Positions 1 to 64,000 of a stretch of 64,000 nucleotides of DNA are shown one piece after another. The stretch lies in NCBI GenBank assembly GCA_005503215.1, contig SCNS01000004.1, positions 62,001 through 126,000 on the forward strand. Reading direction: 5' to 3'. Within the stretch, counting starts at the first letter, position 1. The number at the start of each line of letters is the position of its first letter. Both the position numbers and the translations under genes were made by a program. The notes beneath the pieces are model-generated. The model worked only from the letters and a program-made list of their open reading frames with translations. It was not told the DNA's origin and did no database searches. Source of the DNA: Sphingomonadaceae bacterium 3R27C6. Lineage in GTDB: Bacteria > Pseudomonadota > Alphaproteobacteria > Sphingomonadales > Sphingomonadaceae.

Positions 1-339
1 GAAGATCGCGATCAACCCGCCCGACAACGACAGGATCATCAGCCACAGCAGCATCGACCCTTCGTGATTGCCCCACGTCCCCGCGACCTTGAAGATCATC
101 GGTTTCAGACTGTTGCTGTTGCGCGCGACCAGCTCGACCGACATGTCCGATCGCACGAACAGCGCGATCAGCAGGCCAAAGGCGGCCGCGGTCAGCACCC
201 CCTGCGCAACGCTCGCCGGCCGCACGAGGGCCGCCAGATCCTTCGAACCGCCACGCAGGAACAATGTCCCGGCGACGAGCGACAGGCACGCGAGCGCAGC
301 CGCGATCCACAGCAGCGCCAGACCGAGTTCGGCGATCAC
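1..339 (-). CDS. ccmF: Cytochrome c heme lyase subunit CcmF, N-terminal part (cut by window edge)
   Basis: Only the first 113 codons are in the window; the gene continues past position 1. The reverse strand opens with GTG at 339 and encodes an N-terminal membrane helix, then the CcmF signature WGNHEGSMLLW near residue 95, followed by another hydrophobic stretch. CcmF is the large membrane subunit of the System I cytochrome c maturation complex; it takes heme from CcmE and ligates it to apocytochrome c on the periplasmic side. It follows ccmC, ccmD and ccmE in the usual order on the same strand. A palindromic repeat separates it from ccmE, so coupling inside the operon is looser here than further upstream. 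GTG is chosen because a TTG one base upstream runs straight into a stop. Confidence 0.93.
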   Translation of the reverse strand, partial: MIAELGLALLWIAAALACLSLVAGTLFLRGGSKDLAALVRPASVAQGVLTAAAFGLLIALFVRSDMSVELVARNSNSLKPMIFKVAGTWGNHEGSMLLWLMILSLSGGLIAIF

Positions 340-351
340 AACCCAATCTCC

Positions 352-429
352 GTCACCCCGGCGAAGGCCGGGGTCTCATCGCCGGCGCCCATACGCACCG
401 TCGAGATCCCGGCCTTCGCCGGGATGACG
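352..429. repeat. Palindromic intergenic repeat, family 1 (copy a)
   Basis: Two 26-bp arms, 352-377 and 403-428, are near-perfect inverted copies around CCCCGGCGAAGGCCGGGG; the spacer is about 25 bp. It fills the ccmE-ccmF gap. The same core recurs at 1884, 2374 and 4467. Such REP-like units are common in sphingomonad intergenic regions. In RNA it would form a long hairpin that could protect the ccmCDE message or reduce read-through into ccmF. Confidence 0.85.
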
Positions 430-445
430 ATCAAAGAAAGGTGGA

Positions 446-883
446 TCATACCCCCGCCGGCGCCTTCATATTCTTCGGCATATCGCCCATCTGCGGCGGC
501 ATATAACGCTCGTCATGCTTGGCGAGGATGCGGTCGGCGACGAAGGTCCCGTCGGCGCGCATCCGGCCGTCGGCGACCATGCCGCTCTCCTCGCCGAACA
601 GGTCGGGGACGATGCCCTTATATTCGACCGGCACCGACGCCTTGCCGTCGGTCGCGACGAAGCGGATCGTCAGGCCGTCGGCCTGCCGCTCGATGCTGCC
701 CTTCGCGACCATGCCGCCCAGCCGCATCGGCTCGCCGACCGCCGCCTTGCCGCCCTCAATCTCGACCGGCGTACGGAAATAGGCCGCCTCATCGCGCAGC
801 GCGCTCGCTGCGAGCACACCCGCGCCACCGACGCCGCACAGCGCCACCAGCGCCAGAATCAGCCGTTGATGCTTGGCCTTCAC
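446..883 (-). CDS. ccmE: Periplasmic heme chaperone CcmE
   Basis: The 145-residue product has an N-terminal signal anchor (residues about 7-28) and the CcmE OB-fold. The heme-binding motif is LAKHDERYMPP, with the covalent heme ligand His123 and conserved Tyr127. CcmE receives heme from CcmC/CcmD in the periplasm and passes it to CcmF. It starts with GTG at 883, overlapping the ccmD stop by 4 nt, so translation is likely coupled. Its length is normal for the family. Confidence 0.96.
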   Translation of the reverse strand: MKAKHQRLILALVALCGVGGAGVLAASALRDEAAYFRTPVEIEGGKAAVGEPMRLGGMVAKGSIERQADGLTIRFVATDGKASVPVEYKGIVPDLFGEESGMVADGRMRADGTFVADRILAKHDERYMPPQMGDMPKNMKAPAGV

Positions 884-1035
884 TTACGATCCTTTCGCAG
901 CGCGTCGCTGCGCTTCTCGGCCTTTTTCATCGCGCGCCAGCTCGTCCACAGCACCGCGCCGGTCAGCACGACCGTCAGCCCATAGGCCGCGGCGACAAAC
1001 GCCCATTGCCCGCCCCCGCTGATCACCCCCGTCAC
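880..1035 (-). CDS. ccmD: Heme exporter protein CcmD
   Basis: This is a 51-codon ORF between ccmC and ccmE, starting GTG at 1035. It encodes one membrane helix (about residues 10-30) followed by a basic tail WRAMKKAEKRSD, which is the CcmD pattern: a small membrane protein that helps release holo-CcmE from CcmC. The start lies 3 bp after the ccmC stop and the stop overlaps the ccmE start. Position and topology support the call more than sequence, because CcmD is poorly conserved. Confidence 0.9.
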   Translation of the reverse strand: MTGVISGGGQWAFVAAAYGLTVVLTGAVLWTSWRAMKKAEKRSDALRKDRK

Positions 1036-1038
1036 GCG

Positions 1039-1773
1039 TCAAATCCCCTCGTCATCCGCCAGTCGTCGCAATCGCGCCGCGACGCGGTTGTCGGCGATGA
1101 TCCGCCGCATCCGCATCAAGACGATGGCGCCGAATAGCAACGAAAAGCCGAGCACGGTCAACCCCAGCGGCCACAGCAGCGCCCTGTCGATGCTCGACCC
1201 GCCCAGGGTGATGCTCGGCCCCTGATGAAGGCTGTTCCACCACACGACGCTGCGGTTGATGATCGGAATATTGATCGCGCCGACCAGCGCATAGATCGCC
1301 GCGCCGCGCGACAACGAACCGCCCTGCCTTTGCCCGTCGTCGCCGCTCGTCAGCGCAATAAAGCCCGCATAGAGAAAGAGCAGGACCAGCATCGAGGTCA
1401 TCCGCCCGTCCCATTCCCACCAGGTGCCCCAGGTCGGGCGCCCCCAGATCGATCCGGTCGCAAGGCACAGCGCGGTGAACAGCATCCCCGGCACCGCGAT
1501 CGCGCGCGCCGCGATGCCCGACAGCGGATGCCGCCAAACAAGCTGGATCAGGCCCGCGATCGCGAGCGACGTCCAGCCGCCCATGCCGAGCCACGCCGAC
1601 GGGACATGGACATAAAGGATGCGTGCGGTTTCGCCTTGCTTGTAATCGCCCGGAACCATCGCGAGCCCGGCCCAGGCACCGCCCAGCACAAGCAACAGCC
1701 CGGCACCGAGCAACCACGGCGTCAGCGGCTTGGCAATCGCAAGAAAGCGCGTGGGATTAGCGTAGGCGTGCAT
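1039..1773 (-). CDS. ccmC: Heme transporter/handling protein CcmC
   Basis: The 244-residue membrane protein has six hydrophobic segments and the tryptophan-rich heme-handling motif WGTWWEWD near residue 116, flanked by conserved histidines (YVHVPSAW and the NSLHQG loop). CcmC presents heme in the periplasm for covalent capture by CcmE. It is the first recognisable gene of this ccm operon; ccmA and ccmB are not in the window and must lie elsewhere. The upstream spacer carries a palindromic repeat. Confidence 0.95.
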   Translation of the reverse strand: MHAYANPTRFLAIAKPLTPWLLGAGLLLVLGGAWAGLAMVPGDYKQGETARILYVHVPSAWLGMGGWTSLAIAGLIQLVWRHPLSGIAARAIAVPGMLFTALCLATGSIWGRPTWGTWWEWDGRMTSMLVLLFLYAGFIALTSGDDGQRQGGSLSRGAAIYALVGAINIPIINRSVVWWNSLHQGPSITLGGSSIDRALLWPLGLTVLGFSLLFGAIVLMRMRRIIADNRVAARLRRLADDEGI

Positions 1774-1883
1774 CGGATCGCGTCGTCCTTAGGCGAGCCG
1801 GAGAAAGCGGTCCAGCAATTTGCCCGGCGCGACCCGGCACGCTGGTGTTGCCGGTGGAGAGCGTGAGGTCAAGCCTTTGGCAC

Positions 1884-1968
1884 GATGTGCTCCCCGGCGA
1901 AAGCCGGGGCCCAGATCGAGAGCGCCGCCCTAATATTCTGGGCCCCGGCTTTCGCCGGGGAGCACGTC
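1884..1968. repeat. Palindromic intergenic repeat, family 1 (copy b)
   Basis: Arms of 31 bp at 1884-1914 and 1938-1968 are inverted copies with the core CCCCGGCGAAAGCCGGGG; the loop contains TAATATT. It lies between the start of ccmC and the end of the DUF454 gene. This version has GAAAGCC where copy a has GAAGGCC, and the same substitution appears on the opposite arm. Confidence 0.85.
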
Positions 1969-1974
1969 TCACCT

Positions 1975-2328
1975 TCAACCCTCCGGTCGCGTCCAGATCC
2001 AGCTTCCCGTTACCGCTGCGGCGATCACCGGCACCATCACCCACGGCCAGGGCGAAAAGATCGCGGCGAGGACAATGCTGAACGCAAAGGCGGCCGTCGC
2101 CGCGATCTTGCCCTTGCGGCTGATCGCGCCCTTCGCACGCCACGCGTCGATATGGTGCCCGAAATGCGGGTGCGTCAGCAGCCAATTCTCGAGCCGAGGC
2201 GACGAACGCGCAAAACAAAAGGCGGCGAGAATCACGAACGGCACCGTCGGCAACAGCGGCACGAACGCGCCAATCGCGCCAAGCCCCAACGACGCCCAGC
2301 CCGCGACCAGATAAAAATGCCGTTTCAT
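1975..2328 (-). CDS. YbaN/DUF454 family small inner-membrane protein
   Basis: The 117-residue protein begins MKRHFYLVAGWASLGLGAIG and has two N-terminal helices separated by the family motif FVPLLPTVPF, a hydrophilic middle (CFARSSPRLENWLL, HPHFGHHI) and two C-terminal helices. This is the DUF454 (YbaN) layout at typical length. The function of the family is not established. It is transcribed toward ccm but is separated from it by about 200 bp and a palindromic repeat, so it is probably an independent unit. Confidence 0.85.
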   Translation of the reverse strand: MKRHFYLVAGWASLGLGAIGAFVPLLPTVPFVILAAFCFARSSPRLENWLLTHPHFGHHIDAWRAKGAISRKGKIAATAAFAFSIVLAAIFSPWPWVMVPVIAAAVTGSWIWTRPEG

Positions 2329-2373
2329 CGGGGGATGGCTTAGCGGAATCCAAGCCCGGCGCCAGCCCCTACC

Positions 2374-2435
2374 CTGTTCCCCGGCGAAGGGTGTCGGGAG
2401 TCACGTGCCTCCCGACACCCTTCGCCGGGGAACAG
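2374..2435. repeat. Palindromic intergenic repeat, family 1 (perfect hairpin, copy c)
   Basis: Two perfectly complementary 27-bp arms (2374-2400, 2409-2435) flank an 8-base loop TCACGTGC. The outer half, CCCCGGCGAAGG, is the family 1 core; the inner half, GTGTCGGGAG, differs from the other copies, yet both arms match. It lies downstream of the leucine dehydrogenase gene and could serve as its transcript end. Confidence 0.88.
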
Positions 2436-2445
2436 CCGCGGAAAA

Positions 2446-3495
2446 TCAACCCCGCCCGATCAGCTTCTGCGCCATCCGGTCGGCCACCGACGCCGCCGGC
2501 GTGCCGCTCGCCTTGCTCTCGGCCCAGATTTCGGCGAGCCGGCCGGGGATCAGGTGGATGCGGCTTTCGACTTCCTCGCGGCTGCCCTGCCCCAGATATT
2601 CGAGCGCGACGTTGATGATGCCGCCCGCGTTGATCACATAATCGGGGGCATAGACGATGCCGCGATCATGGATGCGCTGGCCGTCGGCCGCGGTCGCGAG
2701 CTGGTTGTTCGCGCCGCCCGCGACGATCGGCACACGCAGCTTTTCGATGCTCGCCTCGGTCAGGATCGCGCCAAGCGCGTTCGGGCTCAGCACATCGGCC
2801 TCGATCTCCATGATCGCTGCCGAATCGGCCAGCTCAGCGCCGAGTTCGTCGGCGAGTTCCTTCGCCCGCGCCAGATTGACGTCGGCGAGCGTCAGCTTCG
2901 CCCCCTCGGCCGCCAGCCGCCGCGCGACGCCGCCGCCGACGCTGCCGACGCCCTGGATCGCGATCCGCACATCCTTGGCGCTGTCGGTCTTCAGCCCTTC
3001 GCGAATCGCCGCCTTGATGCCGAGGTAGACGCCGAGCGCGGTCAGCGGGCCGGGGTCGCCGCCCGCCTCGCCGCTCGCCACCGGCAAGCCGCTGACATGC
3101 TTGGTGTGCTTCGAAATCTGGACCATGTCGGCGTCGGTGATGCCGACATCTTCGGCGGTGACATAAGCACCCCCGAGCGATTCGACCGCACGGCCGAACG
3201 CCGCGAGCAGTTCGGGAGTCTTGGCGGCGCCGTCATCGGCGAGGATCACGCCCTTGCCGCCGCCCATCGGCAGACCCGCCATCGCGTTCTTGTAGCTCAT
3301 GCCGCGCGACAGGCGCAGCGCGTCGGTGATCGCCGCCGCGCGCTGCGGATAATGCCAGTAACGGACACCGCCCGCGCCGGGGCCGAGGTGGGTCGAGTGG
3401 ACGGCGATAACCGCCGTCAGCCCGCTGGCGCGATCGCGGAACATGTGGACATGTTCGTGATCGTCGAAATCGGCGAAATCCCAGACAGCGGACAT
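2446..3495 (-). CDS. Leucine/valine dehydrogenase (Glu/Leu/Phe/Val dehydrogenase family)
   Basis: The 349-residue enzyme has the N-terminal catalytic domain with GPGAGGVRYW and SYKNAMAGLPMGGGKGV, giving the two active-site lysines Lys69 and Lys81, and a C-terminal Rossmann domain with GVGSVGGGVARRL. Length and motifs match NAD-dependent leucine (or valine) dehydrogenases, which reversibly deaminate branched-chain amino acids to 2-oxo acids. The ribosome site GAGGATGAG precedes the ATG at 3495. Exact substrate preference cannot be read from sequence. It is flanked by tRNA-His upstream and a palindrome downstream and looks monocistronic. Confidence 0.92.
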   Translation of the reverse strand: MSAVWDFADFDDHEHVHMFRDRASGLTAVIAVHSTHLGPGAGGVRYWHYPQRAAAITDALRLSRGMSYKNAMAGLPMGGGKGVILADDGAAKTPELLAAFGRAVESLGGAYVTAEDVGITDADMVQISKHTKHVSGLPVASGEAGGDPGPLTALGVYLGIKAAIREGLKTDSAKDVRIAIQGVGSVGGGVARRLAAEGAKLTLADVNLARAKELADELGAELADSAAIMEIEADVLSPNALGAILTEASIEKLRVPIVAGGANNQLATAADGQRIHDRGIVYAPDYVINAGGIINVALEYLGQGSREEVESRIHLIPGRLAEIWAESKASGTPAASVADRMAQKLIGRG

Positions 3496-3594
3496 AGACT
3501 CATCCTCGCATTAGAAAATTACGTCCAAACGCAATAATCCTATAGGGGCTGAGAGTCACCCCAAAATCCCGCATGTGCGTGAAGATAGAGAAAA

Positions 3595-3671
3595 TGGGGC
3601 GACCAACGGGGCTCGAACCCGCGACCTCCGGTACCACAAACCGGCGCTCTAACCAACTGAGCTATGGTCGC
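3595..3671 (-). tRNA. tRNA-His (GTG)
   Basis: The minus strand folds as a complete cloverleaf: acceptor GCGACCA/TGGTCGC, D-arm with GCTCAGTTGGTTAGAGC, anticodon stem CCGGT/ACCGG closing the loop TTGTGGT (anticodon GTG), and T-arm with GGTTCGAGCC. C73 and an encoded CCA (3595-3597) are present. The base before the acceptor (complement of 3672) is G, able to pair with C73 as the G-1 identity element of histidine tRNA. Confidence 0.97.
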
Positions 3672-3785
3672 CACATAAGCGAAGAGCGGCGCGCGAAGCA
3701 CCCTCGACAGCGCGCGGCGAATAGGCGTGCATCCCCCCGCTCGTCAAGCATTGTTCGCACGCGCTTCCCTGCTAAAAAGCGCGCC

Positions 3786-4466
3786 ATGGCTGCGAATGAT
3801 CATGTCGACATGGCGACCTCGGGCGCCGACCGCACCGCCGAGCGGCTCGCCGCCGTCCCCGGCATCCGCCGCGCGCCGACGCCAAAGCTCCAGCAGTTCA
3901 TGCTGTCCGGCTTTCTCGACGCCGAAACCTGCGCCGCGCTGATCGCGCAGATCGACCGCGACGTGCGGCCCTCGACGATCGCCGATCCGAACGGCGACGA
4001 CGCCTTTCGCACCAGCACGACGTGCGACCTCGATCACCGCGACCCGATCGTGGTCGCGGTCAACAACCGCCTCCACGACTTGACCGGCATCCCGCGCGAA
4101 TATGGCGAGCCGATGCAGGGCCAGCGCTACGACGTCGGGCAGGAGTTCAAGGCGCACACCGATTATTTCGATCCGCACGGTGCCGACTGGGAAACCTATT
4201 GCGCGATCCCCGGCCAGCGGAGCTGGACGCTGATGATCTACCTCAACGAACCCGCCGCCGGGGGCGCGACGCGCTTTCTCGCGACCGGCAAGATGCATCA
4301 GCCCGAGGCGGGCAAGCTGCTCGCGTGGAACAATGTCCACCTCGACGGCACCGCCAACCCCGACACGCTCCACCACGGGATGAAGGTGCGCAAGGGCCGC
4401 AAATATATCATCACAAAATGGTTTCGCGAGCGTCCCTGGCCGTGGGCTGAAGGGGAGCTGGCGTAA
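3786..4466 (+). CDS. 2-oxoglutarate/Fe(II)-dependent oxygenase, prolyl 4-hydroxylase-like
   Basis: The ATG at 3786 gives 226 residues; upstream in-frame codons run into tRNA-His and are not coding. The C-terminal double-stranded beta helix has the iron triad His124-x-Asp126 (HTDYFD) and His196 (LHHG), plus Lys206 for 2-oxoglutarate binding. This matches bacterial homologues of the prolyl 4-hydroxylase alpha-subunit catalytic domain (P4Hc). The natural substrate, a peptidyl proline or another residue, cannot be told. It has its own promoter region after tRNA-His and ends just before a palindrome. Confidence 0.88.
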   Translation: MAANDHVDMATSGADRTAERLAAVPGIRRAPTPKLQQFMLSGFLDAETCAALIAQIDRDVRPSTIADPNGDDAFRTSTTCDLDHRDPIVVAVNNRLHDLTGIPREYGEPMQGQRYDVGQEFKAHTDYFDPHGADWETYCAIPGQRSWTLMIYLNEPAAGGATRFLATGKMHQPEAGKLLAWNNVHLDGTANPDTLHHGMKVRKGRKYIITKWFRERPWPWAEGELA

Positions 4467-4557
4467 CAAACTGAACCCCGGCGAAAGCCGGGGCCCATAC
4501 GCGGATGGCGCAGCGCTCCTTGTCTAGCCCCCGGCTTTCGCCGGGGTACAGAGTTTG
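4467..4557. repeat. Palindromic intergenic repeat, family 1 (copy d)
   Basis: Inverted arms carry CCCCGGCGAAAGCCGGGG at 4476-4493 and its complement at 4528-4545, with outer matches CAAACTG/CAGAGTTTG. It sits between the convergent oxygenase and SIMPL genes, where a shared bidirectional transcript end is expected. Confidence 0.85.
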
Positions 4558-4559
4558 GA

Positions 4560-5303
4560 TTACTTCACCAACCGATACTGGAAATTCAGCGTCAGCGTGT
4601 TGCCGACCTGCCCCGGCTCGACCGGAGTCGCCTTGGCGTCGGCCGCCATCAGGCCGCGCGCATAAGGCATCGGCGGCTGCGGCCCGCCGAAGCTGCCTTC
4701 GCTGATCGAGACCAGCTCGACGCCGCGGAAACCCGCGAGACGCGCATAATCCTGCGCCTTCGCCTCGGCCGCCTTGATCGCGCTGCCGCGTGCGCCGACG
4801 AGCTGTGCGTCGGGATCCTTCATGCCGAACGACGGGCCGTCGATATTGGTGCCGCCCGCGGCAACGAGCGCGTCGAGCAGCGGACCGATGTCGGCGATCT
4901 TCGCCGTCGTCACGCGCACCATGTTGCTCACCTGATACCCCAGGAAGCGCGGGGGCTGGCCGTCACCGCGGTTGTTATAGTCATATTGCGGCGACAGGTT
5001 GATGCCGCTCGTCTGGATATCCTCGGCCTTGATCCCGCGCGCCTTCGCGGCGGCGATCAGCTTGTCCATCGCGGCGGCGTTCGCGCGCATCGATTCGACC
5101 GCGGTCGGCGCGGTCGTCGTCACGCCGGCACCCACGGTCGCCTGATCGGGACGCGAACGCACTTCCTCACTGACCGAAAAGGTCAGGATCGGGCCCTGGG
5201 TCGTTGCTGCGGTCACCGTCGAACCTCCCTGCTGTGCAAGCGCGGGCGTCGCCGCCATCAGCGCCAGTCCGGTTGCCATAACGGCGAACATTTGTTTCGT
5301 CAT
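4560..5303 (-). CDS. Periplasmic SIMPL-domain protein
   Basis: The product is 247 residues. The start at 5303 is chosen because AGGAGA precedes it and it begins a clear Sec signal peptide (MTKQMFAVMATGLALMAATP, cleavage near ALAQ). The mature part is a SIMPL/DUF541 domain with the usual repeated motifs (SVSEEVRSRPDQATVG, LSPQYDY, DYARLAGFRGVELV). Family members such as E. coli YggE are periplasmic and linked to oxidative stress resistance; the biochemical role is unknown. It is divergent from uup. Confidence 0.88.
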   Translation of the reverse strand: MTKQMFAVMATGLALMAATPALAQQGGSTVTAATTQGPILTFSVSEEVRSRPDQATVGAGVTTTAPTAVESMRANAAAMDKLIAAAKARGIKAEDIQTSGINLSPQYDYNNRGDGQPPRFLGYQVSNMVRVTTAKIADIGPLLDALVAAGGTNIDGPSFGMKDPDAQLVGARGSAIKAAEAKAQDYARLAGFRGVELVSISEGSFGGPQPPMPYARGLMAADAKATPVEPGQVGNTLTLNFQYRLVK

Positions 5304-5436
5304 TTCATTCTCCTGTGAACCGGGCTTTCGGTCATCTGTATGTCCGCCCCGTAACGCAGACGGAGCGAACCCGTTCCGGCCTTTGTGCGCAGCGCGCTTG
5401 CATGATGCTGAACGTATCGGTAGCGCGCCGTTCATC

Positions 5437-7212
5437 ATGGCAGCTCCCATTCTTTCATACGAAGGCCTCGGCCTTGTGCAGGGCAGCGGCTGGCTGTTCC
5501 AGGATCTCGACATTTATGTCGGCGAACGCGACCGTCTCGCGCTCATCGGCCGCAATGGCGCGGGCAAGACGACCTTGCTCAAACTGCTCGCGGGCCAGAT
5601 CGACGCCGACAAGGGCAAACGCGTGATTGTGCCCGGCACGCATGTCGTGATGCTCGAACAGGAGCCCGATTTTTCGTCGTTCGCGACGCTCATGGATTTC
5701 GCCGTCGCCGCGCCGAACGCGCCCGAAGCCTATGAGGTCGCCGCGATCGCCGACCAGCTCGGCATCGACATGAGCCGCACCGCCGCCAGCGCCTCGGGCG
5801 GCGAACGCCGCCGCGCCGCGCTCGCCCGCGCGCTCGCGCAGAATCCCGACGTGCTGCTGCTTGACGAGCCGACCAACCATCTCGACCTCGCCGCGATCGA
5901 CTGGCTCGAAAGCTGGCTCGCGCGCTACACCGGCGCGTTCGTCGCGATCAGCCATGACCGCACCTTCTTGACCCGCCTGACCCGCCAGACCTTGTGGCTC
6001 GACCGCGGCAGCATCCGCCGCAAGGAAATCGGCTTTGGCGGGTTCGAGGAATGGAGCGACGCGGTCGCCGCCGAAGAAGCCCGCGCCGCCCAGCGCCTCG
6101 ATTCGAAACTGCGGCTCGAGGCGCATTGGCTCGAACGCGGCGTCACCGCACGCCGCAAGCGCAATCAGGGGCGTCTCGAAAAGCTCAAGGAAATGCGCGC
6201 GACCCGTGCCGCGATGATCGGCGGCCCGGGCGTCGCCAAACTCGGTCTCGCCAACGACGATGTCCGCTCGAAATCGGTGATCGTCGCCGAGGGCGTGTCC
6301 AAGAGCTTCGGCGACCGCACGATTATCAAGGGCTTCGATTTCCGCGTCCAGCGCGGCGACCGCATCGGCATCGTCGGGGCCAATGGCGCGGGCAAATCGA
6401 CCCTGCTCAAGCTGCTCACCGGCGAGATCCAGCCCGACGCGGGCAGCATCACCCTCGCCCCGACGCTCGACGGCATCGTCATCGACCAGCAGCGCAGCCT
6501 GATGTCGCCCGACAAAACCGTCCGCGACATCCTCGCCGACGGCGGCGACTGGGTCGAGGTGCGCGGCGTCAAAAAGCATATCCAGGGCTATTTGAAAGAA
6601 TTCCTCTTCGACCCCGGCGTCGTCGAGGCCAGCGTCGGCGCGCTGTCGGGCGGCGAACGCTCGCGCCTCCTCCTCGCGCGCGAGTTCGCCCGCGAATCGA
6701 ACCTGCTCGTGCTCGACGAGCCGACCAACGACCTCGATCTCGAAACGCTCGACCTGCTCCAGGAAGTCATCGCCGACTATGCCGGCACCGTGCTCCTCGT
6801 CAGCCACGACCGCGACTTCCTCGACCGCACCGTCACCGTCACGCTCGGCCTCGACGGATCGGGCAAGGTCGATATCGTCGCGGGCGGCTATGCCGACTGG
6901 GAGGCCAAGCGGGTCAAGCCGAACAGCGTCAAAGCCAAGGCCGCGACCGCCGCCCCGCCGCCCCCGCCGACCGCGCGCAAGAAATTGAGCTACAAGGACC
7001 AGCGCGATTACGACCTGCTGCCGAAGCGGATCGAAGAGATTGAGAAGGAGATGGCGGGAATCGAAACCGACCTTTCCGACGGCACCCTGTTCACGCGCGA
7101 TAACGCGCGGTTCAATGCACTAACGGGGAAGCTCGACAAGCTGCGTGAGGAAAAGGCGGCAGCAGAAGATCGCTGGCTGGCGCTCGCTGAAGAGGTTGAG
7201 GCGCTTCAATAG
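5437..7212 (+). CDS. uup: ABC-F family ATPase Uup
   Basis: The 591-residue soluble protein has two ABC cassettes. The first has Walker A GRNGAGKTT (38-46) and signature SGGERRRAALARAL; the second has GANGAGKST and LSGGERSRLLLAREF. Both have Walker B followed by DEPTN. There are no membrane segments. The C-terminal tail (KKLSYKDQRDYDLLPKRI onward) is the coiled-coil domain typical of Uup rather than EttA. Uup acts on ribosomes and branched DNA and limits precise transposon excision in E. coli. The start at 5437 (MAAPILSYEG) aligns with the family; upstream in-frame codons are not conserved-looking. Confidence 0.92.
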   Translation: MAAPILSYEGLGLVQGSGWLFQDLDIYVGERDRLALIGRNGAGKTTLLKLLAGQIDADKGKRVIVPGTHVVMLEQEPDFSSFATLMDFAVAAPNAPEAYEVAAIADQLGIDMSRTAASASGGERRRAALARALAQNPDVLLLDEPTNHLDLAAIDWLESWLARYTGAFVAISHDRTFLTRLTRQTLWLDRGSIRRKEIGFGGFEEWSDAVAAEEARAAQRLDSKLRLEAHWLERGVTARRKRNQGRLEKLKEMRATRAAMIGGPGVAKLGLANDDVRSKSVIVAEGVSKSFGDRTIIKGFDFRVQRGDRIGIVGANGAGKSTLLKLLTGEIQPDAGSITLAPTLDGIVIDQQRSLMSPDKTVRDILADGGDWVEVRGVKKHIQGYLKEFLFDPGVVEASVGALSGGERSRLLLAREFARESNLLVLDEPTNDLDLETLDLLQEVIADYAGTVLLVSHDRDFLDRTVTVTLGLDGSGKVDIVAGGYADWEAKRVKPNSVKAKAATAAPPPPPTARKKLSYKDQRDYDLLPKRIEEIEKEMAGIETDLSDGTLFTRDNARFNALTGKLDKLREEKAAAEDRWLALAEEVEALQ

Positions 7213-7387
7213 CCTTCCCCCTTGATGGGGGAAGGGTACGCAGCCTTATCGCGAAGCGATTAGGCGAAGTTGGATGGGGGTGATGGCGCGTCCATGCACC
7301 ATCGCGTCAGGCCGACACCGCACCCCCACCCCTGCGACTAGCCAGCAAGCTGCCAAGTCTCGCTGCCCCCCCCATCAAGGGGGAGGT
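7213..7387. repeat. Composite palindromic repeat, CCCCCTTGATGGGGG family
   Basis: A short hairpin CCTTCCCCCTTGATGGGGGAAGG lies directly after uup (from 7213), and an inverted match, CCCCCATCAAGGGGGAGG, closes the region (7369-7386). Between them GATGGGGGTG and CACCCCCACC are also inverted. The whole stretch is one nested palindrome in the convergent uup/DUF6456 gap and probably ends both transcripts. Confidence 0.75.
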
Positions 7388-7872
7388 CATAAACCCGTCC
7401 CATAAAACCGCGCCAGCCGATCGAGCGCCAGTCCCAGTACCAGCTTCCCCGACCGCGCCGGCCAGCCCAGCGCCTTTTCCGCGCCGCCGATCCCCTCGCC
7501 CGCGCAGATGACGCGCCAGCATATATCGGCCAGCCCCGGCCCCGCGGCATCGAGCGCGGCGTGAAAGCGCCGGTGCGCATCGATCCGCGCCAGCGACGCA
7601 TCCGACGCCCGCGCGCCGCCGCGGCTTTTTCCCGGCGGCGCGGCGTCCCAGCGCATCGTCACCCGCGCCGACAACCCGGCGCGCTCATAATCGCCGCGCA
7701 ATCGCTCGCCCGCGCCGAGTTGCGCCGACGTCAACAACCCGCGCGATGCCAGCCAGGCGATCGGGCTTTCGCCGACGTTGACCGTCACATGGCGCATCAC
7801 CTGCGGCCCCGCCTTGCCCGGGTCGATCCGGTCGTCGGGGTGAAGATGCGTTTCGAGGCGGCGTGCGGTCAT
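7387..7872 (-). CDS. DUF6456 domain protein
   Basis: The 161-residue protein has the motifs VNVGESPIAWL near the N-terminus, then AGERLRGDYERAGL and a C-terminal helical part (VICAGEGIGGAEKALGWPAR, LDRLARFYG). These match the alphaproteobacterial DUF6456 family, predicted to be helical and possibly DNA-binding; no function is established. AAGGAG precedes the ATG at 7872. It is divergent from the XRE gene at 7960. Confidence 0.75.
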   Translation of the reverse strand: MTARRLETHLHPDDRIDPGKAGPQVMRHVTVNVGESPIAWLASRGLLTSAQLGAGERLRGDYERAGLSARVTMRWDAAPPGKSRGGARASDASLARIDAHRRFHAALDAAGPGLADICWRVICAGEGIGGAEKALGWPARSGKLVLGLALDRLARFYGTGL

Positions 7873-7959
7873 GCGATTCTCCTTTGCTGCACGCCGGGCT
7901 TGACACTGGAATATTTTGTAGGAAAGAAGAAACCGATTTGGTTATTTGAGGGTTTTGCG

Positions 7960-8520
7960 ATGATCAACAGCATCCGCTCGGTCCGCCGCGCCAAGGGCCT
8001 GACGCTCGAGGAGGTCGGCCAGCGCTGCGTTCCGCCGACGACGGCGCAAACGATCGGCCGCCTCGAAACGGGCACGCGCACGCTCTCGCTCGGCTGGATG
8101 AACCGCATCGCCGCCGCGCTTGGCGTCGATGCCGCCGAACTCGTCCAGCTGCCGCAGGACACACAGCTCACCATTACCGCACTGCTCGGCGCCGAGGGCG
8201 CACAGGCGCCGACGCGTGTCGAACAGGCGCTCACCGCGCGCCCGGGCGAGGATATGGTCGCGGTGCGCGTCACCTCGTCGATCGGCGACTATCGCGCGGG
8301 CGACGAAATCTGGTGCCGCCGCATCGAGGGCGACTGGGCCAGCATGCTCAACCGCGACCTGCTTGTGCCTCGTCCCGCCGGCCGTTTCTTTTTCGCGCGC
8401 CTGCTCAACGTCGACGGCGAAAAGCTCCACCTGCTGCCGCTCGGCACCGGCCAGCGCCAGCAGGTCGTCAGCAACCCGCCCTGGGCCGCCGTCGCCGTCC
8501 GCCTGCTCCGCACGCTCTGA
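7960..8520 (+). CDS. XRE-family helix-turn-helix regulator
   Basis: The 186-residue product has an N-terminal HTH_XRE domain: SIRSVRRAKGLTLEEVGQRC, then TAQTIGRLETGTRTLSLGWM, about residues 3-60. The C-terminal 120 residues form a beta-rich domain of unknown role. ATG 7960 is the start that puts the HTH at the N-terminus. Upstream, TTGACA at 7900-7905 could be a -35 box, but no good -10 follows. The stop directly abuts the start of the glycosyltransferase, so the two are probably co-translated. Confidence 0.8.
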   Translation: MINSIRSVRRAKGLTLEEVGQRCVPPTTAQTIGRLETGTRTLSLGWMNRIAAALGVDAAELVQLPQDTQLTITALLGAEGAQAPTRVEQALTARPGEDMVAVRVTSSIGDYRAGDEIWCRRIEGDWASMLNRDLLVPRPAGRFFFARLLNVDGEKLHLLPLGTGQRQQVVSNPPWAAVAVRLLRTL

Positions 8521-9696
8521 GTGTCCGCCGCTCCGTCCTTGCGCGTCCTGTCGATCGCGACTTTGTTCCCCGACGCGGCACGGCCCAACTTCGGCCTGTT
8601 CGTCGAGAAAAGCCTGCATGCGCTCGCGGCGCAGCCGGGGATTGCGCTCACGATCGTCGCGCCGGTCGGCCTGCCGCCCTTCCCGCTCTCACTCCACAAA
8701 CGCTATCGCGCGCTCCGTAGCCTCCCGCGAAGCGAGGTCTGGAACGGCCTCACCGTCGTCCGCCCGCGCTTCACATTGATCCCGCGCCTCGGAGCAAGAT
8801 TCAATCCGGCAAAGGTCGCGCGCGCCGTGCTATCCGCGGTGCGCGGCCAGTCCTTCGACGTGATCGACGCGCAATTCTTCTACCCCGACGGGCCCGCCGC
8901 GATGCGCGTCGCGGAAACGCTCGGCCTGCCCTTTTCCGCCAAGGCGCGCGGCGCCGACATCAGCCACTTCGGCCATGACCCGGCGACGCAGTCGCAGGTG
9001 ATCGAAGCGGGCAGGACAGCCGCCGGCCTGCTTGCCGTTTCCGAAGCGATGCGCGGCGACATGGCCGCGATCGGCATCGATCCGGCGAAAATCACCGTCC
9101 ACTACACCGGCATCGATACCGCGCGCTTTCACCCAGGCGACCGTGCGACCTCGCGCGCAGCGCTAGGCATGGACGCCGCCCCCGCAATCCTCACCGTCGG
9201 CGCCCTGATCGAACGCAAGGGGCAGGCGCTCGTCATCGAGGCGCTGCCCGCGCTGCCGGACGTCCATTACTGGCTTGCCGGCGCGGGCGAAGAGGAAGGC
9301 CGCTACCGCGCGCTCGCGCAAAAGCTTGGCGTCGCCGCCCGCGTCCACTTCATGGGGGCCGTCGCCAACGCCGACCTGCCGCAGCTTTATCGCGCCGCCG
9401 ATGCCGTCGTCATGCCGTCGATCAGTGAAGGCCTCGCCAATGCGTGGGTCGAGGCGCTCGCTTGCGGCACGCCGATCGTGATCAGCGACGCGGGCGGCGC
9501 CGCCGAGCTGGTCACGTCGCCAATCGCCGGCCGGATCGCCGAGCGCACACCGGGCGCGATTGCCGAAGCCGTACAGGCAATCCTCGGGGCCCCGCCCTCA
9601 CCGTCCGACGTCGCGGCCAGCCTGGGCGGCCGCTTCGACTGGGACCGCAACGGCCGCGAACTCGCTGCGCACCTCCGCCGCTGCGCAAGTCTCTAG
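8521..9696 (+). CDS. Glycosyltransferase family 4 (GT-B)
   Basis: The 391-residue protein starts with GTG immediately after the TGA of the preceding gene. It has the GT-B two-domain layout: N-terminal FPDAARPNFGLFVEKSL acceptor domain, and the GT4 donor domain with LTVGALIERKGQ, VHFMGAV and the nucleotide-sugar motif PSISEGLANAWVEALACGTP ending in E-x7-E. It probably transfers a sugar from a nucleotide donor in envelope polysaccharide synthesis. No other polysaccharide genes are nearby, so the acceptor is unknown. Confidence 0.85.
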   Translation: MSAAPSLRVLSIATLFPDAARPNFGLFVEKSLHALAAQPGIALTIVAPVGLPPFPLSLHKRYRALRSLPRSEVWNGLTVVRPRFTLIPRLGARFNPAKVARAVLSAVRGQSFDVIDAQFFYPDGPAAMRVAETLGLPFSAKARGADISHFGHDPATQSQVIEAGRTAAGLLAVSEAMRGDMAAIGIDPAKITVHYTGIDTARFHPGDRATSRAALGMDAAPAILTVGALIERKGQALVIEALPALPDVHYWLAGAGEEEGRYRALAQKLGVAARVHFMGAVANADLPQLYRAADAVVMPSISEGLANAWVEALACGTPIVISDAGGAAELVTSPIAGRIAERTPGAIAEAVQAILGAPPSPSDVAASLGGRFDWDRNGRELAAHLRRCASL

Positions 9697-9705
9697 ATAC
9701 GGCAA

Positions 9706-9737
9706 CGCCGGCCCACTCTCAGAGGAGCGGACCGGCG
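9706..9737 (-). terminator. Candidate hairpin terminator after secF
   Basis: Fourteen-base arms (9706-9719, 9724-9737) pair across a 4-base loop. The pairing is complete, with G-U wobbles, only when read on the minus strand, the direction of secF. The following bases are not T-rich, so it is at best a weak intrinsic terminator or a stabilising hairpin. Confidence 0.4.
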
Positions 9738-9763
9738 CCGGTTTTGTTACAAAGCTTCGGGCC

Positions 9764-10744
9764 TCAGACGACCGCGCCGTCGTCCTTCCGCTCGACGCGC
9801 TCGCCGCCATCCATCCCGGCGGTCGTGCGCGGAACGAAGCTGTGCGGGCCGACTTTCAGCCACACAAGGATCGGCGTCGACATCAGGATCGACGAATAGG
9901 TGCCGACGAAAACGCCGAGCAGGATCGCGGCGGTGAAGCCGAAGATCACGTCGGGACCGAAGATCAGCAGCACGCCGAGCGCGAGCAGCATCGCGACGCT
10001 CGTCATCACCGTGCGCGACAGCGTCTCGTTGATGCTGAGGTTCAGCAGCGGGACGATGTCCATCTTGCGATATTTCTTCAGATTCTCGCGAATGCGGTCA
10101 TACACCACGATCGTGTCGTTCAGCGAATAACCGACGATCGTCAGCAGTGCCGCAACACTGTTCAGGTCGAACTGGATCTGCGTCACCGCGAAGAAACCAA
10201 AGGTCAGCGCGACCTCATGGAACAGGCGGCCGAGCGCACCAACGCCGAACTGCCATTCGAAGCGGATCCAGATATAGATCGAGATGCCGAGCATCGCGAG
10301 CGCGAGGCTGATCGCACCCGTGCGCAACAATTCTTCGGACACCTTGCCCGACACGGTTTCGACCGAACCCGCCTTCGCGGTCGGGAACGCCTTCTGGATG
10401 CCCGCCACCAGCTGTTGCCCCGCGCGTTCGGCGGCGGCCTTGTCGCCGTCGGGCAGCGCGGTGCGGATCGACACGGCCTTGTCCGATCCGAACTGCTGGA
10501 TCGTCGCTTCGCCAAGGCCGATATCGCCGACCTTTTCGCGGATCTCGTCGATCGGCGGCATCGCCTGGGTGAATTCGACGCGGACCGACTGGCCGCCAAC
10601 GAAATCGATGCCCAGGTTCAACCCCTTCACCGCGACGAGCGCGATCGAGATGATGACCAGGATGATGCTCATCGCGGAGGCGAGCTTGCGCCACCGCAGG
10701 AAGTCGATGTTCGTGTCGTCGGGGACGAGTTTCAGCAAGCGCAT
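9764..10744 (-). CDS. secF: Protein translocase subunit SecF
   Basis: The 326-residue inner-membrane protein has six predicted helices, a periplasmic domain after the first helix (GLNLGIDFVGGQSVRVEF) and the family motif YSLNDTIVVYDRIREN in the C-terminal membrane half. With SecD it uses the proton motive force to complete export of proteins through SecYEG. It lies 16 bp after secD in the yajC-secD-secF operon, at normal length. Confidence 0.96.
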   Translation of the reverse strand: MRLLKLVPDDTNIDFLRWRKLASAMSIILVIISIALVAVKGLNLGIDFVGGQSVRVEFTQAMPPIDEIREKVGDIGLGEATIQQFGSDKAVSIRTALPDGDKAAAERAGQQLVAGIQKAFPTAKAGSVETVSGKVSEELLRTGAISLALAMLGISIYIWIRFEWQFGVGALGRLFHEVALTFGFFAVTQIQFDLNSVAALLTIVGYSLNDTIVVYDRIRENLKKYRKMDIVPLLNLSINETLSRTVMTSVAMLLALGVLLIFGPDVIFGFTAAILLGVFVGTYSSILMSTPILVWLKVGPHSFVPRTTAGMDGGERVERKDDGAVV

Positions 10745-10760
10745 GATTTCGCTCCCTCCC

Positions 10761-12374
10761 TTAAATGTTGATGGTCGTCGGGCGCTTGGTGCGCAGCCAA
10801 TGGGCTACGAACATGCGCGTGACGGTGACGGCGGTGAAAACGCTGGTGACGATGCCGATGGTCAGCACCACGGCAAAGCCCTTGATCGGGCCCGATCCGA
10901 ACCAGAACATCAGCGACGCCGCGATGACGTTGGTGACGTTCGCGTCGAAAATCGCACGGCTCGCTTCGGAATAACCAAGCTCGACGGCCTGGAAGACCTT
11001 ACGCCCACGTTTCAATTCTTCGCGTATGCGCTCGTTGATCAGCACGTTCGCGTCGACCGCGGCGCCGATGGTGAGCACGAAGCCCGCGATACCCGGCAAG
11101 GTCAGCGTGGCATTAAATCCCGCCATGATTGCGATGATCAGGAAGACGTTGAAGATCAACGCGATACAGGCGTAAACGCCGAACCGGCCGTAAACGACGA
11201 TCATCAGCACCAGCACCGACACCGTCGCGATGATGCCCGCGATCGCGCCCTTGCGGATCGAGTCCGCACCGAGTTCGGGGGTCACCGTGCGTTCCTCGAC
11301 CACGGTCATCTTCACCGGCAGCGCGCCCGAGCGCAGCGAAATCGCCAGCGCATTCGCGCTCGCGACGCTGAAGCTGCCAGAAATCTGCGCACTGCCGCCT
11401 AGGATCGGCTCGTTGATCGACGGCGCCGACAGCACCTTGCCGTCGAGCACCATCGCGAAGCGCTTGCCGACGCTCTGCGCGGTCACCTTGGCAAAGGTGT
11501 TCGACCCGCCCGAATCGAACCGGATCGAAACGACCGGCTGGTTGTTCTGGGGATCATAGCTTTGCTTGGCGTCGATCAGCTGCTCGCCGCTGATCATCAC
11601 CTGGCGGCGCAGCACTTCGAACGCGGCGCCACTGCCCTCGCCCTCGGCATAGGGGACGATTTCGCTGCCGACGGGAACGCGGCCCGCGGCGGCTTCGGCG
11701 GGGTCGGCGTTGGCGTCGACCATGCGGAATTCAAGCCGTGCGGTCTTGCCGATCAGTTCCTTCAGCGCCGCCGGGTCCTGCAGGCCGGGGACCTGCACAA
11801 CGACGCGGTCGTCGCCTTCGCGGATGATCGTCGGCTCGCGTGTGCCCAGCGCGTTGACGCGCTTGTCGATGATGTCGCGCGCGGTATCCATCGCGTTCGC
11901 GACGGCCTGTGCCTGCCCGGCTCCCGTCGGGGTCATCTCGATCCGCGTCGAATCGACGACCGTGATGTTCCAGTCGCGCTGGCCCGTCAGCTGCGCGCCG
12001 CGCGTTTCGCTGAACAGCCGCTCGCGCGCTTCGTCGAGCTTCGCGAGATCGCGGACAAGGAAGCTGATCTTGCCGCCCGTGGTCGACAGTTCACCGATCG
12101 CGATATCGTCGTCGGGGCCGCTTTCGCCGCGCATCGCGGCGCGCACGGTCTTTTCCATATTCGCCAGCTGCGTCTTGCGCAGGTCGGCGATGTCGGCCTC
12201 GAGCAGCAAGTGGCTGCCGCCGGCAAGGTCGAGGCCCAGATTGACCTTCGCCTGCAGAACCGACGGCAGGCTGTCCCGCGTTTTTTCAGGCAGGAAGCTG
12301 GGGATGGAAAAAAGGATACCGAGCAGCAGGATGATGCTGATGCCGATGGTCTTCCAGCGCGGGAAATCGAGCAT
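10761..12374 (-). CDS. secD: Protein translocase subunit SecD
   Basis: The 537-residue protein has one N-terminal helix, a large periplasmic domain (VNLGLDLAGGSHLLLEAD, then the P1 region with ALGTREPTI and VVQVPG) and five C-terminal helices with GAAVDANVLINERIREEL, the conserved D-x-N motif used in proton-coupled movement. It partners SecF and YajC. The gap to yajC is 55 bp; all three genes run on the minus strand and form the standard operon. Confidence 0.97.
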   Translation of the reverse strand: MLDFPRWKTIGISIILLLGILFSIPSFLPEKTRDSLPSVLQAKVNLGLDLAGGSHLLLEADIADLRKTQLANMEKTVRAAMRGESGPDDDIAIGELSTTGGKISFLVRDLAKLDEARERLFSETRGAQLTGQRDWNITVVDSTRIEMTPTGAGQAQAVANAMDTARDIIDKRVNALGTREPTIIREGDDRVVVQVPGLQDPAALKELIGKTARLEFRMVDANADPAEAAAGRVPVGSEIVPYAEGEGSGAAFEVLRRQVMISGEQLIDAKQSYDPQNNQPVVSIRFDSGGSNTFAKVTAQSVGKRFAMVLDGKVLSAPSINEPILGGSAQISGSFSVASANALAISLRSGALPVKMTVVEERTVTPELGADSIRKGAIAGIIATVSVLVLMIVVYGRFGVYACIALIFNVFLIIAIMAGFNATLTLPGIAGFVLTIGAAVDANVLINERIREELKRGRKVFQAVELGYSEASRAIFDANVTNVIAASLMFWFGSGPIKGFAVVLTIGIVTSVFTAVTVTRMFVAHWLRTKRPTTINI

Positions 12375-12429
12375 GGTCTAAAGATCCGATAGCAAGAGCG
12401 GGCCAGCGAGGAACGCGGGGCCCGCCGCG

Positions 12430-12759
12430 TCAGTCGTTGGCGGGCTTGCCACCGGGCTGGAGAACGTCGGCGAGGGTCGACTTGACGACCTTGATCTTCA
12501 CGCCCTGTGCGATTTCGACATCGACGAAATCATCGTCGACGCGCGTGATCTTGCCGACGATGCCGCCGCCGGTCACGACCTGGTCGCGCGGCTTCACCGC
12601 CGCGACCTTGGCGCGATGTTCCTTCGCGCGGACCTGCTGCGGGCGGATCAGGAAGAACCAGAACACCGCAAAGATCAGCAGATAGGGGACCAGCATCAGG
12701 AAACCGGCAGCCCCGCCGCCCGATCCGGCCGCCTGGGTCAGAAGCAATTGCGTCGACAT
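12430..12759 (-). CDS. yajC: Preprotein translocase accessory subunit YajC
   Basis: The ATG at 12759 gives 109 residues: a short N-terminus, one helix (FLMLVPYLLIFAVFWFFLIR), the motif RPQQVRAKEH and a small beta-rich cytosolic domain (GDQ-type loop, VTGGGIVGKI). This is the YajC pattern. An in-frame GTG/ATG further upstream would add a non-hydrophobic tail before the helix and is not preferred. It is first in the yajC-secD-secF operon; the 258-bp region upstream up to tRNA-Pro must hold the promoter, but no convincing boxes stand out. Confidence 0.93.
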   Translation of the reverse strand: MSTQLLLTQAAGSGGGAAGFLMLVPYLLIFAVFWFFLIRPQQVRAKEHRAKVAAVKPRDQVVTGGGIVGKITRVDDDFVDVEIAQGVKIKVVKSTLADVLQPGGKPAND

Positions 12760-13017
12760 GAGTGAAAAACTTTCCGTTCGTAAACGCGCCCATTCCCCTT
12801 GCGGAACCGGCACGCAAATATGGCGCGGCGCCTATCACGCAGGGAAGCCACGCGCAACCGGTCGCTGCGCCCCTCCCCCTTGGCAAGCGTGGCCGAAATG
12901 GGAATGATACCCGCCATATCAACCCCGCCCCGTCAATCGAGGCAATAACGCGCCATCGCCGCTTGCATCGCCCGCCAACCCGCGCTAGGGGCCTCGCCTG
13001 CCCTTACGGGGGCCGGT

Positions 13018-13094
13018 CGGGACGTAGCGCAGCCTGGTAGCGCATCACACTGGGGGTGTGGGGGTCGGAGGTTCGAATCCTCTCGTCCCGACCA
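13018..13094 (+). tRNA. tRNA-Pro (GGG)
   Basis: The full cloverleaf starts CGGGACG and ends CGTCCCG plus ACCA. The D-arm is GCGCAGCCTGGTAGCGC, the anticodon stem TCACA/TGTGG closes the loop CTGGGGG (anticodon GGG), and the T-arm is GGTTCGAATCC. CCA is encoded. The flanks were checked for a duplicated 3' end that would mark an integrated element; none was seen nearby. Confidence 0.96.
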
Positions 13095-13272
13095 ATTTAA
13101 AACGGACAATCTGACAGCGTGCTGACAGGATCGTGCGCCATCGGCACCCTGGGGCGACGCGCATGTCCGCGCCAGTCGCCGCAGGACCGTCACGATCATC
13201 GGCGCGACTTTCCTATTTCAGGCGGCGGAGATCGTGCTTGCCTGAAACCCCGTGCTCGACTGAGATACGGTT

Positions 13273-14328
13273 ATGACATCGAATCGCGAAACCACGACCA
13301 TCCGCATCGTCGACATGCACACCGCGGGCGAGCCCGTCCGTATCGTCGAGGCCGGATATCCCCCGCTCGCCGGCAACACGATCCTGGAAAAAAGGCGCGA
13401 TGCCCAGACGCGCTTCGATCATCTGCGCACGATGCTGATGCTCGAACCGCGCGGGCATGACGGCATGTACGGCGTGATCCCGACCGAGCCCTGCGCAGCG
13501 GGGGCCGACCTTGCCGTGCTCTTCACGCATCAGGAAGGATACAGCACGATGTGCGGCCACGCGACCATCGCGATCGGCCGCTGGGCGGTCGACACGGGAC
13601 GCGTCACGCGCGTCGACGGCAAGGCCCGCTTCGGGCTCGAGGCCCCTTGCGGTGTCATCCAGGTCGATGTCGAGACGGACGAAGCCGGCGTCACCCGTGT
13701 CGCATTCGAGAGCGTCGAATCTTTTGCGAGCGCGCTCGATCGGACTGTTGAGGTTCCCGGCCTCGGCCCGGTCCGCGTCGACATCGCTTTCGGCGGCGCC
13801 TTCTATGCGATCCTGCCCGCGAGCCGCATCGGCCTGTCGCTGATGGAAACGCCGCTGGCAGAGCTCGTACAGGCCGCGACCGCGATCACCGAGGCGATCC
13901 GTGCCAACGGACCCATCGTCCATCCGACCGAACCCGATCTCGGCTTTCTCTACGGCACGATCCTGACCGACGATGTGGCGCTTGGCACGCATGGCGGCCA
14001 GCCCAGCTACAATCTTTGCATCTTCGCCGATGGACAGATCGACCGCTCGCCGACCGGAAGCGGGGTAACGGCGCGTATCGCGCTCGCCGCCGCGAAGGAT
14101 GAGATGACAGTGGGGGGCAGCTGCGAAATCCGGGGCGTATCGGGCGAAGGCTTCGTCGGGACACTCGCCGCGATGAACGGAGCCGGACTCGATGCCGTGT
14201 CGCGCGTCCGGGTCGCCGGCCAGGCCTGGTATTCGGGGCGCAGCGAGATGATCGCGGAGCCCGGCGACCGCTTCTGTGCGGGCTTCACTCTCCCGCGCCG
14301 CCTTGCCGAGCTCGACACGCCGGTGTGA
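13273..14328 (+). CDS. Probable trans-3-hydroxy-L-proline dehydratase (proline racemase superfamily)
   Basis: The 351-residue protein is a clear member of the proline racemase/hydroxyproline epimerase fold: DMHTAGEPVRIV at the N-terminus, MCGHATIAIG with Cys94, and DRSPTGSGVTAR near residue 261. Racemases and epimerases have a second catalytic Cys in the latter motif (SPCGTG). Here it is Thr261. The Cys/Thr pair is the known hallmark of trans-3-hydroxy-L-proline dehydratase (as in human L3HYPDH), which gives delta-1-pyrroline-2-carboxylate. No pyrroline-carboxylate reductase or hydroxyproline transporter is adjacent. The ribosome site before the ATG is weak. Confidence 0.82.
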   Translation: MTSNRETTTIRIVDMHTAGEPVRIVEAGYPPLAGNTILEKRRDAQTRFDHLRTMLMLEPRGHDGMYGVIPTEPCAAGADLAVLFTHQEGYSTMCGHATIAIGRWAVDTGRVTRVDGKARFGLEAPCGVIQVDVETDEAGVTRVAFESVESFASALDRTVEVPGLGPVRVDIAFGGAFYAILPASRIGLSLMETPLAELVQAATAITEAIRANGPIVHPTEPDLGFLYGTILTDDVALGTHGGQPSYNLCIFADGQIDRSPTGSGVTARIALAAAKDEMTVGGSCEIRGVSGEGFVGTLAAMNGAGLDAVSRVRVAGQAWYSGRSEMIAEPGDRFCAGFTLPRRLAELDTPV

Positions 14329-14340
14329 CGCAGCGCGTCT

Positions 14341-14358
14341 GCCGCATTGCTATGCGGC
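14341..14358. other. Small perfect stem-loop between two plus-strand genes
   Basis: GCCGCAT and ATGCGGC pair across the loop TGCT just after the dehydratase stop. There is no T-run, so it is not a standard terminator; it may stabilise the upstream message. Confidence 0.4.
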
Positions 14359-14406
14359 GCCGCTCCATGCTGGCCAAACCGGGCGATCGCACCTAGGAGC
14401 GGCCGC

Positions 14407-15180
14407 ATGGAATTCGCCCCCGAAATCTTCGCCTTCCTGATCGGCGTCGCCTTTGTCGCCGGGACGGTCGACGCCATGGCGGGCGGCGGGGGCCTCCTCA
14501 CCATTCCCGCGTTGATGGCGGTCGGCGTCCCACCGGTCTCGGCGATCGCGACGAACAAGCTGCAAAGCACGATCGGCACCGGCTCGGCCTTCCTGACCTT
14601 CTGGCGCGAGGGACATGTCGATCTTCGCCGCTTCGCATGGCCCGCGGCGGGCGCCTTTGCTGGCTCGGTGCTCGGCGCGACTGCGGTACAATATGTCCGC
14701 TCCGATTTCCTCGCCGCGCTCGTCCCGCTGCTGCTCATCGCGATGGGGCTCTATTTCCTGCTCGCGCCGCCGATGAGCAGCGTCGATCGCCACGCGCGCG
14801 TCGGCCCGCTCGGGCTCACCCTCATCGTTACGGCGCTCGGCTTCTACGACGGCTTCTTCGGCCCGGGCGCGGGCTCGTTCCTGACGCTCACCCTCGTCGC
14901 GCTCGGCGGCCTCGGGCTCGTCCGCGCGATCGGCAACGCAAAGTTCCTCAACCTCGCGACCAATGTCGCCGGCCTGCTCGCGATGATCGTCGGCGGTCAC
15001 GTCCTCTGGCTGCTCGGCCTCTCGATGGCCGCCGCCAATGTCGCGGGCAACCAGCTCGGCGCGCGGCTCGCGATCCGTTTCGGCGGGCGCGGGGTGCGGC
15101 CGCTGCTCGTGGTCATGTCCTTCGCCCTGACCGCGAAGCTGCTCGCCGACCCCGCCAACCCGCTCTGGACGCTCTTTTAG
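14407..15180 (+). CDS. TSUP (TauE/SafE) family membrane permease
   Basis: The ATG at 14407, preceded by AGGAG, gives 257 residues with about eight hydrophobic helices in two related halves. Each half carries a glycine-rich TSUP motif: GTVDAMAGGGGLLTIPAL with ATNKLQSTIG, and YDGFFGPGAGSF with NAKFLNLATN. TSUP proteins export or import sulfite, sulfoacetate or related organic anions. The substrate cannot be assigned from context; it follows the hydroxyproline dehydratase at 78 bp on the same strand, but a functional link is only speculative. The stop overlaps the stop of the convergent EF-hand gene by 4 nt. Confidence 0.87.
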   Translation: MEFAPEIFAFLIGVAFVAGTVDAMAGGGGLLTIPALMAVGVPPVSAIATNKLQSTIGTGSAFLTFWREGHVDLRRFAWPAAGAFAGSVLGATAVQYVRSDFLAALVPLLLIAMGLYFLLAPPMSSVDRHARVGPLGLTLIVTALGFYDGFFGPGAGSFLTLTLVALGGLGLVRAIGNAKFLNLATNVAGLLAMIVGGHVLWLLGLSMAAANVAGNQLGARLAIRFGGRGVRPLLVVMSFALTAKLLADPANPLWTLF

Positions 15181-15503
15181 GGCTGGCCCTCCTCCGCCGG
15201 CGGCGGCGGTTCCGCGCGCGCCTTTTGCTTCGCGGCCAGTTCGGCCTTGTCGACCACGCCGTCGCCGTTCGCATCGAGAAACTTGATAAAGGCATCGACC
15301 TTCTCGGGCGAAGCCATCGCCGGATCGCCCTGCTGCTGGGCGCGCATTTCGGCCATCTTGGTGATCTCGGCCTTGTCGAGCTTGCCGTCGCTATTGGCGT
15401 CGATCGCCGCAAACATGCGGCCGCCATCCTGCGGCGGCTGGGCGGCAGCGATGCCCGGAACAGCCATGCCGATCGAAGCGGCGATCATCGTCAATTTCTT
15501 CAT
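15177..15503 (-). CDS. Secreted EF-hand calcium-binding protein
   Basis: The ATG at 15503 gives 108 residues starting with a signal peptide (MKKLTMIAASIGMAVPGIAA, cleavage near AAAQ). Two EF-hand loops follow: DANSDGKLDKAE and DANGDGVVDKAE, each with the D-x-[DN]-x-DG pattern and the 12th-position Glu. The tail is Pro/Glu rich. It is likely a periplasmic Ca-binding protein. Its stop codon overlaps the stop of the TSUP gene tail to tail. Confidence 0.87.
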   Translation of the reverse strand: MKKLTMIAASIGMAVPGIAAAQPPQDGGRMFAAIDANSDGKLDKAEITKMAEMRAQQQGDPAMASPEKVDAFIKFLDANGDGVVDKAELAAKQKARAEPPPPAEEGQP

Positions 15504-15600
15504 TCCATGTCCTTTGGTCATATCGGCAATAGCGCCGGGACGCCCCGCTGCGGACATGGCAGCTTGCGTATCGCAAAACCATGGCAGCGGCTTCGGCTCG

Positions 15601-16578
15601 TCACGGTTTCAGCACGACCTTGCCCACCACCTCGCGCCGCTCGAGCATCGCAAAGCCTTTGCGCCAGTCGGCAAGGTCGAGCGAAGCATGGACGTGCGGC
15701 CGGATTTTCCCCGCGGCCGCCAGCGCATCGATCGCCGCGACATTCTCCGCGCCACGTTCGGGAAAGCGTCGCCCATATTCGCCCGCGCGCACCCCGACGA
15801 CCGAAAAGCCCTTGATCAGCGGCATGTTCACCGACACCTCGGCTATGCGCCCCGACGCAAAGCCGACGACAAGCAGGCGCCCGCCGAACGCGATACAGCG
15901 CGTCGATTCGTCGAATATGTCGCCCCCGACCGGATCGAAAATCACATCGGCGCCGGTGCCGCCGGTCAGCGCCTTCACCTCGTCGCGAAATCTCGGCCCG
16001 GCGGAAATCACCGCATCGGGCGCGTAGAGCCGCGCGATCGCATCGCGCTTTTCCGCGCTGCTCGCCGCCGCGATCACGCGCGCACCCAGCGCCTTCGCCA
16101 GATCGACCGTCGCCAGCCCGACGCCGCCCGCGGCGCCATGCACCAGCACCCATTCGCCCGGTTCGACGCGCGCGCAGCGGACGAGCGCGACATAAGCGGT
16201 CAGATAAGCAACCGGATAGGCAGCGGCCTCGTCCCAGCTGAGCCGTTCGGGCTTCCGGCGCAGGCTTGCCCCCGGAACGACGGTATATTCGGCCATCGCG
16301 CCGAACCGGTTGCCGCCGATCACCGCGTCGCCCGGCGCCCAGCCGTCCACGCCCTCGCCCACCGCATCGACCTCGCCCGCGAATTCCAGCCCGGACACGA
16401 ACGGCAGGTCGGGCTTCAACTGATAGCCGCCGCCGGTCATCAACAGGTCGGGAAAATTGATCGCCGCCGCGCGCACCCGCACACGAACTTCGCCGGGTCC
16501 GGGTAAAGGTATGGGCAAATCCGCAAGCGCCGCCCCCGCATGGTCGGACAGCAATTCGCGTACCTGCAATGCCCGCAT
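15601..16578 (-). CDS. NADPH:quinone oxidoreductase family (zinc-free MDR)
   Basis: The 325-residue protein has the GroES-like N-terminal domain (AAAINFPDLLMTGGGYQ, LPFVSGLEFAGEV) and a Rossmann domain with VHGAAGGVGLATVDLAKALG. It lacks the catalytic zinc cysteine/histidine pattern, as do quinone oxidoreductases of the medium-chain dehydrogenase superfamily. It probably reduces quinones or activated enones with NADPH. It is divergent from the endolysin gene with a 71-bp AT-rich gap. Confidence 0.87.
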   Translation of the reverse strand: MRALQVRELLSDHAGAALADLPIPLPGPGEVRVRVRAAAINFPDLLMTGGGYQLKPDLPFVSGLEFAGEVDAVGEGVDGWAPGDAVIGGNRFGAMAEYTVVPGASLRRKPERLSWDEAAAYPVAYLTAYVALVRCARVEPGEWVLVHGAAGGVGLATVDLAKALGARVIAAASSAEKRDAIARLYAPDAVISAGPRFRDEVKALTGGTGADVIFDPVGGDIFDESTRCIAFGGRLLVVGFASGRIAEVSVNMPLIKGFSVVGVRAGEYGRRFPERGAENVAAIDALAAAGKIRPHVHASLDLADWRKGFAMLERREVVGKVVLKP

Positions 16579-16649
16579 GGCGAAAACCCTTTCCTACAAT
16601 ATTCCCATATGGTTCATTTTACCTGTTCAACAAACCACAGGAGCGAATC

Positions 16650-17219
16650 ATGCCAAGACCCGACCCGTCTGCCTGCGATGCAGATATCTTGATCGATGCC
16701 GTCATCGACCGCGAAGGACGATATGTAAACCACCCCGCCGACCGCGGTGGCCCGACCTGCTGGGGAATCACCGAGGCGGTCGCGCGTGCGCAGGGCTATG
16801 CCGGCGCGATGCGCGACCTGCCGCGCAGCGAGGCCGCCTCGATCTATCGCCGCCTCTATTGGCTGCGCCCCGGCTTCGACAAGGTCGCGCTCCGCGCCTC
16901 CAAAATCGCCGCCGAACTGTTCGACACCGGCGTCAATATGGGCACCGGCACCGCGGCGGGTTTCCTCCAGCGCGCGCTCAACGCGCTCAATCGCGCCGCG
17001 CGCGACTATCCCGACATCGCGGTCGATCGCGAGGTCGGCCCGCGCACGCTGTCGGCGCTCGACGGTTTCCTGAAAGCGCGCGGCAAGGACGGCGAAACCG
17101 TTCTCCTGCGCGCGATGGAGGCGCTGCAAGGCGAACGCTACATCGCGCTCGCCGAATGCCGCCCGAGCCAGGAAGCCTTCCTCTACGGCTGGCTGGCCAA
17201 TCGCATCGGCGAGCACTGA
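16650..17219 (+). CDS. GH108-type endolysin (N-acetylmuramidase), GTA/phage lysis type
   Basis: The ATG at 16650 follows CAGGAG and gives 189 residues. The N-terminal domain has the GH108 active-site pattern REGRYVNHPADRGGPTCWGI, with catalytic Glu22, and the C-terminal half (DREVGPRTLSALDGF) is the linked peptidoglycan-binding domain. There is no signal peptide, so it needs a holin for export, and a holin gene follows 64 bp downstream. The gap in front is AT-rich compared with the region. In Rhodobacter capsulatus the gene transfer agent uses an endolysin of this family located away from the main GTA cluster; that parallel is inferred. Confidence 0.87.
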   Translation: MPRPDPSACDADILIDAVIDREGRYVNHPADRGGPTCWGITEAVARAQGYAGAMRDLPRSEAASIYRRLYWLRPGFDKVALRASKIAAELFDTGVNMGTGTAAGFLQRALNALNRAARDYPDIAVDREVGPRTLSALDGFLKARGKDGETVLLRAMEALQGERYIALAECRPSQEAFLYGWLANRIGEH

Positions 17220-17283
17220 CCCCGCCGACATGTCGATTCCGAGTGAAGTTGTGAGGATTCTCTAGCAAAAAAGGAAAAGGACC

Positions 17284-17697
17284 ATGAGCATTATCGAAGG
17301 CCTGATCGGCCCCATCGCCAAGCTGATCGACAAGATCATCCCCGACCCCGAAGCGCGCGACCGCGCCAAGCTTGAGTTGCTCAAGATGGAGGGCAGCCAG
17401 GAGATGGAGGCGATCCGCACGCGAATGACCGCGATCGTCGCCGAGGCGAACAGCGCCGATCCGTGGACCAGCCGCGCGCGGCCGAGCTTTCTCTATGTCA
17501 TGTATGCGCTGCTGCTCTGGGCGATCCCGATGGGCCTGATCGCCGCCGCGCGCCCCGAGATGGCGAAGGGCATCGCCGACGGCATGAACGCCTATCTCGC
17601 GGGCATCCCGGAGCCGCTCTACGCGCTCTTCGGGACGGGCTATCTGGGGTACACCGCCGCGCGGGCGTGGGGAAAAGCGAAGAGGGTCGAAGGTTAG
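17284..17697 (+). CDS. GTA-type three-helix holin
   Basis: The 137-residue protein has a charged amphipathic N-terminus (IIEGLIGPIAKLIDKII, then PDPEARDRAKLELLKMEG) and a C-terminal half with two or three hydrophobic helices (FLYVMYALLLWAIPMGLIAA, PLYALFGTGYLGYTAA). This is the layout of the GTA_holin_3TM family. AGGAAAAGGA precedes the ATG. It pairs with the upstream endolysin and would open the inner membrane for it. No other phage genes surround the pair. Confidence 0.82.
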   Translation: MSIIEGLIGPIAKLIDKIIPDPEARDRAKLELLKMEGSQEMEAIRTRMTAIVAEANSADPWTSRARPSFLYVMYALLLWAIPMGLIAAARPEMAKGIADGMNAYLAGIPEPLYALFGTGYLGYTAARAWGKAKRVEG

Positions 17698-17712
17698 GGC
17701 TGCCCACCAGTT

Positions 17713-17798
17713 CCGTTCGTGTCGAGCGAAGTCGAGACACCCATCGGGGTGGTGCCGTACTGACGGGCATCTCGACTTCGCTCGATGCGAGCGGAACG
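17713..17798. repeat. Palindromic intergenic repeat, TCGAGCGAAGTCGAGA family
   Basis: Arms at about 17713-17742 and 17765-17794 are imperfect inverted copies centred on TCGAGCGAAGTCGAGA and TCTCGACTTCGCTCGA. It lies in the convergent holin/SRPBCC gap. It is unrelated in sequence to the CCCCGGCGAAGG palindromes. Confidence 0.8.
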
Positions 17799-17803
17799 GC
17801 GAG

Positions 17804-18286
17804 TTACTTGGCCGCTTCCACCACTCCCGCCAGATTCGCCAGCGAGCTATTCAGCCCCTCGATATGATCCTTCGCCGAAATCCCCGGCGGCACATGATGC
17901 GCGTCGATCGTGACCAGCGTGCCGCCGCCCTGCCGCGACAGATACCAGTGCATCTCCATCGTCCCGGAAAAACGCGGGTCATCGGACTCGAATTCGACCT
18001 GCCACACCACCAGCCGCCCGTCGTCGAGTGTCGGAATATAGACTTCCACAATATCGCTGTCGTCGTCGGTCTTGGTCTCGACATCGGCGTCGTCGAAAGT
18101 CAGCCGCATCAAAAAGCCGCCACCCGCGCGCAGGTCGACATGCTCGAACGTCCCCGTCGCCCCCTCGGGCGGCAACCATATCGCGAGTTTCGCCGCGCTC
18201 GTGAAGGCCGCGAAGACATCGACCAGCGGCGCGGCGATCAGCCGTTCGGCATGATCGATGCGCCGCGTCTTCTTGGTCGGTTTCAA
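17804..18286 (-). CDS. SRPBCC (AHSA1-like) domain protein
   Basis: The 160-residue protein starts with an AHSA1/START-like pattern ([48 protein letters not shown]) and keeps the family's C-terminal helix ([16 protein letters not shown]). It should form a helix-grip ligand-binding fold; the ligand is unknown. Its start overlaps the alaS stop by 4 nt, so it is translated with alaS. Confidence 0.83.
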
Positions 18287-20922
18287 GCGAGCGCGGCTTT
18301 GACCGCCGCGACGGCATCGTTCGCCGCGCCGCCGTCGGGTCCGCCGCCCTGCGCCATATCGGGCCGCCCGCCGCCGCCCTGCCCGCCGAGCGCCGCGACC
18401 GCGGCCTTGACCAGGTCGACGGCATTATGCGCCACGCCCTCGGTAACTCCGACCGCGACCGAAGCGCGCCCGTCGTTAACCGCAACGAGCATCGCGACGC
18501 CGCTGCCGACCTGCTTTTTCAGCCCGTCGACCGTCCCACGCAGATCCTTCGGATCGAGCCCTTCGACGACCTGCGCAAGGAACGCGGTGTCGCCGACCTG
18601 CTCGACCGCCGGACCAGCCGCTGCGCCGCCACCGCCGCCCATCGCCAGCGCCTTCTTGGCATCGGCCAGTTCGCGCTCGGCTTTCTTCAGCGCTTCGGCC
18701 AGCTGCGCAACGCGTACCGGCACATCGTCGGGCGAGGTCTTCAGCGCCGCCGCCGCCGCCTTCAGCGCCTCGTCGCGGCCGTTCAGCCAGACGCGCGCGG
18801 CATCGCCGGTCAACGCCTCGATACGCCGCACGCCCGACGAAACCGCGCTCTCGCTGATGATCTTGAACAGGGCGATGTCGCCGAGCGCCCGCACATGCGT
18901 CCCGCCGCAAAGCTCGACCGAATAGCTATGATCGTCCGCCGCACCCATGCTGAGCACGCGCACCTCGTCGCCATATTTTTCGCCGAACAGCGCCAGCGCG
19001 CCAGCCGCGACGGCGTCGTCGGGGGTCATCAGCCGCGTCGTCACCGCTTCGTTGCCGCGGATTTGCGCGTTCACATCGGCTTCAACGTCAGCGATCTCTT
19101 CGGCGCTCAGCGCCTTGGGATGCGAGAAGTCGAAGCGGAAACGATCCTCGGCGACCAGGCTGCCCTTTTGCGTGACATGCCCGCCGAGACGGTTGCGCAG
19201 CGCCGCATGCACAAGGTGCGTTGCGCTATGATTGGCGCGAATGCGGTCACGCCGCGCCGCATCGACCGTCAACTGGACCGTATCGCCGACCTTCAGCGTA
19301 CCGGCCTCGAGCTTCGCCTGATGCGCATGCAGCCGTCCGAGCGGCTTGCCGGTGTCGCTGACCGAAACCTTGGCGCCTTCGAGCGTCGCGATCGTGCCGG
19401 CATCGCCCATCTGGCCGCCGCTCTCGCCATAAAAGGGCGTCTGGTTGGTGAGCACGACCAGCTCGTCGCCCGCCTTGGCTTCGTCGACGGGCACGCCGTC
19501 CTTGACGAGCGCGATGACCGTGCCCTCGCCCGCGGTCGCGCCATAGCCGGTGAATTCGGTGCTGCCATTAGCTTCGGCGAGGTCGAACCAGATTTCTTCC
19601 GAAGCCTTCTGCCCGCTGCCCTTCCACGCCGCGCGCGCCGCCGCCTTCTGCTGCGCCATCGCCGCGTCGAAACCCGCGCGGTCGACCGCGATGTCCTGCG
19701 TGCGCAGCGCATCCTCGGTCAAATCATAAGGGAAGCCGTAAGTGTCATAGAGTTTGAACGCGACGTCGCCGGGCAGCGTCGCGCCCGCACTCATGCCGAC
19801 GGTCGCCTCGTCGAGCAGCCGCAGCCCCTTGTCGAGCGTCTGGCGGAACTTGGTTTCTTCGCGCTCGAGCGTTTCGGCAATCAGCGGCTGCGCGCGGATC
19901 AGTTCGGGATAGGCGGCGCCCATCTCGGCGGTCAGCGACGGCAACAGCCGGTACATCAGCGGATCCTTGGCGCCGAGCAGATGCGCATGACGCATCGCGC
20001 GCCGCATGATCCGGCGCAGCACATAGCCGCGGCCTTCGTTCGACGGCAGCACGCCGTCGGCGACAAGGAAGCTCGATGCCCGCAGGTGATCGGCAATCAC
20101 GCGGTGGCTCGCTTGGCTTCCGCCCTCGGCCGGAACCCCGGTCAGGTCGACCGACGCCGCGATCAGCGCCTTGAAGGTGTCGGTGTCGTAATTGTCGTGG
20201 ACGCCCTGCAGGACCGCGGCGACGCGCTCGAGCCCCATGCCAGTGTCGATGCTCGGCCGCGGCAGGTCGACGCGGTCGCCGGGGCCGCGCTGGTCATACT
20301 GCATGAACACCAGGTTCCAGATTTCGACGAAGCGGTCGCCGTCTTCCTCCGGCGATCCCGGGGGGCCGCCCCAGATATGGTCGCCATGGTCATAGAATAT
20401 TTCGCTGCACGGTCCGCACGGGCCGGTGTCGCCCATCGACCAGAAATTGTCGCTCGTCGCGATGCGGATGATCCGCTCTTCGGGCAGGCCCGCGATCTTC
20501 TTCCACAGGTCGAACGCCTCGTCATCGGTGTGATAGACGGTGACCGTCAGCCTCTCGGGCGCAAGGCCCCAGGTCTTGGTGACCAACGTCCACGCATGAT
20601 GGATCGCCTGTTCCTTGAAATAGTCGCCGAAGGAGAAATTCCCCAGCATTTCAAAGAAGGTATGATGCCGCGCGGTGAAGCCGACATTGTCGAGATCATT
20701 GTGCTTGCCGCCCGCGCGCACGCACTTCTGCGACGAGGCGGCGGTGCTGTACGGGCGCTTTTCCAGCCCGGTGAAGACATTCTTGAACGGCACCATCCCG
20801 GCGTTGACGAACATCAACGTCGGGTCGTTGTACGGCACCAGCGGCGCCGAAGGTTCGATATGGTGGCCGGTCCCCGCGAAATAGTCGAGGAACGAGCGGC
20901 GAATGTCATTGGTCGATGTCAT
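18283..20922 (-). CDS. alaS: Alanyl-tRNA synthetase
   Basis: The 879-residue enzyme has the class II catalytic core ([48 protein letters not shown]), the editing domain with the zinc motifs HSATH and CGGTH, and a C-terminal Ala-rich coiled region ending VAAVKAALA. It charges tRNA-Ala and clears mischarged Ser/Gly. Length and order are standard. The SRPBCC gene downstream overlaps by 4 nt. Confidence 0.98.
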
Positions 20923-20994
20923 GCGCGCGAATTAGGGATTTTGCGGCGATGCGACAAGCCGGTTCGTGTCGATGACGATCATCGACGCCGCCGG

Positions 20995-21594
20995 TCAGAA
21001 ATTGGTCGCGATCCCCTTGCCCAGATAGCAGGGCAGTTCGCGCAGCACATCGGCCTTGGGCACCCCGTCTTCGATCAGGTGGGCGGGCACTTCGGAGGTG
21101 TCGGTGCGCACCACCGTCCAGCCGGCAACCGGGGTCGCGCGGTGGACGACGACATAGCCGCAATCCATCGTCTTGTCCGCGCGATCGCCGCGGAAATCGA
21201 AGGCGGCGTAGAGCCCCGGGGGCTGGCCGGCGGGGTCGAGATACCAGCTGAGGCGCAAGATGCGGATCGTGCCGTCCGCCCACAGCCCGGCCCGCTTGCG
21301 CTGGTTCATTTCCCATTCGAGCCGCGGGTTCGACGCCTGGAACGACAGCCGCAGCATCGCATAGGCGCTCGCATAATCGCGCTTCGCCAGCGCCATCGTG
21401 TACGCGGCGAACCGGTCGATCGCGCCTTCCTCATCGGTTGGAATGGGCGCGAAGGTCACGCCTTCGGGTGCGATGACCTCGCGCTCGACCTCGGGCGCGA
21501 CCACCGGCGGCGCAGCAAGCGCAGCCGGAGTGGAAAGAATCAGGGCAGCGGCCACCAGCAGGCGGTGGCCACGTCCCTGGCGATCAATAGCCAT
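20995..21594 (-). CDS. Exported protein resembling DUF4019
   Basis: The start at 21594 gives 199 residues with a Sec signal peptide (GHRLLVAAALILSTPAALAA). The mature protein has an Ala/Tyr-rich helix (MALAKRDYASAYAMLRL) and a beta-rich C-terminus with GYVVVHRATPVAGWTVVR, like DUF4019 proteins, of unknown function. The chosen ATG lies 11 nt inside the end of the gst gene; the next upstream start would extend deep into gst. Assignment to the family is tentative. Confidence 0.65.
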   Translation of the reverse strand: MAIDRQGRGHRLLVAAALILSTPAALAAPPVVAPEVEREVIAPEGVTFAPIPTDEEGAIDRFAAYTMALAKRDYASAYAMLRLSFQASNPRLEWEMNQRKRAGLWADGTIRILRLSWYLDPAGQPPGLYAAFDFRGDRADKTMDCGYVVVHRATPVAGWTVVRTDTSEVPAHLIEDGVPKADVLRELPCYLGKGIATNF

Positions 21595-22210
21595 AATAGG
21601 CGCCGCCCTTTTCTCGGGCCCGCCGCCATGCCGGACGATCATGACAGGCGTTCACAAAGGCCGCGAGTTTGGGATAGCGCGGCGCCATGCCCTGCATGAT
21701 CGCGATTTCGGCGGGGAAGCTCAGCATGATGTCGACGGCCGACAGGCTGTTGCCGTTGAAGTGGCCATTCTCGCCGACGCGGCTTTCCATATAGGCGAAA
21801 TGCGAATCGAGCTGCTGCGAAATGCGCGGCTCGATCGGCGCGGCGGCTTCGCCAAGGCGCGCGGTATAGATGCGCAGCAGGATCGGGGTCATCGCCGATC
21901 CCTCGGCGAAATGCAGCCATTCGAGGTGGCTGATATGCTCATCGGTGCCGCGCTCGGGGACCAGATGCCCGCCGCCGTGCCGCTCGCACAGATATTCGGT
22001 GATCGCGCCCGATTCGGTGACGACGCGGCCATTGTCCTCGATCACCGGCGATTTGCCGAGCGGGTGGACCGCGATCAGTTCGGGCGGGGCGAGGTTGGTC
22101 ACCGGATCGCGATCGTAGAATTTGATCTCGTATGGCGCGCCGATTTCCTCGAGCAGCCACAGGATGCGCTGCGAGCGGCTGTTGTTCAGATGGTGGACGA
22201 TCAGGGTCAT
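21584..22210 (-). CDS. Glutathione S-transferase
   Basis: The 208-residue protein has the thioredoxin-like N-terminal domain (LIVHHLNNSRSQRILWLLEE, HPLGKSPVIEDNG, ESGAITEYL with the glutathione-binding Glu-Ser) and the helical C-terminal domain (NGNSLSAVDIMLSFP). The N-terminal Ser/Asn pattern NNSRSQR fits cytosolic bacterial GSTs. The substrate is unknown. It lies 9 bp after the agmatinase-family gene and overlaps the next gene. Confidence 0.9.
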   Translation of the reverse strand: MTLIVHHLNNSRSQRILWLLEEIGAPYEIKFYDRDPVTNLAPPELIAVHPLGKSPVIEDNGRVVTESGAITEYLCERHGGGHLVPERGTDEHISHLEWLHFAEGSAMTPILLRIYTARLGEAAAPIEPRISQQLDSHFAYMESRVGENGHFNGNSLSAVDIMLSFPAEIAIMQGMAPRYPKLAAFVNACHDRPAWRRAREKGGAYYGY

Positions 22211-22219
22211 GGCGCTCTC

Positions 22220-23041
22220 CTAGCGGGCAGTTTGCGGGGTTCCGTTGCGGTCGATCAGCGCGGCGAGTTCGCGAACGAGCTTGGCACCGAGGATCGCGGT
22301 GACATCGCCGATGTCACGGCCGGGGTGAAGCTCGACGATGTCGGCGCCGACGATCGGCGCGGACTGCTTGTGCAGCACGGCGAGCATTTCGCGCACCGTC
22401 AGTCCGCCGGGCTCGGGATGCGCGACGCCGGGCGCTGCCGACGGGTCGAGCCCGTCGAGGTCGATCGAGATATAAAGCGGCCCATCGAGCACCGGCACCA
22501 GATCGGCGGTGAAATCCGCCATCGGGATAATCTCGACCCCGAAGCGCGCGGCCTGTTCGCGGCAATGGCTGTTCAGCGTTCGGATGCCGACCTGCACCAG
22601 CCTTTTGGCGTGGCCGGCCTCGCAGATGCGTGCAAAGGGCGAGGCATGGCTGCGCGGGTTGCCCGCGAAATCGTCGTAGAGGTCGGGGTGGGCGTCGAAG
22701 TGGAGGATTGTCACCGGCCCGAAACACGTCGCCGCGGCTTCGACGAGCGGGAAGGTCACCGCATGATCGCCGCCGAGTGCGAGCGGAACTTCGCCATCTT
22801 CGCGCACAATGGCCAGATAGCGGCGGATGGCCGCGTCGTCGCTCGGCGTGTCTTCGGTCAGCGGGAGGTCGCCGTCGTCGGTAAGCGCGATGTCGGTGCC
22901 GATTTCGGGGCCGAGCTCGCTCGCCATATTGCCGCGGTCGCTCCACAGGGCGGCGCGGATCGCGGCGGGGCCGGCGGCGGCACCGCGTTCGAAGCTGCTG
23001 TTGATGTCGGTGGGCAGGCCGAAGAGGCGGATCGCGGGCAT
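22220..23041 (-). CDS. Arginase/agmatinase family metallohydrolase
   Basis: The 273-residue ureohydrolase has all manganese-ligand motifs: GGDH (His93), DAHPD (Asp116, His118, Asp120) and DLDGLDP (Asp194, Asp196). The overall pattern is nearer agmatinase/formimidoglutamase-like enzymes than arginase, so the substrate (agmatine, guanidinobutyrate or another guanidino compound) is open. It is followed closely by gst. The 149-bp gap to recA contains no obvious terminator. Confidence 0.86.
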   Translation of the reverse strand: MPAIRLFGLPTDINSSFERGAAAGPAAIRAALWSDRGNMASELGPEIGTDIALTDDGDLPLTEDTPSDDAAIRRYLAIVREDGEVPLALGGDHAVTFPLVEAAATCFGPVTILHFDAHPDLYDDFAGNPRSHASPFARICEAGHAKRLVQVGIRTLNSHCREQAARFGVEIIPMADFTADLVPVLDGPLYISIDLDGLDPSAAPGVAHPEPGGLTVREMLAVLHKQSAPIVGADIVELHPGRDIGDVTAILGAKLVRELAALIDRNGTPQTAR

Positions 23042-23190
23042 CCGCCGCTTGTAACCGCTGGCAAGGTCCGCGCAAGGATCAACGGCGGGCGGGCCGACCT
23101 GCTTGGGAGAGGGGAGCGCAGGTCAAAGGGGCTGGTGGCCCGCCGCCGTCGGCCGGCCGGTTCGAGCAAGGCGAACCGGCCGGAGGACTA

Positions 23191-24270
23191 TCAATTGTCG
23201 TCGTCGCCCTCGTCGTCGGGGCCGGCCATCATTTCTTCGGCCACCGCCTCGGTCCGGCCGCGGATAGCGGTTTCGAGCCGCTCCATCAGTTCGGGATTTT
23301 CCTTGAGGAAGGTTTTCGAATTCTCGCGGCCCTGCCCGATGCGGATCGAATCATAGCTGAACCAGGCGCCCGATTTCTCGACGATGCCGGCCTTGACGCC
23401 GAGATCGAGAATCTCGCCAATCTTTGAAATGCCCTGACCGTACATGATGTCGAATTCGACCTGCTTGAACGGCGGCGCGACCTTGTTCTTCACCACCTTC
23501 ACGCGGGTGGTGTTGCCGACGATCTCGTCGCCATTCTTGATCTGGCCGGTGCGGCGGATGTCGAGGCGGACCGAGGCATAGAATTTGAGCGCGTTGCCGC
23601 CGGTCGTGGTTTCGGGATTGCCGTACATCACGCCGATTTTCATGCGCAGCTGGTTGATGAAGATCACCATGCAGCGCGAGCGGCTGATCGAGCCGGTGAG
23701 CTTGCGCAGCGACTGCGACATCAAACGCGCCTGAAGGCCGACGTGGCTGTCGCCCATCTCGCCTTCGATTTCGGCGCGCGGGACGAGCGCGGCGACCGAG
23801 TCGACGACGAGCACGTCGATCGCGTTCGAACGCACGAGCGTGTCGACGATTTCGAGCGCCTGTTCGCCCGTGTCGGGCTGCGACACGATGAGTTCGTCGA
23901 TGTTGACGCCGAGCTTGCGGGCATAGACGGGGTCGAGCGCATGTTCGGCGTCGACGAAGGCGACGGTGCCGCCGCCCTTCTGTGCCTCGGCGAGCGTGTG
24001 CAGCGCGAGCGTGGTCTTACCCGAGCTTTCGGGACCATAGATTTCGATGACGCGGCCGCGCGGCAGGCCGCCGACGCCGAGCGCGATGTCGAGGCCAAGC
24101 GAGCCGGTCGAGATCGCCTCGACCTGCATGGCTTCCTTCGAGCCCAATTTCATTACCGAGCCCTTGCCGAACGCGCGATCGATCTGCGCGAGCGCGGCGT
24201 CGAGCGCCTTCTGCCTGTCCGTGTTGTTCACTGATTTCCCCGATTCGACGAGTGACAATTGTCCGGCCAT
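23191..24270 (-). CDS. recA: Recombinase RecA
   Basis: The 359-residue protein carries Walker A GPESSGKT (79-86), [20 protein letters not shown] (L1 region and L2 loop) and an acidic C-terminus. RecA forms filaments on single-stranded DNA for recombination and triggers LexA self-cleavage. A LexA-type operator lies about 80-90 bp upstream of the ATG. Confidence 0.99.
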
Positions 24271-24346
24271 GACCGTCCCTTTCCAGCTCTAGAGCGACAG
24301 CAGAAGCATCGCAACGCCGGAACTATGTGCCATATTTGTTCTCATG

Positions 24347-24361
24347 GAACAAGAGTGGAAC
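24347..24361 (-). promoter_or_regulatory. LexA (SOS) box upstream of recA
   Basis: On the minus strand the sequence is GTTC-CACTCTT-GTTC, a perfect match to the alphaproteobacterial LexA operator GTTC-N7-GTTC (direct repeat). It lies 77-91 bp upstream of the recA start codon, in the region expected for the promoter. LexA should repress recA from here until DNA damage. Confidence 0.85.
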
Positions 24362-24391
24362 AAAATTAAATCGCCGTCGGGAAGAAGCGCT

Positions 24392-24745
24392 CTATTCCGC
24401 CGAAAAATCTCCGAGCGCCGCCTCGATATCGCTGATCCGGAACGGCTTGGTGATCAGCTTGCGATGCGCGTGCGCGGCAGGAATGACGTCGCCGCCGCCC
24501 GACGTGAAGGCGAAGGGAATGCCGCGTTCGGCGAGCGCGTCTGCAATCGGCCAGCCCTTTTCCTCGCCGAGGTTGATGTCGACGAGCGCCCCGGCCAGCG
24601 GCTCGGCCGCGATGAGCGCCAGCGCCTCTTCGTTGCTCGTCGCCTGAGCGGGTTCGGGAAGGTCGAGCGCGTCGAACATATCGGCGAGCATCATGCCGAT
24701 CAGCACATCGTCCTCGACGAGCAGGATGCGATTATTACTGGCCAT
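24392..24745 (-). CDS. Single-domain response regulator next to cckA
   Basis: The 117-residue protein is one receiver domain: acidic pair in LLVEDDVLIG, phosphoacceptor Asp in GALVDINLGEEKG, Thr/Ser in FTSGGG and Lys in LITKPF. The start at 24745 overlaps the 3' end of cckA by 11 nt, so it is co-translated with it. It does not look like CpdR, whose acceptor region reads D-I-V-M-P-G; the DINLGEEKG type is closer to receivers paired with HWE-family kinases. Its role and phosphodonor are unknown. Confidence 0.87.
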   Translation of the reverse strand: MASNNRILLVEDDVLIGMMLADMFDALDLPEPAQATSNEEALALIAAEPLAGALVDINLGEEKGWPIADALAERGIPFAFTSGGGDVIPAAHAHRKLITKPFRISDIEAALGDFSAE

Positions 24746-27185
24746 TAGACCCCCGATGCGCAGCCTCGTCGAGCGCCGCCGACGTCGCCTCGGCGAGTTG
24801 CGCGACCGAGAAGGGTTTCGGCAGGAACGAAACATCGTCGATGTCGATCGACTGGCGGAGCTGCTCCTCGGCATAGCCCGACATGAACAGCACCGGCAGG
24901 TCGGGCCGCTTGGCGCGCATCGCACGCACCATCGCGGGGCCATCCATCGTCGGCATCACAACGTCGCTGATGATCAAATCGATCTTCTCCATCTGCGCAA
25001 AACGCTCAAGTCCCTCTTCGCCCTGCGAGGCGGTGACGACACTATAACCCGCACGGGTCAATGCGCGTTCCGCGACCGCGCGCACCATATCCTCATCCTC
25101 GACGAGCAGGATCGTTCCGGTGCCCCATTGGCTTTTCTTGGGCTTGGCGGGCGGCGGCACCAAAACGGGGGCATCGCCGTCGGCACGGTGGACGGGCAGA
25201 TAGATGAAGAAACTCGTCCCCTGCCCCGGTTTGCTTTCGGCGAAGATATAGCCCGCCGATTGCTTGATGATCCCGTAGACGGTCGAAAGCCCGAGCCCCG
25301 TCCCCTTGCCGACATCCTTCGTCGTGAAGAAGGGTTCGAAAATCTTGGGCAGCACATCGGCGGGAATGCCGGTGCCGGTGTCGCTGACCTTCAGCGCGCA
25401 ATAATCGGCGGGCGGCATGAACTCATTGCCCATCTGCCGCACATCGGCCGCCGACACCGGATAGGTTTCCATCGTCAGCGTCCCGCCGCCCGGCATCGCG
25501 TCGCGCGCATTGACCGCAAGGTTGATGATGACCTGTTCGAGCTGCCCCGGATCGGCGCGCACCGCGCCAAGGCCGCGACCGTGATGCACTGCCAGTTGGA
25601 CCGTCTCACCGATCAGGCGCTTCAAGAGGTGCGACACTTCGGAAATCACATCGGGCAGTTGCAAGATTTGCGGGCGCAACGTCTGCTGCCGCGAGAAGGC
25701 GAGCAACTGCCGCGTCAGGCTGGCGGCGCGATTGGCGTTGCTGCGGATCTGCTGGATATCGTCATAGTCGCTGTCGCCGGGCGTATGGCGCATCAGCATC
25801 AGGTCGCACGCGCCGAGAACCGCCGTCAGGATATTGTTGAAGTCGTGCGCGACGCCGCCGGCGAGCTGGCCGACCGCCTGCATCTTCGACGCCTGCGCCA
25901 CCTGCTGCTTCAGGCGCGATTCCTCGCTCGAATCCTTGAGGCTCAGCAGCACCGCAGCCTCGCCCAGTCCACGCACGCCGACGATCCGCATCGACACGGG
26001 ATCGCCGCTTTGTCCGGCGAGCCGGATCGACAAGTCGCCGCCGACCTGCTGGCCGCTGCTGTGGCGGCGGATCATGTCGGCGAGCGGCCCTTTGTCTTCG
26101 CCAACGACTATGTCGCCCGGATAACGCGGCATCTTGCCTTCGGGAAGGTTAGCCGCCCGAACGAATGCCCGGTTCACATAGAGGAAGCGCCCGTCGCGAT
26201 CGACCATGGCGAGGCCAAAGGGGAGCAACGAGAGCAGGGTTTCGACATAGGTCTGCGCGGTGCCGCGGTCGGTGGGGCCCATTTCCTCGTCGAGCAGCGC
26301 GAGCAGCATCGGCGTGTTGCTGTCGGCGGGCGCGAGCGGGATCTGGATCAGGCGGACCGGCGTCGCGCGGTCGCCTTCGCGCGCGAAATAGAGTGCGCCG
26401 GCGTCGTCGAGCCGGATCATCGGCGCGACATCGCGGCCGGCATAATGGACCGCATCATCCTCACCCAGCGCGCGGAGCAGGAAAGCCCGGTTCGCGACGC
26501 GGAGGCGCCCCTCGGCACTGACGAGCGCGGCCATCACTCCCGCATGACCGAGCGTGCGGCCTGCAGGACCGTCGAGATGGCGGATAATTTCCGAAACAAG
26601 ATCGAGCCGTTCGACCGCCGAGAAACGCCAGACGAGATAATCCTCCGACTGCCCCGTGCGCGTCACCTGCGCACGCAGTTGCAGCGGGCCGATCGCAATA
26701 TCGTCGACGGCCCCTTCGCCGTCGCGCCAGGCGATGCGGCCGGCATTTTTGAGCAGCTCGGCGCCGCGTCCTTCGAGCGGCAGGCCGGGCGGCGTGACGA
26801 AGCCGCCCATCCAAGTCCCGAATAGATCGTTCGCGCAGACCATCCGGCCGCCGCGATCGGTTACGGCAATCGCGACATCGTCGTGATTCACCGCCTGACG
26901 CAGCATCGTCCAGTCGGGCGCGACCGCCTCGCCCGTCACCGCCGCCGGGAACAGCCGCCGCGCGAGGAGCACCCCGCCCGCGGCAACGGCAAGCCCGGCG
27001 AGGAAACCGACCGCCAATATTGCATCGCGCGTCGCCCAGAACAGCAATGCGGCGGACAGCAAAGCCAGCCCGCCGAGCACTGCCTTGTCGACCGGCGACA
27101 GGCCCGCGGGGGCCGATAAAGGCCCGGCGGGCCCCGCCCCCCTGATGACATCACCATCAGCGGAGGACAGGCTTTGCGCGGTCAA
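24735..27185 (-). CDS. cckA: Hybrid histidine kinase CckA
   Basis: The 816-residue protein has two N-terminal membrane helices (about 35-78), PAS-like sensor regions (about 95-415), the HisKA domain with phosphorylated His447 in GGVAHDFNN, a HATPase domain (NLAVNARDA, DTGTGIP, GKGTGLGLS) and a C-terminal receiver with Asp741 (IISDVVMPTMDG) and Lys790. Order and motifs, including LLAFSRQQTLRPQ, match CckA, which phosphorylates ChpT and through it CtrA and CpdR. ChpT is encoded at 42165. The start codon is TTG at 27185; no other start keeps the membrane helices. Confidence 0.94.
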   Translation of the reverse strand: MTAQSLSSADGDVIRGAGPAGPLSAPAGLSPVDKAVLGGLALLSAALLFWATRDAILAVGFLAGLAVAAGGVLLARRLFPAAVTGEAVAPDWTMLRQAVNHDDVAIAVTDRGGRMVCANDLFGTWMGGFVTPPGLPLEGRGAELLKNAGRIAWRDGEGAVDDIAIGPLQLRAQVTRTGQSEDYLVWRFSAVERLDLVSEIIRHLDGPAGRTLGHAGVMAALVSAEGRLRVANRAFLLRALGEDDAVHYAGRDVAPMIRLDDAGALYFAREGDRATPVRLIQIPLAPADSNTPMLLALLDEEMGPTDRGTAQTYVETLLSLLPFGLAMVDRDGRFLYVNRAFVRAANLPEGKMPRYPGDIVVGEDKGPLADMIRRHSSGQQVGGDLSIRLAGQSGDPVSMRIVGVRGLGEAAVLLSLKDSSEESRLKQQVAQASKMQAVGQLAGGVAHDFNNILTAVLGACDLMLMRHTPGDSDYDDIQQIRSNANRAASLTRQLLAFSRQQTLRPQILQLPDVISEVSHLLKRLIGETVQLAVHHGRGLGAVRADPGQLEQVIINLAVNARDAMPGGGTLTMETYPVSAADVRQMGNEFMPPADYCALKVSDTGTGIPADVLPKIFEPFFTTKDVGKGTGLGLSTVYGIIKQSAGYIFAESKPGQGTSFFIYLPVHRADGDAPVLVPPPAKPKKSQWGTGTILLVEDEDMVRAVAERALTRAGYSVVTASQGEEGLERFAQMEKIDLIISDVVMPTMDGPAMVRAMRAKRPDLPVLFMSGYAEEQLRQSIDIDDVSFLPKPFSVAQLAEATSAALDEAAHRGSNGQ

Positions 27186-27208
27186 CGGTTATCTTTCTTA
27201 TTGGTGCA

Positions 27209-29266
27209 TCACCAGATGCGGACGCGGTCTTTCGGCTCGAGATAGAGCTTCTGACCCTGCTTGATCTGATATGCCTTATACCACGGGTCAAGATTGCGCG
27301 AGACCCAAGTCCGCTGGATCGAGGGTGAATGCGGATCGGTCGTGATCCGCTGCGACAGATTCTGCTCGCGATAGTTGCGGCGCCACACCTGTGCCCAGCC
27401 GAGGAAGAAGCGCTGGTCGCCGGTCAGCCCGTCGATTACGGGTGCTTCCTTGCCGCCAAGCGACTTCTTGTAAGCGTCGTAGGCGATCGTCAGGCCGGCG
27501 AGATCGCCGATATTCTCGCCGAGCGTGAAGGTGCCGTCGAGCTTTTCGCCGGGGAGCACTTCATAGGCGTCGTACTGCGCGATCAGTGCCTTGCCCGCGG
27601 CCTCGAACGCCGCGACATCGGCCGGGGTCCACCAGTCGGCGAGCTTGCCCGTCTCGTCATACTTCGCGCCCTGGTCGTCGAAGTGATGGCTGATCTCGTG
27701 GCCGATCACCGCGCCGATGCCGCCATAATTGACCGCCGCGTCGGCGTGCGGATCGAAGAAGGGCGGCTGCAGGATCGCGGCGGGGAAGACAATCTCGTTC
27801 ATCCCGAAATTGGCGTAGGCATTCACCGTCATCGGGGTCATGCCCCACTCCCAACGGCGGATCGGCCCGCCGAGGCGGCTGACATTGTCGTCGTGCGCGA
27901 ACTGGTTGGCGCGCAGCTGGTTACCGAACAGGTCGTCGCCGCGGATTTCGAGCTTGCTATAATCCTTCCAGCGGTCGGGATAGCCAACCTTGGTCGTGAA
28001 GTTCGCGAGCTTCTTCTTCGCCTTCACTTTCGTCCCCGGCTGCATCCACGTCAGGTTGCCGATGCGCGTGTCGAGCGCGGCGAGCACATTTTTGACGAGG
28101 ACATCCATCGCCGCCTTGGTTTCGGGCGGAAAATATTTCGCGACATAGTCCTTGCCGACGGCTTCACCCATATTGTTCGTGGTGAAGTCGACCGCGCGCT
28201 TCCAGCGTTCCTGCATCTGCGGCGTGCCCGACAATGCGGTGCCATAGAAGGAGAAGGCTTCCTGCGCGACCGCGTCGGGCAGCACGCCCGAGAAGCCGTC
28301 GAGGCTGCGCACGAGCAGCGCGTCGCGGATCACGCCGATCGGCGCGTCGGCGAGCAGCTTGGCCTCGCCGGTGAAGGCGCTCGGCTGCGATACGAGGATC
28401 GAATCCTCGTTGACGCCGATGCCGCGAATGAACGCCTGCCAGTCGAAGCCCGGCGCCGCCTTGGCAAGCTCGGCGACCGTCATCTTGTTATAGGCTTTGG
28501 TCGCATCGCTGCTGTCGTTCTTGTCCCAGTGGACGGTCGCGACCTGCTTTTCGAAATCGTAGATCGCCTTGGCGCGCGGCGCGGCGTCCTTTTCACCCGC
28601 GAGCGTCAGGGCATTTTCGAGGTGCTTGAGGTAGGCCGCCTGCAGCTTCGCGTTGCGCTCGCCGTCCTTCAGGTAGAAGTCGCGGTCGGGCATGCCGATG
28701 CCGCCCTGGAACATCGTGTAGATATAGACGTCGGGGTTCTTGTCATCCTGCCCAACGAAGCCCCCGAAGAAATGCTGGATGCCGCTGCGGTCGGCTTCGG
28801 CGAGCAGCGCCGCGAGGCCCGGCTTGTCGACCGCGCGAACCTTGTTCAGCCAGGGCTGGATCGGGGCGAGGCCCTTCGCTTCGACGGCCGCCGCATCGAG
28901 ATAGGACGAATAGGCGCGGCCGATCATGCTGCTGGGATCGCCCTTGGCGACATCGAGGATTTCGCGCGTGCGCGTTTGCGACAGGTCGGCGAGCGCGGTG
29001 AACATGCCATAGTTCGACTTGTCGGCCGGGATCTGCGTGTTCTTCGCCCAGGTGCCGTTGGCATAGGCATAGAAATCGTCGCCCGGCTGGGCGGTCTTGT
29101 CCATGCCGGTGAGGTCGAAACCGAAATCGCCGATTTCGGGCTTTGCGGTCGTTTCGGCGGCGGGCGCGGTCGCGGCCTTTTCCTTGGCGGTCGCCGGAAC
29201 GGCGGCAAGCATCAGCGCCCCAAGCGCGGCGGTCGCCATCAGGCGCGAAGAAATATGCAGAGTCAT
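27209..29266 (-). CDS. M13 family zinc metallopeptidase (neprilysin-like)
   Basis: The 685-residue protein starts with a signal peptide (MATAALGALMLAAVPATA) and has the M13 zinc site HEISHH (His523, Glu524, His527), the third-ligand motif ENIGDLAGL and the C-terminal DRVRIW typical of the family. It is a secreted or periplasmic oligopeptidase. GGGGAA precedes the ATG. It lies just upstream of cckA on the same strand with a 23-bp gap. Confidence 0.93.
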   Translation of the reverse strand: MTLHISSRLMATAALGALMLAAVPATAKEKAATAPAAETTAKPEIGDFGFDLTGMDKTAQPGDDFYAYANGTWAKNTQIPADKSNYGMFTALADLSQTRTREILDVAKGDPSSMIGRAYSSYLDAAAVEAKGLAPIQPWLNKVRAVDKPGLAALLAEADRSGIQHFFGGFVGQDDKNPDVYIYTMFQGGIGMPDRDFYLKDGERNAKLQAAYLKHLENALTLAGEKDAAPRAKAIYDFEKQVATVHWDKNDSSDATKAYNKMTVAELAKAAPGFDWQAFIRGIGVNEDSILVSQPSAFTGEAKLLADAPIGVIRDALLVRSLDGFSGVLPDAVAQEAFSFYGTALSGTPQMQERWKRAVDFTTNNMGEAVGKDYVAKYFPPETKAAMDVLVKNVLAALDTRIGNLTWMQPGTKVKAKKKLANFTTKVGYPDRWKDYSKLEIRGDDLFGNQLRANQFAHDDNVSRLGGPIRRWEWGMTPMTVNAYANFGMNEIVFPAAILQPPFFDPHADAAVNYGGIGAVIGHEISHHFDDQGAKYDETGKLADWWTPADVAAFEAAGKALIAQYDAYEVLPGEKLDGTFTLGENIGDLAGLTIAYDAYKKSLGGKEAPVIDGLTGDQRFFLGWAQVWRRNYREQNLSQRITTDPHSPSIQRTWVSRNLDPWYKAYQIKQGQKLYLEPKDRVRIW

Positions 29267-29362
29267 GATATTCCCCAGTTTTCGATATGAAGCGAAAATC
29301 CGCGCCGCGCTGGCACGGCGCAGATTAGCGATGCGACAGCTATACGCCTGCTATTTGGGGGT

Positions 29363-29977
29363 TCAACCGGCCGCGGTGTCGCTGGTCGATGCCTCATGTC
29401 GTTGGTCGCGCGCCCGCGCCAGTTTGCGCCGCCAGCGAAGGCGAATCCAATTGTCCCAGAAGATCGAGGCCAAGACATAGCCTATGATCGCCGACACCAG
29501 CGAAATGACGAACAGTCCGGCGAGCATCGCGGGCGCGGCGTCCGAAAAGACCCAGCGCGCCCATTCGCCCGCCGACGCGCCATGCTCGATCATCGCCGAA
29601 AAGGTCGCGCTGTTGGCATGGAGCCCGAACAGCCAGTCGCCGAGCCACACCGACGCGAGGATGATGAACGGCGTCGTCACCGGGTTCGACAGGAAGGTCA
29701 TCGCCGCGCCGATCGGGATATTGGCGCGAACGGGCAGCGCGAGCAGCGCGACACCGAGGATCTGGACGCCGGGGATCAGGAAGAAGATGCCGACGAACAG
29801 CCCGAGCGCGGTGCCGCGCGGGACCGAGGTGCGGGTGAAGCGCCACAAATGACTGTGCGCGACGCGGTGGGCAAACGGCTTGACGAAGCGGCTCTCGAGC
29901 AACTCTTCGCGCGTCGGCGAATTGCGGCGGATCCAGTTCATCACTGCCGCCTTGTCGCGGGGCTTGCTCCCGCTCAT
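29363..29977 (-). CDS. DUF2062 membrane protein
   Basis: The 204-residue protein has the DUF2062 pattern: [52 protein letters not shown], and three or four membrane helices. Family function is unknown; members often sit near envelope or glycosyltransferase genes. Its start overlaps the smpB stop by 4 nt. Confidence 0.85.
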
Positions 29978-30459
29978 CCGCGGTCCTTCATCAACCGCTG
30001 CTTGTCGCGCTTCCAGTCGCGTTCCTTGATCGACTCCCGTTTGTCGTGCGCCTTCTTGCCCTTCGCGATCGCCAGTTCGACCTTGGCGCGGCCGCGACTG
30101 TTGAAATAGATGGACAGCGGGACAAGCGTCATCCCCTGCCGCGCGACCGCGGCGTGCATCTTGTTGATCTCGCGGCCGCTGAGCAACAGCTTGCGCGGCC
30201 GCTTGGGTTCATGATTGTGCCGGTTGCCGTGGCTGAATTCGGGGATATTGCTGTTCACCAGCCACACCTCGTGCCCCTTCACCTCGGCATAACTCTCCGC
30301 AATCGTCCCTTCGCCAAAGCGCAGCGACTTGACCTCGGTCCCCTGCAGCGCAATCCCCGCCTCGAACACCTCGTCGATGGCAAAGTCGAACCGCGCGCGC
30401 CGGTTCTCGGCGACGACTTTCTTCTTGTCGAATTCAGCGGCGGACTGGGGACGAGCCAT
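29974..30459 (-). CDS. smpB: SsrA-binding protein SmpB
   Basis: The 161-residue protein has the SmpB core ([50 protein letters not shown]) and the basic C-terminal tail [12 protein letters not shown] that enters the ribosome with tmRNA. It is required for rescue of stalled ribosomes. It lies 8 bp after dapA and overlaps DUF2062, making a dapA-smpB-DUF2062 operon. The tmRNA gene is not in the window. Confidence 0.97.
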
Positions 30460-30467
30460 TTCGGGAC

Positions 30468-31343
30468 CTAGATTACTCCGGCCGCGGACAGCGCGGCATC
30501 GACGGCGGCGCGCGATGCATCGTTCGCCGGGATGATAGGTAGGCGCACTTCGGGCGAAAACCAGTCGTGGATGCGCGACAGCGCATATTTAACCGGCCCC
30601 GGCGAGGTGTCGGAAAACATCGCCTTGTGCAGATCGAAGAGCCGGTCGTGCAGCACCAGCGCGTGCGCCCAGTCGCCCGCAGCGCAGGCGGCGGCGAAAT
30701 CGGCGCAAAGACGCGGCGCAACATTCGCGGTGACCGAGATGCACCCGGCGCCGCCCATCACAGCATGCGGCAGCCAGAGATCGTCGTTGCCGCTGAGTTG
30801 GCAGAAATCTGCTCCGGCGCCCGCACGTTGCTCCGTGACACGGGCAAGGTCGCCGCTCGCATCCTTGATCGCGACGACGCTCGGGATTTCGGCGAGCTTG
30901 CACATCGTCTCGGCGCTGATGTCGGCGACGGTGCGGCCGGGGACGTTATAGACGACGATCGGCAGGTCGCTGGCGCCTGCGAGCGCCTTGAAATGCGCGA
31001 TCATCCCGTCCTGGCTCGGCCGGTTATAATAAGGCGCGACGATCAGCGCGGCGGTCGCGCCCGCGGCCTGCGCATGGCGCATATGGCGGATCGCGGTCGC
31101 GGTGTCGTTCGACCCGCAGCCCGCGATCACGGGAACGCGTCCCGCAGCGGCCTCGATGCAGCTGTCGATCACCTGATAATGTTCGTCGTAGCCGAGCGTC
31201 GGGCTTTCGCCGGTCGTGCCGCATGGGACGAGCGCGCTGGTCCCCTCTTTGATCTGCCAATCGACAAGGCGTGCGAAGGCCGGGGCATCGAACGCCCCAT
31301 CGCGAAATGGCGTCACCAAAGCGGGAATCGACCCCGAAAACAT
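30468..31343 (-). CDS. dapA: 4-hydroxy-tetrahydrodipicolinate synthase
   Basis: The 291-residue TIM-barrel enzyme has [10 protein letters not shown], the catalytic Tyr132 (YNVPGRT) and the Schiff-base Lys160 (VAIKDASG). It condenses pyruvate with aspartate semialdehyde for lysine and diaminopimelate. It is divergent from the lytic transglycosylase gene; the 367-bp gap between them is mostly taken up by a 268-bp structured repeat. Confidence 0.96.
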
Positions 31344-31439
31344 GCACCGCTCCTTTACAAGAACATGCCTCAGCCGATAGAATCCGGCCAGCGCGCCGCT
31401 ATTGGACGTCTATTCAGCGCCCCGCAAGGAGTTTGGCGT

Positions 31440-31707
31440 TAGGGTCCAAATCCAGAGGTGTCGCATTCGAGGTTTGAAGCGATTTTGTTCAGGGCAAGGA
31501 AGCGAGGCGCAGGCATATGAGCATATTCCAAGGCTCGCTGACGCAGCCATGGACAAAATCGGTCAAATCCCGAAGGGACGTCGAAATGGCTTCGATCTCG
31601 GCCCCGCGCGGCCTTGCAGATGGAACCACCATCGGCGGCGGCCACGCGAAGCCGACACCTTCGCCATTTCGACGCCTCGAACGTGACACCTCTGGATTTG
31701 GACCCTA
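31440..31707 (+). repeat. 268-bp structured palindromic element, copy 1
   Basis: Perfect 23-bp terminal arms (31440-31462, 31685-31707) begin TAGGGTC and end GACCCTA. The 222-bp core contains: an inner continuation of the arm (TCGAGG/CCTCGA); hairpin A (31480-31491 with 31550-31561, inner stem AGCGAG/CTCGCT); a mini-hairpin TCCC-GAA-GGGA (31568-31578); and hairpin B (31579-31590 with 31663-31674, perfect 12 bp, apical stem GATGG/CCATC). Copy 2 at 36584 has the same length and aligns without gaps. This copy lies between dapA and the transglycosylase gene and ends 3 bp before the latter's ATG. I do not recognise the family. TA at both ends would fit a TA target duplication. Confidence 0.85.
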
Positions 31708-31710
31708 CAT

Positions 31711-33741
31711 ATGGCCGGTATGATCTCGCTGACCCGTATCTCCCGCCTCGCGCTCGCCGCGGCCCTCCTCATTCCTACCACCGCGCATGCCAGCGAGCTC
31801 ACTCCCGAACAAATGGCCTGGTATCGCGCGCAGATGGGTCTGGCGGCGACGTCGGGTCCGCCGCCGTCGACGAGTTCGGTCGGCGATGCGGTGATGGAAT
31901 GGCGACGGCTGACGGCGAATACCGGCGCCTCGTTCGATCAGCTTTCGCGCTTCCTGATGGCGAACAAGGGCTGGCCCGACAGCGAAAAGATGCGCACGCG
32001 TGCCGAAAAAGCCATCTCGCTCGACAGCTACGACCCCCAGCGCACCCTCGCCTATTTCCAAACCTACCCGCCGCAGACCGCGAGCGGGCAGCTGCGCTAT
32101 GCGCTCGCGCTCAACGCGTCGGGCCGCCGCGAGGATGCGGCCGCCGCGGTCCGGCGCGCGTGGACGAGCGGGCCGCTCGACGATTACGAAACGAGCCGCG
32201 CGCTCGCCATGTTCCCGGGCGCGATCACCCCTGCCGACCATGACGCGCGCATGGACCGGCTGCTCTGGCTCGGCCAGACCGCCGCGGCAGGCCGCCAGCT
32301 CGCCTATACCTCGCCCGACAAGCGCAACATATTCGCGGCACGGCTCGCGATGCGCAACGCCTCGGTCGACGCGGCCTTTCAGGCATCCGCCGCCGAAAGC
32401 GCCAACCCGTCGCTGACCCGCACCGACGCGGGCTATATCACCGACAAGGCGACCTGGCTGCGCAAGGCGGGGCGCGTCGGCGAAGCGCGCGCGCTGCTCG
32501 CCGCGCCGCGCTCGCTCGCCAAACCGCCGACCGATCCCGAGGAATGGCTGGAAACGCTGCTCACCAACGCGCGGCAGGCGAGCGAAGGCGGCGACAAGAC
32601 GACCGCTTATAATATCGCGCGCCAACTCGACGACGCCTTCGCGCCCGGAACGGTGATCCGCGAGACCTCGCTTAGCGTGCGCGACGATTATACCTCGCTC
32701 GCCTGGCTCGCGGGGCAGCTTGCCTATCGCGACCTGCGTCGTCCCGCCGAGGCGGTGCGCCTCTACCGCGCGTACGGCGAAGCCGCGCGCTCGGCGCAGA
32801 CGCGCACAAAGGGCTTCTACTGGGCCGGCCGCGCGGCGCTGGCGGCGGGCGACCGCTCGACAGCGAATGCGCATTTCGCCGATGCCGCGCAGCATTACGA
32901 CCAATATTATGGCCAGTTGTCGCTGGAGCGACTGAACCGTCCGCAGCCCAGGCCGACCCCCGATCCGACCATTCAGGTCAGCAATGACGAACGCCGCGCG
33001 TTCGAGGATGACCGGCTGGTGCGCGCCGCGCGCGCGCTCGGCGAGATCGGCGCGTGGCGCGAACAGTCGCAGTTCCTGCGCGCGCTCGCGCAACAGGCGA
33101 CCTCGCCCGCCGACCATGTCCTCGCGGGCAAGCTGGCGTCGCAGATCGGACGCCCCGACCTTGGCGTGATGATTGGTCGCAGCGCGCAGGCGAACAGTCT
33201 CGATGCCGTCGAAGTCTCGGGCTTCCCGACCGTCCGCGTTCCCGCCGGGCATGAAAGCAACTGGACCTTCATCCACGCGATCACGCGGCAGGAAAGCCAG
33301 TTCGACCGGCAGGCGATCAGCCACGCCGGCGCGCGCGGGATGATGCAGTTGATGCCGGGCACCGCGCGCGAAGTCGCGGGCAAGCTTGGCATGAGCTATG
33401 ACATGGGCTCGCTGACCACCGACACCAATTACAATATGATGCTGGGCTCGACCTATTTTCAGCAGATGCTGCGCTATTTCGGCGGCAGCTATCCGCTCGC
33501 GGTCGCGGCGTATAATGCCGGTCCGGGCAATGTGAACAAATGGCTGCGCGCCAATGGCGACCCGCGCGGCGGCGGGATCGAGATGGTCGACTGGATCGAG
33601 GCGATCCCGATCTTCGAAACGCGCAACTATGTCCAGCGCGTGCTGGAAAATGCCGTCGTCTACGACACGCTGCGCGACGGCAGCGGGTCGCGGCAGCAGG
33701 CGCCGCTGAGCTTCTACCTCGGCAAACGCACGCCCGGCTAA
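31711..33741 (+). CDS. Soluble lytic murein transglycosylase
   Basis: The 676-residue protein begins with a signal peptide (SRLALAAALLIPTTAHA) followed by a long alpha-helical solenoid of short repeats, as in Slt70. The C-terminal catalytic domain has RQESQFDRQAIS with catalytic Glu528, GARGMMQLMPGTA and AVAAYNAGPGNV. It cleaves peptidoglycan glycan strands to 1,6-anhydro ends in the periplasm. ATG 31711 is 3 bp from the end of the structured repeat; ATG 31720 is an equally good start. Neither has a clear ribosome site, so the repeat must supply or permit the leader. Confidence 0.92.
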   Translation: MAGMISLTRISRLALAAALLIPTTAHASELTPEQMAWYRAQMGLAATSGPPPSTSSVGDAVMEWRRLTANTGASFDQLSRFLMANKGWPDSEKMRTRAEKAISLDSYDPQRTLAYFQTYPPQTASGQLRYALALNASGRREDAAAAVRRAWTSGPLDDYETSRALAMFPGAITPADHDARMDRLLWLGQTAAAGRQLAYTSPDKRNIFAARLAMRNASVDAAFQASAAESANPSLTRTDAGYITDKATWLRKAGRVGEARALLAAPRSLAKPPTDPEEWLETLLTNARQASEGGDKTTAYNIARQLDDAFAPGTVIRETSLSVRDDYTSLAWLAGQLAYRDLRRPAEAVRLYRAYGEAARSAQTRTKGFYWAGRAALAAGDRSTANAHFADAAQHYDQYYGQLSLERLNRPQPRPTPDPTIQVSNDERRAFEDDRLVRAARALGEIGAWREQSQFLRALAQQATSPADHVLAGKLASQIGRPDLGVMIGRSAQANSLDAVEVSGFPTVRVPAGHESNWTFIHAITRQESQFDRQAISHAGARGMMQLMPGTAREVAGKLGMSYDMGSLTTDTNYNMMLGSTYFQQMLRYFGGSYPLAVAAYNAGPGNVNKWLRANGDPRGGGIEMVDWIEAIPIFETRNYVQRVLENAVVYDTLRDGSGSRQQAPLSFYLGKRTPG

Positions 33742-33747
33742 ATCCGC

Positions 33748-34236
33748 ATGGCGGGGGAGAAGACGAACATCATTTCGCCAGCGGGTTATGCCGCGCTGCG
33801 CTCCGAATATGACGTGCTGCTCGGTGACGAGCGGCCGAAGCTCGTCGAGGTGATCAGCTGGGCGGCGGGCAACGGCGACCGCAGCGAAAATGGCGACTAT
33901 ATCTATGGCCGCAAGCGGCTGCGCGAGATCGACCGGCGCCTCTCCTTCCTCGCGCGGCGGATGAAAGCGGCGCGCGTCGTCGACCCCGCCGAGCAGCCCG
34001 ACAAGAGCCGCATCTGGTTCGGCGCGACCGTCGAACTCGCCGACGACGATGATACGCGGCGCATCGTCACGTTGGTCGGCGACGATGAGGCCGAGGCGGG
34101 CGAAGGCCGGATCGGCTGGAACAGCCCCCTCGCCCGCGCGCTGCGCGGCGCGGCGATCGGCGACCTGCGCACCGTGCAGCTGCCTGCGGGGCCCAAGGAA
34201 TGGGAAGTGATGACGGTCAGCTATCCCGCGGCCTGA
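33748..34236 (+). CDS. greB: Transcription elongation factor GreB
   Basis: The 162-residue protein has the N-terminal coiled coil (ISPAGYAALRSEYDVLL, AAGNGDRSENGDYIYGRKRL with the acidic tip and GreB-type basic residues) and the C-terminal FKBP-like domain (IWFGATVELADDDD, SPLARALRGAAIGD). It stimulates transcript cleavage by backtracked RNA polymerase. It begins 7 bp after the transglycosylase stop and is probably co-transcribed. Confidence 0.92.
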   Translation: MAGEKTNIISPAGYAALRSEYDVLLGDERPKLVEVISWAAGNGDRSENGDYIYGRKRLREIDRRLSFLARRMKAARVVDPAEQPDKSRIWFGATVELADDDDTRRIVTLVGDDEAEAGEGRIGWNSPLARALRGAAIGDLRTVQLPAGPKEWEVMTVSYPAA

Positions 34237-34398
34237 TTTTCGGTCTTCCTTCTCGCGTTCACCAAACTTCGTTCGATGCGGAACGACCCGTTCCACCGGA
34301 AGCAGCCGTCCCAAGGTGAGATAGTTGAATGAAAATAATCTCGCTTCGACTCTTCACAGCGGGCATGAGGAGAGGCTGAATGAAGTGGGGAATGGGCA

Positions 34399-35004
34399 AT
34401 GAACAGGGTGCTTTTGGCGATGCTTTCCGTTGCAATGACTAATTCGGCTGTCGCGCAATCCCCTACAATTGAGAAGCCGCGAGGCGCTGCCAAGCTTGAT
34501 TGGAACGCAAAGCCACGTGCGTTCAGCACCAGCGACTACGAACAGCTATTGTCCTGCACACTTTCCCGGCACCCGAAAGAGACACGGGGATATGCCGAGT
34601 ATCATTTGCATTGGCGCGACATTCAAACCCCGGAACAGAATGAGCGCGACCCCAACAGCCAATTGTTGACGCCCGCGTTAGACGGCTGCTTGCAAATGGC
34701 AGACGGTGAACCATTTCCTTTCTCGCTCGATCGGCTGATCGCCGATTGGGGAAAAGCTCACAGCATGATTGTCGTGGACGCTGCTTCGCTTGCAAGCTGC
34801 GCCGCGCGCAACAACAACCTGGCAGCGACCGGTTACGTGGCGGTCGCGAAAGATCCGACCATGAAGGCGAAATCGCTCAACATGATGCAAAGCGCGCTTA
34901 CAATGCCGCCTTGCAGCCCTGTTAAGCCCTTTTCCGTGAAGCAGAACGAATTGCTTTCGTTGCTCACCAAAGAATTGGCTGCGGCGAACGAACGCGATAA
35001 TTGA
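34399..35004 (+). CDS. Exported protein of unknown function
   Basis: The 201-residue product has a short signal peptide (MNRVLLAMLSVAMTNSAVAQ). The mature part is hydrophilic and has four Cys (LLSC, GCLQ, SCAAR, PPCSP) that could form two disulfides in the periplasm. I recognise no family. Base composition is visibly more AT-rich than the neighbours and codons such as TTG, ACA and CAA are more frequent, suggesting later acquisition. It sits alone after greB with a 162-bp AT-richer gap. Confidence 0.65.
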   Translation: MNRVLLAMLSVAMTNSAVAQSPTIEKPRGAAKLDWNAKPRAFSTSDYEQLLSCTLSRHPKETRGYAEYHLHWRDIQTPEQNERDPNSQLLTPALDGCLQMADGEPFPFSLDRLIADWGKAHSMIVVDAASLASCAARNNNLAATGYVAVAKDPTMKAKSLNMMQSALTMPPCSPVKPFSVKQNELLSLLTKELAAANERDN

Positions 35005-35154
35005 AGACGCTAAGGTAAGCCCGCTCACCACCGCTAAGCCGCCAGCGCCCCGGGCAAGGCTCCGCGCGCCGGCATCGACAGCGGCTCGACGCCGGCTGTC
35101 CGAGGAAGAACTCGTCGGCGTGACGAAGGCGAAATAACTACGAAAATAGAAGTG

Positions 35155-35310
35155 TCAGGGCTGCAACAGGGCCGGAATAATCCAGATCGCGGACAGGACG
35201 ACGATCACTGCGATCAGCGAAAAGGCCAGAACATAGCGGACATTATGTCCCTTTACCCCGCTGCTCGCCTCGGTCTCGGTTACCTCGACATGGTCATCGA
35301 CGACTTTCAT
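35155..35310 (-). CDS. 51-residue single-pass membrane peptide
   Basis: The ATG at 35310 follows GGAGA at good spacing. The product starts MKVVDDHVEVTETEASSGVK, an acidic N-terminus, and ends with one hydrophobic helix (about residues 27-48). The ribosome site, codon usage and topology argue for a real gene. It lies downstream of RNase P RNA on the same strand. Function unknown; I believe similar small proteins occur in other sphingomonads, but that needs a search. Confidence 0.65.
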   Translation of the reverse strand: MKVVDDHVEVTETEASSGVKGHNVRYVLAFSLIAVIVVLSAIWIIPALLQP

Positions 35311-35386
35311 GGTTCGTCTCCTTTTCTGGTCCGCCTAATACGCGGCCCGGCGCGGAGCGGTTCCCGCGCGGCTTCAGGGAGAGAGG

Positions 35387-35776
35387 TGCCAGAGGGTCTA
35401 TAAGCCGGGTTCTGTCTATCCCCTTGCGGGGACTGTGCGATCATTCCTCTAGGCGAACGGTTACCCGAACGCTCAAGCAGTCAACCCGGACGGCTGGGCC
35501 GGAATCAGCCCTGGATAAATCCGTACCGTCCCTATTCGACCTTGCTCCCGGTGGGGTTTGCCGTGCCGCGCCTGTTACCAGCCGCGCGGTGCGCTCTTAC
35601 CGCACCCTTTCACCTTTCGCCGGGCCGAAGCCTTTGGCGGTCTGCTCTCTGTGGCACTTTCCCTGAACCTGGCCGAAGCCCGATCCGCCGGACGTTATCC
35701 GGCACCGTGATTTCCGTGGAGCCCGGACTTTCCTCCCCTTTCTTGCGAAAGCGGCGATCGCCCGACCCTCTGGCGA
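35387..35776 (-). ncRNA. rnpB: RNase P RNA (class A)
   Basis: The minus strand has the universal RNase P RNA blocks: GAGGAAAGTCCGGGCTCC (P4 5' side) near the 5' end, the conserved CAGGGTGC-type region, GGTAAACTCC-like positions in the middle (ACGGTACGGATTTATCC), and AGACAGAACCCGGCTTATAG near the 3' end (P4 3' side). The terminal helix P1 pairs CGCCAGAGGG with CCCTCTGG. Length of about 390 nt fits alphaproteobacteria. It processes tRNA 5' ends. Ends are approximate by a few bases. Confidence 0.95.
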
Positions 35777-35781
35777 GAGCG

Positions 35782-35810
35782 AGTATAGCCCTCATCGGGC
35801 GCTTTGACGA
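35782..35810 (-). promoter_or_regulatory. Likely sigma-70 promoter of rnpB
   Basis: On the minus strand TATACT (35782-35787) is a good -10 box, with TCGTCA 17 bp upstream as a 4-of-6 match to TTGACA. Transcription would start about 7 bp downstream, at the 5' end of the RNase P RNA. Confidence 0.55.
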
Positions 35811-35814
35811 GGAA

Positions 35815-36504
35815 TCAATTGCCTTCGGGCTGGGGAAGCAGCAGCGCGAGCAGGATCGCGCGGCATTCGCCGTCGATCGTGCCGTCGATCAGTTCGGGGC
35901 GAAAGCGCCGCTGGAACGCAACGGTCGCCGCGAACCCGTCGGTCACATCGTAACCGAAGCGCTCAAGCGCGAGCAGGAAGCCCGCGTCGGTCCACAAGGG
36001 ATCGGTAAGCTTCTTTGTCGGCCGCGGCAGCGCGAGGCGGCGGCGTGCTAGCTCTTCCCACGGAAACAGCTCGCCCGGATCCTGCTTGCGCGTCGGCGCG
36101 ATGTCCGAATGGCCGATGACATTTCCGCGTGTGACCGAATGCCGGTCCTTGATCTGGTGGACGAGGCGGACGACCGAGGCGACCTGCGGGTCGGGGAACG
36201 GCACATAGCCCCATTCATGCCCCGGATTGACGATCTCGATCCCGACGCTCGCCGAATTGATGTCGCTGATGCCGCGCCAGTGCGACTTGCCCGCGTGCCA
36301 GGCGCGCTTGTCCTCCGGCACCATCTGGGTGATCTGCCCGTCCTCGCTGACGACATAATGCGCCGACACGCTGGATTCGGGATTGGCAAGCCAATCAATG
36401 GCTTCGGTGCCGCTCTTCATACCGGTATAATGCAGCACGATCATCGAGATGGGCAGCGCGCGCTCGTCGAAATTGGGAGACCAGCGTTCGATAAAATCGC
36501 TCAT
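35815..36504 (-). CDS. N-acetylmuramoyl-L-alanine amidase (AmpD/AmiD family)
   Basis: The 229-residue protein has the Amidase_2 zinc site: the N-terminal His in IVLHYTGM, a second ligand in WHAGKSHWRG/VGIEIVNPG and the C-terminal HSDIAPTRKQDPG with His and Asp. The last 60 residues are a peptidoglycan-binding-type helical domain (LERFGYDVTDGFAATVAFQR). There is no obvious signal peptide, so it may be a cytoplasmic AmpD-like recycler. It lies between the chemotaxis operon (across a structured repeat) and rnpB. Confidence 0.9.
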   Translation of the reverse strand: MSDFIERWSPNFDERALPISMIVLHYTGMKSGTEAIDWLANPESSVSAHYVVSEDGQITQMVPEDKRAWHAGKSHWRGISDINSASVGIEIVNPGHEWGYVPFPDPQVASVVRLVHQIKDRHSVTRGNVIGHSDIAPTRKQDPGELFPWEELARRRLALPRPTKKLTDPLWTDAGFLLALERFGYDVTDGFAATVAFQRRFRPELIDGTIDGECRAILLALLLPQPEGN

Positions 36505-36583
36505 GCGCTCGGGGGACCCGTCCTGTGCTTGCCAAGCCGTCGATTGCGCCAGTGGCGCGCAAAAAGCAAGGCAGAGCCTGTCC

Positions 36584-36851
36584 TAGGGTCAGGACCTAGT
36601 AATTGCGCGATCGAGGTTTGAAGCGATTTTGTTCAGTGCGAGGAGGCAAGGCGCAGGAATATGTCGATATTTCCAGACTTGCCGACGACGCAATGGACAA
36701 AATCGATCAAATCCCGAAGGGACGCCGAAATGGCTTCGATCTCAGGCCCGCGCGGCCTTGCAGGTAGCGATGCTACCCGCGGCGGCCACCCGGACCCGAT
36801 ATCTTCGCCATTTCGACGCCTCGAACGTGCAATTACTAGGTCCTGACCCTA
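36584..36851 (+). repeat. 268-bp structured palindromic element, copy 2
   Basis: Same size and layout as copy 1, 211 of 268 positions identical with no gaps by hand alignment. The 23-bp arms (36584-36606, 36829-36851) keep the outer TAGGGTC but differ from copy 1 at 10 of the next 16 positions, and every change is matched on the opposite arm. One extra complementary pair flanks each end beyond TA. Hairpin A has GGCAAG/CTTGCC and hairpin B has the apical stem GGTAGC/GCTACC. It lies between cheR and the amidase gene. Its right end forms the cheR stop codon. Confidence 0.85.
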
Positions 36852-37706
36852 GGCCGCGGCGGCGCGGCGCCCCTGCTGATCGGCCGGCTCGTACAGGCCG
36901 CGCAGGCGCGGGCTCGCGACGAACTGATCGGTCTGGCCGAGCACCGTTTCCCCCGCACCGAGCACGAGGAAGCTTTGCGGCGCCGCCATCGCGCGGAGCC
37001 GTGCAAAGGCTTTCTGGCGCATCGGTGCTGAGAAATAGAGCAGCAGGTTGCGGCAGAAGATCAGGTCGGCGGGACTCGCCAGCGGCGGCCGGTCGGTAAG
37101 CATATTCTGCACCGAAAAATCGACGCGGCGGCGCAGGTCCGCCTTGGCGAGCCATCCGCCCTCGGTCTGGTCGAACCAGCGCACCATGCGCTGCACCGGC
37201 AGGCCGCGCTGGATCTCGAACTGGCTGTAAAGGCCGACGCGCGCGCGCGAAATCGCATGATAGCTGACGTCGGTGCCGACGATATCGACCTGCCAACCCG
37301 CCCATTTCGCGCCTTGCTCGGCGATCAGCATTGCCAGCGAATAGGCTTCCTGGCCGGTCGATACGCCGCAATGCCACACGGTCAGCCGGCGGCGCATTTT
37401 GTTGATCTCGCGAATCTTCTCAAGCGCGGTCGCAGCTATTTCGTCGAACACACTATATTCGCGGTAAAAATAGGTTTCGTTGTTGAGCATTGCATCGACG
37501 GTATCGTCGAGCAGTTGCCGGCTGTTCGAGGTCACCAGCGCCGCGACGAGCGCATCGAGATCGGCGATGCCGTGGCGCTGCATCACGGGTTTAAGCGACA
37601 TTTCGATCCGCCAGATGCGGTTCGGCGACAGCGTCTGGCCCGTCCGCGATTCGAGCACGCCCATCAGGACGCGGTACGCCGACTCGCTGGCGCTTCCGTC
37701 CATCAT
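36849..37706 (-). CDS. cheR: Chemotaxis protein methyltransferase CheR
   Basis: The start at 37706 overlaps cheB by 4 nt and gives 285 residues: the N-terminal helical domain, then the SAM-binding domain with NNETYFYREYSVFDE, VWHCGVSTGQEAYSLAML and FCRNLLLYFS. It methylates glutamates on chemoreceptors. The stop codon TAG (36849-36851) is formed by the terminal TA of the adjoining structured repeat, so the last residues (RRAAAA) may be shaped by that insertion. Confidence 0.94.
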   Translation of the reverse strand: MMDGSASESAYRVLMGVLESRTGQTLSPNRIWRIEMSLKPVMQRHGIADLDALVAALVTSNSRQLLDDTVDAMLNNETYFYREYSVFDEIAATALEKIREINKMRRRLTVWHCGVSTGQEAYSLAMLIAEQGAKWAGWQVDIVGTDVSYHAISRARVGLYSQFEIQRGLPVQRMVRWFDQTEGGWLAKADLRRRVDFSVQNMLTDRPPLASPADLIFCRNLLLYFSAPMRQKAFARLRAMAAPQSFLVLGAGETVLGQTDQFVASPRLRGLYEPADQQGRRAAAA

Positions 37707-38815
37707 GGCTTGCGGCGCCCCTGTCCGCGCCCTTGCAGGAAGCTGCCGAGCATCAGCGCGATCGCGTCGGGGTTCAGCGTCGCCGCCGCGAGGCCCGCCT
37801 TGGCCACGGCGCCGGGCATGCCCCAGATCACGCAACTTTCGGGCGCCTGCGCGAAAATCGTGCCGCCGGCCTCTTTCAGCCGCGCCGCACCGATCACGCC
37901 GTCGCGGCCCATGCCACTGAGGATGACGGCAACCCCGCCCTTGCCATAAATCTCGGCGACCGAATCGAGCATCGGGTCGGCTGAGGGGCAGCAGCCATTG
38001 TCGACGACACGGTGATCGAGCGCGATTTCGGCCCTACGCCCATTGGCGACGACAAGCAGATGCGCATCGCCCGGCGCGAGATAGATGCAGCCGCGCTCGA
38101 GGGCCATTCCGGCTTCGGCGACGCGGACGCGGCGCGTCGTCATCGTCGCGATCTGCTTGGCGTAAAATTCCATGAAGGCGTCGGGCAGATGCTGGGTCAG
38201 CAGAATCGGCGCGCTGATCCTGGGATCGAGGTGCGCGAGGAAATTGGCGAAGGCCGGGATGCCGCCGGTCGATGCCGCGACCGCGATGCATTCGATCGGC
38301 TGATCGGTATCGATCGTGAATGCGGCGGGGGCCGGAGCCGGGCGCTCGGCCGCCGGGACCGTCGCAGGAAAGTCGCGTTGATGGCCGAGCGTCATGATCC
38401 GCTCGGTCAGCACTTCGGCGAAACGCCCCGAGAAGCTGCCGCGCCCCGGCTTGGCGAGCGTGTCGCTGGCGCCGAGCGCCAACGCGTCGATCGCGGCGGG
38501 ACCGCCCTCGACGCAGTTCGAGGAGAGGATGAGAACGCGCGCCTTTTCGGCGCGCTCCAATATGTGCGGCAGGGCGTCGATGCCGCTCATCCCGGGCATC
38601 TCGATGTCGAGCACGACGACGTCGACGGGCTCGCGCGCCAGATAATCGAGCGCATCATGCGCCGAGGCGACCGAGGCGCAGATCTTGAGCCCGGGCCGCT
38701 GGTCGACGATCCGTTCGAGGATGCTGCGAACGACGAGGCTGTCGTCGACGAGCATCACGCGCACGGTGCGGGCGGTTGGCTCGGGATCGGATATCAGGCG
38801 TTGTGGACGGGCCAC
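37703..38815 (-). CDS. cheB: Chemotaxis response regulator/protein-glutamate methylesterase CheB
   Basis: The 370-residue protein has an N-terminal receiver (MLVDDSLVVR, phosphoacceptor Asp70 in LDIEMPGMSG) and the C-terminal CheB_methylest domain with catalytic Ser182 (AASTGG), His209 (TQHLP) and Asp in SGMGRDG. It removes receptor methyl groups when phosphorylated by CheA. It starts with GTG, 11 bp after cheY, and overlaps cheR. Confidence 0.95.
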   Translation of the reverse strand: MARPQRLISDPEPTARTVRVMLVDDSLVVRSILERIVDQRPGLKICASVASAHDALDYLAREPVDVVVLDIEMPGMSGIDALPHILERAEKARVLILSSNCVEGGPAAIDALALGASDTLAKPGRGSFSGRFAEVLTERIMTLGHQRDFPATVPAAERPAPAPAAFTIDTDQPIECIAVAASTGGIPAFANFLAHLDPRISAPILLTQHLPDAFMEFYAKQIATMTTRRVRVAEAGMALERGCIYLAPGDAHLLVVANGRRAEIALDHRVVDNGCCPSADPMLDSVAEIYGKGGVAVILSGMGRDGVIGAARLKEAGGTIFAQAPESCVIWGMPGAVAKAGLAAATLNPDAIALMLGSFLQGRGQGRRKP

Positions 38816-38825
38816 TTAAAAAACC

Positions 38826-39200
38826 TCAAGCGATGCCGACGAGCTGCAGCTTTCCTTCGAGCGTTTCGCGGTCGAACGGCTTCATGACATATTCGTCCGC
38901 GCCGGCTTCGATCGCGGCGCGGATATGGTCGATGCTGTTTTCGGTCGTGCAGAAAACGACGCGCGGGCGTTCTTCGCGCCCATAATCGAGGTCGTTGAAC
39001 GCGCCGAGGAACTCCATTCCGCTCATCACCGGCATGTTCCAGTCGAGCAGGATGACATCGGGACGATTGGCGCGGCAGAAGGTCAGCGCCTCCTGCCCGT
39101 CGGCCGCTTCTTCGACGGCGAAAGACATGCTTTCAAGGATATGGCGCGCGACCTTGCGAATGACTTTGCTGTCATCGACCACCAGACAAGATTTCGACAT
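38826..39200 (-). CDS. cheY: Chemotaxis response regulator CheY
   Basis: The 124-residue receiver domain has the acidic pair in LVVDDSKVIRK, Asp53 in LLDWNMPVMSG, Thr in FCTTEN and Lys in VMKPF. It should carry the signal from CheA to the flagellar motor. It lies inside the che operon between cheW and cheB. Confidence 0.93.
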   Translation of the reverse strand: MSKSCLVVDDSKVIRKVARHILESMSFAVEEAADGQEALTFCRANRPDVILLDWNMPVMSGMEFLGAFNDLDYGREERPRVVFCTTENSIDHIRAAIEAGADEYVMKPFDRETLEGKLQLVGIA

Positions 39201-39276
39201 TCAGTTAACTCCGACCCCCGGGATTTGGGCATGTTTACCGTGAAGGCGTGTGCAGCCCGTTAATAGACGGCCGAAT

Positions 39277-39714
39277 TCATGCGGCTTTTAAGGCCGGCAG
39301 CGTGATAAAGTTCGCTGGGTCGACGACGAGCAGCGAACTACCCCGATGTTCGATCATCGCATCGGCGACGCGCGCCCAGCCGGGGAGCAGCTTTCCGGCG
39401 ATGCGCGTTTCGGCGGCGTCGATGAAACAGACATCCTCGATCTCGTCCGCGAGCAGCGCATAGCCATGCTCGGCGACGTCGACGACGACCACGCGCTGTC
39501 CCGGCGCCACCGGCACCGCGGGCAGTCCGATGACGACATGCGGGTCGATGAGGGTGAAGACCCGGCTGCGCAGCGCGAAGAGCCCCGCGACATGCGGCGG
39601 CGCGGCGGGCACTTCGACGGGCGTGCCGACGGTTACCACCGAATTGATCGCGCGGCTGCGCAAGGCCACACGCGTGTCGGCGATGCGCGCGATCAGATAG
39701 AGTTTATCCATCAT
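39277..39714 (-). CDS. cheW: Chemotaxis coupling protein CheW
   Basis: The 145-residue protein is a single CheW domain (YLIARIADTRVALRSRAINS, GLFALRSRVFTLIDPHVVIG, VVDVAEHGYALLADEIEDV). It links receptors to CheA. The start overlaps the cheA stop by 4 nt. Confidence 0.9.
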   Translation of the reverse strand: MMDKLYLIARIADTRVALRSRAINSVVTVGTPVEVPAAPPHVAGLFALRSRVFTLIDPHVVIGLPAVPVAPGQRVVVVDVAEHGYALLADEIEDVCFIDAAETRIAGKLLPGWARVADAMIEHRGSSLLVVDPANFITLPALKAA

Positions 39715-42101
39715 GCGCTCTCTCCCCCGACCTGGCGGCGCAGCGCGTCGAGCAGCGCCTGGCGGTCATACCGATAGACGGTTTCGTCTTCAGGCCCCGC
39801 GGCCGCGATCGAGGTGCGCAGGCGGATCACCGGCACGCCGTCGCCCGCATGCCCGCAGGACCCGCCTTCTTCGGTGAGGCATAACAGGACATCGGGCGCT
39901 TCATCCGACGCGTCGTCGCCCAGGGCGACGCGATAGCCGGCGTTTCGCAGGATCGGGGCGAGGAAATTGCCGCCCCAGCCGTCATGGTCGTCGGCAAGGC
40001 GGCAGAGCGGTTGACGCAGCGCCGGTGCGGGTGCGCCCGCGGCATATTGTTCCATCAGCCAGAAGGGATCGATCAGTTCGACCGGCTCGCCGCCGACGAG
40101 GACGACGCCTGCGATCAGGCCGGGCGCCGCCGACGGCTGCACGGCGTCGGGCAAGCGGACGATGTCGATCACCTCGGCGATCGGATAGCAGAGCACCGAG
40201 CGGCCATCGTAAAGGCGAAGGAGCTTCAGCGTTCCCTCGCCGCCCGGCGGCGCCGCGGCATGGACGGGGAAAATATCGTCGCCGATTTGCGCCCGCACCC
40301 TGCCCGCGCTTTCGAACAGCGCCGATGCGGGAACTTCCTCGACGCGTTCGATGACCGGCAGGCGGACGCCGCGGACGCGGCTGTTCATGTCGCGGAACAG
40401 CAGCAACTGCACCGCGTTGCGCGCTGCGACGGCCTCGGCTTCGGCCTCGGCCATCCGGTCGTGGCTGCGGCCCGCCTCGCTCGCGTCAATGGCCGCGGTG
40501 GCCAGCAGGCCCTGGACATCGAGCAACAGGACGGGGCGGCCGTTGTCGGGCAGCGTCGTGCCGGCATAGAGCCCCGTCGCCATGATCATCGGCGCCGCGG
40601 GCTTGATGACGAGTTCCTCATGGTCGTGGATCGCCGCGACGCTCAGCGCATAGCTTTGCCCCTGCCCCGGACGGACGATGACGAGCGCGCGGTCGTCGTT
40701 GTCGTCACCCTCGTCGCGCTGGCGGCCCAATATATTTTCAAGGCGAAGGAGCGGAAATTGTTCGCCGCGCACCGTCGCGAGTTCGCCGCCGCCGAGCCGA
40801 TCGATGCGCACCGTATCGCCGTTTTCGAGCAGGATTTCGCGCACGGCGCCGCGCGGTATCGCGAAATACTGCCCCGCCGCGCGGACCATCAGCCCCGAAA
40901 TGATCGTCAGCGTCATCGGTACGCGGAGCAGGATCGCGAGCCCGCGCCCCTCTTCGTTGCGCAGTTCGACGATGCCGCCGATCTTTTCGACATTCGCCTT
41001 GACGATGTCCATGCCGACGCCGCGGCCGGAGACCGCGGTGATCTTCGCCGCGGTCGAAAAGCCGGGACGGAAGATCAGGTCGAGCTTGTCCTTCGGCGCC
41101 AGCGCGCGCGCTTCGGTCGCGGTCAGCAGGCGCGAGGCGATCGCCTTCGCGGTCAGCGCATCGGGCGACAGGCCGCGGCCGTCGTCGCGCACTTCGATTT
41201 CGATCTGGTTGCCCGACTGGCGTGCCGAGACCGAGATCGTCGCGGTGATGTCCTTGCCCGCCGCGACGCGGTCCTCGAGCGGCTCGATGCCATGATCGAT
41301 CGCGTTGCGGACGATATGGATCAGCGGATCGCGGATATTCTCCATCATCTCGCGGTCGAGCTCGACTTCGCCGCCGCTCGTCTGGAAGGCGATCTTCTTG
41401 CCCATATCCTTGGCGAGATCGCGGACGATGCGCGGCAGCGGGGCGAAAAGCTTGTCGATCCGCTGCATACGCATCTGACTGACCGACTGGCGCATCCCGG
41501 CGATCGAGTCGGAAAGACGATCGAACGACGCGATGACCGACAGGTCGGCGCCCGATTCGCGCAGCATCCGCGCAAATTCATTGCGCGCCAGCACGATGTC
41601 GGTGACCCCGGTCATCACGCTGTCGAGCAACGGCAAGGGGACGCGGATCGAGCGCCAGCTTTGCAGTTCGGCGCTGAAATCATCGTCGCGGCGGAGCGGA
41701 ACACCCGCGACCTCGAACGGCGCATCTTCGGGAATGTCGCCGGCGAGCGCGCCGATGACATCGCGGTCGTCGCCGGCCGGCTCAACGCCGTCCTGGCTCA
41801 GCGCCGTGCAAAGGTCGCCCAGCCGGTCGAGGATGCCAAGCACGCCGGTGACGAGCGTGGCGTTCGCCGGGCGGTTGCCGCGCCGCACCTGATCGAGCGC
41901 ATCCTCGGCGGCATGCGACAAGGCGGTGACGCGCGGCAAAGCCAGAAAGCCCGAGCTGCCCTTGATCGTGTGAACAAGCCGGAAAATGGCGTCGAGCTGC
42001 GCGCGGTCGGCGGGGTCCGCCTCCCACGCGACGATGGCCCCGCCGGCTTCGGCAAGGATTTCCGCCGTTTCGGCCAGAAAGTCGTTCAGCAGATCGTCCA
42101 T
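39711..42101 (-). CDS. cheA: Chemotaxis histidine kinase CheA with a C-terminal pseudo-receiver
   Basis: The start at 42101 (MDDLLNDFLAET) gives 796 residues; ATG 42140 and TTG 42149 are alternatives without better ribosome sites, and a candidate CtrA site overlaps that region. Domains: HPt with His44 (RLVHTIKGSSGF), dimerisation helices (about 185-240), HATPase with Asn266 (RNAIDHG), DDGRG and SGRGVGMD, then two CheW-like domains (about 395-540 and 560-690). The last 100 residues look like a receiver fold in which the phosphoacceptor Asp is replaced (PDVLLCLTEEGG). Standard CheA has one CheW-like domain and no receiver. Confidence 0.92.
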   Translation of the reverse strand: MDDLLNDFLAETAEILAEAGGAIVAWEADPADRAQLDAIFRLVHTIKGSSGFLALPRVTALSHAAEDALDQVRRGNRPANATLVTGVLGILDRLGDLCTALSQDGVEPAGDDRDVIGALAGDIPEDAPFEVAGVPLRRDDDFSAELQSWRSIRVPLPLLDSVMTGVTDIVLARNEFARMLRESGADLSVIASFDRLSDSIAGMRQSVSQMRMQRIDKLFAPLPRIVRDLAKDMGKKIAFQTSGGEVELDREMMENIRDPLIHIVRNAIDHGIEPLEDRVAAGKDITATISVSARQSGNQIEIEVRDDGRGLSPDALTAKAIASRLLTATEARALAPKDKLDLIFRPGFSTAAKITAVSGRGVGMDIVKANVEKIGGIVELRNEEGRGLAILLRVPMTLTIISGLMVRAAGQYFAIPRGAVREILLENGDTVRIDRLGGGELATVRGEQFPLLRLENILGRQRDEGDDNDDRALVIVRPGQGQSYALSVAAIHDHEELVIKPAAPMIMATGLYAGTTLPDNGRPVLLLDVQGLLATAAIDASEAGRSHDRMAEAEAEAVAARNAVQLLLFRDMNSRVRGVRLPVIERVEEVPASALFESAGRVRAQIGDDIFPVHAAAPPGGEGTLKLLRLYDGRSVLCYPIAEVIDIVRLPDAVQPSAAPGLIAGVVLVGGEPVELIDPFWLMEQYAAGAPAPALRQPLCRLADDHDGWGGNFLAPILRNAGYRVALGDDASDEAPDVLLCLTEEGGSCGHAGDGVPVIRLRTSIAAAGPEDETVYRYDRQALLDALRRQVGGESA

Positions 42102-42148
42102 CGCGATACCGGTGCGCCCCAAAAACTGAGGTTCGACCATGCCCGACA

Positions 42149-42167
42149 ATGGTTAAGGGAGGCTTTA
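42149..42167 (-). promoter_or_regulatory. Candidate CtrA binding site upstream of cheA
   Basis: Read on the minus strand: TAAA-GCCTCCC-TTAACCAT. The right half is the full CtrA half-site TTAACCAT and the left half matches TTAA at 3 of 4 positions with the correct 7-bp spacing. It covers the chpT stop codon and lies about 50 bp before the preferred cheA start. Binding is inferred. Confidence 0.5.
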
Positions 42168-42809
42168 CCCGCGGCCGCGGAGAACGGCTCCGACAAGCAA
42201 GGAGGTCGGTGTTTCGCGTGCCAGCATCACCGTGCCGTCATTCTGCCGCGCCACCGCCTGCACCAGCACAGCGGGTGCGGTGCGCGAGGTCATCGGGCTC
42301 GCACCCTCGCCTTCGGCAAGGATGCGTTCGACGTCGGCGTCGAGGAAGATGCGCTCGGCCTCGACATGCAGCGCGATCTCGATCCCCTCTCCCTGTTTTT
42401 CGCAGCCGACATCAAGCCGGCCGCCGCGCACCAGCGCATCGACGAGGAGAAGCGACAGGTTGAGGATGATCTTCACCGCCGGCTTCGGCAGCGGATCGGT
42501 CCCGATCATCCAGTTGAGTTCGATCGCGCGGTCGCCGATGATGCCCTGAATCGCCGACTTCGCCTCGTCCGCCGGGACAAGCTCGCCGAACCCGCCCGCC
42601 GAGCCGAACGCCAGGCGGAAGAATTTGAGCTTGTTCGCCGAGGTCCGCGCGCTTTGTTCGAGCAGCTCGAAGCAACGCTCGCGCATCGCCGGGTCTTTCT
42701 CGTCGGCGAGCAGTTCGAGGCCGTTGGCGAAGGCGCCAACGGGGCTCAGCAGGTCGTGACACAGGCGCGAGGCCAGCATCGAGGCGAAATCGACGCGATC
42801 GTCGGACAT
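42165..42809 (-). CDS. chpT: Histidine phosphotransferase ChpT
   Basis: The start at 42809 gives 214 residues. The N-terminal helical hairpin carries the phosphorylated His18 in SRLCHDLLSPVGAFANGLEL, the ChpT signature, followed by a degenerate kinase-like ATP-binding fold that lacks catalytic motifs. ChpT relays phosphate from CckA (encoded at 24735) to CtrA and CpdR. It is upstream of cheA on the same strand, with a 63-bp gap to the preferred cheA start. Confidence 0.93.
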   Translation of the reverse strand: MSDDRVDFASMLASRLCHDLLSPVGAFANGLELLADEKDPAMRERCFELLEQSARTSANKLKFFRLAFGSAGGFGELVPADEAKSAIQGIIGDRAIELNWMIGTDPLPKPAVKIILNLSLLLVDALVRGGRLDVGCEKQGEGIEIALHVEAERIFLDADVERILAEGEGASPMTSRTAPAVLVQAVARQNDGTVMLARETPTSLLVGAVLRGRG

Positions 42810-42920
42810 GGATGAAAAGGCTCCCCAGCGCAGTGTCCGGACATTTCCGGCATGCGCTGCTCCTAGGACAGGCATGGCGTTAAGGGCAAGCGCGATGCGC
42901 CGAAGCGCCCCATCCTTTTC

Positions 42921-42996
42921 CGTCGTCACCCTGGACTTGATCCGGGGTCCATGCCGCCGCCGCCGAATGGATGCCGGATCAAGTCCGGCATGACGA
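42921..42996. repeat. Palindromic intergenic repeat, GGACTTGATCCGG family
   Basis: Inverted arms CTGGACTTGATCCGGGGTCC (42931-42950) and GGATGCCGGATCAAGTCCGG (42969-42988) with outer CGTCGTCA/TGACGAAGG. It lies in the 247-bp divergent gap between chpT and rluD. It is a third palindrome family, distinct from those at 352 and 17713. Confidence 0.8.
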
Positions 42997-43056
42997 AGGG
43001 GATATGGACGATCCCGTACCCTTGAATTTCGGTGCCCGAAAACCACATTCCCATCA

Positions 43057-44013
43057 ATGCAGGGGGATGACGACATTTTTACCGTGGCGCTGGACGATAG
43101 CGCGGCCGGGCTGCGGCTCGACCGGGCGCTCGCCGAAGCGCTGCCCAGCCTGTCGCGCGAACGATTGAAGAGCCTGATCAAGGGCGGCCGCGTCGTTGGC
43201 GCCGACGGCAAAATTCTTTGGGATCCCTCGGCAAAAGCTGCCGCGCCCGCGACGATCGAGGTCCGCCTGCCCGCCGCCACGCCCGCGCATAATGTCGCAC
43301 AGGATATGGGGCTGGTCATCGCCTACGAAGACGAGCATCTGATCGTCATCGACAAGCCCGCGGGCATGGTCGTCCATCCCGCCGCGGGCAATCTCGATGG
43401 GACGATGGTCAACGCCTTGCTCCACCATTGTGCGGGGCAATTGTCGGGGATCGGCGGCGTCGCGCGGCCGGGGATCGTCCACCGCATCGACAAGGACACA
43501 AGCGGGCTGATCGTCGCCGCGAAGCACGACAAGGCGCACGAGGGCCTCGCGAAGCAATTCGCCGCGCACAGCATCGACCGCCGCTATCTCGCGCTTGCGA
43601 CCGGGCGGCCGATGCCCGCGAACGGAACGATCGACGCGGCGCTCGGCCGCTCGACGACGAACCGTAAGAAGATGGCGGTGGTCGCCGAAGGGCGCGGCAA
43701 GCATGCGATCACCCATTACCGGACGATCGAGCCGCTGAAGAATGCGACCTTGGTCGAGTGCCGGCTGGAAACCGGACGCACGCACCAGGTGCGCGTCCAC
43801 ATGGCGCATATCGGCCATCCGCTGGTCGGCGACCCGGTCTATGGACGCGTCAGAAAGCCTTTGTCGGAGGTGCTGAAAGCGCGGAATTTCGTGCGGCAGG
43901 CATTGCACGCGGCCCATTTGGGCTTTATTCATCCGGTGACCGGTAACAACATCGCGCTCGACAGCGAACTCCCAGCCGACATGCGGGAACTGATCGATGA
44001 ATTGCGCGTTTAG
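43057..44013 (+). CDS. rluD: 23S rRNA pseudouridine synthase of the RluA/RluD family
   Basis: The 318-residue protein has an N-terminal S4 domain (LRLDRALAEALPSLSRERLK, LIKGGRVVGADGK) and the catalytic domain with RPGIVHRIDKDTSGLIVAAK, holding the catalytic Asp in HRIDKDTSG, then ETGRTHQVRVHMAHIGHPL. The S4 domain and length favour RluD (U1911, U1915, U1917 of 23S rRNA) over RluA. It is 83 bp upstream of rpoH on the same strand. Confidence 0.9.
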   Translation: MQGDDDIFTVALDDSAAGLRLDRALAEALPSLSRERLKSLIKGGRVVGADGKILWDPSAKAAAPATIEVRLPAATPAHNVAQDMGLVIAYEDEHLIVIDKPAGMVVHPAAGNLDGTMVNALLHHCAGQLSGIGGVARPGIVHRIDKDTSGLIVAAKHDKAHEGLAKQFAAHSIDRRYLALATGRPMPANGTIDAALGRSTTNRKKMAVVAEGRGKHAITHYRTIEPLKNATLVECRLETGRTHQVRVHMAHIGHPLVGDPVYGRVRKPLSEVLKARNFVRQALHAAHLGFIHPVTGNNIALDSELPADMRELIDELRV

Positions 44014-44096
44014 GTTTCGAATGAAAATCTATCTCGACCGCTGGGACCAACCGCGGCATGTTCTGACTCAAGATTCTAAAGGGAAGACGCTCTCCA

Positions 44097-44996
44097 ATGG
44101 CTAAAAGCAATGTTCCGGCCACGGTTCCAGCGCTTGGCGGCGAAGCCAGCCTGAATCGCTATCTGGCGGAAATCCGTAAATTCCCCCTGCTGACCCCCGA
44201 GCAGGAATATATGCTCGCGCGCCGCTTCCAGGAGCATGGCGACAATGAAGCTGCGGCGCAGCTCGTCACCTCGCACCTCCGCCTCGTCGCGAAGATCGCG
44301 ATGGGTTACCGCGGCTATGGCCTGCCCGTCAGCGAGCTCATCAGCGAAGGCAATATCGGCCTGATGCAGGGTGTGAAGAAGTTCGACCCCGAACGCGGCT
44401 TCCGCCTCGCCACCTATGCGATGTGGTGGATTCGCGCCTCGATCCAGGAATTCATCCTGCGCTCGTGGAGCCTCGTGAAGATGGGGACGACCGCGGCGCA
44501 GAAGAAGCTGTTCTTCAACCTTCGCCGGATGAAGAACAACCTCGCGGCGTTCGAGGACGGCGACCTGTCGCCCGAACATCTGACCAAGATCGCGACCGAC
44601 CTCGGCGTTACCGAGGAAGAGGTCACCAGCATGAACCGCCGCATGTCGATGGGCGGCGACACCTCGCTGAACGTGCCGATGGGCGAAGATGGTGACAGCC
44701 AGTGGCAGGATCTGCTCGGCGACGAGGGACCGCTCCAGGATGAACGCGTCGCCGAGGCGCAGGAACGCGACGTGCGCCATTCGCTGCTGAATGAAGCGCT
44801 GGAATCGCTCAACGAGCGCGAGCGTCACATCCTGACCGAACGCCGCCTGACCGACGATCCCAAGACGCTCGAAGACCTGAGCCAGGTTTACGACGTCAGC
44901 CGCGAACGCGTCCGCCAGATCGAAGTGCGCGCATTCGAAAAGCTGCAGAAAGCGATGCTGAAGCTCGCCGGCGATCGGCGACTGGTGGGCGCCTGA
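44097..44996 (+). CDS. rpoH: Heat-shock sigma factor RpoH (sigma-32)
   Basis: The 299-residue sigma factor has region 2 (LVTSHLRLVAKIAMGYRGYG, ISEGNIGLMQGVKKFDPERG, ATYAMWWIRASIQEFILRSW), the RpoH box QKKLFFNLRR and region 4 (RVRQIEVRAFEKL helix-turn-helix). It directs RNA polymerase to heat-shock promoters. No sigma-32-type promoter was identified with confidence upstream. The 3' end lies in a short tandem repeat. Confidence 0.96.
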   Translation: MAKSNVPATVPALGGEASLNRYLAEIRKFPLLTPEQEYMLARRFQEHGDNEAAAQLVTSHLRLVAKIAMGYRGYGLPVSELISEGNIGLMQGVKKFDPERGFRLATYAMWWIRASIQEFILRSWSLVKMGTTAAQKKLFFNLRRMKNNLAAFEDGDLSPEHLTKIATDLGVTEEEVTSMNRRMSMGGDTSLNVPMGEDGDSQWQDLLGDEGPLQDERVAEAQERDVRHSLLNEALESLNERERHILTERRLTDDPKTLEDLSQVYDVSRERVRQIEVRAFEKLQKAMLKLAGDRRLVGA

Positions 44997-45015
44997 TCGG
45001 CGCCTGATCGGCGCC
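44988..45015 (+). repeat. Tandem 11-bp repeat GGCGCCTGATC over the rpoH stop
   Basis: The unit GGCGCCTGATC occurs twice in full and once as GGCGCC. The first unit holds the rpoH TGA stop, so copy-number changes would not alter the protein. GGCGCC is self-complementary, so adjacent units can pair. Confidence 0.7.
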
Positions 45016-45065
45016 CATCCTTTGCGCCCAAGCCGACACGGGAATGCGGCAGCGGCGCGCAAACG

Positions 45066-45866
45066 TCAGAAGCGGCGCACGAAACCGAAATAAAGTTCGA
45101 TATCCGGGCTATCGCGATTGAGGCCGATGTTGGCACCGACATCCCATTGGCTGTCGGCGTCGGGTTGCCAGCCGGCCGAAAGGCCGGCGAGCGCCTCGGT
45201 GGCATGACCGTCGGGGTCGCGGTCGCGGGTCAGCGACACTTCGGCCGCCATCGAGACATCGTCGGACAGGCTGAACCCCACCCCCGCGACCGAGCCATAG
45301 GCCATATGCCGGCCCTCGCCGTCGCTATCGACAGCGGCGTCGACGTGCGGGGTGAAGCCAAGCGACAAGGCACCGAGTTCGAAGCTGATCGGCACGAGCA
45401 TCCCCGCCCCCCAATCGCCCGCGCCGACTCCCTCGCCGCCCAGCGGCAGCGTGGCGTAGGGCATCAGCGCGAGCGAAAACCCCGACCCGTCGGGATTGCG
45501 GAGGTTCTGCCGCAACGCGAGCGTCACGTCGCCGGTTCGCGTCCGGCGGGTCACGTCCCCCGTCGCCCGGTCGCGCTCGCGCGCACGGCCGAGCATCGTC
45601 CATCCCAGCTGCACCTCCAGCGACGAGGTCAGCCCGGCGCGCAGCAGGGCATCGCCAAAGGTCCAGCTATCGCTCCGACTGTCGGCGGTGCGATCGAGCG
45701 TCCAGTCGGCCAGCCCGATCTCGAACAGCAGCGACCCCGGCTCGACCGTGCAGGCGGGTGTACCGAGCCCCGGCCGGTCGGGGCAAAGCTCGCGGCGATC
45801 CTCGTTCGCGAAGGCGGGCGCAGCGGCCGTCACGGCGGCGAGCAGCAAGAGGGATCGAAGCGACAT
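45066..45866 (-). CDS. Outer-membrane beta-barrel protein, phenol/MetA pathway-like transporter family
   Basis: The 266-residue protein has a signal peptide (SLLLLAAVTAAAPAFA) and alternating short beta strands ending in the outer-membrane signature VRRF with C-terminal Phe. Motifs such as TVEPGSLLFEIGLADWTLD, SLEVQLGWTMLG and ALMPYATLPLGGEG fit the MetA-pathway (PF13557-like) putative transporter family. The cargo is unknown. It is divergent from mtgA. Confidence 0.78.
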   Translation of the reverse strand: MSLRSLLLLAAVTAAAPAFANEDRRELCPDRPGLGTPACTVEPGSLLFEIGLADWTLDRTADSRSDSWTFGDALLRAGLTSSLEVQLGWTMLGRARERDRATGDVTRRTRTGDVTLALRQNLRNPDGSGFSLALMPYATLPLGGEGVGAGDWGAGMLVPISFELGALSLGFTPHVDAAVDSDGEGRHMAYGSVAGVGFSLSDDVSMAAEVSLTRDRDPDGHATEALAGLSAGWQPDADSQWDVGANIGLNRDSPDIELYFGFVRRF

Positions 45867-45956
45867 GCGGGTCTTTCCTTCACCGGACAGCAGTGTTTTT
45901 TACTCCACAAGATCAAGCCCGCTTGCCTCGAAATCGCAAGCGGCTAATTTGCCCGC

Positions 45957-46664
45957 ATGGCAACTCCCTCCCGCGCGAAGAAGCGCACGCTCCCCTGGTA
46001 TCTGCGGCCGTTCAAATGGCTGTTATGGTTCATTGCCGCCACGATATTGTGGGTGCTGCTCTATGCCGTGGCGCCGCCCCCCGTGACGTTCACGATGCTG
46101 GCGGACAGCAACGGGATCACCAAGGACTGGGAAAGTCTCTCGAGTATCGACCGCAACATGGTGCGCGCGGTGATCGCGGCGGAGGACGGCAAATTCTGCA
46201 GCCATAACGGGTTCGACCGCGACGCGATCGAGCAGGCGATCGAACGCAACGCCAAGGGCAAGCGCATGCGCGGCGGGTCGACGGTCAGCCAGCAGACCGC
46301 GAAAAATGTCTTCCTGTGGCAAGGGACCGGCTGGACGCGTTACGTCCGCAAGGTGCCCGAGGTCTGGTTCACCTTTCTGATCGAGAAGATCTGGGGCAAG
46401 CGCCGGATCATGGAGGTCTACCTCAACGTCGCCGAGACCGGCATCGGCACCTATGGTGTCGAGGCGGGGGCGCAGCGCTATTTCAACCATGGCGCGGGCA
46501 AGCTGACCCCCGCCGAGGCGGGGCGCATCGCCGCGATCCTGCCGCTGCCCAAGAAACGCGAGGCGGTGAGCCCGTCGGGCTTTACGCGCCGCTACGGCAA
46601 CACGATCCGCGCGCGCATCGGCGTGGTCAAGCGCGACGGGCTGGATGCGTGCATCTATAGCTGA
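45957..46664 (+). CDS. mtgA: Monofunctional peptidoglycan glycosyltransferase MtgA
   Basis: The 235-residue protein has an N-terminal basic segment and one membrane anchor (LLWFIAATILWVLLYAVA), then the GT51 motifs RAVIAAEDGKFCSHNGFD (catalytic Glu), GGSTVSQQTAKNVFLW, RIMEVYLNVAETG and AAILPLPKKREA. It polymerises lipid II into glycan strands and lacks a transpeptidase domain. Confidence 0.95.
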   Translation: MATPSRAKKRTLPWYLRPFKWLLWFIAATILWVLLYAVAPPPVTFTMLADSNGITKDWESLSSIDRNMVRAVIAAEDGKFCSHNGFDRDAIEQAIERNAKGKRMRGGSTVSQQTAKNVFLWQGTGWTRYVRKVPEVWFTFLIEKIWGKRRIMEVYLNVAETGIGTYGVEAGAQRYFNHGAGKLTPAEAGRIAAILPLPKKREAVSPSGFTRRYGNTIRARIGVVKRDGLDACIYS

Positions 46665-46782
46665 GAAACCGCTGGCCGAGGGAAGCAGCGAAGATCAAGA
46701 CACTGCCTCAATGGGCTTATCGTCTCTTTAATCCATCGCTGCTATCCCCGCTCCACCGAAGGAAATCTTCCCGGCGGCAACT

Positions 46783-46980
46783 ATGGGGGCATTCATGGCT
46801 TTTCTTTTCTTGGCACTCTTGATCTTCTTTGCCGTCCGAGCTGTTCTCTACTTTCGAAACGGCCGTGCAGTTGCGGGAATATTCGCGTCGTTTGCCTGCC
46901 TGCTCTTCACCGGCGGGATCTATGTCGACTATGCCAAATCAACGGGCGCGAATGCAGAAGTCGCCCAGTCCGCGGACTGA
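46783..46980 (+). CDS. 65-residue two-helix membrane protein
   Basis: The ORF encodes two hydrophobic helices (FLFLALLIFFAVRAVLYF and VAGIFASFACLLFTGGIYV) separated by a short basic loop, with a polar tail. The start could be ATG 46783 or 46795; neither has a strong ribosome site. Base composition is more AT-rich than the flanks. It stands alone between mtgA and the convergent small gene. No family recognised. Confidence 0.5.
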   Translation: MGAFMAFLFLALLIFFAVRAVLYFRNGRAVAGIFASFACLLFTGGIYVDYAKSTGANAEVAQSAD

Positions 46981-47045
46981 GGCCGTCGTCCTGTAACAAT
47001 CAGCCCGCGCGACGGGCTGGATGCGCTCATTCAAATAGGCGATTG

Positions 47046-47165
47046 CTATTCGGAGGCGTCGCGCGCCGCGTCGGCGACCAGCAGCACGCCGCCGATCAGC
47101 GCGACGCCGACGCCGATCGCAATCCAGCCAGCGGTCGAGACGTTGTTCCGCTGCGCCCTGTCCAC
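47046..47165 (-). CDS. 39-residue membrane peptide downstream of the J-domain gene
   Basis: A GTG start at 47165 gives MDRAQRNNVSTAGWIAIGVG followed by one hydrophobic helix and an acidic end. The frame is open further upstream, into the J-domain gene in another frame, so the start is uncertain. The amphipathic-then-hydrophobic layout suggests a real small protein; the ribosome site is weak. Confidence 0.4.
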   Translation of the reverse strand: MDRAQRNNVSTAGWIAIGVGVALIGGVLLVADAARDASE

Positions 47166-47185
47166 CCCGGCGATAATGTGATTGG

Positions 47186-47731
47186 CTAAGCCGGCTTCCA
47201 GCTCTTCCGCTCTTCCGCCTGTTTCAGCACCTCGAACGCCGCTTGTCCTGCGGCAAAACGCTTCGCGGCGTCGGCGTCGCCGGGTTTCACGTCGGGGTGT
47301 GTTTCTTTGGCAAGATTGCGCCATGCCTTTTTCGTCGCTTCGAAATCGGCATCGGGTTCGAGGTCCAATATTTCGAGCGCGCGCATTTCGTCGGCGCTGC
47401 GGCTGCCGTCGCCCGACCCGCCCCAGGCATAATGCTGGGCCTTTGCATATGCCCCCGCGTCGCGCGTCTCATTGGCCGCGCGTTCGGCGGCATCTTCGGC
47501 GCTCAAACCCTCGAAATAGTCCCAGCCGCGGTTATATTCGGCGGCGTGCGTCTCGCAGAAATACCAGCGTTCGGGGCTGTTCGGCGACTTCGGAGCGGGG
47601 CAGTTGCCGGGGTTGGTGCAGCCGTGGCGATCGCAGAGGCGCACCTTCTGCGTCTCGCGCGACGAGCCATAGGGGCGCCAGCGGGGAAAACCCCAATCGT
47701 CGGATCTTTTGGCGCGGCTCATCATCCCCAT
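47186..47731 (-). CDS. DnaJ-domain protein
   Basis: The 181-residue protein has an N-terminal part with a Cys/His pattern (LCDRHGCTNPGNCPAP, WYFCETHAAEYNRGWDYFEG) that could bind zinc, and a C-terminal J domain (ALEILDLEPDADFEATKKAW) with the HPD motif in THPDVKPG. It should stimulate an Hsp70. The first of three close Met codons is used; all lack a good ribosome site. The J domain at the C-terminus, with the zinc-like module in front, is a form seen in alphaproteobacteria. Confidence 0.87.
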   Translation of the reverse strand: MGMMSRAKRSDDWGFPRWRPYGSSRETQKVRLCDRHGCTNPGNCPAPKSPNSPERWYFCETHAAEYNRGWDYFEGLSAEDAAERAANETRDAGAYAKAQHYAWGGSGDGSRSADEMRALEILDLEPDADFEATKKAWRNLAKETHPDVKPGDADAAKRFAAGQAAFEVLKQAEERKSWKPA

Positions 47732-47776
47732 GTAGCGGCTGGGGCGCGCGATTGCTAGCCAAGGAGGCCGAAAAAC

Positions 47777-48562
47777 CTAGTCTTTGGGCTTGTAACCGAA
47801 CGCCTTGCCCGCGAGTTTGACGATCGCGGGGTCGAGATCGGGCGGGGTCATCGGCACGATCGCCTCGAGCGCTTCGGCGATATGGGTCAGCGCCGCGATC
47901 CGCGCGGCCTTCTTGTTATTGCCGTCGATCACTTTCCACGGCGCCCAGCGCGTGTTCGTCTGCGCGAACATATCCTCGATCGCGGCAAGATAGGCCTTGC
48001 GCTTCGACCGGTTTCGATAATCCTCCGTCCCCGTCTTCCACCGCTTCCACGGATCGTCGAGGCGGTCGGCGAAGCGCTTGTCCTGCTCGTCCTGCGTGAT
48101 GTGGATGAAGAGTTTCACCAGGTTCGTGCGGCTGCCGGTCAGCTGCGCCTCGAACTCGTTGATCTCGTCATAACCCTTGCGCCATTCGGCCTCGCTTGCG
48201 AAGCCTTCGACGCGCTCGACGAGGACGCGCCCGTACCAGCTGCGGTCGAAGATCGAGATTTCGCGATTGCCCGGCAATCGTTTCCAGAAACGCCAGAGGA
48301 AGTGGCGCGCCTTTTCCTCGTCGTTCGGGGCGCTGATCGGCCATACCTCGAAAAAGCGCGGGTCGAGCGACGCGGTCAGCCGCTGGATGATCCCGCCCTT
48401 CCCCGCCGCGTCCCAGCCCTCGAACATGATGATGCTGCGCTGGCCGTGGATGATGTGCGCGGCCTGGAGCCGTTCGAGGCGATCCTCGAGCGCGGCGAGA
48501 TCGTCGGAATAGTCGCCCTCATATTTGGCGCCGGTTTCATAGTCGGAGAGCGAGATCGTCAT
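47777..48562 (-). CDS. Polyphosphate kinase 2 (PPK2)
   Basis: The 261-residue protein has the PPK2 P-loop FEGWDAAGKGG (49-57 region), the Walker B/lid motifs FDRSWYGRVLVERVEG with Asp106, and the C-terminal APWKVIDGNNKKAAR. PPK2 enzymes phosphorylate nucleotides from polyphosphate. Length and the single domain fit class I or III; class, and therefore NDP or NMP preference, cannot be settled by eye. It is separate from the ppk1-ppx operon 7 kb away. Confidence 0.92.
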   Translation of the reverse strand: MTISLSDYETGAKYEGDYSDDLAALEDRLERLQAAHIIHGQRSIIMFEGWDAAGKGGIIQRLTASLDPRFFEVWPISAPNDEEKARHFLWRFWKRLPGNREISIFDRSWYGRVLVERVEGFASEAEWRKGYDEINEFEAQLTGSRTNLVKLFIHITQDEQDKRFADRLDDPWKRWKTGTEDYRNRSKRKAYLAAIEDMFAQTNTRWAPWKVIDGNNKKAARIAALTHIAEALEAIVPMTPPDLDPAIVKLAGKAFGYKPKD

Positions 48563-48647
48563 ATCCCCTCCCCTAGCGCAAGCGGGCGCCTTCCACCAAG
48601 CGGGCGATGGGCGATGTCATTTTCTGGCACAGGGTGCGCGGGTTTGG

Positions 48648-49523
48648 TTACGTGGCGAGATGCGCGAGCAGCGCGGCGACGCGCGCCGGATTCTCCATCG
48701 GGATGAAATGGCTGTGCTCAGCCCATAGTTCGTCGCGCGTCGCACCGATCGCGGCGCCGAGCGCCGTCCAGGTCGGGCTCAGCGAGAAGTCGAGTTCGCC
48801 GCCGCGCTCGCCGGTCGGGGCGCGGATGACCGTCGACGGCGTCGTCAGATAGTGCAGCCACTCGTGCGGGCTGGTGCGCAACGCATTCTGGTAGACCGAG
48901 GCTTCGAGCGCGGGCGGGCAGGCGAGCTCCAGCCCCTCGCCGTCCGCCACCGGGAGCAGGCCATGGGTGCAATAGTCGGCGAGGACGCGCGGATCCCAAT
49001 TCGCATAGGGCGACCGGTCGGCGAAACGCCCGCGCATCTCTTCGGCGCTGGACCACGCATTGCGGCGGCGCGCGACGGGATGCTCGGCGGGATCGGGGAT
49101 CGGTTTGGCCGCCTCGCCTTCATAAAAGGCGGGGTCCATGATCACCGGGTCGATCAGGACGAGATGACGGAAGGCTGCTGGTCGCTGCGACGCGAGCCGC
49201 GTCAGCGCGTAGCCGCCCATGCTGTGCCCACAGCCGACGATCGGATGTCCGCCGAGCCCGTCGAGCAGCGGCAACAGCGCATCGGATGTCGCCGCCCAAT
49301 TGGCGAGCGTCGCGGGGCGGTAGCTGCGCCCATGCCCGCGATGGTCGGGCGCGATTACGTGGGTGGCCGGGGGCAACGCCGCAACGACCTGATCCCAGAG
49401 CCGCGCGTGAAAGCCCGTCGCATGGAGCAGGAGCAGCGAAGGCCTCTGCCCCCGCACGCCCCATTCGAACCAGCAGATATCGCCTTCCGGCGTTTCCAGC
49501 CGGTGCTCCCGGGGTTCGCTCAC
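48648..49523 (-). CDS. Alpha/beta hydrolase
   Basis: The 291-residue protein has the alpha/beta hydrolase fold: HATGFHARLWDQVVAALP (oxyanion region), DHRGHGRS, nucleophile elbow GHSMGG and a late His in AEHSHFIPMENP. It starts with GTG 3 bp after the aspS stop, so it is co-transcribed with aspS. The substrate is unknown; esterase or lactonase activity is likely. Confidence 0.88.
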   Translation of the reverse strand: MSEPREHRLETPEGDICWFEWGVRGQRPSLLLLHATGFHARLWDQVVAALPPATHVIAPDHRGHGRSYRPATLANWAATSDALLPLLDGLGGHPIVGCGHSMGGYALTRLASQRPAAFRHLVLIDPVIMDPAFYEGEAAKPIPDPAEHPVARRRNAWSSAEEMRGRFADRSPYANWDPRVLADYCTHGLLPVADGEGLELACPPALEASVYQNALRTSPHEWLHYLTTPSTVIRAPTGERGGELDFSLSPTWTALGAAIGATRDELWAEHSHFIPMENPARVAALLAHLAT

Positions 49524-49526
49524 GCC

Positions 49527-51317
49527 TTAGCTCTTCGGGCCGTCGACGATGCGGATGCCGAGTTCCTTGAGCTGCTTGTCGCTGACCGGCGCCGGAGCAC
49601 CCATCATCAGGTCTTCGGCCTTCTGGGTCATCGGGAAGACGATGACTTCGCGAATGTTCGGTTCGTCGGCGAGCAGCATCACGATGCGGTCGACGCCCGG
49701 TGCCGATCCGCCGTGCGGCGGCGCACCGAACTTGAAGGCGTTGATCATGCCGCTGAAGTTCGCATCGACATCGGCCTGCGAATAGCCCGCGATCTCGAAC
49801 GCCTTGTACATGATGTCGGGGCGATGGTTCCGGATTGCGCCCGACGACAGTTCGACGCCGTTGCAGACGATATCATACTGGTAAGCGAGGATATCGAGCG
49901 GATCCTTGCCCGTCAGCGCGTCCATCTCGCCCTGCGGCATCGAGAAGGGATTGTGACTGAAATCGATCTTGCCGGTGTCCTCGTCGGCCTCGAACATCGG
50001 GAAGTCGACGATCCAGCAGAATTCGAAGCGGCTCTTGTCGATCAGGTCCAGCTGATCGGCAACGCGCGTGCGCGCGAGGCCCGCAAGCTTGGCGGCCTTG
50101 CCTTCGACGCCCGCGGCGAAGAAAATGCCGTCGTTCGGACCCAGCCCCATCGCGTCGGCGATCGCCTTCATGCCTTCCTGGCCGTGGTTGTTGGCGATCG
50201 GACCGCCGAACACGCCGTCTTTCTGGGTCGCATAGCCGAGGCCCGGGAAGCCTTCCGACTGTGCCCAGCTGTTCATCTCGTCGAAGAATTTGCGGCTCTT
50301 CTCGTGCGTTTCGGGGGCAGCAACGGCGCGGACGACCTGCCCTTCCTCGACCATCGTCGCAAAGCGGCCGAAACCCGATCCCTTGAAGAAATCACCCACG
50401 TCATGGACCAGCAGCGGATTGCGCAGGTCGGGCTTGTCGCTGCCATATTTCAGCATCGATTCGCGGTACGGAATGCGCTTGAACGGCAACGGCGACACGG
50501 TGCGGCCCTTGCCGTCGAAATCGGCGAACTCCTCGAACACCCCGTGCAGGACGGGTTCGATCGCGTTGAAGACGTCGTCCTGCGTGACGAAGCTCATCTC
50601 GAAATCGAGCTGGTAGAATTCACCCGGCGAACGGTCGGCGCGCGCATCCTCGTCGCGGAAGCAGGGCGCAATCTGGAAATAGCGGTCGAAGCCCGCGACC
50701 ATCAGCAGCTGCTTGAACATCTGCGGCGCCTGCGGCAGCGCATAGAATTTGCCGGGGTGGACGCGGCTCGGAACCAGATAGTCGCGCGCGCCTTCGGGGC
50801 TGCTCGCGGTCAGGATCGGCGTCTGGAATTCGGTGAAGCCCTGATCGATCATCCGGCGGCGCAGCGACGAAATCACGTTCGAGCGCAGCACGATATTCTT
50901 GTGCAGGCGCTCGCGGCGAAGGTCGAGGAAACGGTTCGTGAGGCGGATTTCCTCGGGATATTCGGTTTCGCCGAACACCGGCAGCGGCAGGCGATCGGCC
51001 GCCGACTGGACGGTCACCGCGCTCGGATAGATTTCGATCTCGCCGGTCGCCAGCTTCGGGTTGAGCGTCTCGGGCGACCGCGCGGCGACCTTTCCCGTGA
51101 AGGTCAGGACGGACTCGGGGCCAAGGGCGTTGACGGTGGGATAGAGGTCCGAACCGGTCTCTACGACGATCTGGGTAATGCCATAATGGTCGCGAAGATC
51201 GACGAAGAGCACATTCGCATGCTCGCGCGTGCGGTGCACCCAACCCGAAAGACGGACTTCCTCGCCAACGTTGGCGGCGCGAAGATCTGCGCATGTGTGG
51301 GTGCGATAGGCGTGCAT
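49527..51317 (-). CDS. aspS: Aspartyl-tRNA synthetase
   Basis: The 596-residue bacterial-type class IIb enzyme has the N-terminal OB anticodon-binding domain ([20 protein letters not shown]), the catalytic core ([39 protein letters not shown]), the inserted GAD domain and the C-terminal [20 protein letters not shown]. It charges tRNA-Asp, and possibly tRNA-Asn if the host uses the amidotransferase route, which cannot be judged here. Confidence 0.97.
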
Positions 51318-51422
51318 TATGTTCGTCTTTCAAATGTCCGGAGAGGCGCGCAGGAAAATGCGCCGATATGGCCGCGCCTAAGGCAGGTCGGCGAGCGATT
51401 TGTCAAGGGTAGAGGGCGCAAA

Positions 51423-52934
51423 TCAACAGGTCAGGCCGAGGTTATCGAGCACCTCGCTGCCGAACAGCGCGCGGTGCGCCGGATCGGGGAGCAGGCGGTC
51501 GCGCGCGGTGCGCCAGCGGCGGAAATCCTCGCCATAATCGGCGGCGACGCGCGCGGCGTCGAGATGGCAGCTTTTCGCCCAGTGGCGGGTAAAGGTGATT
51601 CCCTCCGCATCGAGGCATTCGACGACGCGGGCATAGGCGTCGGCGGTGCGCTGGCTGCGCGGGCCGTCGAAATCAATCACCGCGTTATGCGTGAAGCGCG
51701 CGGGAGCGAGCAGCCCTTGCGCGCGCTCCATGAAGCGTATCGTGACGACGGTCGAGCCGCCGTGGCGCGCATAGACGGCGCAGATGCGTTCGAAGGCGCG
51801 CGCGAGGTCGGCACGGTCGATGGTGACCGAGGCGTTGAACAGGTCTGCCAGGGGACGATGCGTATCGAGCCCCTCCCCCCAGCTGCCATAGACGGCGGGG
51901 GCGTCGATATCGGGGCCGCTGGCATAACCCTGTTTCATCGCGAACTGGAGCAACGGCCCGCGTGCCCACGGATAATCGTTGAGCAACCGGCCGAGCAGGC
52001 TGAGCGCGTCATAACCCGCACCGAGCTGGCCGGGCGTCGCGCGGGAATAATCGTCGCGCCACGGTTCGCGATAAAGGAAGCGCAGCATCGCCGGCCGCTT
52101 GAACGGCTTGTAGGGATTGACGATCATCTGGACGAAATCGGGATCCTGATCGAGCGCATAGGCGGCCGAGAAGCGGCGGAAATCACCCGCGGCGAGCCAG
52201 TCCAGCGCCGCCCGATCGACCTTGCGCAAATTCTGGATCGGACGGACGAGGAATTTCGGCACGCTGTCGACGACGAGCGCGGTCACGATGCCCAGCGAGC
52301 CGACGGGAAGCTGCGCCGCGGCGAACATATTGTCGTCACGCAGCGCCGTCGATCCGGTCGCGGCGATGAAGGCGTCGCTCATCACGCCCGCTTCGGGCTC
52401 GATCCAGCGGATGCCGGCGGGAGTGACGATCTGCAGCGCGCGGACATGATCCTGGATACCGCCGCGCGCGATCATCGATCCGTGGGTGCCCGTGGCAGAG
52501 GCGCCCGCGAAGGTCTGCCCATTGCCCGCACCGCTGGTCCACAGCGAGCGGCCCTGTTCCTCGAACTTGTCCGACACCTCGTCGACGAGCGCGCCCGCTT
52601 CGACAAGCATCAGCGCGCCGGCGTCGATGCCGGGGTGGACGTCAGCGGCGCCGATGCGAAAACAGCGGTTGAAGCGGCGCGTGTGGAGCAGCCAGCTTTG
52701 CGAGCTGATATTGACATTCGACGGCGACCAGCCCGCGCCGAGCGGCCGGACGCGGCGCTTCGCGGCGGCCGCTTGCGCCAGCCAGTCCTGCACCGACTTC
52801 GCGGCGATCGCGATCTCGTCGCGGCCGCGCTCCGCGTCGCCGCTGCGCAAGGCGAAGCGCGTCGCCGCCTCGCAGGTGCCGGTGCCGTGATAATTGGTCC
52901 AGCGCCCTTCCTCGCCGAGCTTCACGATCGGCAT
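51423..52934 (-). CDS. FAD-linked sugar-lactone oxidase-like protein
   Basis: The start at 52934 gives 503 residues. The N-terminal FAD_binding_4 domain has RRVRPLGAGWSPSNVNIS and SGAGNGQTFAGASATGTHGS, the pattern of aldonolactone and alditol oxidases; the C-terminal half has the ALO-like ending FTRHWAKSCHLDAARVAADYG. Many such enzymes carry a flavin-linking His in the PP-loop, but here the loop reads LGAGWS and no His is seen, so FAD may be non-covalent. The start overlaps the stop of the small upstream gene by 1 nt. Confidence 0.82.
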   Translation of the reverse strand: MPIVKLGEEGRWTNYHGTGTCEAATRFALRSGDAERGRDEIAIAAKSVQDWLAQAAAAKRRVRPLGAGWSPSNVNISSQSWLLHTRRFNRCFRIGAADVHPGIDAGALMLVEAGALVDEVSDKFEEQGRSLWTSGAGNGQTFAGASATGTHGSMIARGGIQDHVRALQIVTPAGIRWIEPEAGVMSDAFIAATGSTALRDDNMFAAAQLPVGSLGIVTALVVDSVPKFLVRPIQNLRKVDRAALDWLAAGDFRRFSAAYALDQDPDFVQMIVNPYKPFKRPAMLRFLYREPWRDDYSRATPGQLGAGYDALSLLGRLLNDYPWARGPLLQFAMKQGYASGPDIDAPAVYGSWGEGLDTHRPLADLFNASVTIDRADLARAFERICAVYARHGGSTVVTIRFMERAQGLLAPARFTHNAVIDFDGPRSQRTADAYARVVECLDAEGITFTRHWAKSCHLDAARVAADYGEDFRRWRTARDRLLPDPAHRALFGSEVLDNLGLTC

Positions 52935-53263
52935 CAGGCGTCTCCCAGCGGCAGGATGCCGGCATTCGCGCGCCACGCGACGGTCACCGGGCGGAGGAAA
53001 CCGAAGGTCGCGATCGCCACCAGCATCTGGCGCCGCGTCGCGAACAGCCGCACATCGCACAGGCCGTGATCGGATTCGGGCGTCACGAACGGCTGCGCGG
53101 CCTGGGCGGCGAAGCCCCAGCCCTTCAGCGTTACCACCATCGATTCTTCGTCGAGCGGCCGTGGATTGGCGATCGATACGAATATATCCGCCTGCCCCGC
53201 GGCATATTGCCCGAAAAGCAGCACAAAACCGAGCGCGGCGAGCGCCCAACCGAGCCACATCAT
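52934..53263 (-). CDS. Small single-anchor protein upstream of the FAD oxidase
   Basis: The ATG at 53263 gives 109 residues: an N-terminal helix (WLGWALAALGFVLLFGQYAA) and a soluble C-terminal part that starts FVSIANPRPLDEESMVVTLK and ends AWRANAGILPLGDA. I recognise no family. Its TGA overlaps the ATG of the oxidase by 1 nt, so the two are translated together; it may anchor or assist that enzyme. Confidence 0.6.
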   Translation of the reverse strand: MMWLGWALAALGFVLLFGQYAAGQADIFVSIANPRPLDEESMVVTLKGWGFAAQAAQPFVTPESDHGLCDVRLFATRRQMLVAIATFGFLRPVTVAWRANAGILPLGDA

Positions 53264-53372
53264 GCCCCAAATCCCTTCGTCTTTTTCCCCAGCCGGTGTT
53301 CCGGCTTCGCGACCCGAAGAGCACGGGCAATTTTTCCTGCCCGTTCCCATCAACTAGCTGTATAGGCGCGCT

Positions 53373-54548
53373 ATGCAAGTCCATCCGTTGATCGAAACCA
53401 ACGCCGCGCTCGTCGAATTCTGCGACCTCATTCGGAACAGCGATTTCATCGCTGTCGATACCGAATTCATGCGCGAAAACACTTTCTGGCCAGAGCTTTG
53501 CCTGATCCAAGTGGCCGACCGCGACCATGCCGCGGCGATCGATCCGATGGCGCCGGGCATCGATTTGAAGCCCCTGCTCGACCTGCTCGTCGACAATGAG
53601 GACATGCTGAAAGTCTTTCATGCGGGCGGGCAGGATGTCGAAATCATCTTCAACCTGACCGGCAAGACGCCGCACCCGATCTTCGACACGCAGATCGGCC
53701 AGATGGCGCTCGGTCAGGCCGAACAGGTCGGATATTCGAACCTGGTCGAAGCATGGATCGGGCTGCAGCTCGACAAGGGCGCGCGCTTTACCGACTGGAG
53801 CCGCCGCCCGCTCGACAAGCGCCAGATCGACTATGCCGTCGGCGACGTCACCCACCTCGCCAAGATTTTCCCGATGATGCTCGACAAGCTGATCAAGACC
53901 GGGCGCGGTCATTGGCTCGACGAGGAAATGGAAAAGCTCGCCGATCCCGCGAACTACAGCGTCGACCCCGACAAGGCGTGGCAGCGAATCAAGGTGCCGA
54001 CGCGCAAGCTCGACGTGCTCGGCCGCTTGCAGTCGCTCGCTGCGTGGCGCGAACGCGAGGCGCGGCAAAAGAATCTGCCGCGCGGCCGCATCGTAAAGGA
54101 CGAAACGCTCGCCGACCTCGCCGCGCATCCGCCGAAGGATCAGGACGGCCTCGGCCGCGTGCGCGGACTGTCGGCGACCTGGCGCACCAACGACATCGGC
54201 GGCCGGCTGATGGACGCGATCGCGGGCGCCAAGCCGATGTCGAAGGACGACATGCCCGAGCGCGCACCGCGCGGCCCGGGGCTCGGCAAGGAAGGCACTT
54301 TGGTCGCCGACCTGCTCAAGCTGCTGCTCAAAATCCGCGCGCGCGAATTGAACGTCGCGGCGCGGCTGATCGCGCGCAGCGACGATTTGGAAGCGCTCGC
54401 GGCGGGCGCGCGCGACGGCATCCAGATGATGGACGGCTGGCGTTACGACGTGTTCGGCCACGCGGCGCTCGACCTGGTCGAAGGCCGGATGGGCTTTGCG
54501 GTCAAGAACGGCAAGCTGGTGATGAGCGAGATCGACGGCGCGGCCTGA
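53373..54548 (+). CDS. rnd: Ribonuclease D
   Basis: The 391-residue protein has the DEDD 3'-5' exonuclease domain: DTEFMRE (Asp29, Glu31), FHAGGQDVEII and YAVGDVTHLAKIF, followed by an HRDC domain (LQSLAAWREREARQKNLPRG) and a second HRDC-like region. It trims tRNA and other stable RNA 3' ends. It is divergent from the small anchor protein. Confidence 0.95.
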   Translation: MQVHPLIETNAALVEFCDLIRNSDFIAVDTEFMRENTFWPELCLIQVADRDHAAAIDPMAPGIDLKPLLDLLVDNEDMLKVFHAGGQDVEIIFNLTGKTPHPIFDTQIGQMALGQAEQVGYSNLVEAWIGLQLDKGARFTDWSRRPLDKRQIDYAVGDVTHLAKIFPMMLDKLIKTGRGHWLDEEMEKLADPANYSVDPDKAWQRIKVPTRKLDVLGRLQSLAAWREREARQKNLPRGRIVKDETLADLAAHPPKDQDGLGRVRGLSATWRTNDIGGRLMDAIAGAKPMSKDDMPERAPRGPGLGKEGTLVADLLKLLLKIRARELNVAARLIARSDDLEALAAGARDGIQMMDGWRYDVFGHAALDLVEGRMGFAVKNGKLVMSEIDGAA

Positions 54549-54628
54549 GAAGCTACAGCCTTGCTATTGCACGGCATTGGCCGTTGCCCCATAATCGGGG
54601 CGGCAGTGATGTCATGAAGGAGCAGGCC

Positions 54629-55021
54629 ATGCGTATCCCCGTCGCTATCGCCCTCGCAATCGGCGTTGCAGGCTGCAACGCCGCGCCGACCAAAACCGAA
54701 ACCCCCGCCGCGGACACCGCACAATCGACCGCCCCCAAGGCTGAGGCGCCTGCCGCACCTGCCGCGGAGCCTGTTCGCTACACCTGCGCCGACGGATCGA
54801 CCGTCGAGGCGCGCTACCCGACCACCGACACGGCGCAGATCGTCGTCGCGGGCAAGACGGTCGAGATGAAAAGCGCAATGTCGGCGAGCGGCGCCCGCTA
54901 TGTCGGCGGCGGCTGGCAATGGTGGACCAAGGGCATGACCGAAGGCTCGCTCGCACCGCTCAAGCCCGGTGAAGAAACCGCATCGGCGGCCGGGACGACC
55001 TGCACCGCGCCGGCGGCCTAG
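54629..55021 (+). CDS. MliC-family lipoprotein (C-type lysozyme inhibitor-like)
   Basis: The ATG at 54629 has AAGGAG at good spacing; the earlier ATG at 54614 lacks one. The 130-residue product has a lipoprotein signal (MRIPVAIALAIGVAGC, lipobox GVAGC), an Ala/Pro/Thr-rich linker, then an MliC domain (VRYTCADGSTVEARYP, VGGGWQWWTKGMTEGSLAPL, TTCTAPAA with the second Cys). Family members inhibit C-type lysozymes at the outer membrane. It ends 5 bp before the convergent ppx stop. Confidence 0.85.
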   Translation: MRIPVAIALAIGVAGCNAAPTKTETPAADTAQSTAPKAEAPAAPAAEPVRYTCADGSTVEARYPTTDTAQIVVAGKTVEMKSAMSASGARYVGGGWQWWTKGMTEGSLAPLKPGEETASAAGTTCTAPAA

Positions 55022-55026
55022 GTCGC

Positions 55027-56532
55027 TCAGCCGCCTTCGAGCAAATCCACCACGGGTTCGGCGTCGAGCGCGTTCGCGAGCGCGCGCAGTCGCCGCTCGA
55101 CCGCCTCACCCATCAGATGGTGCCATTCGCGCGTGAGGGTGAGCCGTAGTTTGCCGCCGCTGAGCGCGATCGAACTGCCGCCCAGCGGCGCCTGAATGCC
55201 GCCGGTCAGGCGTTGCGCCAAACGGATCGCGAGCCCCCATTGGCGCGCCCGCGCCAGACGCTCGGGCGTCACGAGACTGCCCATCGCGGGAAACTCGGCG
55301 TCGGTGCCGCCAAAGCCCGCGTACAGCGCGCGGGCAAGGAGGATGCGCCCCGGAATGTCGATACTGCGCCAGTTGCCGTGCAGGCCGATCTCGGTGCCGC
55401 GCTCGGCGCGAAAATCGGGATTCGCCGACCAGGCGACGTCGCTGAGCAGGCTGGCGGCCAAACGGACGCGGCTGTCGGCGGGAGCCTCGTCAGCAAACAG
55501 CGGCGCGATCCATTCGGCGATCGCGCGGCCGTGCGGTGCGAACCGCGCGAGGCGGCGACCTTCGAATTCGGCGGCGACGATCAGCGGGTCCTGCGCGCGC
55601 GTTTCGGCATCGAGCGCCTGATAGAGCAGGCCTTCGCGAAGCCCCGACGACGACACGGTCATTTCGGGCACATCGAGAATGTTGACGAGCGCCGCGAGCA
55701 GCGCCGCCGCATCGGGCAAGGCCGCAGCGCGGTTCGACGCCATGCCGGGGATCGCCCGAAGCTCTTCAAAGCTCAACCTTTTGGTTGCGCGGATCAGGCG
55801 GCGCAGCGCGCTGCGTGGCAGCGTGTGCTGATCAAGAACCGCGAGCGGGTCTTTGGTGAGTTCGAGATCGAGGCGCGAGAGCGCGCGCCACGAACCACCG
55901 ACCAGATAGAGCGGGAGGCCGGTCAACCCCTCTCCCGGCCAGCCCGCAGCGCGGAGCATCTTGCGGATCGCGCGTTCAAACGCCTGCTCGCCATCCTTCC
56001 GCAGCGCGGGCAAGCGGAGCACGCCGAGCGGGAAGGAGGCGCGGCGGCCGACCTTGCCGCGGGACACTTCGGCGAGTTCGAGGCTGCCGCCGCCAAGATC
56101 GACTGCGACGCCATGCGCATCGGGGATCGCCGACAGCACGCCATGCCCCGCAGCCTCGGCCTCCTCCTCGCCCGACAGCAGCCGGATATTCAACCCCGCC
56201 TCAGCCGCGGCGGCGATGAAGTCGGGACCATTGACCGCATCGCGCACCGCGGCGGTGGCGACGCATTGCACGTCCTGGACGTCCATATGCTCGGCGAGCA
56301 GCGCGTAGCGCCGCAGCGCGACCAGGCCACGCTCGGCGTCTCCCGGGGCGATGCGGCCATCGATGGCGAGCCCGCGGCCAAGACCCGCGGCGACCTTTTC
56401 GTTGAAGATCACGGCGGGTGCGCGCGCCGGTCCTTCATAAACGACGATGCGGACCGAGTTGGAGCCGATGTCGATCACGGCGGATCGACTGACCGCCTGC
56501 CTGGAGGAACGCTGTGGGGTCAATTTCGTCAA
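55027..56532 (-). CDS. ppx: Exopolyphosphatase / guanosine pentaphosphate phosphohydrolase
   Basis: The 501-residue protein has the actin-like ASKHA domain: AVIDIGSNSVRIVVYE, VATAAVRDAVNG, LSGEEEAEAAGHGV and AVDLGGGSLEL, plus the C-terminal HD-like helical domain. It hydrolyses polyphosphate from the ends and may hydrolyse pppGpp. The start is TTG at 56532, overlapping the ppk1 stop by 4 nt (TTGA), so translation is coupled. Confidence 0.92.
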   Translation of the reverse strand: MTKLTPQRSSRQAVSRSAVIDIGSNSVRIVVYEGPARAPAVIFNEKVAAGLGRGLAIDGRIAPGDAERGLVALRRYALLAEHMDVQDVQCVATAAVRDAVNGPDFIAAAAEAGLNIRLLSGEEEAEAAGHGVLSAIPDAHGVAVDLGGGSLELAEVSRGKVGRRASFPLGVLRLPALRKDGEQAFERAIRKMLRAAGWPGEGLTGLPLYLVGGSWRALSRLDLELTKDPLAVLDQHTLPRSALRRLIRATKRLSFEELRAIPGMASNRAAALPDAAALLAALVNILDVPEMTVSSSGLREGLLYQALDAETRAQDPLIVAAEFEGRRLARFAPHGRAIAEWIAPLFADEAPADSRVRLAASLLSDVAWSANPDFRAERGTEIGLHGNWRSIDIPGRILLARALYAGFGGTDAEFPAMGSLVTPERLARARQWGLAIRLAQRLTGGIQAPLGGSSIALSGGKLRLTLTREWHHLMGEAVERRLRALANALDAEPVVDLLEGG

Positions 56533-58703
56533 TCTTCGCGCGTGTTGAAGGCGAGGGTCGGGACGTCGTGGCGCTTGTGGAGCGCCGTTCCGCGACCCGA
56601 TAGCGACGCGTTCGTCATGAAATAATGATGCAGATTAAATGGCTTGTCGTCCGGCTTCACGCGCACAGAGGTGCCGTCGGACTGCAGGATCCAGCTTTGT
56701 TCATTGTCGATGAGGTTCGCGACGAGCACCTGGTCCAAAATCTGGTCGTGGACGGTCGGATTTTCGATCGGGATCATATATTCGACGCGGCGGTCGAAGT
56801 TGCGTGGCATCCAGTCGGCGCTGCTGATGTAGAGCTTTGCCCCGCGATGCGGCAGCGGCGCGCCGTTCGCGAACGCCCAGACGCGGCTGTGCTCGAGGAA
56901 GCGCCCGACGACCGATTTCACACGGATCGTTTCGGACAGCCCCGGAACGTCGGGGCGCAGGCAGCAGATACCGCGCACGATCAGCTCGATCGGCACCCCC
57001 GCGGCGCTCGCCTCGTAAAGCTTGTCGATGATGTCGGGGTCGACGAGGCTGTTCATCTTGGCCCACACGCCCGACGGCTGGCCCGCCTTTGCCGCCGCGA
57101 TTTCGGCGTCGATCAACTCGCACAGATGCGCGCGCATGTTGAGCGGCGACATGGTGATCAGGTCGAGCCGTTCGGGTTCGACATAGCCGGTGATGTAATT
57201 GAACAGCTGCGCCGCGTCGCGCCCGGCGCGCGGGTCGGCGGTAAAGAAGCTGAGATCGGTATAGATGCGTGCGGTCACCGGGTGATAATTGCCGGTGCCG
57301 AAGTGGCAGTAAGTGCGATACCCCTGCCCCTCGCGGCGCACGACCATCGAAATCTTGGCGTGCGTCTTCCACTCGATAAAGCCGTAGACGACCTGCACCC
57401 CGGCGCGTTCGAGCTGGTTCGCCCAGAGGAGATTCTGCTCCTCGTCGAAGCGCGCCTTGAGCTCGACGACCGCGGTCACCGACTTGCCCGCCTCGGCCGC
57501 CTCGATCAGCGCGCGGATGACCGGCGACTGGTTGCCGGCGCGGTAGAGCGTCTGCTTGATCGCGACGACGTCGGGATCGGCCGCCGCCTGCCGCAGGAAA
57601 GACAGGACGACGTCGAAGCTTTCATAGGGGTGGTGGACGACGATGTCCTTCGAGCGGATCGCCGCGAAACAGTCGCCGCCATGTTCGCGGATACGCTCGG
57701 GGAAACGCGCCGAGTAAGCGGGAAATTTGAGGTCGGGCCGGTCGACATCGACGAGCGCCGACAGCGCCGCGAGCCCGATGAAGCCGCCGATCTTGGCGAC
57801 GATCGCCTCGTGCCCCTGAATATCGGCGTTGAGCACCTCGGCGATTTCGCCGGGCATGTCGGCTTCGAGTTCGAGTAGGATCACGCGGCCGCGGCGGCGG
57901 CGGCGGATCGCGGTGCGGAACAGGCGGACGAGATCCTCTGCCTCTTCCTCCAGCTCGATATCGCTGTCGCGGATGATGCGGAACACACCCAAGGAGCGGA
58001 TCGTGAAGCCGGGGAACAGGAGATCGCCGAAAATCTCGATCAGATATTCGATCGGTACGAACGCGCCCGCCTGTCCCGGCACCGGCACGAAACGCGCGAG
58101 CGAGGCGGGGATCATCACCAGTTCGCGGATCGTCTCACCCGTCGCCTTGCGCTGAAGGTCGAAGATGACGCCGAGGCCGCGGTTCGGGATGAACGGGAAC
58201 GGATGCGCCGGATCGAGCACCTGCGGCGTCAGGATCGGGAAAATCTGGTCGATGAAATATTGCCGCAAGGCGGTGCGCAGCGCTTCCTTGTCCGACCCCG
58301 TGCCATGGACAACGATGCCCTGTTCGCCGAGCTGGCGGTGGAGCAATTGCCATTCGCTCTGCTGCTGGTCGACGAGGCGGTTCACCTCGGCCTCGATCTC
58401 GGCAAGCTGCTGCCCCGGCGAGCGGCCGTCGGCCGAAGGATCGTCGATCCCCTGCAACTGCTGCCCCTTCAGCCCCGCGACGCGGACCATGAAGAATTCG
58501 TCGAGGTTGCTGCCCGAAATCGACAGGAAGCGAAGACGTTCGAGCAAGGGATGCGCGGGGTTGCGCGCCTCCTCCATCACCCGGCGGTTGAAGGCGAGCC
58601 AGGAAAGTTCGCGGTTGAAGAAGCGTTCGGGGCCAAAGCTGGGCGGCGTCGCCGCGGTATCGGCATCATTGTCTGCGCGTAAGGGGCCGCCGGTTATCGA
58701 CAT
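56529..58703 (-). CDS. ppk1: Polyphosphate kinase 1
   Basis: The 724-residue protein has the PPK1 N domain (FFNRELSWLAFNRRVMEEA), the head domain, and the phospholipase-D-like catalytic domains with HHPYESFDVV, KQTLYRAGNQSPV, YGFIEWKTHAKISMVVRREG (catalytic His) and VGRFLEHSRVWAFANG. It makes polyphosphate from ATP. It overlaps hdaA by 10 nt and ppx by 4 nt. Confidence 0.97.
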   Translation of the reverse strand: MSITGGPLRADNDADTAATPPSFGPERFFNRELSWLAFNRRVMEEARNPAHPLLERLRFLSISGSNLDEFFMVRVAGLKGQQLQGIDDPSADGRSPGQQLAEIEAEVNRLVDQQQSEWQLLHRQLGEQGIVVHGTGSDKEALRTALRQYFIDQIFPILTPQVLDPAHPFPFIPNRGLGVIFDLQRKATGETIRELVMIPASLARFVPVPGQAGAFVPIEYLIEIFGDLLFPGFTIRSLGVFRIIRDSDIELEEEAEDLVRLFRTAIRRRRRGRVILLELEADMPGEIAEVLNADIQGHEAIVAKIGGFIGLAALSALVDVDRPDLKFPAYSARFPERIREHGGDCFAAIRSKDIVVHHPYESFDVVLSFLRQAAADPDVVAIKQTLYRAGNQSPVIRALIEAAEAGKSVTAVVELKARFDEEQNLLWANQLERAGVQVVYGFIEWKTHAKISMVVRREGQGYRTYCHFGTGNYHPVTARIYTDLSFFTADPRAGRDAAQLFNYITGYVEPERLDLITMSPLNMRAHLCELIDAEIAAAKAGQPSGVWAKMNSLVDPDIIDKLYEASAAGVPIELIVRGICCLRPDVPGLSETIRVKSVVGRFLEHSRVWAFANGAPLPHRGAKLYISSADWMPRNFDRRVEYMIPIENPTVHDQILDQVLVANLIDNEQSWILQSDGTSVRVKPDDKPFNLHHYFMTNASLSGRGTALHKRHDVPTLAFNTRED

Positions 58704-59350
58704 GTCGCGTCATCCTGTCGTTCGAGCAAATCGGGATCGATGAGCCCCTGTGACAGTAATGTTTCACGCGTAAGACGAATACTAATGCCGCCGCCCTTTT
58801 CGAGCGACGCGGCGTCGAGCGCGCCGACGATGCGGTGGATCATCGCATAGCTGCGTTCCATGCGCGGCACGATATAGGAGGCGACGCCGGGCGCAAGCGC
58901 CATGCCGCGCTGTGCGAACAGCGCTTCGATCAGGTCGCGCGCGAGGCAGTCGTCGGGATCGCCGATCGTCAGCACGGGTACGGCCGCAAGGCGCGAACGA
59001 AGGTCGGGAAGCGCGACATTCCAATCCGTGGGCGGCGCATCGGCGATGATCAGCAGCGGTGAGCCGCTGGCCTGCGCGGCGTTCCACGCGTGGAAAATCT
59101 CTTCTTCCGATACGCTGTCATGGCCGTCGATGACCTTCCCGCCGGTGTCGCGCGCGAAGAGGCGGCCCATCAGGCTGCGCCCCGAACCGCGCGGTCCGGT
59201 GAGCACCGCGGTACGGACGGGCCAGGTGGCGACATGGCGCAGATAGCGCACGGCATCGGCGTTGCTGGTGCCGACGATCAGCGGACCGTCGTTCGACCCG
59301 CCCGCGCTCCAGTCGAGCGGCAGGGCGATCTGTCCCGGCGCGCGCGCCAT
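58694..59350 (-). CDS. hdaA: DnaA-regulatory inactivator HdaA
   Basis: The 218-residue protein is a shortened AAA+ DnaA-like protein: an N-terminal sliding-clamp motif QIALPLDW (residues 7-14), P-loop LTGPRGSGRSLMGRLF and an arginine-finger/sensor region, and no DnaA DNA-binding domain IV. HdaA with the clamp stimulates ATP hydrolysis by DnaA and stops re-initiation. Its ATG overlaps the stop of the upstream gene by 1 nt and its 3' end overlaps ppk1 by 10 nt. Confidence 0.92.
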   Translation of the reverse strand: MARAPGQIALPLDWSAGGSNDGPLIVGTSNADAVRYLRHVATWPVRTAVLTGPRGSGRSLMGRLFARDTGGKVIDGHDSVSEEEIFHAWNAAQASGSPLLIIADAPPTDWNVALPDLRSRLAAVPVLTIGDPDDCLARDLIEALFAQRGMALAPGVASYIVPRMERSYAMIHRIVGALDAASLEKGGGISIRLTRETLLSQGLIDPDLLERQDDATCR

Positions 59351-60621
59351 CAGCGGCTGATCCTGAGCTGACCGCCGCCTTCCTGCACCTTGAACCCGCG
59401 TGCGGCGAGCGCCGCACTGAGCGCGGCGAGGTCACCCCGGAAACTGACGCGCATCACCGAGGTGCCGCCGAGCGCGAGGCTGGTGGTCGAGGCCGACTGG
59501 ACGCCCGCGGCGCCCGCGACGGCACGTTCGGTCGCGGTGACCGAATCGACGTCGGGCGAGCTGTACTGGACGGTGAAGCTCTGCACGCCGGGCGCAGCCG
59601 TCGTCGGCACGCTGGCGTCGATTTCGCTGGGCAGCACCTCTTCGTCGGTCGCGGCCTCTTCGGGCAGGTCTTCCTTCTCGACGGGCTTTTCGAGCACGAG
59701 ATAGGTGTCGGTGCGCAGCACACCCGCGGCCAGCGCGTCGATATAGATGCGGTCCATCCGTGCGACCGCCTTTTCCATCATGTCGGGGAGCGCCGCAGGG
59801 CTGGGGCCGGTCATCGTGAAGCTGGAGATCAGCTTGCTGTCCGGGCCGAACCGCGCGGTGAAATAGCCTTTGATCGGGCCGCCGGGATAGGAATATTCGA
59901 CGCGCGCGATCGGCGTCAGCACGTCGGCGGCGCCATATTGATCGAGGATCACTCGCCACCAGACGCGGCCGCGACGGCCGGTCTGCCCCGCGTTGATCAG
60001 CAGCGTATCGGCGCCGGTGCCCGCGGTGCGGACATAATCGATCGCGCTCTGCCCCGTATTATATTCGGCCCACGCGCGCTGCCAGGCGCTGCGCTGTTCG
60101 AACACCTGCGGGATGCCGTCGATCGCATAGACCGGAATGACGAGCAAAGGCGGCGAGCGCAAATTGCGGCCGCTGACGCCGAGGATCTGGCCGGCGCGCA
60201 CGCGGTCGAACTGGACGCCAAGTTTGGCCACATAGCGGCGCGGACCGATCTGTTCTTCCTCGACGACGATCGCGGTCACGATTCCGTCGAGCACCGAATC
60301 GCCGAGTTTGGGGCCGTCGCTGCCATTCAATTTGCGATAGAGCTGGGTCCAGGCCAGGCGCTGCGCCTCGCGCCAGCCCTTGGTCCGCGCATCGTCGGCA
60401 TTGTCGCCGGTGACATCGACCATGATGCCGCTCGTCAGGAAATCACCGCTGCTATTGATCGGGGTGATGCCGCGATTGCCGCGGGTGATCTGGCCATCGA
60501 CGATGCCGGCGAGCAGAATCGCGAAGAAAAGGCCGAAAAGAGCGGCCCAGCGCCAATCGCGGCCACGCAGGGCGTCGAAGGCGAAGGTGGGAGCGAAGCG
60601 GGGGAAAGCAGCCGAAATCAT
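59350..60621 (-). CDS. Membrane-anchored protein resembling DUF2066
   Basis: The 423-residue protein has one N-terminal helix ([17 protein letters not shown]), then a periplasmic region like DUF2066 ([48 protein letters not shown]) and a small C-terminal domain ([36 protein letters not shown]) that resembles a ferredoxin-like beta-alpha-beta fold. Function unknown. It is first in the hdaA-ppk1-ppx run and is divergent from purM. Confidence 0.7.
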
Positions 60622-60706
60622 ATCTTCTCTATGCTTTGCCCAAAAGCGCGGGCCCCGACAAGGAAATCATGGCATTTGTCGGCCGGAAGCGTTAGTCGCG
60701 CGGGCC

Positions 60707-61813
60707 ATGGATTCCAAGCACAACCAACCCGGCTCCTACACTTATGCGCAGGCCGGCGTATCGATCGAGACCGGCAATGCGCTGGTCCGTGCCATTGCTC
60801 CGCTCGCCCGTGCGACGCGCCGACCCGGCGCCGACGCCGATCTTGGCGGCTTTGGCGGCTTTTTCGACCTGAAGGCGGCGGGGTTCAACGATCCTTTGCT
60901 CGTCGCGGCGAACGACGGCGTGGGCACCAAGCTCAAGCTCGCGATCGAATCGGGCAAGCATGACGGGGTCGGAATCGACCTGGTCGCGATGTGCGCCAAC
61001 GACCTGATCGTTCAGGGCGCCGAGCCGCTGTTTTTCCTCGATTATTATGCGACCGGCAAGCTCGATAACGATGTCGCGACCGAAGTCGTCGCGAGCATCG
61101 CCGAGGGCTGCAAGCAGGCCGGGTGCGCGCTGATCGGCGGCGAGACCGCCGAGATGCCGGGCATGTATTCGGACGGCGATTACGACCTTGCGGGCTTCTG
61201 CGTCGGCGCGGTCGAGCGCGATCAGGTGCTGACCGCCGACAAGGTCGCCGCCGGCGACGTGATTCTCGGCCTCGCCTCGTCAGGGGTGCATTCGAACGGC
61301 TTTTCGCTCGTGCGCCGGCTCGCGGCCGACAAGGGCTGGAAGCTCGACCGCCCCGCGCTGTTCGACCAGACCATCCTGCTGATCGACGCGCTGATGGCGC
61401 CGACGCGCATCTATGTGAAGAGCCTGCTGCCGCTGGTGAAGACCGGCAAAATCCATGCGCTCGCACATATCACCGGCGGCGGGCTGCTCGAGAATATCCC
61501 GCGCATCCTGCCCAAGACGCTGCACGCGCATGTCGATGCCGATGCATGGGAGCAGCCGCGGCTGATGGCGTTCCTGCAGGCGCAGGGCAATATCGAGCCC
61601 GAGGAAATGGCGCGCACCTTCAACTGCGGGATCGGCATGGCGGTCGTGGTCGCCGAGGGCGATGTCGCCGAGGTGACGGCGGCGCTCGAAGCCGCGGGCG
61701 AGACGGTGTTCCGCATCGGCCATATCGCCGACGGCGAAAAGGGCTGCACCGTGACGGGCAGCGCCGAAACGTGGAGCGCGATGGGGGCATGGAGCGCCAC
61801 GCATAATGGCTAA
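60707..61813 (+). CDS. purM: Phosphoribosylformylglycinamidine cyclo-ligase (AIR synthetase)
   Basis: The start at 60707 gives 368 residues with the family pattern [72 protein letters not shown] and [14 protein letters not shown]. It closes FGAM to aminoimidazole ribotide in purine synthesis. It overlaps purN by 8 nt. Upstream in-frame codons run into the divergent gene and are not used. Confidence 0.96.
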
Positions 61814-62756
61814 AGCGCGTGTCGCGGTCCTGATTTCGGGCGCCGGCACCAATATGGCGGCGCTGCTCTATGCCGCGAAAGCCGCCGACTGCCCTTATGA
61901 GCTGGTGTTCGTCGGCAGCAACGACCCCGGCGCGCCGGGGCTGAAGATTGCCGAGGCCGAGGGCATCGCGACGTGGGGATTGTCGCACAAGGGCATGAAC
62001 CGCGATGCGTTCGACGCGCTGGTCGACGAGCAGTTGCGCGGTGCGGGCGCTGAATTCGTCGCGCTCGCCGGCTATATGCGCATCCTTTCGGATGATTTCG
62101 TCGGCCGCTGGACGGGCAAGATGATCAACATCCACCCGAGCCTGCTGCCGCTTTACAAGGGGCTAAACACGCACCAGCAGGCTATCGAGGCAGACGATAA
62201 ATTCGGCGGGTGCAGCGTCCATATCGTGACGCCGGGCGTCGACGAGGGTCCGGTGCTCGCGCAGACGCCGGTCGCGATCCTGCCCGGCGATAGCGTCGAA
62301 ACGCTGGCGCGGCGCGTACAGTTTGCCGAACATCAGCTTTACCCCGCGACGCTCGCCGCCTTCGTAACGCGCGAGCGCTCGCCCGATTATCTGCGCGGCC
62401 GCGTCCGCGAGCTGGCGATGGCGCTGCCCGAGGCCGACGAAGTGACGTCGCACGGCATGCCGTGCTTCGGGATCGTGAAGGGCAAGAAATTCGCCTATTT
62501 CACCGAGGACCATCACGGCGACGGTAAAATTGCGATACTCGTCAAGATCAGCGGCGGCGACGAGCAGGCGGCGCTGATCGAACTCGACGAAGACCGCTAT
62601 TACCGCCCCGCCTATTTCGGCGACGGCTGGGTCGGCATCCGCCTCGACCTTGGCGACACCGATTGGGACGCGATCGGCGAATGGCTGCGCAAGAGCTGGC
62701 TGTCGGTCGCGCCGAAGAAGCTGGCGGGGCTGATGGGCGTCGCCGACGAATTTTAG
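61806..62756 (+). CDS. purN: Phosphoribosylglycinamide formyltransferase PurN fused to a YjbR/MmcQ-like domain
   Basis: The 316-residue ORF has an N-terminal PurN domain (about 1-190) with [14 protein letters not shown] and the catalytic Asn108, His110 ([14 protein letters not shown]) and Asp146 (PGVDEGPV). Free-standing PurN is about 190-220 residues. The C-terminal 120 residues (about 193-310: [56 protein letters not shown]) form a complete YjbR/MmcQ-like domain, predicted DNA-binding with a CyaY-like fold. No stop, frameshift or internal ribosome site separates them. The YjbR role is unknown. Confidence 0.9.
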
Positions 62757-62759
62757 GAA

Positions 62760-63212
62760 TTATTCGCGCGCATCCGCGTGCATCCGCTTCTCGATTTCGT
62801 CGTGCGGCACCTCTTCGATGAACTGCGCGAGACGCCAGGTGAAGCCAAACGGGTCGGTGAGCGATCCCATGCGCTCGCCCCAATATTTTTCGCCGACCGC
62901 TTCTTCCGCGGCGGCGCCCGCGTCGAGCGCGCGGCGATAGGCGGCGTCGACATCGTCGACATAGACTTTGAGTTCGAGGCTGCTGGCGGGCGTATCGGGA
63001 CCGAAATCCTTCGCAGGCTCGTTCGACCTGTCGGAAATCATCACGCGCGAGTCCCCGATCAGGATCACCGCGATCAGCAGCTTTCCGTCCATCTCGCGCC
63101 GGAAATCTTCGCTCGCACCAAAGGCCGCCTTGTAGAAACCGAGCGCCGCAGCCGCATCGCCGACCCGCAAAATCGGGTTCAGCGTATGATATCCGTCAGG
63201 TTGCCTGGCCAT
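62760..63212 (-). CDS. VOC (glyoxalase/PhnB-like) family protein
   Basis: The start at 63212 gives 150 residues with the PhnB-type beta-alpha-beta-beta-beta motifs: YHTLNPILRVGDAAAALGFY, VMISDRSNE, LKVYVDDVDAAYRRALDAGA and GSLTDPFGFTWRLAQ. It probably binds a metal, but the substrate is unknown. Its stop is 4 bp from the purN stop (convergent). Confidence 0.87.
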   Translation of the reverse strand: MARQPDGYHTLNPILRVGDAAAALGFYKAAFGASEDFRREMDGKLLIAVILIGDSRVMISDRSNEPAKDFGPDTPASSLELKVYVDDVDAAYRRALDAGAAAEEAVGEKYWGERMGSLTDPFGFTWRLAQFIEEVPHDEIEKRMHADARE

Positions 63213-63269
63213 ATGCGCGCTCCTGTCCTGCCGGGACAACGCGACGCTCGCTGGCTTGTTCCACCATAT

Positions 63270-63300
63270 AAAAAGGCCGCCGGATCGCTCCGGCGGCCTC
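63270..63300 (-). terminator. Rho-independent terminator of ndk
   Basis: GGCCGCCGGA and TCCGGCGGCC pair perfectly across the loop TCGC (63275-63298). On the minus strand the hairpin is followed by TTTTTATATGG, a good T-run, so it should end the ndk transcript before the VOC gene. Confidence 0.85.
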
Positions 63301-63324
63301 TTCGTGCCTTGCGGCAAAGGGTGT

Positions 63325-63747
63325 TTAGCCGACGATTTCTTCGGGCTTGAAGAAATAGGCGATCTCGATCGCGGCATTCTCGTCGCTGTCCGAACCGTGG
63401 ACCGTGTTCGCTTCGATGCTTTCGGCGAGCTCCTTGCGGATCGTGCCGGGGGCGGCGTCCTTGGGGTTGGTCGCGCCCATGATGTCGCGGTTCGCCTGCA
63501 TCGCGTTCTCGCCTTCGAGGACCTGGACGACGACGGGGCCGCTGATCATGAAATCGACGAGCTCGCCGAAGAAGGGGCGTTCCTTGTGGACCGCGTAAAA
63601 GCCTTCGGCTTGTTCGCGGCTCATGTGGATGCGCTTCGACGCAACGACGCGGAGGCCCGCGTCTTCCAGCATCTTGGTGACGGCGCCGGTGATGTTCCGG
63701 CGCGTGGCGTCGGGCTTGATGATCGAAAAGGTGCGAGTGACCGCCAT
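63325..63747 (-). CDS. ndk: Nucleoside diphosphate kinase
   Basis: The start at 63747 gives 140 residues, the normal length. It begins [17 protein letters not shown] and has the phosphorylated His117 in NTVHGSDS, plus [16 protein letters not shown] lies upstream of the ATG. It balances nucleoside triphosphate pools. A clear terminator follows. Confidence 0.97.
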
Positions 63748-63834
63748 GGGGGAAGCTCCTGTGTTGTTATTGTCTGCGATGCGCGCGCCTCTAGCCGCGC
63801 TTTTGCTGCACTGCAAGGACAGAGCGCCGGACGC

Positions 63835-64000
63835 TTAGGGCCCTTCGGACCAGCGGCCGTTTTCGTCCTGTTTCCAGAAGCGGTTGTCGACGTCTTCGCG
63901 TGCCGCCAGCGTGCGCCAGAGCGCACGCGCGTCGTCGATGCGGCTGTTGTCGAAGAGCAGGAATGTGCGCTCGAAGCCGAGTGCTTCCTCGCGCCATTCG
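63835..64000 (-). CDS. holC: DNA polymerase III chi subunit HolC, C-terminal part (cut by window edge)
   Basis: The last 55 codons are present: FERTFLLFDN, ALWRTLAARE and FWKQDENGRWSEGP before TAA at 63835. The ending W-K-Q-D-E-x-G-R-W is the typical C-terminus of HolC, which links the clamp loader to SSB. The rest of the gene lies beyond position 64000. Confidence 0.85.
   Translation of the reverse strand, partial: EWREEALGFERTFLLFDNSRIDDARALWRTLAAREDVDNRFWKQDENGRWSEGP

Follow-up and report, generated by a model that had tools for sequence, protein, structure and literature searches.

Which property of a repeated element is kept when the sequence of its ends is not? This question is raised by two copies of a non-coding element in the window, that is, the whole stretch of 64,000 nucleotides of Sphingomonadaceae bacterium 3R27C6 that was analysed. 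The reading favoured here, with a probability of about one half, is that the element is a mobile unit of ~266 bp on which IS5-family transposases likely act in trans, and that its paired fold is likely what selection keeps.

Two copies with paired differences

An earlier note on this DNA had described two elements of the same length that align without gaps and are identical at 211 of 268 positions, and all of this is borne out at the positions given in Table 1. With the fold predicted for copy 1 as a guide, 16 of its 104 pairs change on both sides between the copies (10 in the arms and 6 internal). The expectation with the two sides varying independently is 3.31, and the maximum in 5000 shuffles was 9. 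The switches claimed for one arm are indeed matched on the opposite arm, and the six internal pair switches are recovered exactly. Only one side changes in five pairs (columns 27-242, 74-89, 142-233, 161-214, and 168-207). The claim of compensatory changes in every stem is slightly overstated: between the two copies, no paired difference occurs in the mini-hairpin or in the stem at the apex of hairpin A.

Copy 1 sits between an AAGGAG motif and the start codon of a transglycosylase gene. Copy 2, which is at a CTAG target, ends on the stop codon of the CheR-domain gene, read as CTA on the plus strand (36849-36851). Genes were called by GC3 and a longest-frame rule, and the start was checked for the transglycosylase gene alone.

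Table 1. Positions of the two copies, their parts and the adjoining features in the window
Feature	Position	Strand	Remark
AAGGAG, Shine-Dalgarno-like	31426..31431	+	precedes the transglycosylase gene in 10 aligned relatives too
Copy 1 of the element	31440..31707	+	264-266 bp without the outermost T and A, which are part of the TA target
Copy 1 left arm	31440..31464	+	
Copy 1 closing stem	31466..31472	+	partner is 31675-31681
Copy 1 hairpin A	31473..31567	+	
Copy 1 mini-hairpin TCCCGAAGGGA	31568..31578	+	
Copy 1 hairpin B	31579..31674	+	
Copy 1 right arm	31683..31707	+	paired with left arm
Gene with transglycosylase SLT domain	31711..33741	+	start codon follows copy 1
Copy 2 of the element	36584..36851	+	
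Copy 2 left arm	36584..36608	+	
Copy 2 hairpin A	36617..36711	+	
Copy 2 mini-hairpin	36712..36722	+	
Copy 2 hairpin B	36723..36818	+	
Copy 2 right arm	36827..36851	+	paired with left arm
Gene with CheR methyltransferase domain	36849..37835	-	next to copy 2

Distribution, target sites and insertion sequence ends

The element is common in Sphingopyxis and is also present in related bacteria. Matches occur in at least 51 of 60 genomes of the genus, own genome included, and in at least 37 of 298 genomes of a family sample, and the element was also found in an order sample; these counts are lower bounds because few candidates were scored per genome (12 for the genus, 2 for family and order). Counting arm fragments, individual genus genomes have between 0 and 13 listed matches. 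Plasmid-borne copies occur in six records, and a search of 50,697 phage records for the element as cargo found nothing. At least 184 copies were found, of which 178 were aligned and six were dropped for length or N. Two criteria selected the copies, resemblance to copy 1 and, among the matches listed, an exact 22-mer from the core; this overstates how conserved the core is, above all in columns 220-241, and passes over copies whose core has decayed. The absence of further copies in related genomes, or many copies with uncompensated arm changes, had been named in advance as evidence against a conserved structure. Neither was found, since genus genomes carry the element widely and a mean of 0.80 of 20 arm pairs is mismatched in 157 independent copies, the arms being nearly pure Watson-Crick.

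That the element moves, and into TA targets, is supported by empty counterparts of both window sites: all 29 other loci fetched for each of them lack the core. For seven further copies, the joined flanks run uninterrupted in several relatives. The putative target duplication at both window copies is TA or CTAG, a TA duplication being indistinguishable from insertion between T and A. A TAA-like duplication is seen at L151 and L010, the junctions of L165, L170, L188, and L202 are without a clean duplication, and that of L159 is ambiguous. TA stands at both ends in 24 of 86 independent copies with diverged arms, compared to 55 of 75 with IS-like arms; the low proportion in the former, together with the several irregular junctions, counts against the favoured reading.

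The matching insertion sequence is ~846-850 bp long and carries DUF4096 and DDE_Tnp_1 (NCBIfam IS5). Its ends were compared using 36 IS loci, of which 23 gave an end pair. The end types in common with about half of the copies are TA-flanked and read TAGGGTCAGGAC[CT]CAT or TAGGCCGTAAACTCAT, the second of which, present on copies L247 and L255, is the end of IS locus L325. The arms agree with an IS end at 14 of 14 positions in 49 of 178 copies and within one mismatch of 14 in 84 of 178. Judged by sequence, the element is MITE-like, with ends resembling those of IS5-family insertion sequences in about half of the copies. It is short and non-coding, and it has several copies and sites that are empty in relatives. 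Conserved terminal repeats shared with an IS are found in the 84 copies, but not in 31 of the 38 in the clade of the window copy. Transposition through single-stranded DNA hairpins, which the earlier note had entertained, finds no positive support: the matching IS carry an IS5-family DDE transposase, and the context is Y-TA-R in 71 of the 79 independent copies having TA at both ends. It may still apply to copies that lack a clean TA. For the window clade, the diverged arms count against an IS5-type mover, as does a search for PF13340 (DUF4096), which gave no match in the window's draft genome.

A protein-coding element is ruled out by stops in most copies and by the lack of three-base periodicity; every one of the six frames, taken singly, is interrupted by a stop in 129 or more of the 159 gap-free copies, and a transposase gene is absent. 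When the flanks were joined, a gene-like frame was present at the insertion point in 35 of 140 insertions, compared to 475 of 700 random TA sites in the same flanks and 537 of 700 random points. The figure of 35 is a maximum, since the longest-frame rule includes copy 1 even though that copy is in a leader. The flanks were joined before the frame test because the element's own stops make a direct gene-spanning test (0 of 178) empty, and 21 of 161 insertions were left out for short flanks.

Between co-directional genes, 55 of the 161 independent insertions are sense and 17 antisense (p 8e-6). The ratio is 32 to 6 for diverged arms and 23 to 11 for IS-like arms (p 0.058), a difference that is not significant (p 0.16). 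A left-hand stop codon is rebuilt by the element in 28 of 84 cases. An ATG lies within 6 nt of the element in 22 plus-oriented and 3 minus-oriented copies. A motif like a ribosome site is found upstream in 5 of these 22 plus-oriented copies versus 10 of 139 others (p 0.036). A split ribosome site fits a minority of copies and is unsupported as a general rule.

The fold and what may keep it

The predicted fold of copy 1 has an energy of -162.4 kcal/mol against a shuffled mean of -91.2 (z -13.8), and that of copy 2 has -153.7 kcal/mol against -87.5 (z -13.1). For copy 1, the minus-strand fold is about as strong (z -14.7). A terminal stem is present in the predicted folds of both copies. Across 44 diverse copies, the alignment has 268 columns and no gaps, and with a reference structure of 104 pairs derived from copy 1 itself, both sides change in 70 of the 104 pairs. 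Paired cells amount to 94.9% versus 78.4% when shuffled (95.1% in helix 1), and the covariation score is 0.455 versus 0.064-0.108 with the structure slid along the alignment.

The copies that stayed in place give the same picture. Both flanks are in common for only 22 pairs among the 178 copies, and 12 contrasts were used; the rest were redundant except L027/L038 and L200/L215, which were left out as possibly separate insertions and for a weak right flank, respectively. In these contrasts, both-side changes number 18 in the arms (2.95 shuffled, maximum 8 of 2000), 12 in hairpin A (1.19 shuffled), and 11 in hairpin B (2.19 shuffled). Change per site is 0.054 in paired A and 0.076 in paired B, lower than the 0.143 of the unpaired core. 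One-sided arm changes comprise 13 G.T, 3 A.C, and 6 others, a small sample. Selection on the structure, one of the options in the earlier note, is upheld insofar as covariation and in-place compensated changes point to a maintained fold; the fold is likely selected, and probably as RNA.

The inner 219 bp are conserved, and in the clade of the window copy the arms are private to each independent copy, yet paired. All 30 independent copies of this clade have distinct arms, and for 31 of 38 arms every IS end found lies 3-7 mismatches of 14 away. The sequence at 31440-31462 is matched only by the two arms of copy 1 itself in the 60 genus genomes, with three mismatches allowed. At equal core difference, non-orthologous pairs differ more in their arms than orthologous pairs do. 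Rewriting of the arms at each jump was considered as a possible cause, but an old lineage whose core is constrained explains this without it: about ten core positions vary like the arms, and the majority do not vary at all. Evolution has likely preserved the fold rather than the sequence of the ends.

Under the favoured reading, an IS5-type transposase, suggested by the matching ends, would insert the element at TA, as the empty sites indicate, mostly between genes and often inside a stop codon or just before a start codon. Where a stop codon is interrupted, the first G of the element would restore TAG. In a read-through transcript, the insert may fold into one closed stem and two hairpins, which would keep the neighbouring signals (a stop codon, or a ribosome-binding site and start codon) side by side. 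For copy 1, the model with the stem closed would leave 11 nt from AAGGAG to ATG, compared to 12 in the element-free relative L266. An unmatched arm change would be harmful, and the arm letters would drift while the pairing, which is seen in the copies, stays.

The wobble pairs give a mixed account of the strand. The earlier finding of more G-U on the plus strand holds family-wide for hairpin A, whose private mismatches prefer G.T on that strand and whose conserved G.T pair is present in 174 of 178 copies, other conserved internal mismatches also persisting. Hairpin B is opposite, with 30 G.T, 81 A.C, and 96 other private mismatches across the family, so that G.T is preferred on the minus strand, a bias that the read-through model leaves unexplained. 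Private arm mismatches of all copies (77 G.T, 71 A.C, and 98 other) show no strand preference, which counts against plus-strand RNA selection alone.

Co-changing arms could also arise if different IS5-family transposases need different ends and the arms change together to fit them, folding of the arms being unneeded. The arms close to the IS5-type end of the genus agree with this, as do the ends that L247 and L255 have in common with L325, and the absent G.T or A.C bias in private arm mismatches fits a constraint on double-stranded DNA. We nevertheless consider it rather doubtful, as the arms of the window clade are all distinct and mostly far from the IS ends obtained, the arm of copy 1 is found nowhere else in 60 genomes, arms co-change in in-place copies too, and hairpins A and B covary though they are not ends. 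Template switching at replication would copy one arm onto the other, so that pairing is kept by mutation and not by selection; the accessible text of PMC8794818 presents it as a mechanism for RNA stems and raises the question of selection versus such copying. The nearly pure Watson-Crick arms suit it, and of the 17 paired arm changes seen in place, 6 are transversions, which have no wobble intermediate. All 8 arm differences between L027 and L038 are paired, with none unpaired and five in consecutive positions (12-16); these two copies may have inserted separately. In contrast, paired arm changes in the 12 contrasts are mostly isolated, being adjacent only at positions 15-16 of L082/L147, the fixed G.T and other conserved mismatches persist where copying should erase them more easily than across a 202-nt gap, and the opposite strand bias of hairpins A and B is not predicted. 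The suggestion that arms are corrected in this way is therefore disfavoured and appears improbable.

An ordinary host regulatory RNA, riboswitch-like or an sRNA, inherited vertically with its gene, would have a strong conserved fold, a sense orientation bias, and sites adjoining start codons, all of which are seen here. It would hardly vary from 0 to 13 listed matches per genome (arm fragments included), have both flanks in common so rarely, or be missing from relatives at both window sites, and we regard it as very improbable. An Rfam scan of the window yielded RNase P and two tRNAs only, with no family for the element; the best score on copy 1 was 26.5 bits versus a threshold of 268, and a known Rfam RNA family is ruled out since no match reaches the curated threshold. 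A search for intrinsic terminators between 31300 and 31800 gave none on either strand. Beyond the selected fold favoured here, a more speculative possibility, to which we give limited weight, is that the transposition machinery reads the core, the ends being defined only by their mutual pairing, so that each lineage would have self-matching ends of its own, with hairpins A and B acting on RNAs of opposite strands.

Relation to known repeats

Classical miniature elements generally keep their ends while the middle decays. The clade of the window copy reverses this pattern, which asks what the transposase or the transcript actually reads. Same-site copies in related species with compensated arms are natural test sets for RNA-fold selection versus template-switch copying, and a mobile hairpin separating a ribosome site from a start codon is a ready case in nature for studying how translation crosses a structure placed in its path.

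Among the papers listed in searches of the open-access PMC library, none names such an element, and PMC3733652 contains no word starting with Sphingo. ERIC (IRU, RU-1) is described in the accessible text of PMC2229807 and PMC2759123 as a 127-bp enterobacterial MITE, short, mostly intergenic, and with TA target duplication, whose RNA forms a long stem-loop that has been proposed to affect neighbouring mRNA. The present element is likewise short, mostly intergenic, TA-targeted, and a long foldable unit. It differs by description in that ERIC has about half the length, whereas the element of 268 columns in the Sphingomonadaceae samples has a branched fold with two hairpins, and its arms are variable but paired around a conserved inner part.

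The Correia (NEMIS) elements of Neisseria, according to the accessible text of PMC2229807, are TA-flanked MITEs with 24-bp inverted repeats, and their stem-loop RNAs are proposed RNase III targets. The resemblance lies in the TA flanks, the MITE type, and the inverted-repeat ends; by the same description, they are set apart by another host and by the lack of a fixed arm sequence in the Sphingomonadaceae element. IS5-family insertion sequences have TA-flanked ends in common with about half of the copies. In contrast, they encode a transposase and have an end repeat of ~18-20 bp, whereas the element has no coding frame and has 25 arm pairs plus a closing stem. The CIR repeats of Caulobacter and Brucella, as portrayed in that part of PMC2229807, are ~110 bp, intergenic, and composed of two stem-loops and a linker with a conserved proposed fold, described there without pairing of the 5' and 3' ends. 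Both are thus alphaproteobacterial intergenic repeats with two stem-loops, but the Sphingomonadaceae element, at ~266 bp, joins its ends in a 25-bp stem that is present in the predicted folds of both window copies.

Fold and covariation of the element

The two copies in the window of the element, a non-coding repeat in which paired end arms enclose a core with a closing stem, hairpin A, a mini-hairpin and hairpin B, align without gaps at 211/268 identical positions, as the earlier note described. Its paired switches between the copies, ten in the arms and six named internal ones, are confirmed. Independent variation of the two sides would give 3.31 paired switches, and the maximum in 5000 shuffles was 9; one-sided changes affect five pairs. 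Both copies fold far above shuffled sequences, copy 1 on either strand.

Coordinates of the element copies and associated features
Feature	Position	Strand	Location or description
Copy 1	window 31440-31707		Leader of a transglycosylase SLT-domain gene
Copy 2	window 36584-36851		Stop codon of a CheR-domain gene
Bacterial RNase P RNA, class A	window 35385-35773	-	Between copies 1 and 2
Shortened derivative	locus L109, 213-377		About 165 bp; both ends and both hairpin A flanks, without hairpin B

For covariation, 44 copies were chosen for diversity out of 134 full-length independent copies, and the fold of copy 1 was applied to their alignment of 268 columns and zero gaps. Paired cells amount to 94.9% compared with 78.4% after shuffling, two-sided changes occur in 70/104 pairs, and the covariation score is 0.455 against 0.064-0.108 with slid partners. 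Variation in helix 4 and in most of the mini-hairpin is too low in these copies to be informative on pairing. A protein-coding element was rejected as coding signs are absent, and a known Rfam family was ruled out since none fits. Some copies (L026, L034) have a 234-nt core, and L026 carries a 15-nt insertion located at the mini-hairpin.

The clade of copy 1, defined by a core within 12%, comprises 38 copies, 30 of them independent, and all 30 differ in their 20-nt arms. Mean variability in this clade is 0.41 in the arms, 0.07 in the paired core and 0.16 in the unpaired core, which indicates that the core is under constraint whereas the arms are free save for pairing. About ten core positions vary at 0.5 or more, and most are invariant. 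Across all clades, 157 independent copies average 0.80 mismatches in the 20 arm pairs. Eight copies at sites empty in relatives show an arm difference of 0.41 and a core difference of 0.087. The arm of copy 1 was not found elsewhere in 60 genomes at up to 3 mismatches.

Insertion sites, shared ends and distribution

At the copy 1 site, the window reads GCAAGGAGTTTGGCGTTA, element, TACATATGG, and relatives such as L266 read GCAAGGAGTTTGGCATTACTATGG; the core is missing at 29/29 other loci among the best 30 from a search of 60 genomes. The copy 2 site in the relative L293 is GGCCTAGGACAGG, a plain CTAG, and the core is missing at 29/29 other loci fetched. With eight genomes tested, the joined flanks of copies L010, L151, L159, L165, L170, L188 and L202 are uninterrupted in several relatives, which thus carry empty sites, and the L165 and L202 sites are each occupied in one other genome as well. 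A clean TA duplication is missing at the L165, L170, L188 and L202 junctions, and the junction-adjacent bases at L165, L170 and L202 are unlike most or all empty sites compared.

The context Y-TA-R, which is the target preference of the IS5 family, is present at 71/79 independent insertions bearing TA on both sides. The element end TAGGGTCAGGACCCATT also flanks an insertion sequence about 846 bp long, assigned to IS5 by NCBIfam, in which a DUF4096 part is combined with a DDE_Tnp_1 part. End pairs for comparison were obtained from 23/36 examined insertion sequence loci; element arms match such ends at 14/14 positions in 49/178 cases and with at most one mismatch in 84/178. A second end type, TAGGCCGTAAACTCAT, is common to copies L247 and L255 and the insertion sequence locus L325. 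TA lies on both sides of 55/75 independent copies with IS-like arms compared with 24/86 with diverged arms, and 31/38 arms of the copy 1 clade have 3-7 mismatches of 14 from every insertion sequence end found. The mover, at least of the copies with IS-like arms, is probably an IS5-family transposase; the window's draft genome (53 contigs) gave no DUF4096 match. The ~850-bp IS5-type elements of the genus (L325, L333 and other DUF4096 loci) have end types including TAGGGTCAGG, TAGGCCGTAAAC, TAGGCCGTGTTG, TAGGCGCTGTCT and others, and nearly all of these ends start with TAGG despite the differences in type. One genus genome, G037, has 36 IS-like end matches at up to one mismatch (18 forward, 18 reverse), which looks like a recent burst.

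The window's genome contains seven element copies, two additional match rows being arms in reverse. Matches occur in 51/60 sampled genus genomes, the window's genome among the 60, in 37/298 genomes and 21/96 genera of the family sample (five of the 37 from the window's genus), and in 32/296 of the order sample, where two of the 32 lie outside Sphingomonadaceae. In an exact-pattern scan, Sphingopyxis accounts for nearly all named records among the matches listed. Six plasmid records (Sphingopyxis, Sphingobium, Novosphingobium) carry the element, and the phage records searched gave zero matches. Copy L192 lies on a metagenome contig labelled Tagaea next to an N stretch, and bin contamination may explain its presence.

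Pairing and mismatches in stationary copies

The 12 in-place contrasts compare copies that occupy one site in different genomes, with flanks matching on both sides. The arms show 18 two-sided changes against 2.95 expected (maximum 8 in 2000 shuffles), the closing stem 6 against 0.94, hairpin A 12 against 1.19, hairpin B 11 against 2.19, and the mini-hairpin 0. Pairing is thus maintained without transposition. If transposition required the two ends to match, the arms might co-vary, but such a requirement leaves the pairing of these stationary copies unaccounted for. Template switching (PMC8794818) could maintain arm pairing, and L027/L038, a pair outside the 12 contrasts, has eight paired arm changes, a run of five among them, and zero unpaired. 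However, paired arm changes within the 12 contrasts are mostly isolated, and conserved mismatches within hairpin A persist. Per-site change in place is 0.143 in the unpaired core, 0.105 in the arms, 0.054 in hairpin A and 0.076 in hairpin B.

Of the mismatches confined to a single copy, hairpin A has 63 G.T, 28 A.C and 66 others (G.T vs A.C, p 0.0003), hairpin B has 30 G.T, 81 A.C and 96 others (p 1.4e-6), and the arms have 77 G.T, 71 A.C and 98 others (p 0.68). The direction of bias is constant over four gene contexts, although it is only 9 to 8 in the antisense group of hairpin B. The in-place contrasts give G.T 10, A.C 3 and other 6 for hairpin A, A.C 18, G.T 5 and other 16 for hairpin B, and G.T 13, A.C 3 and other 6 for the arms. 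Judged by this bias, the strand that is read looks to be the plus strand for hairpin A and the minus strand for hairpin B. A fitting but speculative reading is that the arms, having to pair in transcripts of both strands, tolerate neither kind of wobble.

Gene context and comparison with known repeats

A gene-like frame spans 35/140 insertion points after joining of the flanks, compared with 475/700 TA positions drawn at random from these flanks, so the insertions are mostly intergenic. Among 161 independent insertions, those between co-directional genes show an orientation bias, with 55 sense and 17 antisense; the other two arrangements hold 60, and 29 are unplaced. A stop codon composed of the target TA plus the first G of the element ends 28/84 upstream plus-strand genes and 18/46 downstream minus-strand genes. 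In 22 copies of plus and 3 of minus orientation, an ATG that starts a frame of 80 codons or more is no further than 6 nt from the element.

We read the element as MITE-like, with pairing rather than sequence being selected. The analysis establishes its multiple copies, their empty sites, the covariation, the compensated changes in place and the orientation bias. Selection probably acts at the level of RNA, and the element may affect neighbouring genes. Read-through transcripts would tuck the insert away via its fold, and pairing would then be under selection while the arm letters would not. Paired yet sequence-free ends around a conserved middle do not appear in the portions of the accounts of ERIC, Correia and CIR repeats drawn on here (PMC2229807, PMC2759123). 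According to the same portions, these three repeats resemble the element in being small and intergenic with folded transcripts, and ERIC and Correia, both bacterial MITEs, also share its TA ends.
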